Shown: positions 1-33,717 of the stretch, in pieces
Position numbering within the stretch: the first letter of the stretch is position 1
Layout of the letters: each line of letters starts with the position of its first letter
Source of the DNA: Flavobacteriales bacterium
Lineage (GTDB): Bacteria; Bacteroidota; Bacteroidia; Flavobacteriales; Flavobacteriaceae
Reading direction: 5' to 3'
NCBI GenBank assembly: GCA_004213645.1
Contig: SGZF01000010.1
Location: 1-33,717, forward strand
Length of the DNA stretch: 33,717 bases
Notes under the pieces: generated by a model
The model's input: only the letters and a program-made list of their open reading frames with translations
The model's database searches: none
Told to the model about the DNA's origin: nothing
Position numbers and translations under genes: made by a program

Positions 1-117
1 TATGTTTGAATTCTGTAGATCCTTTAAAGATTCTGATGTAAACGATAATACTGATGCCACAGAAACAACCATAATAGCGGCAAAAATGTATGTATGTTTG
101 TTTGACTCTCTATTCAT
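1..117 (-). CDS. nqrC: Na+-translocating NADH:quinone oxidoreductase subunit C, N-terminal part (cut by window edge)
   Basis: Only the first 39 codons lie in the window. They begin MNRESNKHTYIFAAIMVVSV, a short basic, polar start followed by one hydrophobic segment, which is how NqrC starts before its periplasmic FMN-binding domain. The FMN-attachment threonine motif lies beyond the window. The ATG shares one base with the nqrB stop (TAATG), so the two are probably translationally coupled. The identification rests on this N-terminus together with position directly after nqrA and nqrB. It is a genuine edge truncation, not a pseudogene. Confidence 0.85.
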   Translation of the reverse strand, partial: MNRESNKHTYIFAAIMVVSVASVLSFTSESLKDLQNSNI

Positions 118-1274
118 TATGAAGTAGTTAATTTAACACCTTGCCATCTTTTTCTTCTCATGCTTACATTAGATTCAATGACGTAGTGGTCTATCAATGG
201 TGCAAAAACATTCATTAATAAAATTGCAAGCATTACTCCTTCTGGATAGGCAGGATTAAATACTCTAATAAGTATACAGAATACTCCAACTAGAAATCCA
301 TATATCCATTTTCCTTTTGTTGTTTGAGCAGCTGAAACTGGGTCAGTAGCCATAAAAACAATACCAAAAGCAAAACCTCCAACTAAAAGTTGATTATACC
401 ATTCAAAACTCATTAAAGAGTTAGCACCCCAAAGATTAAACAAAATTCCAACTACGGAAGCTCCAATAACTCCACTTAACATAATTCTCCAACTACCTAC
501 ACCTGTTAGAATTAAGATCATTGCTCCAATTAAGACAAAGAAAACAGAGGTCTCTGCAACTGAGCCTGGAATTGATCCCATAAACATTCCAAAAGATGAA
601 TATGCGACCTCTCCGTTGGCTGCAAGTGTTCCCAGAATTGTTTCTCCAGAAATTCCATCGACATTACTTGCTTCAGAAACCCATACTTTATCACCTGACA
701 TAAATGTAGGATATGCAAAAAATGCAAAGGCTCTTGCGGTAAGAGCAGGATTTAAAATATTCATTCCAGTTCCACCAAAAGCTTCTTTTGCAATTAATAC
801 TGCAAACACAACAGATATTGCAAGCATCCATAGAGGCATATCGATAGGCATTATCATAGGTATTAGAAGACCTGTCACAAGATATCCTTCATTAACTGGA
901 TGATTTCTATAAACTGCAAATGCAAATTCGATAGCTAGTCCAACAGCATAGGAAACAACTATCATTGGGAAAATTTTATAGGCACCGTGCAGAAGAGCGT
1001 CTAGAAATGTAAATTCAATATTAGTCTGAATAAAATATTGATAACCGGTGTTATACATCCCATAAAATAATGCTGGTACAAGGGCAATTATAACTGTTAT
1101 CATTGTTCTTTTTAAATCAACACCATCACGAATATGAGACCCTTTAGAGGTAGTATGATCAGGAACAAAAAGCATTGTTTCAAATGCATTAAATGCCGGG
1201 TATAATTTTTCTAATTTACCTCCCTCAGTAAAAGGTTTTTTTAGTACATCTACTTGTTTTCTGATAAAATCCAT
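117..1274 (-). CDS. nqrB: Na+-translocating NADH:quinone oxidoreductase subunit B
   Basis: This is the integral membrane subunit of Na+-NQR, carrying a covalently bound FMN and lying on the electron path that drives Na+ export. At 385 aa it is close to the usual NqrB length. The N-terminal 50 residues are soluble; the rest is a series of hydrophobic segments of the NqrB/RnfD family. The motif SGETIL at about residues 209-214 matches the family's FMN-threonine motif, with Thr212 the likely phosphoester attachment site. The conserved stretch FGGTGMNILNPAL (about 166-178) is also present. The start overlaps the nqrA stop by one base (TAATG), and the stop overlaps the nqrC start in the same way, so nqrABC is one tightly coupled unit. 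Confidence 0.96.
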   Translation of the reverse strand: MDFIRKQVDVLKKPFTEGGKLEKLYPAFNAFETMLFVPDHTTSKGSHIRDGVDLKRTMITVIIALVPALFYGMYNTGYQYFIQTNIEFTFLDALLHGAYKIFPMIVVSYAVGLAIEFAFAVYRNHPVNEGYLVTGLLIPMIMPIDMPLWMLAISVVFAVLIAKEAFGGTGMNILNPALTARAFAFFAYPTFMSGDKVWVSEASNVDGISGETILGTLAANGEVAYSSFGMFMGSIPGSVAETSVFFVLIGAMILILTGVGSWRIMLSGVIGASVVGILFNLWGANSLMSFEWYNQLLVGGFAFGIVFMATDPVSAAQTTKGKWIYGFLVGVFCILIRVFNPAYPEGVMLAILLMNVFAPLIDHYVIESNVSMRRKRWQGVKLTTS

Positions 1275-2623
1275 TAACCAACTTCTTTTAACATAATTTG
1301 AATTCCACTTTTTACTATTTCTTGTGCTTCAATTTTTGAAGTACAAGAAAAATCAACTAAACCAAAATCTTCGGGGACAACTTCATAGATACCCAGAGAT
1401 TCCATTTTTTCAATATCTCCTCTCATACACGCTTTAATTAATTGCATAGGGAATATGTCCATTGGAAAATATTTTTCCATTTCTCCCGTAACAACTATTG
1501 CTCTTTCTTCACCGTTTAGGTTTGTATTTACTTTCTTTTCACCTCCTAACAACCATGAAAATGAAGTTTTTGAAAAACTAGGAACTGAATTATACATAAA
1601 CGGAAGCCATCCTAGCATTCTAAAATGGTTACCTTCCTTAATTACACTTAGAGTATTATTATAGAATCCTATAAAATCTGAATATTGAACTTTAGATCCC
1701 GATAGAGGATCACCATTTATGAATCTATAATCTTCTGTATTAGAAAATTCTTTTGAGTCAACTAGCGAAGAAATAGAGGATCCTATTAAAGTATCAAAAT
1801 ACTTAGGAGATTTCAAAGAGTCCCCGGATACAGCAACAGTTCTTTTGGGACTAAAAATTCCTGTCTTAAAAAAAGATCCAATATTCGCGAGATCCTCTGG
1901 TTTAATTACCCATACTATTTCACCAGAGTTTAGTGGATCGATTCTATTGATCTGAAAACTTTCATTCCCTGAAGGGTGTGCACCTTTAATTTTATATATG
2001 TCTACATTCTTTAGACTAGTAAAATCACTTTCACAATTGTAAGAAACTGAGAGGTTTATTGGTTTACCAATCAATCTACTCATCAAATCAACACCAGTCT
2101 GGAATTCATTCATTCTATTTTTTAAAATAAAAGCATAGTCTGCTGAATACGGAGCTGTAGAATGAGTTGAAACAAAGATTGATTTTGGAAGTCTGTTTGG
2201 TCTTGCAATTATATTGTATGGTCTCTGTCTTATGAAAGCAAGCGATCCTGATTCGATAAGTAGTTCTAAAATTTTATCCTTACCAATATTCGATAGAGCT
2301 GGTATTTTAAAATTAACAGTACTATCACCTTCACTCTTAATTATTATGTTTAGGATTTTTCTTTTAGCCCCTCTTACTATCTCAACAATTTTACCACTTA
2401 CCGGAGAAGCTATTTTTATTGAATCATCATTTTTATCATGAAAAACTGGTTGACCTTTAGAAACTTTTTCTCCTTCCTTGACAAGCATACGCGGGATTAA
2501 ACCAAAGAAATCATCAGGATTAAGAGCATATTTAAGACTCTTTTTAGCGACTTCAAGTTCCATTAAAGCAAGTCCTTTAAGATTTAGGTCGGCACCGTTT
2601 TTAATGCTTATGTCTGTAGACAT
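1274..2623 (-). CDS. nqrA: Na+-translocating NADH:quinone oxidoreductase subunit A
   Basis: This peripheral NQR subunit (449 aa from the chosen start) is associated with quinone binding at the cytoplasmic face. It begins with an acidic biotinyl-lipoyl-like region containing the LVKEGEKVSKGQPVFHDK stretch (about 48-65), typical of NqrA and the related RnfC. The segment NRLPKSIFVSTHSTAPYSADYAF (about 143-165) is a strong NqrA signature, given here only as a family landmark. The open frame extends one codon upstream to a TTG, but I chose the ATG at 2623 because it follows a -7 promoter box at normal distance and needs no rare start. It is first in the operon, with nqrB overlapping its stop by one base. 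Confidence 0.95.
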   Translation of the reverse strand: MSTDISIKNGADLNLKGLALMELEVAKKSLKYALNPDDFFGLIPRMLVKEGEKVSKGQPVFHDKNDDSIKIASPVSGKIVEIVRGAKRKILNIIIKSEGDSTVNFKIPALSNIGKDKILELLIESGSLAFIRQRPYNIIARPNRLPKSIFVSTHSTAPYSADYAFILKNRMNEFQTGVDLMSRLIGKPINLSVSYNCESDFTSLKNVDIYKIKGAHPSGNESFQINRIDPLNSGEIVWVIKPEDLANIGSFFKTGIFSPKRTVAVSGDSLKSPKYFDTLIGSSISSLVDSKEFSNTEDYRFINGDPLSGSKVQYSDFIGFYNNTLSVIKEGNHFRMLGWLPFMYNSVPSFSKTSFSWLLGGEKKVNTNLNGEERAIVVTGEMEKYFPMDIFPMQLIKACMRGDIEKMESLGIYEVVPEDFGLVDFSCTSKIEAQEIVKSGIQIMLKEVG

Positions 2624-2645
2624 CAATTATTAATAATTTATGTCG

Positions 2646-2653
2646 CAAATTTA
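2646..2653 (-). promoter_or_regulatory. Candidate -7 promoter element for nqrABC
   Basis: The minus strand reads TAAATTTG, a full match to the Bacteroidota -7 consensus TAnnTTTG, 22 bases before the nqrA ATG. I see no TTTG at the usual -33 distance, so this is half a promoter by sequence. The surrounding 110-base gap to pruA is AT-rich with no other structure that I can support. Confidence 0.4.
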
Positions 2654-2735
2654 ATAATAACACATCAAGAAAAAAAAGTATTTTTATTAAAATTATTATC
2701 AATTTAAACTAATTTAGATAATCAAAAATTATGAT

Positions 2736-4361
2736 ATGAATAACTCTATAGTTAACGTTCCAACTCCAGTAAATGAACCTATTAAGAATTACAAGCCAAA
2801 TAGCCCAGAGAAAGAATCAGTTTTAGCAACATATAAAACTCTCAAGGATTCAACTACTAATGTTAAGATGTGGATTGGAGGGAAGTTTATTGAAAGTTCA
2901 AAAACATCAAACATGTCTCCTCCTCATGATCATAAACATATACTTGGTAAATATTATTTAGCAGAAAAAAAACATGTTGAGATGGCTATAGAATCTGCTC
3001 TAGATGCAAAAGAAAAATGGGCTGGTATGAGATGGGAAGAAAGAGCAGCAATATTTCTAAAAGCTGCAGAACTTGTTGCAGGTCCATATAGAGATAGAAT
3101 AAATGCCGCAACTATGCTAGCTCAGTCAAAAACAATATTTCAAGCTGAAATTGATGCTGCATGCGAATTAGTTGACTTTCTAAACTTTAATGTTTACAGT
3201 ATGCAACATATATATAGCCAACAACCAAAATCAGACTCAGGAGTATGGAATAGATTAGGATACAGACCACTAGAAGGGTTTGTGTATGCTGTAACGCCTT
3301 TCAATTTTACTGCTATTTCTGGTAATCTTCCAGGTAGTGCAGCAATGATGGGAAATACTGTTGTATGGAAGCCAAGTGATCACCAGATATTCTCAGCTAA
3401 GATAGTTATAGATGTATTTAGAGAAGCTGGCCTTCCTGACGGAGTAATTAATGCAGTTTATGGTGACCCTGAAATGATTACTAATACCATTCTTGAATCA
3501 AGACATTTTGCAGGTATTCATTTCACCGGATCTACTTCAGTTTTCAAAGGTTTATGGAAAAAGATAGGTGGTAATATTGAAAACTATAATTCTTATCCAA
3601 GAATTGTTGGTGAAACAGGAGGGAAAGATTTTATTATTGGTCATAAATCTGCAGATATGGATGAGTTTGTTACTGCTGTAATAAGAGGAGCATTTGAATT
3701 TCAAGGCCAGAAGTGTTCAGCAGCATCAAGAGTTTATGTTCCTTCTTCAAAGTCTAAAGAATTTTTTAAGAAGTTAAAAAGTGAGATTGCAAATATTAAA
3801 ATGGGTAGCCCAGAGGATTTTAAAAATTTTATGACTGCTGTAATTCATGAAGCATCTTTTGATAAACTTGTTAAGGCTATTGAAAATGCAAAATCTGATA
3901 AAGATGCTGAGGTAATTATTGGAGGTGGCTATGATAAATCAAAAGGATATTTTATAGAACCAACGGTAATTAAAACCTCAAATCCAAAATACTATTCTAT
4001 GGAGACAGAATTATTTGGGCCAGTAGTTACAATTTATGTCTATGATGATAATAAATGGGATGAAACATTAAAAATTGTTGATAAAACTTCTGAATATGCA
4101 TTAACTGGTGCAGTTTTTTGTGAGGATAGATACATACTAAGTGATGCTGTGAATAAATTAAAAAATTGTGCTGGTAATTTCTACATAAATGATAAATGTA
4201 CCGGAGCAGTTGTTGGACAACAGCCGTTTGGTGGAGCTCGAGGATCAGGCACAAATGATAAAGCAGGATCCTATCTAAATCTTTTGAGATGGGTCTCACC
4301 TAGATTAATTAAAGAGGTTTTTGTTCCACCCAAAGACTTCAAATATCCTTTTATGGGTTAA
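2736..4361 (+). CDS. pruA: Delta-1-pyrroline-5-carboxylate dehydrogenase
   Basis: The enzyme oxidises glutamate-5-semialdehyde (from pyrroline-5-carboxylate) to glutamate with NAD+, the second step of proline catabolism. This is a monofunctional aldehyde dehydrogenase of 541 aa, similar in size to the stand-alone form found in eukaryotes and Bacteroidota rather than the long PutA fusion. Visible landmarks are TPFNFTAISGN (about 187-197), the cofactor-side FTGSTSVF (263-270), the general base Glu293 in VGETGGKD, and the catalytic Cys327 in FEFQGQKCSAASR. Its start is the ATG at 2736, since the ATG five bases earlier is closed at once by a stop. The proline dehydrogenase partner is not next to it. 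Its stop shares TTAA with the convergent isomerase gene. Confidence 0.96.
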   Translation: MNNSIVNVPTPVNEPIKNYKPNSPEKESVLATYKTLKDSTTNVKMWIGGKFIESSKTSNMSPPHDHKHILGKYYLAEKKHVEMAIESALDAKEKWAGMRWEERAAIFLKAAELVAGPYRDRINAATMLAQSKTIFQAEIDAACELVDFLNFNVYSMQHIYSQQPKSDSGVWNRLGYRPLEGFVYAVTPFNFTAISGNLPGSAAMMGNTVVWKPSDHQIFSAKIVIDVFREAGLPDGVINAVYGDPEMITNTILESRHFAGIHFTGSTSVFKGLWKKIGGNIENYNSYPRIVGETGGKDFIIGHKSADMDEFVTAVIRGAFEFQGQKCSAASRVYVPSSKSKEFFKKLKSEIANIKMGSPEDFKNFMTAVIHEASFDKLVKAIENAKSDKDAEVIIGGGYDKSKGYFIEPTVIKTSNPKYYSMETELFGPVVTIYVYDDNKWDETLKIVDKTSEYALTGAVFCEDRYILSDAVNKLKNCAGNFYINDKCTGAVVGQQPFGGARGSGTNDKAGSYLNLLRWVSPRLIKEVFVPPKDFKYPFMG

Positions 4362-5068
4362 TTGATTATTTCAATTTTATTGATGTAGACATTATTTAAA
4401 GGCCAATCTCTCTCATCAGTTGGAAGATTAGCAATTGTATCAACAATCTGCATTCCATTTGTAACAGTTCCAAAAATTGTATAATTTCCATCTAGATGAT
4501 GAGCACCATCTTTTTTTTGAACTATAAAAAATTCATAAGGTGATGCCATTTTATATGGATTATCAATTGAGCTGCTTGGCATACTCACCATTCCTCTTTT
4601 GTGAGTATGTCCCTTATTAAAATCATTGGGCAAAAGGTACTTACCAATCTTTTGTCTTTTTGAAGTAGTCTTTATATTATCACTATTTCCTCCTTGTATT
4701 ACAAAGTCATTAACTACTCTATAAAACTGTGTGCCGTCAAAATAGTTGTTTTTAGTTAAATAAATAAAATTTGATCTATGATAAGGTGTGTTTGAAAACA
4801 ATAAAATATCTATATCACCATAGTTAGTGTATATTCTTACCTGATTCTCTTTGTTGTTTTTTTCATATTCAAAAAGAAAATTAATTACATTATCATCTGT
4901 TAATTTGAACTCTTGTTTAATCTCTTGATTTGAAATCTCTTCATCTAGATTCAAAATCTCTTCACCTTGTTCAATGCTTCTAGTTTCATAAGTCTTACTT
5001 GCTTTAGTATTGCAACCAATAAGAATTATTGTAGATAATGAGATAAGGAGATGACTAACTGAATTCAT
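4358..5068 (-). CDS. Cyclophilin-type peptidyl-prolyl cis-trans isomerase, predicted lipoprotein
   Basis: The protein has an N-terminal lipoprotein signal ending LIGC (Cys19), a polar linker to about residue 75, then a cyclophilin domain. Cyclophilin landmarks are FDGTQFYRVVNDFVIQGG (about 109-126), KRGMVSMPSSS, SPYEFFIV in place of the common SQFFI, and LDGNYTIFGTVTNGMQIVD. These match the family's catalytic core, so proline isomerisation in the periplasm is a reasonable inference. The active-site Arg is present in FYRV. It is the last gene of the aromatic operon, 11 bases after rsmG, with no functional link that I can see to amino acid synthesis. Its stop overlaps the pruA stop by four bases. 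Confidence 0.9.
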   Translation of the reverse strand: MNSVSHLLISLSTIILIGCNTKASKTYETRSIEQGEEILNLDEEISNQEIKQEFKLTDDNVINFLFEYEKNNKENQVRIYTNYGDIDILLFSNTPYHRSNFIYLTKNNYFDGTQFYRVVNDFVIQGGNSDNIKTTSKRQKIGKYLLPNDFNKGHTHKRGMVSMPSSSIDNPYKMASPYEFFIVQKKDGAHHLDGNYTIFGTVTNGMQIVDTIANLPTDERDWPLNNVYINKIEIIN

Positions 5069-5079
5069 TGTTATTCTAT

Positions 5080-5703
5080 TTAATTAGAGCAAGGGATAAA
5101 GACTATCTTCTTTGTTTTAAAAAAATCATTTGAAAAAAAATCTGATATTTCAAATATCTTGTAATTATTGAAATTCTTTAGTTCATCTTCCAAGTCTCCA
5201 CCTTTAAGAGAAATTATTCCATTAGGTATATTATTTTTTGATTTTAATTTAATATTCTTGTTAACCATTGAATAAAATCCATCCATTTTAGATACGGCTC
5301 TTGAAATTACAAAATCATACTTTAGGTTATGATTTTCAGCTCTTTCATTGACAGTTCTTACATTGGTTAGAGACAAGTGTTTAGATATATCTTCTACTAC
5401 TTTAATTTTTTTTGAAATGCTATCTAATAATGTAAAATTTACATTTGGAAAAATAATAGCCAGCGGTATACCTGGAAGCCCTCCTCCCGTTCCAACATCA
5501 AGAACATCTGTACCGTCAATGAATTTGTGGATCTTAGCAATTGAAAGAGAATGAAGGATATGATTTACATATAGATTATCAATATCTCTTCGAGATATAA
5601 GGTTAACTTTTGAATTCCAACTTTTATATAATTGGATTAAACTATTAAATTTTTTAAGCTGATCCTGAGATATCTTAGAAAAGTGTTTATCGAAATCAAT
5701 CAA
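5080..5703 (-). CDS. rsmG: 16S rRNA (guanine-527 N7) methyltransferase
   Basis: RsmG (GidB) uses SAM to methylate G527 of 16S rRNA. The 207-aa protein has the expected length, an N-terminal helical part (YKSWNSKVNLISRRD, about 26-40), and the SAM-binding loop LDVGTGGGLPGIPLA at about 68-82, followed by LLDS and the VNERAE stretch. Start choice is informative: the only in-frame start before an upstream stop is TTG at 5703 (or a non-standard ATT). That TTG shares TTGA with the aspC stop TGA. Coupled re-initiation from aspC is therefore the likely mode of expression. Confidence 0.95.
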   Translation of the reverse strand: MIDFDKHFSKISQDQLKKFNSLIQLYKSWNSKVNLISRRDIDNLYVNHILHSLSIAKIHKFIDGTDVLDVGTGGGLPGIPLAIIFPNVNFTLLDSISKKIKVVEDISKHLSLTNVRTVNERAENHNLKYDFVISRAVSKMDGFYSMVNKNIKLKSKNNIPNGIISLKGGDLEDELKNFNNYKIFEISDFFSNDFFKTKKIVFIPCSN

Positions 5704-6881
5704 GTTAATAGTTCTTTAATTCTACTAATAGCCTCTTTTATTTGTTCACGTGATGCGGAATATGAAATCCTTATACAATTGGCATATCCAAAGGCATCTC
5801 CAGGGACAGTTGCTACATGAGCTTTTTCAAGAATTAGCATTGATAAATCATTAGCATTATTAACTAAATGCCCATCAAAGGTCTTTCCAAAAAGCTGTGA
5901 GACTTCTGGAAAAATATAAAAAGCTCCAGACGGAGGCTGTTTGACATTAAAACCATTAATTTGATTTACTAGATCGATAATTAAATCTCGTCTGATTTTA
6001 AATTCATCGACCATATATTTTATTCTGTCTGGCGACTCTTCTAGTGCTGTAATAGCAGCTCTTTGGGCAATACAATTTGCACCACTGGTAATCTGGCCTT
6101 GCATTTTATTACATGCCTTAGCCAGAATCTTTGGAGCTCCAAGGTAACCTATTCTCCATCCCGTCATTGCAAAGGCTTTAGATATCCCATTTACTGTAAC
6201 TGTCCTTTCATACATTCCAGGCAGAGATGCAAAACTTACACTTTCAACTCCATAATTTATATGTTCATAAATTTCATCTGAAACAACTATTATCTTAGGA
6301 TACTTCATAAGCACTTTTGAAAATTCCAGATACTCCTCCTTTGTAAATACAGAACCACTAGGGTTATTAGGAGAGTTAAGCATTACCATTTTAGTTTTAT
6401 CAGTGATAGCTGATTCGAGCTGTGCTGATGTAACCTTGTAGTTAGCATTCTCATCAGGATGAACAAAAACTGGAATTCCATCTGCTAGAGAGACCATTGC
6501 ACTATAACTTACCCAATAAGGAGTAGGAATGACTACTTCATCACCTTTATTTATTAACGACATACACACATTTGCAATTGATTGTTTTGCTCCAGTAGAA
6601 ACTACAATCTGATCTGAATTATAATCTAAGTTATTGTCTCTTTTAAACTTTTTACAAATTGCTTTTTTTAAATCCAAGAATCCGTCAACTGGAGAATATT
6701 TATGATAATTTTCATTAATAGCATTTACAGCAGCCTCTTTAATATAATCAGGGATATCAAAGTCTGGTTCACCAGCACTTAAGGTAATAACATCAACTCC
6801 TTGATTTTTTAAATCATGGGCTTTTGCAGTCATTGCTACGGTTTGAGAAATTGGTAAAGAATTAATTTTATCTGACAACAT
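5700..6881 (-). CDS. aspC: PLP-dependent aminotransferase, aspartate/aromatic aminotransferase family (class I)
   Basis: This fold-type I aminotransferase of 393 aa resembles subgroup I-beta aspartate aminotransferases. Landmarks are LSAGEPDFDIP (34-44), YSPVDGF, STGAKQSIANV (95-105), NSPNNPSG (169-176), SDEIYEHI and the Schiff-base Lys235 in NGISKAFAMTGWRIGY. It sits directly after the chorismate branch genes (9 bases from the DAHPS/CM gene). It may therefore supply the final transamination of phenylpyruvate and 4-hydroxyphenylpyruvate as well as aspartate; this is inference from context, since substrate range cannot be read from the sequence. It is probably under the Phe/Tyr attenuator upstream of pheA. 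Confidence 0.9.
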   Translation of the reverse strand: MLSDKINSLPISQTVAMTAKAHDLKNQGVDVITLSAGEPDFDIPDYIKEAAVNAINENYHKYSPVDGFLDLKKAICKKFKRDNNLDYNSDQIVVSTGAKQSIANVCMSLINKGDEVVIPTPYWVSYSAMVSLADGIPVFVHPDENANYKVTSAQLESAITDKTKMVMLNSPNNPSGSVFTKEEYLEFSKVLMKYPKIIVVSDEIYEHINYGVESVSFASLPGMYERTVTVNGISKAFAMTGWRIGYLGAPKILAKACNKMQGQITSGANCIAQRAAITALEESPDRIKYMVDEFKIRRDLIIDLVNQINGFNVKQPPSGAFYIFPEVSQLFGKTFDGHLVNNANDLSMLILEKAHVATVPGDAFGYANCIRISYSASREQIKEAISRIKELLT

Positions 6882-6890
6882 TTTTATAAA

Positions 6891-7973
6891 TTATTTATTT
6901 AGTATTTTTTTTTGGTTATTGATTGACTCTTGGTGAATTGCTTTGAAAATTCTTAAAATAAATTCTTCACTTAAACCGTGGTCTTCGCCATCTAGAATCA
7001 TCTTACCTAAAATTTCATTCCATCTTTTATTTTGAAGAATAGCTACGTTATTTTCAGACTTTAGTTTTCCAATACCTTTAGCAACTTCCATTCTCTTTCC
7101 AAGAGTTGTCAATAAATTTTGATCAGCTGCATCAATTTGTGACCTTAAGTTATTAAGCTTATTCTGGTAATCTTCCCCTTGCGATGTTTTATCTCTAATT
7201 TTAAGGTCTCTCATTATTTCAATTAGTCTTTCTGGAGTTACTTGTTGCGCTGCATCACTCCAAGCATTATCTGGGTCCCAATGAGATTCAATCATTAATC
7301 CATCATAATTTAAGTCAAGTGAAGTTTGACTTAAATCAAAAATTAAGTCTCTTCTTCCTGCTATATGAGAGGGGTCACATATTAGTGGAATATCTGGGAA
7401 ATTATTTTGAAATTCAACTGCGATTTGCCATTCAGGATTATTCCTATATTTTGATTTATCATAAGATGAAAAACCTCTATGAATTACTCCAATATTTTTT
7501 ATATCAGCAGAATATATCCTCTCAACTCCACCCATCCATAATGACAAGTCAGGATTTACTGGGTTTTTAATTAAAACTATTTTATCTGTTCCTTTAAGTG
7601 CATCTGCAATTTCTTGAACAATAAATGGGCTAACAGTTGATCGAGCTCCTATCCATAATATATCTACATCATGCTCTAGTGCAAGATCAACATGAACGGA
7701 ATTAGCAACTTCTGTTGCTAACATGAGTCCTGTTTCTTTTTTAACTTTTTGAAGCCACTTCAAGCCAATAGCTCCAACCCCTTCAAACATTCCAGGTCTA
7801 GTTCTTGGCTTCCAAATTCCAGCACGATATGCAGTTACGTCACTATCTTTTAATTCATGTGCAATTTTTAAGACTTGTTCTTCAGTCTCAGCACTACATG
7901 GACCAGCTATAACAAGAGGGTGATCAAGATTCATTTGATCAAGCCAGTTACGATATTCTTTTTTATTTTCCAT
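6891..7973 (-). CDS. Bifunctional 3-deoxy-7-phosphoheptulonate synthase / chorismate mutase
   Basis: Two domains are fused. Residues 1 to about 260 form a type I-beta DAHP synthase: AGPCSAE (23-29), KPRTRPG (55-61), KNPVNPD (136-142) and CDPSHIAGRR (199-208) are the PEP/E4P and metal-site motifs. Residues about 270-355 form an AroQ-class chorismate mutase, with LRSQIDAADQNLL, GKRMEVAKGIGKLK and FKAIHQESI. The enzyme thus catalyses the first step of the shikimate pathway and the branch step to prephenate. This fusion order is known in Bacteroidota; the Prevotella nigrescens enzyme has been studied and shows allosteric communication between its halves. It lies 6 bases after tyrA and 9 before aspC, inside the aromatic operon. 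Confidence 0.96.
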   Translation of the reverse strand: MENKKEYRNWLDQMNLDHPLVIAGPCSAETEEQVLKIAHELKDSDVTAYRAGIWKPRTRPGMFEGVGAIGLKWLQKVKKETGLMLATEVANSVHVDLALEHDVDILWIGARSTVSPFIVQEIADALKGTDKIVLIKNPVNPDLSLWMGGVERIYSADIKNIGVIHRGFSSYDKSKYRNNPEWQIAVEFQNNFPDIPLICDPSHIAGRRDLIFDLSQTSLDLNYDGLMIESHWDPDNAWSDAAQQVTPERLIEIMRDLKIRDKTSQGEDYQNKLNNLRSQIDAADQNLLTTLGKRMEVAKGIGKLKSENNVAILQNKRWNEILGKMILDGEDHGLSEEFILRIFKAIHQESINNQKKILNK

Positions 7974-7979
7974 AATTAT

Positions 7980-8828
7980 TTAATTAATTCCTTTTAATAT
8001 TTTCTTAATTTCATTGATTCTCCTCATTTCATTATTAAGGGTCTTTTGATCACTGACCTCAATTAATTTTTTAAAATTATTAATATTTGAGATGTATTCA
8101 TCAAGAGACTCAATAATATTTTTTTTATTCTCAACAAAGATTGAAGACCACATTTCAGGTGAGCTCTTTGCTAGTCTTACCGTTGATTCAAATCCACTAC
8201 CTGCCATATTATATATAGCATGTTCATCATCTTCTTTGTCCATGACTGTCTTACCTAACATAAAAGATGAAATATGTGAAAGATGAGATACATAGGCAAT
8301 ATGTTTATCGTGTTCTTTTGAATTCATCGTTTTGATACTCATCCCTAATGATTTAATGATTTTTTTTGCATCTAATAATAAATTGGGATCAGTTTTTTCA
8401 GTATCACATAGAATCATAACCTTATCATTAAATAAGTCTTTTTTTGCTGAATTGGGTCCGGAAAACTCGGTTCCAGCAATTGGATGAGCAGCTAAATAAT
8501 TCTTTCTATTTTGATTATTCTCAACTGAATTACATATTTGAAATTTTGTAGAACCTAGATCAATTATTAGTGTCTTATCAGATGTTTTATTCAAGTAGTC
8601 AGAAAGTTGATTTTTTATTGAATCAACAGGTATTGCAAGAAATATAAAATCTAATTCAGATATAAATTCTACTTCAAATTTTACATCAATAATTTTATTT
8701 TTTAAACAATAACTAAATGATTTATAATCTATGTCATATCCATAGACAGTAATATTATCATATAAATCTTTCAATTTTAATCCAATCGATCCACCTATTA
8801 ATCCTAAACCTACTATACCAACTTTCAT
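7980..8828 (-). CDS. tyrA: Prephenate dehydrogenase
   Basis: TyrA oxidatively decarboxylates prephenate to 4-hydroxyphenylpyruvate using NAD(P)+, the committed step to tyrosine. The 282-aa protein starts with the dinucleotide-binding GIVGLGLIGGS (4-14) followed by an acidic YDID end of the second strand. HPIAGTEFSGP (115-125) supplies the conserved substrate-site His115. DKHIAYVSHLSH (174-185) is the helix that begins the C-terminal dimer domain. No ACT domain is attached, so feedback inhibition through such a domain is not expected. It overlaps the pheA stop by four bases (ATGA) and is followed after 6 bases by the DAHPS/CM gene. Confidence 0.95.
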   Translation of the reverse strand: MKVGIVGLGLIGGSIGLKLKDLYDNITVYGYDIDYKSFSYCLKNKIIDVKFEVEFISELDFIFLAIPVDSIKNQLSDYLNKTSDKTLIIDLGSTKFQICNSVENNQNRKNYLAAHPIAGTEFSGPNSAKKDLFNDKVMILCDTEKTDPNLLLDAKKIIKSLGMSIKTMNSKEHDKHIAYVSHLSHISSFMLGKTVMDKEDDEHAIYNMAGSGFESTVRLAKSSPEMWSSIFVENKKNIIESLDEYISNINNFKKLIEVSDQKTLNNEMRRINEIKKILKGIN

Positions 8829-9637
8829 AATTTTTGATCTTTATATTCTCCTAGTATTTTAAACTCTTGAGCCATTAATTCAATAATTTTGATTGCTTTT
8901 TGATAATTTTCAATTGAATCAAAAGTAATGTCAACAAAGAATGCATATTTACCAGGTGTTTTAATAACTGGTAGAGATTGAATTTTTGTAAGATTCAATT
9001 TACAATCACTCATCATATTTAATATTGATGCTAGACTCCCTCTTTTATGATCAAGGATAAACTTAAGAGCAGCTTTATTAAAATTTGATATATTTTTCTT
9101 ATTCTTTTCAACTATGACAAATCTTGTCATATTATTCTTAATTGTTTGAATGGAGGAATTCAAAATCTCTAAATCATATATCTCAGCAGCTTCTTTACTA
9201 GCTATTGCTCCAACTCCATAAATTTGATTTTCACTGATTTTTTTTGCAAACAAAGCTGTATCCACGCTTTCAATTAGCTTTATATTTGGATATTTAGTAA
9301 AAAATTTTGTGCACTGAAGTAATGCCATTGGATGAGAATGAACTTCACTTATGTTATTAATACTTTGACCAGAAAGACACATTAGATTATGATCTATACT
9401 AAGGCTATATTCACCAGTAATAGACAAATTATATTCATCAATTAAGGCATAATTAGGAAGTATTGAACCAGCTATAGAGTTCTCAATAGCCATCACACCA
9501 TAATCAGAATCTTCATCAATAACAGACTTAACAAGTTTATCGAAAGTTGAACACTCATTTAATTCGAATGAACTAAAGCACTCAGCTGTCACCTTATGGT
9601 GAAATGATCCTTTAATTCCTTGAATAGATATTTTCAT
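8825..9637 (-). CDS. pheA: Prephenate dehydratase with ACT domain
   Basis: PheA converts prephenate to phenylpyruvate on the route to phenylalanine. Residues 1 to about 178 are the dehydratase: MKISIQGIKGSFHH start, AIENSIAGSI (50-59), and the catalytic TRF at 171-173. Residues about 190-265 are a regulatory ACT domain with GSLASIL (200-206). The family Phe-binding motif ESRP appears here as QSLP (220-223), so Phe feedback may be altered; many homologues could share this and I cannot compare. Chorismate mutase is not fused here but to the DAHP synthase downstream. This is the first structural gene behind the attenuator, whose terminator ends 3 bases before the ATG. Confidence 0.95.
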   Translation of the reverse strand: MKISIQGIKGSFHHKVTAECFSSFELNECSTFDKLVKSVIDEDSDYGVMAIENSIAGSILPNYALIDEYNLSITGEYSLSIDHNLMCLSGQSINNISEVHSHPMALLQCTKFFTKYPNIKLIESVDTALFAKKISENQIYGVGAIASKEAAEIYDLEILNSSIQTIKNNMTRFVIVEKNKKNISNFNKAALKFILDHKRGSLASILNMMSDCKLNLTKIQSLPVIKTPGKYAFFVDITFDSIENYQKAIKIIELMAQEFKILGEYKDQKL

Positions 9638-9639
9638 AT

Positions 9640-9667
9640 AAAAAAAAAGTCCTGATTTGACAGGACT
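9640..9667 (-). terminator. Intrinsic terminator of the pheA attenuator
   Basis: On the minus strand a perfect 7-bp stem AGTCCTG / CAGGACT encloses the 6-base loop TCAAAT and runs straight into nine T residues. It sits between the leader peptide and pheA, with its U-tract almost touching the pheA ATG at 9637. That position is expected for an attenuator rather than for the end of a coding operon. It cannot work on the plus strand because there the A-run precedes the stem. Since the met operon upstream has no other visible terminator, it may also stop read-through from osmC. Confidence 0.9.
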
Positions 9668-9719
9668 ATAATATTTTAATTTTTTATTACATAGTTATCC
9701 TGCCTTCTGGTCTAAGAAG
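9661..9719 (-). promoter_or_regulatory. Phe/Tyr attenuator: pause hairpin and antiterminator arms
   Basis: Three competing pairings can be drawn on the minus-strand RNA. Arms 1:2: CTTCT (9719-9715) with AGAAG (9708-9704), loop of six. Arms 2:3, the antiterminator: CAGGA-TAA-CTAT (9702-9691) with ATAGTCCTG (9669-9661), nine base pairs with the three-base bulge being the leader stop codon. Arms 3:4: the terminator stem, which reuses AGTCCTG. A ribosome stalled on the Phe/Tyr codons would leave arm 2 free and permit the antiterminator. A ribosome reaching the stop codon would cover 9691-9702 and release the terminator. The pairings are seen directly; the mechanism is inferred from classical pheA/trp attenuators. 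Confidence 0.85.
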
Positions 9720-9754
9720 TAGAAATAATAGTAAAAATTAAAATTGTTGCTCAT
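9695..9754 (-). CDS. Phe/Tyr-rich leader peptide of the aromatic attenuator
   Basis: This short reading frame has 19 codons plus TAA and translates as MSNNFNFYYYFYFLDQKAG. Residues 5-13 contain four Phe and four Tyr codons, matching exactly the products made by the genes downstream (pheA, tyrA, DAHPS/CM, aspC). It is too short for standard gene calling. The ATG lies only six bases after a -7 promoter element, so the transcript probably begins at or within a few bases of the start codon. Translation would then be leaderless or nearly so. The stop codon lies inside the antiterminator arm. Phe and Tyr codons of both kinds are used (TTT, TTC, TAT, TAC). Function is inferred from composition, position and the RNA pairings. 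Confidence 0.87.
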   Translation of the reverse strand: MSNNFNFYYYFYFLDQKAG

Positions 9755-9760
9755 AATATA

Positions 9761-9791
9761 CAAAAGTATAATAGGTATCAATAAAAACAAA
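9761..9791 (-). promoter_or_regulatory. Promoter of the pheA attenuator and aromatic operon
   Basis: The minus strand has TTTG (9791-9788), a 19-base spacer, and TACTTTTG (9768-9761), a full match to the Bacteroidota promoter consensus TTTG / TAnnTTTG. It lies just after the osmC-like stop at 9801 and six bases before the leader peptide ATG. The same -7 octamer TACTTTTG is used for metK. Confidence 0.85.
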
Positions 9792-9800
9792 CTTTTTATC

Positions 9801-10229
9801 CTATTTTTTGACTAAAGACCCATTGAGATAAATTGAGTGCTCTATTAAAGTTGACTTCTCAAGGTTTTTAGAAACTGAACAATATTTGTCAAAGCTTAAA
9901 GCTGCAGCACGTATAATTTTATCACTTGGAATATTACCTTCAATATATAATTTAACATGTATTCTTTTCCAGGGTTTACCTGGTGTAGACTCTCTTTCCC
10001 CTTCTACCTCCATTTTATATGAATCTGGATCTAGTTTTTGTTTTTCTAATATTGATATAACATCTATACTACTACATCCAGCTACTCCCATTAATAATAA
10101 CTCCATTGGACTTGCCCCTTGGACATTATAATCTGGAGAATATTTTCGATCTAGTAAAACCTTGTGTCCATTTTCATTTGAAAGTTCAAATAAATACTTG
10201 TCATTAATTCTGTCTAAATAAATTGCCAT
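9801..10229 (-). CDS. OsmC/Ohr family protein
   Basis: This 142-aa protein of the OsmC superfamily has the pattern SPMELLLMGVAGCSSIDVISILEKQ (about 40-64), with the central helix cysteine at the usual peroxidatic position. The second family cysteine appears in FDKYCSVSKNLEKS near the C-terminus. Members reduce organic hydroperoxides or act on small thiol compounds. Its ATG shares one base with the metX stop (TAATG), so it is made as part of the metK-metY-metX operon. I infer a role tied to sulfur metabolism or thiol stress, but no substrate can be assigned. It is the last gene before the aromatic attenuator. Confidence 0.85.
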   Translation of the reverse strand: MAIYLDRINDKYLFELSNENGHKVLLDRKYSPDYNVQGASPMELLLMGVAGCSSIDVISILEKQKLDPDSYKMEVEGERESTPGKPWKRIHVKLYIEGNIPSDKIIRAAALSFDKYCSVSKNLEKSTLIEHSIYLNGSLVKK

Positions 10230-11194
10230 TATTTTAAAATTTTAATAAAGATATCTGAAATTTGTTTTGTTTCAATTAAAAAAGCATCATGACCATGAAT
10301 TGATTCAATAATATGGTTTTCAATTTTTACATCTTGTTTTTTTAGCCTTGAGGTAGTAATTTTATCTTCATCATGTAAAAAGAAAATATCTGAGTCTACC
10401 GATATTATATGAATTTCAGATTTTGATGGTTTTATCATAGACTCTAAACTTAAATCATCTCTTGTAATATCTGCAGATCTTAAAAGATTATTTAAGAATT
10501 TATAAGAATTAAGACTAAATCTTTGATTAAGTTTTACCGCATGGTGATCAAGCCATGATTCAACATTATATATTTCTTTTTCAATATTCTTTGATCTTGA
10601 GAATCTTTGATTAAGAGACTCAGGTGTTCTATAAAATAACATTGCATGAATTCTAGCATCTCCAACAGGATCACTTGAGTTTTTTAGAATTCTATCCTGC
10701 AAAAAGGTATTAGCTATCAACCAGTCATTTGCTTTCCAATCAGAAGCAACAGGAATAATCTTATCTGCAATATCGTTCTTGATAGCTGCCATTTCCCATG
10801 TTAGACATCCTCCTATAGATCCACCTATTATTGCATATAGTTTAGAAATTTTTAATTTATCCAAAACTTTAATAAAGAGATGTGCAATATCCCCTAAATT
10901 TAATTTAATTCCATAATCAAAGTTATTTTCATTAAATCCATTTCCTGGTATATTAATACATAATACAGTGTATTTATTTAAATCAATTGCTTTTTGAAAA
11001 CCTACAATCTCACTCCACCATCCATCTTTCCCGCAGACAAGTGAATTCCCAGTTAACGCATGATTAATAAGAATAATAGGAGCAGTGCCTAATTTATTTC
11101 CAAAAAACTGATAGGTTAATTGAAAACTTTGAGTTTTATCCCCTGATGAGAGTTCAAAGTTTTCAATTACTATCTTTTTTAATTCATCTTTCAA
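10229..11194 (-). CDS. metX: Homoserine O-acetyltransferase (MetX-type alpha/beta hydrolase)
   Basis: MetX activates homoserine, usually with acetyl-CoA, for direct sulfhydrylation. The alpha/beta hydrolase fold shows INHALTGNS (43-51, oxyanion region), nucleophile Ser126 in GGSIGG (family GGSMGG), an acidic residue in VDSDIFF (Asp269 likely) and the catalytic His302 in GHDAF. At 321 aa it is shorter than the common 350-380 aa, apparently through a compact lid. Acetyl rather than succinyl donor is assumed from the metY partner. It lies 3 bases after metY, with the osmC-like gene overlapping its stop. Other alpha/beta hydrolases are a weak alternative given the context. Confidence 0.88.
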   Translation of the reverse strand: MKDELKKIVIENFELSSGDKTQSFQLTYQFFGNKLGTAPIILINHALTGNSLVCGKDGWWSEIVGFQKAIDLNKYTVLCINIPGNGFNENNFDYGIKLNLGDIAHLFIKVLDKLKISKLYAIIGGSIGGCLTWEMAAIKNDIADKIIPVASDWKANDWLIANTFLQDRILKNSSDPVGDARIHAMLFYRTPESLNQRFSRSKNIEKEIYNVESWLDHHAVKLNQRFSLNSYKFLNNLLRSADITRDDLSLESMIKPSKSEIHIISVDSDIFFLHDEDKITTSRLKKQDVKIENHIIESIHGHDAFLIETKQISDIFIKILK

Positions 11195-11197
11195 TAT

Positions 11198-12469
11198 TTA
11201 CACAGATTTGATTGCATTTTTCAAGTCATCAATCAAGTCATCTGGATCTTCAAGACCAATACTCAATCGAACTAAATCAGAAGTTACTCCTGTTGACTTT
11301 TGTTGCTCATCGTTTAACTGTTGATGTGTAGTACTTGAGGGGTGAATAATTAAAGACTTAGAATCTCCAAAATTGGCAAGTAAAGAAAATATTTTAGTAC
11401 TATCAGTTAATTTTTTTGCAGAATCAAATCCACCTTTTAATCCAAATGTTACAATTCCACTTTGACCATCTTTCAAATATTTTTGAGATAAGTCATAATA
11501 TTTTGAGGACTTAAGACCAGGGTAATTGACCCAAGCAACTTGACTTTGTTTCTCTAACCACTCTGCAACCTTTAGTGCATTCTTAGAATGTTGTTTAATT
11601 CTAACGGATAAGGTCTCTAATCCCTGTATTGTTTGAAAACAATTGAAGGGACTTGGAGCACTTCCAAGATCTCTCAAACCTTCAATCCTAACCTTAGCAA
11701 TAAAGGCTGCTGGACCTAATACATCATGGTAAACTAACCCATGATATCCTGCGGATGGTTCTGTAAATTCATCAAATAATCCACTACTCCAGTCAAAATT
11801 ACCAGCATCAATTATTATTCCCCCAATTGAGGTTCCATTACCTGTAATATATTTAGTAGTAGAATGAATAACAATATCAGCACCGTAATTTATAGGTTTT
11901 AACAAATATGGAGTAGCGACCGTATTATCTACAATTAGAGGCAACTTAGCTTTTTTTGCAATTTTTGAAATTGATTCAATATCTAATACATCTAACTTTG
12001 GATTTCCCATACTTTCAATATAAATAGCTCTAGTATTTTCATTAATTGCCTCAGAAAAACTATCAACCTTGTTAGGATCAACAAAAGTTGTTGTTATTCC
12101 ATATCTAGGTAATGTTACATTAAACAAGTTATATGTCCCGCCATAAAGGCTATTTGAAGATACAATATGATCACCTGTCTTTAAAAGTGTCAATAATGTT
12201 GTAGCTAAAGCTGCTGAACCAGATGATGTAGCAACCGCAGCTATACCTCCCTCTAAAGATGCTAACCTTTGCTCAAGGACATCTGCTGTGGGATTATTAA
12301 GTCTTGTATATATATACCCAGGTTCAGCAAGTGAAAATAATTTTGCTGCATGGTCAGTATCATCAAAAACATATGATGTTGTTTGATATATTGGAACTGC
12401 TCTAGTTCCCTCTGTTTTTGTTGTGTTATGCCCAGCATGTAAGGCTAGGGTTTGATCATTTTGACTCAT
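11198..12469 (-). CDS. metY: O-acetylhomoserine sulfhydrylase (PLP enzyme)
   Basis: MetY condenses O-acetylhomoserine with sulfide to give homocysteine, bypassing cystathionine. The 423-aa length is typical of this class, being longer than cystathionine gamma-synthases (about 380-400). Landmarks are ALHAGH (9-14), TRLNNPTADVLEQRLASLEGG (55-75), SGSAAL (83-88), DNTVATPYL (181-189) and the Schiff-base Lys206 in HSTTKYITGNG. The start ATG overlaps the metK stop (ATGA) and metX follows after 3 bases, which supports the sulfhydrylation route over transsulfuration. Confidence 0.94.
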   Translation of the reverse strand: MSQNDQTLALHAGHNTTKTEGTRAVPIYQTTSYVFDDTDHAAKLFSLAEPGYIYTRLNNPTADVLEQRLASLEGGIAAVATSSGSAALATTLLTLLKTGDHIVSSNSLYGGTYNLFNVTLPRYGITTTFVDPNKVDSFSEAINENTRAIYIESMGNPKLDVLDIESISKIAKKAKLPLIVDNTVATPYLLKPINYGADIVIHSTTKYITGNGTSIGGIIIDAGNFDWSSGLFDEFTEPSAGYHGLVYHDVLGPAAFIAKVRIEGLRDLGSAPSPFNCFQTIQGLETLSVRIKQHSKNALKVAEWLEKQSQVAWVNYPGLKSSKYYDLSQKYLKDGQSGIVTFGLKGGFDSAKKLTDSTKIFSLLANFGDSKSLIIHPSSTTHQQLNDEQQKSTGVTSDLVRLSIGLEDPDDLIDDLKNAIKSV

Positions 12470-13719
12470 AATTTAAGTGTTTTAATTAATTGATTTACAT
12501 ACTCTAATTTTTCCCAAGGGAATAGTTCAACCTCAATTTTTTTAACTCCAGAGTATTTAGAATTAAATGTCTTGGTTTTTTTTTCAGATTTTCTACCCAT
12601 ATGACCATATGATGCAGTCTCAATATATATAGGGTCTCTAAGTTTGAATCTTGATTCTATCGAGTGAGGTTTTAAATCAAATATTTCGTTTACTATTTCC
12701 GATAGTTCATAATCTGAAGTTTTAACTTTAGACTTTCCACAAGTGTCTATATTGAGTGATACCGGTTCAGCAACTCCAATAGCATAGCCAAGTTGGATTA
12801 AAATTTCATCAGATACTCCAGCTTTTACAAGATTTTTTGAAATATGTCTAGCTGCATATGCTGCACTTCTGTCAACTTTACTTGGATCTTTTCCGCTAAA
12901 AGCACCTCCTCCATGAGCTCCTCTACCTCCGTATGTGTCAATTATAATTTTTCGACCAGTCATACCAGTATCACCATGTGGACCACCAATGACAAATTTT
13001 CCTGTTGGATTTACATAGAATTTAATATTATCATTAAATAATTTTTGAATTTCAGGTGAATATGTATCTCTTACTATTGGGATTAAAATTTCAATTATAT
13101 CTTCCCTAATTTTATTTAACATTTTCTCATCATTAATATCGAATTCATCATGTTGAGTTGAAACAACAATTGTATCTATTCTTAACGGCATATCATTATC
13201 GTCATACTCAATAGTTACCTGAGATTTTGAATCTGGCCTTAAATAAGGAATTTCCTTAGACCTTCTAAGTTTTGAAAGCTCCAGTAAAAGTCTATTTGCA
13301 ATGTCCAAAGTTAGAGGAATTGAATTTTCAGTTTCATTACATGCATAACCAAACATTATTCCTTGATCACCCGCTCCTTGTTCTTCTTTTATTTTTCTTT
13401 CTACTCCTCTAAGAATGTCATCTGATTGCTCATGAATTAAAGACATTACAGCACATGATTCTCCAGAAAACTTATATAGATCATTGTTATAACCAATATC
13501 CTTTATTACATTTCTAGCTATATCTTGAACATCTATATAAGTATTACTTGTTACTTCCCCAGATAGTATAACTTGACCAGTTGTTACAAGAGTTTCGCAA
13601 GCTACTTTACTATTAGGGTCAAATGCTAGAAAGTTATCTAGTATACCATCACTAATTTGATCTGATACTTTATCTGGATGTCCTTCACTAACTGATTCGG
13701 ACGTAAATAAATACGACAT
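12466..13719 (-). CDS. metK: S-adenosylmethionine synthetase
   Basis: MetK makes SAM from methionine and ATP, releasing PPi and Pi. The 417-aa protein contains ESVSEGHPDKVSDQISD (8-24) with the ATP-site His, the signature GAGDQGIMFGYA, the flexible-loop region, GPHGDTGMTGRKII and the phosphate-binding GGGAFSGKDPSKVDRSAAY. All three tandem MetK domains appear complete. It heads the metK-metY-metX-osmC operon and has a SAM-II type aptamer in its 5' leader, so its product probably represses its own synthesis. The PPi it releases is a possible substrate for the membrane pyrophosphatase encoded nearby, though that is a general link. Confidence 0.97.
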   Translation of the reverse strand: MSYLFTSESVSEGHPDKVSDQISDGILDNFLAFDPNSKVACETLVTTGQVILSGEVTSNTYIDVQDIARNVIKDIGYNNDLYKFSGESCAVMSLIHEQSDDILRGVERKIKEEQGAGDQGIMFGYACNETENSIPLTLDIANRLLLELSKLRRSKEIPYLRPDSKSQVTIEYDDNDMPLRIDTIVVSTQHDEFDINDEKMLNKIREDIIEILIPIVRDTYSPEIQKLFNDNIKFYVNPTGKFVIGGPHGDTGMTGRKIIIDTYGGRGAHGGGAFSGKDPSKVDRSAAYAARHISKNLVKAGVSDEILIQLGYAIGVAEPVSLNIDTCGKSKVKTSDYELSEIVNEIFDLKPHSIESRFKLRDPIYIETASYGHMGRKSEKKTKTFNSKYSGVKKIEVELFPWEKLEYVNQLIKTLKL

Positions 13720-13734
13720 AGATTTAAATTAATG

Positions 13735-13755
13735 AAAAAAAATGAGTGATTGCAA
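13735..13755 (-). promoter_or_regulatory. Possible expression platform of the metK riboswitch
   Basis: Downstream of the aptamer the minus strand has TTGCAATCA (13755-13747), perfectly complementary to TGATTGCAA (13802-13794) within the aptamer, and then eight T residues (13742-13735). A second pairing, ATTGC with GCAAT enclosing AGTAA/TTACT, is also possible. The segment can therefore switch partners, but I could not assign by eye which fold goes with SAM binding, nor whether control is by termination or by translation. Confidence 0.45.
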
Positions 13756-13767
13756 GTAAAAAGAATT

Positions 13768-13822
13768 ACTGCTTTAGCAATTTTTTTTAGAGGTTGCAAT
13801 CAGTCAAATCCTTCCTCTGTTA
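13768..13822 (-). promoter_or_regulatory. SAM-II type riboswitch aptamer
   Basis: The minus strand carries stem P1 AGAGG (13818-13814) / CCTCT (13793-13789), the conserved loop GATTTGACTGATTGCAA, an A-rich linker, and GCTAAAGCAGT. P2 of the pseudoknot can form between ACTG (13804-13801) and CAGT (13771-13768). The order and the strings GATTTGAC, ATTGCAA and GCTAAA match the SAM-II class as I know it, including the PDB 2QWY aptamer. SAM-II is known in Proteobacteria and Bacteroidota upstream of methionine genes. The 5' loop is about three bases longer than in that example. The gene it controls, metK, makes the ligand. Confidence 0.83.
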
Positions 13823-13826
13823 GATA

Positions 13827-13856
13827 CAAAAGTAAATAAAAAAAAATTATTTCAAA
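13827..13856 (-). promoter_or_regulatory. Promoter of the metK-metY-metX-osmC operon
   Basis: On the minus strand TTTG (13856-13853), an 18-base spacer and TACTTTTG (13834-13827) match the Bacteroidota consensus at both elements. Transcription would start about 5-8 bases downstream, placing the SAM-II aptamer at the very 5' end of the transcript. Confidence 0.8.
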
Positions 13857-13903
13857 TTATTCTTCTTTTTTCTTTAAAAAAAACCTGTTATTTTGCTTAA
13901 ATT

Positions 13904-14506
13904 ATGAGAATAGCAATTGCAGGAAATATAGGATCAGGAAAAACAAGTCTTACAAAACAACTTTCTAAAAGCTTAAAATACAAGCCATACTATGAAGATG
14001 TCATTGCAAATCCATATCTAGATGATTTCTACAATCATATGGAAAGATGGTCATTCAATCTTCAAATATATTTTTTAAATAGCAGGTTTAAGCAGCTAGT
14101 TACAATTGATAAAAGTAAAGAGAATGTTATTCAAGATAGAACTATATATGAAGATGCTTTTATTTTTGCACCTAACCTGAATTCCATGGGATTAATGCCA
14201 CAAAGAGATTATGAAAATTATCTATCTCTTTTTGATACTATGCTTGATTTAGTAAAGCCACCTGACTTACTAGTTTACCTTCAGAGTAGCATACCAAATC
14301 TTGTAAATAAAATTCACAAGAGAGGAAGAGATTATGAAAAGACTATTAGCATTGAATACCTAAGTAGGCTTAATGAGAGATATGAAGCTTGGGTTACTAA
14401 TTATGACAGTGGTAAAATTCTTAAAATTAATGTTGATGATCTTGATTTTGTTGAAAATAAATCTGATTATGAAACTATATTAAATCTAATTAAAAAAGAA
14501 CTTTAA
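13904..14506 (+). CDS. Deoxynucleoside kinase
   Basis: This 200-aa nucleoside salvage kinase of the dNK/dCK/dGK family has Walker A GNIGSGKTS (7-15), the substrate-site YYEDVIANPYLDDFY, the DRT motif in QDRTIYEDAFIF (about 78-89), and an Arg-rich lid KRGRDYEKT (about 143-151). It phosphorylates deoxynucleosides with ATP; which base is preferred is not readable from the sequence. Its start lies in the gap shared with the metK promoter, facing the other way. I could not find a complete promoter for it; TTATTTTG about 8 bases before the ATG is one base short of the -7 consensus. hppA follows after 68 bases with its own promoter. Confidence 0.9.
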   Translation: MRIAIAGNIGSGKTSLTKQLSKSLKYKPYYEDVIANPYLDDFYNHMERWSFNLQIYFLNSRFKQLVTIDKSKENVIQDRTIYEDAFIFAPNLNSMGLMPQRDYENYLSLFDTMLDLVKPPDLLVYLQSSIPNLVNKIHKRGRDYEKTISIEYLSRLNERYEAWVTNYDSGKILKINVDDLDFVENKSDYETILNLIKKEL

Positions 14507-14524
14507 TTTCATCTTTCTTAATAT

Positions 14525-14559
14525 TTTGGCCCACCATTTTTATCATTGTATTATATTTG
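14525..14559 (+). promoter_or_regulatory. Promoter of hppA
   Basis: TTTG (14525-14528), a 23-base spacer and TATATTTG (14552-14559) match the Bacteroidota consensus, with the spacing at the upper end of the accepted range. The hppA ATG follows 15 bases later, so the 5' leader would be about ten bases. Confidence 0.65.
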
Positions 14560-14574
14560 AAAAAAATTTAAAAA

Positions 14575-16698
14575 ATGGACTACACATATCTTATCCCAAT
14601 AGCTGGAATTATAGCGTTAATATTTGTTTTTATTAAAAACGCATCAGTTTCAAAAAAAGAAGTTGGAAACGCAAAAATGGCAAAAATTGCAAAAAATATT
14701 GCAGATGGAGCTATGGCATTTTTGAAGGCTGAATATAAAATATTATCAATTTTTGTAATTATTACAGCTATTTTACTTGCATTTAAAGGTATTAATGAAG
14801 GAAGCAGTTGGTTAGTTGCTGTTTCATTTGTTGTTGGAGCACTTTGTTCAGGTCTTGCAGGTTTTATTGGAATGCAAGTTGCAACCAAAGCTAATGTTAG
14901 AACAACCAATGCTGCTCAAGACTCTCTTGGAAAAGCACTTGAAATTGCATTTTCTGGTGGATCAGTAATGGGAATGGGTGTTGTAGGATTAGGAGTTCTT
15001 GGAGTTGGATCTTTATTTATAATTTACAAACCAATGTTTACAGATATTAATACTGTTATACAAGTTTTATCTGGATTTTCGTTAGGTGCATCATCAATTG
15101 CATTATTTGCTAGAGTTGGTGGTGGTATATACACTAAGGCTGCAGATGTTGGTGCTGATTTAGTAGGAAAAGTTGAGGCAGGTATTCCTGAGGATCATCC
15201 TCTGAATCCTGCTACAATTGCAGATAATGTTGGAGATAATGTTGGAGATGTAGCTGGAATGGGAGCAGATTTATTTGAATCATTTGTAGGCTCTATAATT
15301 GGAGCCATGGTTTTAGGTGCTGCTTTTGTTGGTTTAAATGAATTTTCTGGTATTGAAATTAACGCAGTATTACTTCCTTTATATATTGCTGCCTCCGGAA
15401 TTATAATGTCAATAATTGGTACTTTCTTTGTTAGAGTTAAAGAGGGAGGAGACCCACATACAGCTTTAAATACAGGTGAGTTTTTATCTGCCGGATTGAT
15501 GATTGCTGTTACATATTTCTTAATTCAAAGTTTGCTCCCTGAATCATGGATCTTCAATGATATTGTATTTACTTCAAATGGAGTTTTTTATGCAACAATA
15601 AGTGGTTTGATTGCAGGACTTGCAGTTGGTAAAGTAACTGAATATTATACTGCTACAGGAAAAAAGCCTGTGCTTTCAATTGTTGAGCAATCTGAAACTG
15701 GTGCTGCAACAACAATTATAGCTGGACTAGGAGTTGGTATGATTTCAACTGCATTACCTATAATATTTATATGTGCTGCAATTCTTATCTCATTCCATTT
15801 TGCAGGTTTATACGGTATTGCTATTGCAGCAGTTGGAATGCTTGCTAATACTGGAATTCAATTAGCTGTTGATGCATATGGTCCAATATCAGATAATGCA
15901 GGTGGGATTGCGGAAATGGCAGATTTAGATCCTGTTGTAAGAGAAAGGACTGATAAACTTGATGCGGTTGGAAATACAACTGCAGCTATTGGAAAGGGTT
16001 TTGCAATTGCGTCAGCTGCACTAACAGCTTTAGCTTTATTTGCAGCATTTATGCAAACAGCTCAAATTACTTCAATAGATATATCAAAACCAATAGTAAT
16101 GAGTGGGTTACTTCTCGGTGCAATGTTACCTTTTATTTTCTCTGCTCTTTCAATGAAAGCTGTTGGAAAAGCTGCAATGAGTATGATTGAGGAAGTTAGA
16201 AGACAGTTCAGAGATCTTCCAAAACTTAAAGCAGCTCTTGAGATTATGAGAAAATATGACTCAGATCTTTCAAAAGCAACTAAAGAAGATTTAAAAATTT
16301 TTAATGATGCAGATGGAGTTGCAGAATATAGCAAATGTGTTGAAATATCAACACAAGCTGCCTTAAGAGAAATGGTGTTGCCTGGATTAATGGCTATTAC
16401 TGTTCCCGTTATAATTGGTTTTGTAGGAGGTGCTGAAATGCTAGGAGGACTTTTAGCTGGAGTTACTTCATGTGGAGTTTTAATGGCAATTTTTCAATCA
16501 AATGCAGGAGGTGCTTGGGACAATGCAAAAAAAATGATTGAAGAACAAGGTAAGAAAGGAACTGAAGCACACAAAGCTGCAGTTGTTGGTGACACAGTAG
16601 GTGATCCATTTAAGGATACATCAGGACCATCACTAAACATTCTTCTTAAGTTAATTGCAGTTGTTGCTCTAGTTATCGCTCCTTTATTGGTAGGTTAA
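14575..16698 (+). CDS. hppA: Membrane-bound, K+-dependent ion-pumping pyrophosphatase
   Basis: HppA hydrolyses cytoplasmic PPi and pumps Na+ and/or H+ outward. The 707-aa polytopic protein fits the 16-helix family. The PPi site is complete: [46 protein letters not shown] (two DNVGD-type repeats) and, near the C-terminus, [25 protein letters not shown] at about 466-471 has Ala470 where K+-independent enzymes have Lys, so a K+-dependent type is expected. In that branch Na+ pumping is common, but ion specificity cannot be fixed by eye. Its stop shares TTAA with pdhB. Confidence 0.96.
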
Positions 16699-17672
16699 AT
16701 ATAAAGTACCTTTTTAACAGCTTTGATTACCTCTTCGCTATTTGGTAGCCATTCTTCCAATAAAACTGGTGAATATGGAGTCGGTGTGTCTGCATTATTA
16801 ACCTTTTCTACAGGAGCATCCAGGAAATCAAAAATCTCATTCTGAACTTTATGAGAGATGTCGGTCGAAATATTTCCAAATGGCCAAGCCTCTTCAAGTA
16901 TAACTAATCGATTAGTTTTTTTTACAGAATCAAGGACTGTTTTATAGTCAATTGGTCTGAGCGTTCTTAGATCAATGATCTCACACTCAATTCCATCTTT
17001 TTCTAAAATTTCAGCTGCTTTATAAGCTTCCTTTATAATTTTACCAAATGACACTACTGTAACATCTTTTCCTTTTCGTTTTATATCAGCAACTCCTATC
17101 GGAAGTGTATATTCGCCTTCAGGAATTTCACCCTTATCTCCATACATCTGTTCTGATTCCATAAAAATTACTGGATCATCATCTCTAATTGCAGATTTTA
17201 ATAATCCCTTTGCATCATATGGGTTTGAAGGAACAATTACTTTTAGTCCAGGACAATTTGCAAACCAACTTTCGAATGCTTGAGAATGAGTAGCCCCCAG
17301 TTGACCAGCAGAAGCAGTTGGACCTCTAAATACAATTGGACAAGGAAACTGACCACCTGACATTTGTCTAATCTTTGCAGCATTATTAATTATTTGATCT
17401 ATTCCAACTAAAGAAAAATTAAATGTCATAAATTCTATTATCGGCCTAGCTCCAACCATGGTTGAACCTACTCCTACTCCAGAAAATCCTGCTTCCGAAA
17501 TTGGTGTATCTATTACTCTCAATTCTCCAAACTCATCAAGCATTCCTTTTGATGCTTTATATGCTCCATTATATTCAGCAACTTCCTCCCCCATTAAATA
17601 AATACTTTTATCTCTTCTCATCTCCTCTGACATAGCTTCACAAATTGCTTCTCTAAACTGGATCGTCTTCAT
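16695..17672 (-). CDS. pdhB: Pyruvate dehydrogenase E1 component, beta subunit
   Basis: This is the beta half of the two-chain thiamine-diphosphate E1 enzyme, 325 aa from the chosen start [10 protein letters not shown]. Landmarks are [35 protein letters not shown] (ThDP-facing Glu), [12 protein letters not shown] and the C-terminal transketolase domain with LRTLRPID. The frame continues six codons upstream to TTG at 17690, but that TTG falls inside a -7 promoter box, so ATG at 17672 is preferred. The alpha subunit and E2/E3 are not in the window. Branched-chain keto acid E1-beta is a close relative; the extended match to PdhB makes pyruvate more likely. Confidence 0.92.
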
Positions 17673-17687
17673 AATTAAAATTTTATG

Positions 17688-17695
17688 CAAATTTA
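17688..17695 (-). promoter_or_regulatory. Candidate -7 promoter element for pdhB
   Basis: TAAATTTG on the minus strand matches the -7 consensus, 15 bases before the pdhB ATG at 17672. No TTTG is seen at the -33 distance. The element supports the shorter pdhB start. Confidence 0.4.
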
Positions 17696-17774
17696 ATCAT
17701 AAAAAAAATATTTCCTGTAGTGCTCTTATGAGATTTAAATTTTATTTAATTAATTTGTGGAATTATAATTTTAC

Positions 17775-18386
17775 ATGGAATTGGTAGAGTTAAAAATTCA
17801 AGGAATATCATATAGTGATAATACTTCAGGAGCTTTTGCTCTAATCTTAGATGAGATAAATGGCAGTAGGAAGTTACCTATAGTAATTGGAGGCTTTGAG
17901 GCGCAGGCAATTGCTATTGCTCTAGAAAAGAAAATCAAGACTTCAAGACCCTTGACTCATGAATTATTTCAAAAATTTGCTGATAATTTTGATATAAAGC
18001 TAAATCACATAATAATTTACAAATTGGTTGATGGTGTTTTTCACTCAAATATCTTTTGTGAAAAAGACAATAAAATTATTAAGATAGATTCTAGAACATC
18101 TGATGCAATCGTGTTAGCATTAAGATTTAATGCCTCTATTTTTGTTAAAAAAGAAATTTTAGATGATGCTGGATTTGAAGACAATGAAAAATATATCAAT
18201 GAAATTAATCTTACTGATAATAAATTTTTTAAAACTGAAAAATCTGAAAAAAAGGTTTATAATTCTAAAGACATAAAAAAAATATCAACAAACAAAATAA
18301 AAAAAATGCTTCAAAAAAGTTTAGAGAATGAAGAATATGAAATGGCAGCAAAATTAAGAGATGAATTAAATTTTAGAAAAGTGTAA
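17775..18386 (+). CDS. Bifunctional nuclease family protein (DUF151) with C-terminal UVR domain
   Basis: Residues 1 to about 135 are a DUF151 domain: [34 protein letters not shown] (35-52), RPLTHELF (about 58-65) and the core [14 protein letters not shown]. Residues about 165-200 form a UVR motif ([22 protein letters not shown]), an interaction module also seen in UvrB/UvrC and ClpC/McsA. Plant and archaeal-type DUF151 relatives have DNase and RNase activity, so nuclease activity here is inferred from family only. It starts a four-gene plus-strand operon with thyA one base downstream. Confidence 0.9.
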
Positions 18387-18387
18387 A

Positions 18388-19212
18388 ATGAAACAATATA
18401 TAAACTTACTTAAGCATATAAGTGATAATGGTGTTATAAAAAAAGATAGAACAGGTACTGGCACCATAAGTATTTTTGGACATCAAATGAGATTCAATCT
18501 TCAAGATGGGTTTCCATTGGTAACTACTAAGAAATTACATTTAAGGTCTATAATTCACGAACTAATTTGGTTTATTAATGGTGAAACAAATATTAAATAT
18601 CTTAAGGATAACGGAGTTACAATATGGGATGAATGGGCTGATAATAATGGTGATTTAGGTCCAATATACGGCCACCAATGGAGAAATTGGAACAGCGATG
18701 GAATAGATCAACTTAAAGAAGTAATAGACTCATTAAAAATAAATCCGTCAAGTAGAAGAATGATTGTAACTGCTTGGAATCCAAATATTATTCCTGATAG
18801 TAAAAAATCTTTTAGTGAAAATATTCAGAATGGAAAGGCAGCCTTACCTCCTTGTCATGCTTTTTTTCAATTTTATGTTGCTGATAATAAATTATCATGT
18901 CAAATGTACCAGAGAAGTGCTGATGTTTTTCTTGGCGTCCCGTTTAATATTGCATCATATTCATTATTAACTCATATGATTGCTCAAGTATGTGGATATG
19001 ACGTAGGTGATTTTATACATACATTTGGAGATACCCATATTTACTTAAATCATGTTGAACAAGTTAAACTTCAATTGTCAAGAGAACCAATGGCACTCCC
19101 TACATTAAAACTTAATAAGGCTATTAAAAACATAGAAGATTTTAAGTTTGAAGATATTGAGATCTTAAATTATAAATCTCATTCACCCATCAAAGGTAAG
19201 ATTTCAGTATAA
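18388..19212 (+). CDS. thyA: Thymidylate synthase
   Basis: ThyA methylates dUMP to dTMP with methylene-tetrahydrofolate, producing dihydrofolate. The 274-aa protein is standard ThyA with a short insertion ([12 protein letters not shown], about 140-151) before the active site. The nucleophile is Cys156 in [12 protein letters not shown]. Other landmarks are [11 protein letters not shown] (21-31), [11 protein letters not shown] (91-101), the phosphate-binding [12 protein letters not shown] (121-132), [18 protein letters not shown] and the HIYLNHVEQ motif. It is one base after the DUF151 gene and 4 bases before folA, whose product recycles the dihydrofolate formed here. Confidence 0.97.
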
Positions 19213-19216
19213 TAAT

Positions 19217-19711
19217 ATGGTAAAAAAAGAGCTTACGATAATTGCAGCTGCCTCAATTAATAATGTTATTGGACATGATAATAGACTAATCTGGAATATT
19301 CCTAAAGATTTAAAAAGATTTAAAGAGCTTACCCAAAATCATTCTGTAATAATGGGTAGAAAAACTTTTGAGTCTCTTCCTTACCCTTTACCTAATAGGG
19401 TAAATATCGTAGTTACACGAAATACTGAATATTACAATGATGGTATAATAATTTGTAAAAGCATTAAAGAAGCACTCAATCATTGTAAGAATGATACTCA
19501 ACCTTTTATAATTGGTGGCGGAGAAATATATTCTCAAACTATTGATATTGCTGATAAAATTGAGTTAACAAGAGTATATAAAAATTTTGATGGAGATGCA
19601 TATTTTCCTGAAATTCCTCATGATAAATTTAAGTTAATTAATGATGATGTACATGAAGTTATTGAAGGTGAAAATATTAAATACTCTTTTTTAACTTATA
19701 TAAAGAAATGA
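19217..19711 (+). CDS. folA: Dihydrofolate reductase
   Basis: FolA reduces dihydrofolate with NADPH. The 164-aa protein has AAASINNVIGHDNRLIWNIPKDLKRFK near the N-terminus, with the catalytic acid Asp31 in PKDLKRFK, then VIMGRKTFESLP (44-55), the NADPH-side NIVVTRN, and FIIGGGEIYSQ. All family hallmarks are in place. It lies 4 bases after thyA and 1 base before fabD, so it is co-transcribed with the enzyme that makes its substrate. Confidence 0.96.
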   Translation: MVKKELTIIAAASINNVIGHDNRLIWNIPKDLKRFKELTQNHSVIMGRKTFESLPYPLPNRVNIVVTRNTEYYNDGIIICKSIKEALNHCKNDTQPFIIGGGEIYSQTIDIADKIELTRVYKNFDGDAYFPEIPHDKFKLINDDVHEVIEGENIKYSFLTYIKK

Positions 19712-19712
19712 T

Positions 19713-20585
19713 ATGAAAGCATACATATTCCCTGGACAAGGTTCTCAAAAACCAGGAATGGGTAAAGATTTATTTAATGATATAGAAGAATCTAGAGAAC
19801 TTTTCAAAAGAGCTAATAATATTTTAAATTTCAATATAACAGAACTTATGTTTGATGGCACTAATGAAGATCTTCTTCAAACAAAAGTTACTCAGCCAGC
19901 CATTTTTATTCACTCTGTGATTTTAGCATTAACATCTAAAACATTTAAACCTGATGTATGTGCAGGTCATTCCCTCGGTGAGTTTTCTGCTCTTGTTGCA
20001 TCCAAATCAATAAGCTTTGAAAATGGTTTAAAATTGGTTTCCATCAGAGCAAATGCAATGCAAAGAGCATGTCAAGAAACTAAAGGCACTATGGCTGCAA
20101 TACTTGGCTTATCTGATGATATTGTTGAGTTTGCGTGTAATGAAATCGATGGAATTGTTAAACCTGCTAATTATAACTGTCCAGGTCAATTGGTAATTTC
20201 AGGAGAATTAAGTGCAGTAGAAAAAGCGTGTGAATTACTTAAAGAAAAAGGTGCAAGAAGAGCATTAATTCTTCCTGTGAGCGGGGCTTTCCATTCAGAT
20301 TTAATGAACTCTGCTTCAAACGAATTGAAAGAAGGAATAAATAATATTGATTTTAAAGCACCTAACTGTCCTATTTATCAAAATTTTACCGCGTCTGAAG
20401 TAATCGATCCGTTAGTTATTAGAGAAAATCTACTTAATCAATTAACAGGTCCTGTTCTTTGGACACAAAGTATAAACAAAATGATTTCAAACGGTGTCAA
20501 AGAATTTATTGAAGTTGGACCAGGAAATACTCTTCAAGGATTAATTAAAAAGATTGATGGAGACGTTATTGTAAATAAAATGTAA
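19713..20585 (+). CDS. fabD: Malonyl-CoA:acyl carrier protein transacylase
   Basis: FabD loads malonyl groups onto ACP for fatty acid synthesis. The 290-aa protein begins FPGQGSQKPGMG (6-17), has the nucleophile Ser87 in GHSLGEFSAL, Arg112 in SIRANAMQ, the catalytic His194 in SGAFHSDLM, and a C-terminal EVGPGNTLQGL. It is the last gene of the DUF151-thyA-folA-fabD operon and stops two bases before the stop of the convergent amidohydrolase gene. Confidence 0.96.
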   Translation: MKAYIFPGQGSQKPGMGKDLFNDIEESRELFKRANNILNFNITELMFDGTNEDLLQTKVTQPAIFIHSVILALTSKTFKPDVCAGHSLGEFSALVASKSISFENGLKLVSIRANAMQRACQETKGTMAAILGLSDDIVEFACNEIDGIVKPANYNCPGQLVISGELSAVEKACELLKEKGARRALILPVSGAFHSDLMNSASNELKEGINNIDFKAPNCPIYQNFTASEVIDPLVIRENLLNQLTGPVLWTQSINKMISNGVKEFIEVGPGNTLQGLIKKIDGDVIVNKM

Positions 20586-20587
20586 AT

Positions 20588-21862
20588 TTATTTTTTATAG
20601 ACCTCACCATTTTTCATTACAAAAATGATGTTTTTTAAAGTTGAAACATCTTCTGTTGGACTATCGTTTGTTGCAATAATATCTGCATAAAATCCTTCCT
20701 TAATTTGACCTAACAAATTATTCATGTTAAGTAATTTTGCATTTGTAATTGTAGCTGATTTAATAGAATACTCTGCAGGAATTCCAATTTCATCCCAGTA
20801 TACAAATTCACCTGCATTTTCTCCGTGTGGAAAAACTCCTGCATCAGTTCCAAATGCAATTGGTACACCCATTTCATATGCTTTTTTTGTTGAGGCTTTA
20901 TTCTGAACTCCAACCTCTAAGGCCTTTGGGATTATAATTGCAGGATAATATCCTGGAATACTAGCCATTTTAGCAACATGTTCACCTGCACTAATTGTTG
21001 GTACTAAGTAAGTGTTTTTTTCTCTCATAAGTTTCATTGTTCTTTCTTTCATAATAGATCCATGTTCTATAGTTCTTACTCCTGATTTAACTGCTCTATA
21101 CATTCCTTCATCTCCATGAGCATGGGCAGCAACATGCATTCCATAATCATTTGCGGTATTTACTATAGCTCTCATAACTTCTTCAGTAAATTGAGGATTT
21201 TGACCATTTTTTGCCATACTCATTACTCCTCCAGTAGCTGTAATTTTTATCAAATCAGCACCATTTTTATACCTGTATCTAACTGCTTTTCTGGCATCAG
21301 CAACTGAATTAACAACTCCATCTTCTGGACCTGGATCTTCGACTAAGTCAGCTCTATAACCATTAGTAGGATCTCCATGGCCACCTGTTGTAGCAATAGT
21401 TTTTCCAGATGTAAATATTCGTGGTCCAATAACAACACCTTTATTAATAGCATTTCTAAGAGAAATATTAACTCCAGATCCTCCAACATCTCTTACTGTT
21501 GTAAATCCTGCTAACAAAGTTTTTTTTGCAACTACTGTAGATCTAAATGCTACATCTGCTTTACTATCTTGAAATCTATTTATATATGTATCTTTTCCCC
21601 CTGATTCACTTTCCATATGAACATGAAAATCTATTAGGCCTGGAAGGACTACTTTAGATTTAAGGTCATAAACTATTACATCACTATTTTTAGGTAAGAT
21701 GAATCCATCTTCAACAGAGCTAATTATATTCTCAGAGATTACAATTGTTTTGTTTAATTTATATTTTCCCGAGTTAGAATCATAAATTTTACCTGCATGT
21801 ATAAATATATCTTGAGACAACAATGATGTTGTCATAAATAAGAAAATCAACAACTTTTTCAT
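20588..21862 (-). CDS. Exported metal-dependent amidohydrolase (imidazolonepropionase / Xaa-Pro dipeptidase-like)
   Basis: The first 16-17 residues (MKKLLIFLFMTTSLLSQ) form a signal peptide, so it acts in the periplasm or outside. The TIM-barrel amidohydrolase core is complete: HVH at His80/His82, bridging Lys206 in LIKITATGG, His247/His249 in AAHAHG, His267 in IEHGS and Asp340 in FGTDAG. This layout is typical of a binuclear subgroup with peptidase activity on N-acyl or prolyl substrates, but I cannot name the substrate. A candidate promoter lies at 21876-21905. It runs in the same direction as the DegT gene upstream, 34 bases away. Confidence 0.88.
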   Translation of the reverse strand: MKKLLIFLFMTTSLLSQDIFIHAGKIYDSNSGKYKLNKTIVISENIISSVEDGFILPKNSDVIVYDLKSKVVLPGLIDFHVHMESESGGKDTYINRFQDSKADVAFRSTVVAKKTLLAGFTTVRDVGGSGVNISLRNAINKGVVIGPRIFTSGKTIATTGGHGDPTNGYRADLVEDPGPEDGVVNSVADARKAVRYRYKNGADLIKITATGGVMSMAKNGQNPQFTEEVMRAIVNTANDYGMHVAAHAHGDEGMYRAVKSGVRTIEHGSIMKERTMKLMREKNTYLVPTISAGEHVAKMASIPGYYPAIIIPKALEVGVQNKASTKKAYEMGVPIAFGTDAGVFPHGENAGEFVYWDEIGIPAEYSIKSATITNAKLLNMNNLLGQIKEGFYADIIATNDSPTEDVSTLKNIIFVMKNGEVYKK

Positions 21863-21875
21863 GATAGTTTTTTGC

Positions 21876-21905
21876 TAAAGTAAAGGAATTGAATATTTAT
21901 TCAAA
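21876..21905 (-). promoter_or_regulatory. Candidate promoter of the exported amidohydrolase gene
   Basis: The minus strand has TTTG (21905-21902), an 18-base spacer and TACTTTAG (21883-21876), one mismatch from TAnnTTTG. The -33 box lies inside the end of the DegT gene, and the ATG is 13 bases after the -7 box. Confidence 0.4.
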
Positions 21906-23027
21906 AAAACTGATTATAGTATTGGATATAAATTTAATCTGTTTTTTTGTTAACTCAGTATGCATAGGCAACGAAATAACCTGATTTTTTACGTTGTTTG
22001 TAACTGGAAAGTCAATATCAGAGGAAAAATCTTGTTTGTAAGCTTTCTGCTCATGAAATCCAAGAGGATAAAAGATTCCAAATGGAATATTCTTTTTTGA
22101 AAGGTGATCTACAAGTTTATCTCGTTTACCATTTTTAATTTTCAATGTGTACTGATGATAGACATGAGAATCAGAATCTGATTCTATAAATGGTACTTCA
22201 ATTTGTTGAATATTTTGAAAAGCTGAATTATATAGGAGTGCAGCTTCTTGTCTTCTGTTATTGTATTTATCTAAATATTTAAGTTTTACATTTAAAATTG
22301 CAGCTTGAATAGAATCTAGACGTGAATTTACTCCAATTTCATCATGGTAATATCTTTCATACATACCATGATTTACAATACCTCTCATCTTATACGCTAG
22401 ATTATCTGAGTTTGTGAGTATTGCCCCGCCATCGCCATAGCATCCAAGATTTTTTGTAGGATAAAAAGATGTTGTAGCAATATCTCCAATAGTTCCAGAC
22501 ATTTGTTTCTGAGAATTTGAAAACTTATATTTTGAACCAAGTGCTTGAGCATTGTCTTCAATTACTTGTAAATTATTCTTATTTGCAATCTCTAAGATTT
22601 CTTCCATTCTACATGATTGACCAAACAAATGAACAGGAATTATAGCTTTAGTTTTATTAGAAATTTTGTGTTTAATAAGATCAGGATTAATATTAAATGT
22701 CCTAGGATCAATATCAATGACTACCGGCTTAAGACCTAATAGCAGAATAACTTCAATTGTTGAAGCAAATGAAAAGTTTGTAGTTATAACTTCATCTCCT
22801 CTTTCTAAATTAAGCGCCATCAATGCAATTTGCAGTGCATCAGTTCCGTTGGCGCATGGAATTACATGTTTTACTCCTAAGTACTCTTGTAAATTATTTT
22901 GAAACTCTTTTACTATTGGGCCATTAACAAATGAAGATGTATTAATTACCTTTTTAATCTCTCTATTAACTTGCCACCTGATCTTTCTGTATTGACCATT
23001 AAGATCAACCATATTAATTTTTTTCAT
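21897..23027 (-). CDS. DegT/DnrJ/EryC1/StrS-family sugar aminotransferase
   Basis: This is a PLP enzyme that usually aminates keto-sugar nucleotides for surface glycans. The start MKKINMVDLNGQY is typical. Landmarks, numbered from the chosen ATG, are SSFVNGP (31-37), ANGTDALQIAL (59-69), NFSFASTIE, AIIPVHLFGQ, EDNAQALG and the PLP-Lys192 in FYPTKNLGCYGDGGAI. The frame extends three codons further to TTG at 23036, but that codon lies inside the -7 box TAATTTTG, so ATG at 23027 is better supported. The neighbouring waaA is divergent and also acts in envelope glycan assembly, which fits a role in LPS or O-antigen sugars. Substrate unknown. Confidence 0.9.
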   Translation of the reverse strand: MKKINMVDLNGQYRKIRWQVNREIKKVINTSSFVNGPIVKEFQNNLQEYLGVKHVIPCANGTDALQIALMALNLERGDEVITTNFSFASTIEVILLLGLKPVVIDIDPRTFNINPDLIKHKISNKTKAIIPVHLFGQSCRMEEILEIANKNNLQVIEDNAQALGSKYKFSNSQKQMSGTIGDIATTSFYPTKNLGCYGDGGAILTNSDNLAYKMRGIVNHGMYERYYHDEIGVNSRLDSIQAAILNVKLKYLDKYNNRRQEAALLYNSAFQNIQQIEVPFIESDSDSHVYHQYTLKIKNGKRDKLVDHLSKKNIPFGIFYPLGFHEQKAYKQDFSSDIDFPVTNNVKNQVISLPMHTELTKKQIKFISNTIISFFE

Positions 23028-23033
23028 CAAAAA

Positions 23034-23041
23034 CAAAATTA
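23034..23041 (-). promoter_or_regulatory. Candidate -7 promoter element of the DegT-family gene
   Basis: TAATTTTG on the minus strand fits TAnnTTTG and ends six bases before the ATG at 23027, implying a leaderless or nearly leaderless mRNA. No -33 TTTG is seen. Confidence 0.4.
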
Positions 23042-23047
23042 AAAAAG

Positions 23048-23055
23048 TATTTTTG
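23048..23055 (+). promoter_or_regulatory. Candidate -7 promoter element of waaA
   Basis: TATTTTTG fits the -7 consensus and lies 13 bases before the GTG start at 23069, back to back with the DegT element. No -33 TTTG is seen at the right distance. Confidence 0.35.
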
Positions 23056-23068
23056 GAAAAAGGTTTTA

Positions 23069-24304
23069 GTGAAAATTATTTATGAAATATTTATAATACT
23101 ATCATATTTGATATGTCAACCGTTAAGGATTTTCTCTACTAAAATAAATTTATTTTTCAAAGGTAGAAATGACTCATTTAAGGTTCTTGAACAAGAGGTT
23201 GATCCGTCCAATAATAATATTTGGATTCATGTATCGTCCCTTGGAGAATTTGAAATTGCCAAACCAATAATTGATTCGTTAAAATCAAAAATTGATAATC
23301 TTAAGATTATAATAACTTTTTTTTCTCCATCTGGTTTTGAAAACTCAAAAAATTATAAAAATGCTGATTCAAAAGTTTATCTCCCACTTGATACCTCGAG
23401 AAATGCAAAAAAATTTATTCAAATAGTGAATCCTAAAATAGCAGTTTTCGTTAAAAATGATATTTGGTCTAACTACATAACTTTTCTAAAAAAAAACAAT
23501 TCAATTATTTATTCAATATCATCAAAATATAGAAAGTCTCAGTTTTATTTTAAATTTTTTGGTTACTGGTTTTTAAATAAATTAAAACAAATAGATTTTT
23601 TCTTCGTTCAAGATGAAAATTCAAAAAATGTATTGGAAAAACACCTAATAAGTAACGTTATTGTGTCTGGTGATTCAAGATTTACTTCAGTTCTCAAGAC
23701 ACTAAAATCTAACAAGGAGATTAGTAAAATTGAAAGATTTATTAATTCTAAAAAATGTTTCATAGCCGGAAGTATATGGGAAAGTGATATTAAATTAATG
23801 GATGAAACCATAAAGAATAAAATTGAGAAATCTATAATTGCTCCACATGATATCTCACCAAAATTTATTGATCAATTAGAGAATTTATTTGCTAAAAATT
23901 CTGTAAGATTGTCATGTTTAAAGTCTGAAGATGATTTTAAAAGAAAAATTTTAATTATCGATTCAATTGGGGTCTTAAAATATATATATAAATATGGATA
24001 TGTTTCCTATGTAGGAGGTGGAATGTCTAATAATGGACTTCATAATATCCTTGAACCAGCAGTTTTTTCTTGTCCTGTTATAATTGGCAATAATTATAAA
24101 GGATATAATGAAGCTGAAGATTTAATAAAATTAGGTGGGGCTTTCACTGTAAAAGATGCAGAGGAGTTCTCTAAAATATTCACTAAATTAAACGATTCAG
24201 AAAAAAATAGACAAAGATCTGGTGAAGCTAACTTAAATTATATTATTAAAAATGCAGAAAAAAACTCTTTGGTATTAAAATCATTAATAGAGAATTTACA
24301 TTAA
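23069..24304 (+). CDS. waaA: 3-deoxy-D-manno-octulosonic acid (Kdo) transferase
   Basis: WaaA (KdtA) adds Kdo from CMP-Kdo to lipid IVA. The 411-aa GT-B glycosyltransferase starts with GTG and has a hydrophobic N-terminal membrane anchor (about 3-25). The catalytic Glu60 lies in VSSLGEFEIAKP. Later landmarks are TFFSPSGFE, VSGDSRF, FIAGSIWESD, IIAPHDIS and GGGMSNNGLHNILEPAVFSCPVIIG (CMP-Kdo site). The chain is complete. Alkaline phosphatase follows after 29 bases. Confidence 0.94.
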   Translation: MKIIYEIFIILSYLICQPLRIFSTKINLFFKGRNDSFKVLEQEVDPSNNNIWIHVSSLGEFEIAKPIIDSLKSKIDNLKIIITFFSPSGFENSKNYKNADSKVYLPLDTSRNAKKFIQIVNPKIAVFVKNDIWSNYITFLKKNNSIIYSISSKYRKSQFYFKFFGYWFLNKLKQIDFFFVQDENSKNVLEKHLISNVIVSGDSRFTSVLKTLKSNKEISKIERFINSKKCFIAGSIWESDIKLMDETIKNKIEKSIIAPHDISPKFIDQLENLFAKNSVRLSCLKSEDDFKRKILIIDSIGVLKYIYKYGYVSYVGGGMSNNGLHNILEPAVFSCPVIIGNNYKGYNEAEDLIKLGGAFTVKDAEEFSKIFTKLNDSEKNRQRSGEANLNYIIKNAEKNSLVLKSLIENLH

Positions 24305-24333
24305 TTAAAAAATATAAATATAAATTTACATAG

Positions 24334-25386
24334 ATGTTTATAAAAATAACAATGGTGATAGTTTTACTATCACCACTATATAGTCTTAGCCAGGAGTCTA
24401 AACCTCCAAACATTATTATGATGATAGGTGATGGAATGGGGTTATCTCAGATTTCCTCTGGCATGTACTCTAATAATAATTATACCTCATTAGAAAGGTC
24501 TCAACATGTTGGTTTGATCAAAACACATTCTTTTGATAATCTAGTTACTGATTCTGCTGCAGCTGGAACTGCAATGTCTTCAGGAGTAAAAACCTATAAC
24601 AGAGTAGTTGGTTTAGATGAAAAATTTAGTCCTGTAAATACTATTCTTGAAATTTGTAGAGATAAAGGCTATATGACTGCTATTATTGCCACTTCTACTA
24701 TTGTTCACGCTACGCCAGCATCATATTACTCAAAAGTAAAAAGTAGATATGAGTATGATGAAATAGCAAGTCAACTTTCTAAAAGTAATATTAACTTTTT
24801 TATAGGGGGTGGTGAAAAATTTTTTAATGATAGGAGTGATAAAAGAAACTTAATAAATGAAATGAATGATTATTTTTTTGCAAACAGTTTGGAAAGTTTT
24901 AAAAAAATGAATTCAAATAAAATTGGATTTCTTACTTCTTATGATGACCCTATAGGAAAACACGAAGGAAGAAAACCTTCCTTAGAAGATTTAGTTCAAA
25001 TGACTGTTGAAAAGCTAAAAAGCTTCAATAAACCATTTTTTCTTTTAGTTGAAGGTTCACAAATTGATTGGGGTGGTCATGATAATGATTCAGAACATAT
25101 GATTAGCGAAATGTTAGAGTTTGATAGAACAATTGATAAGGTTTTTGACTTTGCTGATTATGATAGAAACACGACTGTAGTAATTACGGCAGATCATGAG
25201 ACAGGTGGAGTTGCAATTATTGATGGTAATTTAGAAGATTCTAAAGTAGTAAATAAATATGTTTCAGAAGATCATACTGCTTCAATGGTTCCAGTATTTA
25301 GTTTTGGTCCTTATTCCTCTCTTTTCAGTGGTGTTTATGATAATACTGAAATTTTTGATAAATTAGAAGCAATCATTAATAAATGA
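24334..25386 (+). CDS. Exported alkaline phosphatase (PhoA family)
   Basis: A signal peptide (about 1-20, ending SLSQ) precedes a PhoA-type domain. Metal and active-site residues visible are Asp33 in MMIGDGMG, nucleophile Ser74 in VTDSAAAGTA, His125/Thr127 in IVHATPAS, Glu240 and Asp245/His249 in LLVEGSQIDWGGHDND, Asp287/His288 in TADHETGG, and His314 in EDHTASMVP. At 350 aa it is a short form, lacking the long insertions of E. coli PhoA (about 470 aa). It would release phosphate from organic phosphoesters outside the cytoplasm. Its stop overlaps the next gene by four bases (ATGA). I see no Pho-box I could defend. Confidence 0.93.
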   Translation: MFIKITMVIVLLSPLYSLSQESKPPNIIMMIGDGMGLSQISSGMYSNNNYTSLERSQHVGLIKTHSFDNLVTDSAAAGTAMSSGVKTYNRVVGLDEKFSPVNTILEICRDKGYMTAIIATSTIVHATPASYYSKVKSRYEYDEIASQLSKSNINFFIGGGEKFFNDRSDKRNLINEMNDYFFANSLESFKKMNSNKIGFLTSYDDPIGKHEGRKPSLEDLVQMTVEKLKSFNKPFFLLVEGSQIDWGGHDNDSEHMISEMLEFDRTIDKVFDFADYDRNTTVVITADHETGGVAIIDGNLEDSKVVNKYVSEDHTASMVPVFSFGPYSSLFSGVYDNTEIFDKLEAIINK

Positions 25387-26993
25387 AAAAAATATTTTTA
25401 GTGTTAGTTTTATTTAGTTTATCATGTGATAACGATCCAATTAATGTTGACGTCTTGATCTTTGGAGGAACAATTCATGATGGCACTGGAATGAAAGGAT
25501 ATATTGGTAATGTTACCATAAAAGATGATACAATTTTTTATGTTGGTAAAAAAAAGAATTTTATAGCTAATCAAACAATTGATGCTTCAGGTAAAGTAGT
25601 TTCTCCTGGATTTATCAACATGCTTAGTTGGGGTTATAACACATTGATGCAAGACGGCAGATCCTTAAGTGATTTGAAACAAGGCGTTACCTTAGAAGTT
25701 TTCGGTGAAGGTACTTCTCCTGGACCTAGAGGTTCAATAAGAAATAATAATTATGTTTCTTTTGGAGAAGCAATGGAAAGATTAGAATCTAACGGTGTTT
25801 CAACAAATATTGCATCATACTTGGGTGCAGCTACAGTAAGAATTCAAGAAATTGGATATGCTAATCGAAAAGCTTCCTCTAGTGAAATGGAATCGATGAG
25901 GAATATTGTTAAACTTGCTATGATGCAAGGTGCGATTGGAATTGGTTCATCTTTAATATATGCACCAGGTGATTATGCTGATACAGATGAGCTAGTTGAG
26001 TTATCCAAAATTGCTTCATCTTATGGAGGAAGATATATATCTCACATGAGAAATGAAGATTTTAGAGTGTTAGAAGCAGTTGATGAACTGCTTGAAATTG
26101 CAGAAAGAGCAAATATACCTGCTGAAATATATCATCTAAAATCATCTAGAAAACCTAATTGGCATTTATTAGATTCTGTTATTAATAAAGTTGAAAACGC
26201 AAGAAATAAAGGTTTAAAAATTACTGCTGACATGTACACTTATCCTGCATCATCAACAGGATTGACAGGAGTTATACCTACTTGGGTTCAAGAAGGAGGG
26301 AGGCAAGCATGGATTAATCGTATGAAAAAACCTGAAATAAGGGAGAGGCTTTTTGAAGATATTAGAAAAGAACTTTCTGAACAACCTCCAGAAGATATTT
26401 TGATGGTTGGTTTTAATAAACAATCTATGTCTAATAAATATCGAGGTATGACTATTGCTGATGCAGCAAAATTAAGAGGTGAATCACCCGAAGAAGCTAT
26501 AGTTAATTTAATCATTGAAGATGGTAGTAGAATTCAGTGTATATATTTTAGTATGTCCGAAGAAAATGTTAGAAAAAAAATTATGTTACCATGGGTTTCT
26601 TTTGACTCTGACGCTGGATCATATTCTGATATCTCAAAAGATTTTATAACGCATCCAAGAGCTTTTGGAAGTTTTGCAAGAGTACTTGGAAAATATGTAA
26701 GAGATGAAGAATTAATCACAATGGAGGAAGCAATAAGAAGGTTGTCTGGTTTTCCCGCTGATAATCTTGGAATTAAAAACAGAGGTTACTTAAAACCAGG
26801 ATATTATGCAGATGTAGTTGTATTTGATCCTGAAATAATTGAAGATAAGGCAACTTTTGAAAAACCTCTTCAATTTGCAGTTGGAGTTGAAGAAGTTTTT
26901 GTGAATGGTGTCCAAGTATTATCTGAAAGTGAACATACAGGAAATTTTCCTGGAAGATATATAAAAGGTCCTGGCTATAGTCCCTCTGATTAA
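25383..26993 (+). CDS. N-acyl-D-amino-acid deacylase-like amidohydrolase, predicted lipoprotein
   Basis: A lipobox ends at Cys15 (LFSLSC). The rest (536 aa) follows the D-aminoacylase family: VVSPGFINMLSW (72-83), GVTLEVFGEG (101-110), IGSSLIYAPG, YISHMRNED, AEIYHLKSS, ADMYTYPASS and WVSFDSDAGSY, then a small beta-sandwich closing with KPGYYADVVVFDP. His in SHMR and YHLK plus Asp in SDAG keep one metal site. The usual HxH after PGFID is missing: positions 81 and 83 are Leu and Trp. This may be a sister subfamily with a single metal or altered chemistry. It is coupled to the alkaline phosphatase gene. Confidence 0.85.
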   Translation: MKKIFLVLVLFSLSCDNDPINVDVLIFGGTIHDGTGMKGYIGNVTIKDDTIFYVGKKKNFIANQTIDASGKVVSPGFINMLSWGYNTLMQDGRSLSDLKQGVTLEVFGEGTSPGPRGSIRNNNYVSFGEAMERLESNGVSTNIASYLGAATVRIQEIGYANRKASSSEMESMRNIVKLAMMQGAIGIGSSLIYAPGDYADTDELVELSKIASSYGGRYISHMRNEDFRVLEAVDELLEIAERANIPAEIYHLKSSRKPNWHLLDSVINKVENARNKGLKITADMYTYPASSTGLTGVIPTWVQEGGRQAWINRMKKPEIRERLFEDIRKELSEQPPEDILMVGFNKQSMSNKYRGMTIADAAKLRGESPEEAIVNLIIEDGSRIQCIYFSMSEENVRKKIMLPWVSFDSDAGSYSDISKDFITHPRAFGSFARVLGKYVRDEELITMEEAIRRLSGFPADNLGIKNRGYLKPGYYADVVVFDPEIIEDKATFEKPLQFAVGVEEVFVNGVQVLSESEHTGNFPGRYIKGPGYSPSD

Positions 26994-27007
26994 TAAATTA
27001 AAAAAAG

Positions 27008-27089
27008 TGCGGGTGAAGGGACTCGAACCCCCAAGCTGTTAGGCACTAGATCCTAAGTCTAGCGTGTCTACCAATTTCACCACACCCGC
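27008..27089 (-). tRNA. tRNA-Leu (anticodon UAG)
   Basis: On the minus strand the acceptor stem GCGGGTG / CACCCGC closes a cloverleaf of 82 bases. The anticodon arm is CTAGA-CTTAGGA-TCTAG, giving anticodon TAG (reads CUN leucine codons) followed by G37. A long variable arm (GTGCCTAACAGCTTG region) and GGTTCGAGTCC of the T arm fit a class II tRNA-Leu. The discriminator is A; CCA is not encoded, so it must be added. A run of T follows directly. It lies head to tail with nothing, between two plus-strand genes. Confidence 0.95.
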
Positions 27090-27099
27090 AAAAGGTGAA

Positions 27100-27107
27100 C
27101 AAATATA
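27100..27107 (-). promoter_or_regulatory. Candidate -7 promoter element of tRNA-Leu
   Basis: TATATTTG on the minus strand matches TAnnTTTG and lies 10 bases before the tRNA 5' end. A TTTG at the proper -33 distance is not visible; the nearest is 31 bases away. Confidence 0.45.
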
Positions 27108-27133
27108 AATAAGTTTTTAAAAAAAAATCTACT

Positions 27134-28507
27134 ATGAACAAATTATCTGAAGAGGAAAAAAATAAATATTTAGAAGAGTTATTTGAGTTTTTAAAACTTC
27201 CATCTATTAGCGCAGATTCTAGTCATAAGAACACTATGAATGAAACTGCAAAATGGCTATCTAATGAACTTTTAAAATCAGGTTGCGATTTATCTAATAT
27301 ATATGAAACAGATGGCCATCCTATTGTATATGGGGAGAAAATCATTAACTCCTCATATCCAACTATTTTAGTTTATGGACATTATGATGTACAACCCCCT
27401 GATCCTCTAGAGCTGTGGTCAAATCCCCCTTTTGAACCTGTTATTAAGAAAACAGCGATTCATCCAGAAGGAGCAATTTTTGCAAGAGGTGCTTGTGATG
27501 ATAAAGGTCAAGTGTTCATGCATGTTAAAGCTTTTGAACAGCTTATTAAAAAAGACAAATTAAATTGTAATGTTAAGTTTATGATAGAAGGAGAGGAAGA
27601 AGTTGGTAGTGATAATTTAGAAAAATTTCTTTTAGATAATAAGTCAATGCTAAATGCAGATGTTATTTTAATATCAGATACTGGTTTAAGTAATCTTAGT
27701 AACCCTACTTTAACGGTTGGTCTAAGAGGTCTATCATACATGGAAATTAAAATTGTTGGACCTAATAGAGATCTTCACTCTGGAATATATGGAGGAGCAT
27801 TGGCTAACCCAATAAATATTTTGTCAGATATAATTAGTTCACTTATAGACGATACTGGTAGAATAACTATACCAGGGTTTTACGATGATGTTGAAGAAAT
27901 TGATAAAACAAAACGGGAGTCCATAGAAAAAATATCAAATTTTGATGATGAAAAATTTATGGATTCTTTAGGCCTAAAAGAAACTAAAGGAGAAAAGGGA
28001 TATACAACTCTGGAAAGAAAATCTATTCGCCCTACTCTGGACGTAAATGGTATATGGGGTGGTTATTCAGGAGAAGGTTCTAAAACAGTAATACCAAGTG
28101 AAGCCAATGCAAAAATTTCAATGAGATTAGTGCCAAATCAGAATTGGGAAAAAATAAGTGAATTATTTACAAATCATATTAATAACATCATTCCTGATTC
28201 AGTTTCAGTTAAAGTATCCACTCATCATGGAGGTAATCCATACGTAACTCCTGAAAACTTTAAAGGCTATGAATCAGCAATAAAAGCTTACAGAGATAGT
28301 TTTGGGATTGATCCAGTTCCGCAAAAAGATGGTGGAAGTATCCCAATAGTTCCTATGTTTGAGAGTATTTTAGGAATAAAAACTGTTTTAATGGGATTTG
28401 GACTTGACAGTGATGCTATTCATTCTCCAGATGAAAACTATGGAGTAAAAAACTTTTTTAAGGGTATTGAAACTATTCAAAACTTTTATAAGCATTTTGG
28501 AAATTAA
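27134..28507 (+). CDS. M20 family metallopeptidase (dipeptidase, CNDP-like)
   Basis: This cytoplasmic di-zinc peptidase of 457 aa lacks a signal peptide. Zinc ligands and catalytic residues are visible: His83/Asp85 in VYGHYDVQPP, Asp122/Asp123 in RGACDDKGQ, the EGEEEVGS stretch (152-159) with the general base Glu, and ISDTG. LRGLSYMEIKIVGPNRDLHSGIYGG is the start of the dimerisation lid, typical of carnosinase-like dipeptidases; the final His lies in DAIHSPDENYG. It likely cleaves dipeptides of broad range. Its stop shares TTAA with the convergent ruvC. I found no convincing promoter in the 44 bases after the tRNA. Confidence 0.93.
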   Translation: MNKLSEEEKNKYLEELFEFLKLPSISADSSHKNTMNETAKWLSNELLKSGCDLSNIYETDGHPIVYGEKIINSSYPTILVYGHYDVQPPDPLELWSNPPFEPVIKKTAIHPEGAIFARGACDDKGQVFMHVKAFEQLIKKDKLNCNVKFMIEGEEEVGSDNLEKFLLDNKSMLNADVILISDTGLSNLSNPTLTVGLRGLSYMEIKIVGPNRDLHSGIYGGALANPINILSDIISSLIDDTGRITIPGFYDDVEEIDKTKRESIEKISNFDDEKFMDSLGLKETKGEKGYTTLERKSIRPTLDVNGIWGGYSGEGSKTVIPSEANAKISMRLVPNQNWEKISELFTNHINNIIPDSVSVKVSTHHGGNPYVTPENFKGYESAIKAYRDSFGIDPVPQKDGGSIPIVPMFESILGIKTVLMGFGLDSDAIHSPDENYGVKNFFKGIETIQNFYKHFGN

Positions 28508-29067
28508 AGTAATTTATCTGGGTTCTTGTTAACAAAACTTGACCAATTTGAATATTTTTTTTTCTGTTCACTATTTTCATAATTGAAAAAATGGCAAACT
28601 GCAGCAGCTAATCCATCAGTAGAATCAAGATTTTTTGGAAGCTCTTTAATTTTAAGCATACTCTTAAGCATTTTAGCTACTTGTTCCTTACTAGAATTAC
28701 CATTTCCTGTAATAGCCATTTTTATTTTTTTTGGAGAATACTCAGTAATAGGTATGTTTGAGTTTAAGGCTGCAGCAATTGAAACACCTTGAGCTCTTCC
28801 AAGTTTTAACATTGATTGAACATTTTTTCCAAAAAAAGGTGCCTCAATTGCTATAAAATTTGGGTTATATAAATTTATTAGTTCAGATGTTTTATTAAAG
28901 ATTTTTGACAACTTTAGACTATGGTCATCTTTATTAGGAAGTTTATATTCAATCATTTCAATAAGTTCTATTTCTTTACCAATTACTTTAATAACTCCAA
29001 AACCCATTATATTAGTTCCTGGATCTATTCCCATAATTATTGAGTTATTAGGTAATTTTTTATTCAT
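28504..29067 (-). CDS. ruvC: Holliday junction resolvase
   Basis: RuvC nicks Holliday junctions with RuvAB during recombination repair. The 187-aa protein has the RNase H-like acidic residues Asp15 in MGIDPGTN and Glu75 in AIEAPFFG, the LGRAQGV helix, ITEYSPKKIKMAITGNGNSSKEQV, and the DSTDGLAAAVCH acidic helix. The C-terminal 25 residues are a Lys-rich extension. It overlaps the lipoprotein gene upstream by eight bases, suggesting coupling, although the two functions have no obvious link. Confidence 0.95.
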   Translation of the reverse strand: MNKKLPNNSIIMGIDPGTNIMGFGVIKVIGKEIELIEMIEYKLPNKDDHSLKLSKIFNKTSELINLYNPNFIAIEAPFFGKNVQSMLKLGRAQGVSIAAALNSNIPITEYSPKKIKMAITGNGNSSKEQVAKMLKSMLKIKELPKNLDSTDGLAAAVCHFFNYENSEQKKKYSNWSSFVNKNPDKLL

Positions 29068-29533
29068 AATTAAGTCTAAATGGTAATTTAAAAATCACCT
29101 CAACAAACTCTCCTACGTTTGTTTTAATTGCCGGTAAGGCTTGAGGTAATTTTTTAACTCCTTCACTAATTATTGAAATAAATTTTTGATCCAATTTATC
29201 TAAAGGCTCAATTTTTTCTAAAGAGAAGTTTCCAACTGTGTCTATTTTTAAAGTTAACATGTACTCTAAAGTATCTAGAGGAAATATTTTATTATCAATA
29301 AAATTATTCATTTCAATTTCAATTATATTTTTAAAGCAATTTAATTGTTCATCTTTATCTATATTTTCACACTCAGGAAATGATGGCATTTGATCATTAG
29401 CATTCCACATAGAGGCAGATTGAATCTCTGACTCAGATACTTTTAGATAATTTGCGTCACATGAAACTACTGTAATTATAAATAACCACTTTGAATAAAA
29501 CTTAATATTATGATTCTTAATTAAGTTAAGCAC
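29060..29533 (-). CDS. Lipoprotein with TonB-C-terminal-like domain
   Basis: I do not recognise a specific name. From a GTG at 29533 the product is 157 aa: a basic N-terminus (IKNHNIKFYSKW), hydrophobic LFIITVV, and a likely lipidated Cys at 25 (VVSC). The rest has PSFPECE, a second Cys in LNCFKN, a short LTLKIDTVGNFSLEKIE beta stretch, and ends in VEVIFKLPFRL. This order resembles the TonB C-terminal-like domains common in Flavobacteria. The open frame runs 72 codons further upstream, but that part is antisense to the small membrane protein gene and reads as low-complexity shadow, so it is not included. The exact start is uncertain. Confidence 0.65.
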   Translation of the reverse strand: MLNLIKNHNIKFYSKWLFIITVVSCDANYLKVSESEIQSASMWNANDQMPSFPECENIDKDEQLNCFKNIIEIEMNNFIDNKIFPLDTLEYMLTLKIDTVGNFSLEKIEPLDKLDQKFISIISEGVKKLPQALPAIKTNVGEFVEVIFKLPFRLNYE

Positions 29534-29555
29534 AACTAAAATTACGATTTTTTTA

Positions 29556-29563
29556 TAGCTTTG
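29556..29563 (+). promoter_or_regulatory. Candidate -7 promoter element of the small Cys-rich membrane protein gene
   Basis: TAGCTTTG matches TAnnTTTG and ends just four bases before the ATG at 29568, implying a leaderless mRNA. No -33 TTTG is seen upstream. Confidence 0.45.
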
Positions 29564-29567
29564 TCGA

Positions 29568-29765
29568 ATGGAGATATTTCTAATCTCAATTGGATTGGTT
29601 GCAATTGCATTTTCAGGAATTGCAATCAAATTAATTTTTAAGAAGAATGGAGAGTTTTCTGGCACATGTGCTAGCCAAAGTCCTTTCTTGAGTGACTCCA
29701 ATGAACCTTGTGGCATTTGTGGGAAAATTCCTGCAAATTCAGAATGCACAAACGATATTCAATGA
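29568..29765 (+). CDS. Small Cys-rich single-pass membrane protein
   Basis: This 65-aa protein has a hydrophobic helix at about 3-22 (LISIGLVAIAFSGIAIKLIF) followed by KKNGEFSGTCASQSPFL and a CGICGK motif. It has four cysteines: TC (about 34), CxxC (48 and 51) and a last Cys near residue 60. I recall similar short 'membrane or secreted' proteins in Flavobacteria, without known function. One helix followed by four Cys resembles the NQR iron-site maturation factor NqrM (DUF539), but I cannot show homology. That the frame is real is supported by a TGA stop overlapping the next gene's ATG (ATGA) and by the -7 box just before its start. Confidence 0.8.
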   Translation: MEIFLISIGLVAIAFSGIAIKLIFKKNGEFSGTCASQSPFLSDSNEPCGICGKIPANSECTNDIQ

Positions 29766-30976
29766 TAAAGCTAATTTCTAAGCTTGGCCCTGGATTACTT
29801 TTTGCAGGTGCTGCAATTGGTGTTTCTCATTTAGTTCAATCAACTAGAGCAGGTGCTGATTTTGGTTGGGGTTTAATATGGGCTTTAATAATAGTTAATA
29901 TTCTTAAATATCCTTTTTTTCAGTATGGGCCTAGATATGCAATGGCTACTGGTGAGAGCTTACTTGATGGTTATTTCAAGGTTGGTAAGATTTTTTTAAT
30001 ATCATATTTTATTTTAAATATTGCTACCATGTTTACAATTCAAACAGCAGTAACAATTGTTACAGCAGGTCTTGCATCAAGTTTGTTTGGTATAACTGAT
30101 AATATGGTTACATGGAGTCTAATTATTACAATTGGATGTTATGTGATTTTATTATTTGGCCGATACCAACTTCTCGATAAAATGATTAAAATTATAATTT
30201 TAATTTTGGCTATAAGTACTATTTTATCTACTACAGTGGCTTCTTTTAACTCAAATGAAATATTTAGTTTTGAACAAGTTTTTCCTACCGGAAGTGGTCT
30301 TGTTTTTTTAGTAGCTTTTATGGGTTGGATGCCTGCACCTCTTGATATATCGATTTGGCATTCAATTTGGGCTATTGAAAAAAATAAAAAACAAAAAATT
30401 ACTCCAAAAGAAAGTTTATTTGATTTTAATGTTGGATACTTAGCTACAGTTATTTTAGGGATATGTTTTGTTAGTCTAGGTGCTTTGGTAATGTACAATT
30501 CTGAAGTAAGTTTTTCAAACAGTGGTAGTGTATTTGCTGGGCAATTAATAGAATTATATACATCTAATCTAGGAGATAATTTTTATTTAATTATTTCAAT
30601 TTGTGCTTTTACAACAATGCTTAGTACTACTATTACTTGTTTAGACGCTTCCCCTAGAACAATGTCAAAAGCAACTCAATTATTAACAAGCAATCATAAT
30701 AAGAACTATTATTTTCATTGGATTTCTCTTTTGTCGGCTGGTACAATGTTAATATTTTATTATTTACTTTCTGAAATGGGAACTTTGGTTGAATTAGCAA
30801 CTATCTTATCCTTTATAACAGCACCCTTCTACGCAATTTTAAATTATAAATTGGTTGTAAGTAGTAATATGCCTAAATCTCATAGACCCTCTAAATCAAT
30901 GAGAATTATGAGTATCATAGGAATTTTATTTCTAACTGTTTTTGCACTTGGATATATTTTGACTAGGTTTATTTAG
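29762..30976 (+). CDS. Nramp-superfamily transporter, non-canonical
   Basis: The protein is polytopic, about 11 membrane helices, 404 aa from the ATG that overlaps the upstream stop. An earlier in-frame start exists but lies inside the small protein gene in another frame. The start GPGLLFAGAAIGVSH aligns with Nramp helix 1, but the metal-binding DPGN motif of Mn2+/Fe2+ transporters is absent, replaced by a segment around GVSH (20-23). Helix 6 has GWMPAPLDISIW where canonical members have MPH. It therefore belongs to an Nramp-related clade with probably different substrate. Metal transport is inference from fold only. Confidence 0.85.
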   Translation: MIKLISKLGPGLLFAGAAIGVSHLVQSTRAGADFGWGLIWALIIVNILKYPFFQYGPRYAMATGESLLDGYFKVGKIFLISYFILNIATMFTIQTAVTIVTAGLASSLFGITDNMVTWSLIITIGCYVILLFGRYQLLDKMIKIIILILAISTILSTTVASFNSNEIFSFEQVFPTGSGLVFLVAFMGWMPAPLDISIWHSIWAIEKNKKQKITPKESLFDFNVGYLATVILGICFVSLGALVMYNSEVSFSNSGSVFAGQLIELYTSNLGDNFYLIISICAFTTMLSTTITCLDASPRTMSKATQLLTSNHNKNYYFHWISLLSAGTMLIFYYLLSEMGTLVELATILSFITAPFYAILNYKLVVSSNMPKSHRPSKSMRIMSIIGILFLTVFALGYILTRFI

Positions 30977-30988
30977 TTTGTATCTTTG
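30958..30988 (+). promoter_or_regulatory. Promoter of lipA
   Basis: TTTG (30958-30961), a 19-base spacer and TATCTTTG (30981-30988) match both consensus boxes. The -33 box lies inside the end of the transporter gene. The lipA ATG follows only four bases after the -7 box, so the transcript is expected to begin at or next to the start codon. Confidence 0.75.
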
Positions 30989-30992
30989 TTAA

Positions 30993-31910
30993 ATGTCAGT
31001 TACTAAAACAGTAAATAAGGGTTGGGTAAAACTTAGTTTACCAAAAAATAAATCCGAAAATAAAGTCAGAACTAAAAAGCCAAGTTGGATTCGTGTTAAG
31101 CTGCCTATTGGTAAAAAGTATACTGAGCTTCGATCCACTGTAGAAAAAAATAATCTTCATACTATCTGTGTTTCAGGTAATTGTCCTAATATGGGAGAGT
31201 GCTGGACAGAGGGAACTGCTACATTTATGATTCTTGGAAACATTTGTACTAGATCTTGTGGATTCTGTAATGTTCAGACTGGAAGCCCTCTACCGGCAGA
31301 TGAATTTGAACCATTTAAAGTTGCTAGATCAATAAATATTATGGGAGTTAAACATGCGGTTTTGACTTCAGTTGACAGAGATGACTTGAAAGATGGAGGT
31401 TCTATAATATGGGCAGAAACTGTTAAAGCTGTTAGAGATTTAAATCCTAAAACAACAATTGAAACACTTATACCAGATTTTAAAGGTGAAACTCATAATA
31501 TTGATAGAATTATAGAAGTTGCACCTGAAGTAGTTTCACATAATCTTGAAACTGTAAGAAGGTTGACTAGAGATGTTAGAGTTCAAGCTAAATATGACAG
31601 GAGCCTAGAGGTGCTTAAATATTTAAAAGATAATGGTATAAACAGAACAAAATCTGGAGTTATGCTTGGCCTTGGAGAAACTAGAGAAGAAGTAATTGAA
31701 ACGCTTGAAGATCTTAGAAATGTTGGTGTTGATGTGGTAACTTTAGGTCAGTATCTTCAACCTTCAAAAAAACATTTACCTGTAGTAAATTTTATTACTC
31801 CTGAAGAATTCAAAGAATATGAAATTATCTCTAAAGAAATGGGGTTTAGGCATGTTGAGAGTGGTCCTCTTGTAAGGTCATCCTACAAAGCTCATAAACA
31901 TATTCATTAA
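30993..31910 (+). CDS. lipA: Lipoyl synthase (radical SAM)
   Basis: LipA inserts two sulfurs into protein-bound octanoyl groups, making lipoate for enzymes such as pyruvate dehydrogenase. Both iron-sulfur clusters are visible: auxiliary Cys59, Cys64 and Cys70 in [12 protein letters not shown] with the Ser-containing RSSY at 295-298, and radical SAM Cys85, Cys89 and Cys92 in CTRSCGFC. Other landmarks are [13 protein letters not shown] and SGVMLGLGE. At 305 aa it is slightly longer at the N-terminus than many. It has its own promoter, is probably leaderless, and its stop shares TTAA with lpxK. pdhB, a gene for a lipoate-dependent complex, lies elsewhere in the window. Confidence 0.97.
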
Positions 31911-32932
31911 TCTTTGTTTATATATTGCTCTATAGTTTTATCAAAATTAACTTCGTTTATTTCATCAGGAAATTCTAGCGATACCTCAATATAAAATACT
32001 TTTCTATCATCAATTTTTGGCTTAAGCCTACCAAAATCTTTCTCTGTTGTTAATATGTTTTTATTAACTGATAGACTAGATATTTTATCAACTGATAGTT
32101 TATTGAAATTGTAGTGGTCAGAATATCTTAAATGTTTAAATTTATATCCTTTATTTTTAAGAAAATTCACAAGATAAGATGAATCTGCAATTCCAGTAAC
32201 TAGAATAAATTCATTATCTCTTAAAGTATTGATATCAAATTTATCTTTATCTGATTTAATTATTTCCGAATAAGATAAATAACCAAAAAATACTTTTTGT
32301 TTTTCCTCTGGTTTTAATGATTTTAAAAATGATTCTTTATCCTTTTTTGATAAATCAATTGGACATTTTGTTACTACAATAATATCTGCTCTTTTTGCTG
32401 AGTCTTTACTTTCTCTAAGATTTCCAATTGGCAGGATCTCATCTTTATAAAAAGGATATTTAAAAGTAGTAGTGAGAATCATTAATCCTGGTTTTACAAA
32501 CCTATGCTGAAAAACATCATCCCAAATACACAATTCAGTATTAGGTAGATTTTTTAAAATTATATTCATTCCTTTTCTCCTATCTTCACATACAACTACA
32601 TTGATCTCTGGATGTTTAGAAAAGAATTGGAATGGTTCGTCCCCAATTTGATATGCATTAGAACTTTCGGAGGCTTTTATATATCCTTTAGTATTTCTTT
32701 TATAGCCTCTACTTAGTGTGGTAATTTTCTTTTTCTTTTTATAGTTTCCCAATAAATAGTCAACAACGATTGATTTACCTGTACCTCCAGTCGAAATATT
32801 ACCAACTCCAATAGTTGGAATTTTATATTCTATTGAATCAATAATTCCAAAGTCAAAAAGTAAGTTTCGAAAAGATGTATAAATTCCATACATCAATGAT
32901 ATTGGATACAACAAAAATTTGATTTTTTTCAC
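31907..32932 (-). CDS. lpxK: Tetraacyldisaccharide 4'-kinase
   Basis: LpxK phosphorylates the lipid A disaccharide at the 4' position, an inner-membrane step before WaaA. The 341-aa protein starts with GTG, has a membrane-associated N-terminus ([24 protein letters not shown]), and the P-loop [11 protein letters not shown] (44-54). [28 protein letters not shown] and [12 protein letters not shown] are typical of LpxK. The C-terminal part includes [10 protein letters not shown]. Together with waaA it documents a lipid A-bearing outer membrane. It points away from the NIF3 gene. Confidence 0.95.
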
Positions 32933-32949
32933 TAGAGGAAAGATAGTAT

Positions 32950-32957
32950 TATATTTG
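32950..32957 (+). promoter_or_regulatory. Candidate -7 promoter element of the NIF3-family gene
   Basis: TATATTTG matches TAnnTTTG, 18 bases before the ATG at 32976. A TTTG lies 28 bases further upstream, which is too far for the usual spacing, so only the -7 box is supported. Confidence 0.45.
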
Positions 32958-32975
32958 TAATGAATCTATAGTTAT

Positions 32976-33717
32976 ATGAAAGTTAGTGAAATTGCTGAAA
33001 TTCTTGATAATTGGATGCCAAAATCAATAGCAGAAGATTTTGATAACGTTGGTTTACTAGTTGGAGATCCAGACAGTGAAGTGCAAAATATATTGATTAC
33101 TCTCGATACTACTTTTAATGTAGTTAATGAGGCCATAGAAAAGGGTTGCAATTTTATAGTAAGCTACCATCCAATTATTTTTAATGATTTAAAAAAAATT
33201 ACATATAATTCTGGATACGTTCAAAAATCTATAATTAAAGCATTAAAAAATAATATTTCAATTTATTCTATTCATACATCACTAGATAATCATCCAGAAG
33301 GAATTAGTTATTTTTTGTCAAAAAAAATAGGCTTAAATAATTTATCTGTTTTGATTCCAAAAGCAGATAAAAATGCAGAATTGAATCTAGGTATAGGAAT
33401 TATAGGTGAATTAGAAGAACCTTTAAGTGAAGATGTTTTTTTTGATTTATTAAAGGAAAAATTGAATTTAAGATACCTAAGACATTCTGAAAAGATAAAT
33501 AAAAAAATATCTAAAATCTCAATTGTTGTTGGATCTGGAAGTTTTGCAATTAAAAACTCTATTGATTCAAATGTAGATGCATTTATTACCTCCGATTTAA
33601 AGTATCATAACTTTTTTGAGCCTGATAATAATCTCGTACTAGTTGATATTGGTCATTATGAGAGTGAAAACCACATAAAATTGATAATTAAGGAATTTCT
33701 TAATAAAAAATTACCTA
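32976..33717 (+). CDS. NIF3/DUF34 family dinuclear metal-centre protein (cut by window edge)
   Basis: The frame is open to the window end, giving 247 codons without a stop. The start MKVSEIAEILDNWMPKSIAEDFDNVGLLVGDP is the family's N-terminus. NFIVSYHPIIF contains the metal-ligand His, and SIHTSLDNHPEG carries the next His/Asp pair. The insertion domain begins after about residue 120. AFITSDLKYH and VDIGHYESE supply the distal ligands. Family members often appear as 'GTP cyclohydrolase I type 2' in databases, but the true reaction is unsettled. It follows lpxK divergently. Confidence 0.93.
   Translation, partial: MKVSEIAEILDNWMPKSIAEDFDNVGLLVGDPDSEVQNILITLDTTFNVVNEAIEKGCNFIVSYHPIIFNDLKKITYNSGYVQKSIIKALKNNISIYSIHTSLDNHPEGISYFLSKKIGLNNLSVLIPKADKNAELNLGIGIIGELEEPLSEDVFFDLLKEKLNLRYLRHSEKINKKISKISIVVGSGSFAIKNSIDSNVDAFITSDLKYHNFFEPDNNLVLVDIGHYESENHIKLIIKEFLNKKLP

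Follow-up and report, generated by a model that had tools for sequence, protein, structure and literature searches.

The window, by which we mean the entire 33,717-nt stretch of Flavobacteriales DNA analysed here, belongs to a genome assembly of 1.04 Mb that is 78% complete. On its minus strand lies a run of genes for aromatic amino acid synthesis comprising pheA, tyrA, a fused DAHP synthase/chorismate mutase gene (DAHPS/CM) and an aminotransferase gene, followed by rsmG (NCBIfam match above the cut-off). The first four genes are probably co-transcribed. An OsmC-like gene on the same strand precedes the promoter of this run, its stop codon ending at 9801. Coordinates of the gene run and of the regulatory element in front of it are collected in Table 1.

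Table 1. Features of the pheA leader region and the genes downstream, with window coordinates.
Feature	Coordinates	Strand	Basis
-33 promoter element TTTG	9788..9791	-	sequence; 19 nt 5' of the -7 element
-7 promoter element TACTTTTG (consensus TANNTTTG)	9761..9768	-	sequence
Leader peptide ORF MSNNFNFYYYFYFLDQKAG	9695..9754	-	sequence and genus conservation
Candidate 1:2 hairpin (9728-9723 with 9700-9695; 9719-9715 with 9708-9704)	9695..9728	-	fold, weak
Strand 2, predicted antiterminator 5' arm	9685..9704	-	fold; complement of strand 3 conserved, co-varying
Strand 3, predicted antiterminator 3' arm, overlaps terminator 5' arm	9659..9673	-	fold
Predicted intrinsic terminator (as sequence), 7-bp stem 9667-9661/9654-9648 and T tract to 9640	9640..9667	-	fold; covariation
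pheA, prephenate dehydratase	8825..9637	-	NCBIfam NF008865, E 1.2e-57, 195 bits; below curated cut-off of 219
tyrA, prephenate dehydrogenase	7980..8828	-	NCBIfam NF006307, 350 bits; above cut-off of 295
DAHP synthase/chorismate mutase fusion	6891..7973	-	NCBIfam NF009239, E 9.6e-54; below cut-off
Aspartate/aromatic-type aminotransferase	5700..6881	-	NCBIfam NF004769 (aspartate transaminase), E 5.4e-118; below cut-off

Elsewhere in the window, a SAM-II riboswitch (13764-13823, minus strand, 79.9 bits against a gathering score of 44) is located just 5' of the ORF 12466-13719, which heads a gene run containing metX (NCBIfam match below the cut-off). We take this ORF to be S-adenosylmethionine-synthetase-like and another ORF of the same run to be sulfhydrylase-like. 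In the pheA matches of three relatives (loci L021, L022 and L023 of genomes G017, G015 and G003) we noticed one internal stop codon each, possibly due to an edge or end effect.

Leader frame, promoter and alternative RNA structures

The leader frame starts with an ATG at 9754-9752 and ends with a TAA at 9697-9695. It comprises 19 codons, eight of which encode Phe or Tyr. This frame had been pointed out in the initial annotation of the region and is present in the sequence as described there. The statement that its dominant amino acids are those made by the downstream genes also holds, given the eight Phe/Tyr codons and the NCBIfam assignment of pheA and tyrA in the operon. The same is true of the consensus promoter, since both elements and their 19-nt separation agree with the consensus TTTG/TANNTTTG given in PMC6847099.

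Applying the start-site offset of F. johnsoniae, in which the G of the -7 element is at position -5 (PMC6847099), we predict that transcription starts at 9756, two bases ahead of the leader ATG (ATG at +3). Within the genus, the -7 element was found in all 23 loci at a distance of 6-9 nt from the ATG (23/23), corresponding to a 5' UTR of 2-5 nt by the same offset. Loci from other genera have gaps of mostly 8-23 nt. Overall, a recognisable -7 element is present in 147 out of 161 loci. The near-leaderless layout is a minority layout, because in F. johnsoniae 87% of the transcripts for which a promoter is probable carry a leader of more than 10 nt (PMC6847099).

Two alternative structures are predicted for the RNA that follows. 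They are mutually exclusive according to fold and covariation, as strand 3 is common to both. The antiterminator folds with 15 base pairs and a single 5-nt bulge covering two of the three stop-codon bases (-12.5 kcal/mol, z = -3.9; none of 200 shuffled sequences was as good). An antiterminator had been described for this position before, and it is indeed found in the fold; the nine pairs with the stop codon as the bulge, however, represent another register. The terminator (AGTCCTG-TCAAAT-CAGGACT, 9667-9648, with the T tract T9648-T9640) has a z-score of -3.6, and one out of 200 shuffles was as good. Its 7-bp stem and its nine Ts were correctly noted in the initial annotation, but the gap between T tract and pheA amounts to two bases instead of three, because the pheA ATG starts at 9637. 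The 1:2 hairpin claimed for the leader exists as well, but it is weak (z = -0.99), with 31 of 200 shuffles folding equally well.

Conservation, covariation and spacing in relatives

The genus set consisted of 25 genomes, 23 of which gave a pheA match. All 23 loci contain a Phe/Tyr-rich leader of 19-23 codons together with a terminator. Seven columns of the leader are occupied by Phe or Tyr in every one of the 23 loci; Phe and Tyr exchange for each other in five of these columns, and the codons vary. For the family we found pheA matches in 178 of 199 genomes and read upstream of pheA in 148 genomes from other genera, a set that excludes the 28 weakest of the 178. Leader and terminator are complete in 143 of these 148 loci (141 by script; L243 and L247 by eye), one leader is interrupted by a contig end (L161), and no leader element was present at pheA in the remaining four (L150, L199, L228, L237). 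The element was also detected by script in all of the best 80 loci out of 260 matches, of which ten repeat genus genomes and the others are mostly Flavobacterium.

Inspection by eye revealed the element in six of ten loci from the rest of the order outside the family, a sample that omits further, often weak, matches. It is absent from the other four (L272 and L276-278), three of which come from 0.6-Mb genomes. Beyond the order, it lies directly 5' of pheA in 25 of 31 genomes (by eye; mostly genomes with the better PheA matches), namely in 21 of 24 from the same class (including L302, which was picked by the covariance model) and in four of seven from other classes; in six of the 31 it was missing from the position directly before pheA. 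As a negative control we considered 68 terminator-like sites elsewhere in 20 Flavobacterium loci, and only six of them have a preceding ORF with at least six Phe/Tyr codons. The occurrence of a Phe/Tyr leader with a terminator in front of pheA is far beyond chance.

Two Phe/Tyr leader-plus-terminator units in tandem precede pheA in three relatives outside the order: L320 (G392, upstream of 1501; script and eye) as well as L328 and L334 (G508 and G424; by eye), the latter two genomes being both of those read in their family. Further tandem leaders were not found in 291 loci scanned by script, a scan that undercounts, as two of the three known cases escaped it. A range search with the covariance model R1 (E <= 0.01) matched 88 of the 395 genomes, which should not be read as the number of attenuators. 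For 11 genomes that belong to the class but not to the order, the R1 match lies directly before pheA. Of 20 further matches that we inspected, 16 looked like ordinary terminators, and the remaining four represented leader peptides (Thr/Ile in two cases, Ile in one, and Phe/Tyr before a DAHP-synthase-like ORF in one). For this reason weak R1 matches were dropped as evidence for attenuators.

The terminator stem was analyzed in 65 aligned leaders. Paired bases make up 96.8% of the cells of the stem, and in six of the nine pairs both partners have changed. Not one of five measures was reached by any of 500 shuffles, and the signal is lost on sliding. Six T columns 3' of the stem are invariant in all 65 leaders, where the terminator finder demanded five Ts in eight positions. 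In the 139 family loci used for the pairing tests, strand 3 falls into the classes GTCTCG (79 loci), GTCCCG (33), GTCCTG (17), GTTCCG (4) and rarer others, and in most loci strand 2 and strand 4 are altered to match the respective class. The pairing sets omit ten of 171 loci, seven of them unparsed by the script and three without a recognised core.

Strand 2 was located by its complementarity to strand 3 in all tests except one, and we therefore employed two controls. When strand 2 was searched again with strand 3 swapped between classes, the mean match was 5.55 of 6 for the own strand 3 and 4.69 for those of other classes. Perfect matches were obtained in 62 of 139 loci with the own strand and in 1.75% of the swaps, and matches of at least 5.5 in 108 of 139 loci compared to 19%. 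The second control is blind to pairing and uses only the distance from the end of the Phe/Tyr run. In 94 of 139 loci a near-perfect complement of strand 3 lies 10 nt (31 loci) or 11 nt (63 loci) past this point, and no other offset between -12 and +39 has one in more than three loci. On average, the own strand 3 exceeds the swapped one at +11 (4.06 vs 3.39), but not at +10 (2.69 vs 2.77). A full-length alignment test of the 2:3 pairing was set aside, because MAFFT places strand 2 of the GTCTCG class one base off from that of the other classes. The initial annotation had proposed to look in related genomes for conserved Phe/Tyr-rich frames and for covariation in both pairings; the former are found in the genus and family loci counted above, and the latter appears as double changes in the 3:4 stem and as changes of strand 2 along with strand 3.

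The codon content was determined for the same 139 leaders. Phe and Tyr account for 38.8% of the codons in the leader frame, which was chosen as the ORF richest in Phe/Tyr, compared to 12.0% and 17.9% in the two shifted frames. The ten permissive codons nearest to strand 2, at which a stalled ribosome would not cover it, consist of 46% Phe, 26% Tyr, 10% Asn and 5% Trp, and the codons after this stretch contain 1.9% Phe, 5.6% Tyr and 0.1% Trp, with the 9-nt edge of the stretch having been fixed after the spacing had been seen. Both Phe and Tyr are present in all 139 leaders, and 85 contain at least one Trp. In one relative (G458), a Phe/Tyr leader (MLITAAIYFTFFYFYF...) is found just before a DAHP-synthase-like ORF (identity by eye); pheA lies on the same strand, approximately 3.6 kb further downstream. 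The sequence directly before pheA is presumably the end of an aroA-like frame in this genome. DAHP synthase catalyzes the first step towards all three aromatic amino acids.

Proposed mechanism and alternative explanations

In order to follow the effect of a translating ribosome on the two structures, we modeled it as a 30-nt block whose size and edges were assumed. As long as strand 4 has not yet been made, the mean probability of 2:3 pairing is 0.91 when the block sits at the last Phe/Tyr codon compatible with a free strand 2, and 0.01 when it sits at the stop codon. The probability is higher at the former position in 139 of 139 loci, the stall half of this comparison being partly built in, as the chosen codon leaves strand 2 unblocked by definition. 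For the window, the probability stays at 0.99 through codon 14, falls to 0.32 at codon 15, and is zero at codon 16 and beyond. The spacing of 10-11 nt between the Phe/Tyr run and strand 2 matches the distance required for strand 2 to remain free while a ribosome is stalled at the last Phe/Tyr codon. Without a ribosome the mean is 0.62 (n = 139; 0.70 for the window and 0.99 for L015). Since this still favours 2:3 pairing, the 1:2 protector is weak or absent in many loci, and untranslated RNA may terminate less cleanly than in the textbook trp case.

Based on these results we propose that the element is a ribosome-mediated transcription attenuator responding to the supply of Phe and Tyr, with a probability of roughly 0.92. 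Ribosome-mediated attenuation had been suggested in the initial annotation, and the conservation, the covariation, the spacing and the placement before DAHP synthase in one relative argue strongly in its favour. Transcription would begin about two bases upstream of the leader ATG, with a ribosome following RNA polymerase and translating the Phe/Tyr leader. When charged tRNA-Phe or tRNA-Tyr is scarce, the ribosome would stall in the Phe/Tyr run with its leading edge just short of strand 2. Strands 2 and 3 would then pair, the terminator would be blocked, and the pheA-tyrA-DAHPS/CM-aminotransferase run would be transcribed. With both amino acids plentiful, the ribosome would reach the stop codon and cover strand 2, which would allow 3:4 pairing and end transcription just before pheA. 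We infer the behaviour of the ribosome, the termination and the response to the amino acids from the arrangement of these elements in the sequence.

A combined sensor of Phe and Tyr is likely, because both amino acids occur in all leaders, the gene run includes a DAHP synthase, and the leader in G458 is placed before such a gene; sensing of Trp is possible as well. One could also regard the element as an attenuator for Phe only, in which the Tyr codons are incidental, since TTY and TAY are one base apart in T-rich DNA. Phe is indeed the more frequent of the two in the sensing stretch, and the enterobacterial pheA leader is Phe-rich. The occurrence of both amino acids without exception and the presence of tyrA in the operon, however, make this reading unlikely. 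A different signal would be read if the leader peptide stalled the ribosome in response to free Phe or Tyr, as TnaC does with Trp, and not by way of charged tRNA. Peptides rich in Phe and Tyr are bulky and hydrophobic, and a short leader with a terminator would be compatible with such a sensor. Against it, the peptide is poorly conserved beyond its Phe/Tyr positions, with the two residues swapped and codons gained or lost within the genus, and leader sequences differ widely across families. In the geometry of the block folds, stalling caused by an abundant amino acid would moreover raise expression, which is the wrong sign for feedback, and we consider such a sensor very improbable.

Control at the level of translation, with a hairpin that hides the pheA start and is opened by the leader ribosome without any termination, would be in line with the stem in the genus, which ends 10 nt before pheA. 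The distance between stem and pheA varies from about 10 to over 100 nt among the loci, however, and the invariant T columns point to termination, so that we give this possibility very little weight. An RNA that binds a metabolite or tRNA (riboswitch or T-box) and contains a Phe/Tyr-rich frame by chance appears extremely improbable. A structured, conserved 5' element with a terminator would be expected for it as well, and the available text of PMC9723704 lists only a structured 5' element. Yet in scans of the window and 34 related loci no Rfam family, including T-box and RF01692, matched the leader at gathering score, and conservation resides in the codons of the right amino acids and not in a fixed fold. 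The preferred reading as a Phe/Tyr attenuator provides a concrete example of leader-peptide attenuation, testable and widely conserved, from a phylum that starts translation without Shine-Dalgarno pairing. A leader ATG at or near the 5' terminus would bear on the coupling of ribosome and polymerase in Bacteroidota. The element points to a missing Rfam-style family, and it offers a readout of the Phe/Tyr status for marine flavobacteria, which are mainly represented by single-cell and metagenome assemblies.

Other leaders and comparison with known systems

Leaders in front of other amino acid genes were observed as well. Within the genus, trpE has its own leader, which contains two to three Trp codons and is accompanied by a terminator, in each of the 17 readable loci out of 20 (L362-L379); in the genome of the window (L363, G000:C12) it reads MKLIKTTWWWNNEI. 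By the same offset rule this Trp leader starts at approximately +1 to +2 (by eye in L362, L363 and L365), and in three loci scanned it has no match to Rfam Bacteroid-trp at gathering score. Two loci from another family of the class (L341, L342) contain a Thr/Ile-rich leader (MIFNTSIITTIIITT...) with a terminator before an aspartokinase-like ORF (identity by eye). Enterobacterial thrL is similar in content. A further locus (L356) has an Ile-rich leader (MKNLNNIIITITIIAIQQ) and a terminator before a threonine-dehydratase-like ORF (identity by eye). A His leader could not serve as a control for lack of material, as hisG (TIGR00070) was detected in just one of the 25 genus genomes (G000-G024), most of which are incomplete; this is a hint of histidine auxotrophy in the genus.

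Tentatively, the pheA element may be an ancient aromatic sensor of the entire phylum that responds to Phe, Tyr and, in many lineages, Trp, acts on leaderless or near-leaderless mRNAs without Shine-Dalgarno signals, occurs in tandem in some genomes, and is part of a wider set of Trp, Thr/Ile and Ile leaders; we hold this to be possible rather than probable. If it were true, leader-peptide attenuation would be a standard control of amino acid operons in Bacteroidota, and a single leader would read the supply of three amino acids, all of them end products that depend on the DAHP synthase of the same operon.

The closest known system is found in enterobacteria, where pheA is preceded by a short leader with aromatic codons, alternative hairpins and a terminator. 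The corresponding Rfam family, Phe_leader (RF01859), has all three of these features in common with the window element. A comparison with Rfam had been suggested by the initial annotation; it gave no family at gathering score and, at a lax threshold (window positions 9600-9850), a weak alignment to RF01859 over the whole length of the model (E = 0.0042 for the 251-base search). With 28.8 bits against a gathering score of 55, membership in this family was rejected. Unlike RF01859, the window leader combines Phe and Tyr codons (often with one Trp in relatives) and is followed by tyrA and DAHP synthase genes, and it has a different type of promoter and an almost leaderless frame. Rfam matches away from the leader comprise the SAM-II riboswitch and a tRNA elsewhere in the window, as well as Flavo-1 RNA (RF01705) in four relatives, approximately 1.3 kb downstream of pheA in L062, L065 and L100 and approximately 1.3 kb upstream in L117. 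The Bacteroid-trp RNA, by comparison, lies before trp genes. Both this RNA, as far as its description is available (RF01692, PMC2864571), and the pheA leader are cis-regulatory RNAs of Bacteroidetes; RF01692 gave no gathering-score match here.

The kind of attenuator is thus known, and the element itself has already been glimpsed before pheA in one genus. In F. psychrophilum, a conserved 5' element without Rfam match was reported in 2021 upstream of pheA, with occurrences in other Flavobacteriaceae genera (PMC9723704), and the same study separately mentions leader-peptide attenuation upstream of amino acid operons. The position is the same as in the window; the available part of that account is without a leader sequence, Phe/Tyr specificity, alternative pairing or a range beyond the family. 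The suggestion that the system may be undescribed therefore has to be narrowed, although our literature search, supplements excluded, found no account of a Phe/Tyr leader of pheA in Bacteroidota. Attenuation-like sORFs have been mentioned for B. thetaiotaomicron (PMC7366714). Similar short frames before aromatic genes are known from other organisms, namely candidate uORFs with Phe and Tyr before shikimate genes, from a study of five genomes outside Bacteroidota (PMC6429828), and uORFC-13-1 with Phe before aroF in Acholeplasma and unassigned environmental sequences (PMC8632094), according to the portions of these reports at hand. In 2010, the accessible text of PMC2965389 stated that no leader-peptide system had been known outside Proteobacteria and Actinobacteria before its own case in Firmicutes. 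A precedent for a leaderless attenuator is trpL of Sinorhizobium meliloti, with a transcript that starts at the leader ATG (PMC7298713), but it responds to Trp and belongs to another phylum. The specificity for Phe and Tyr, the ribosome spacing, the covariation of three strands and the phylum-wide range of the pheA leader did not turn up in our literature search.
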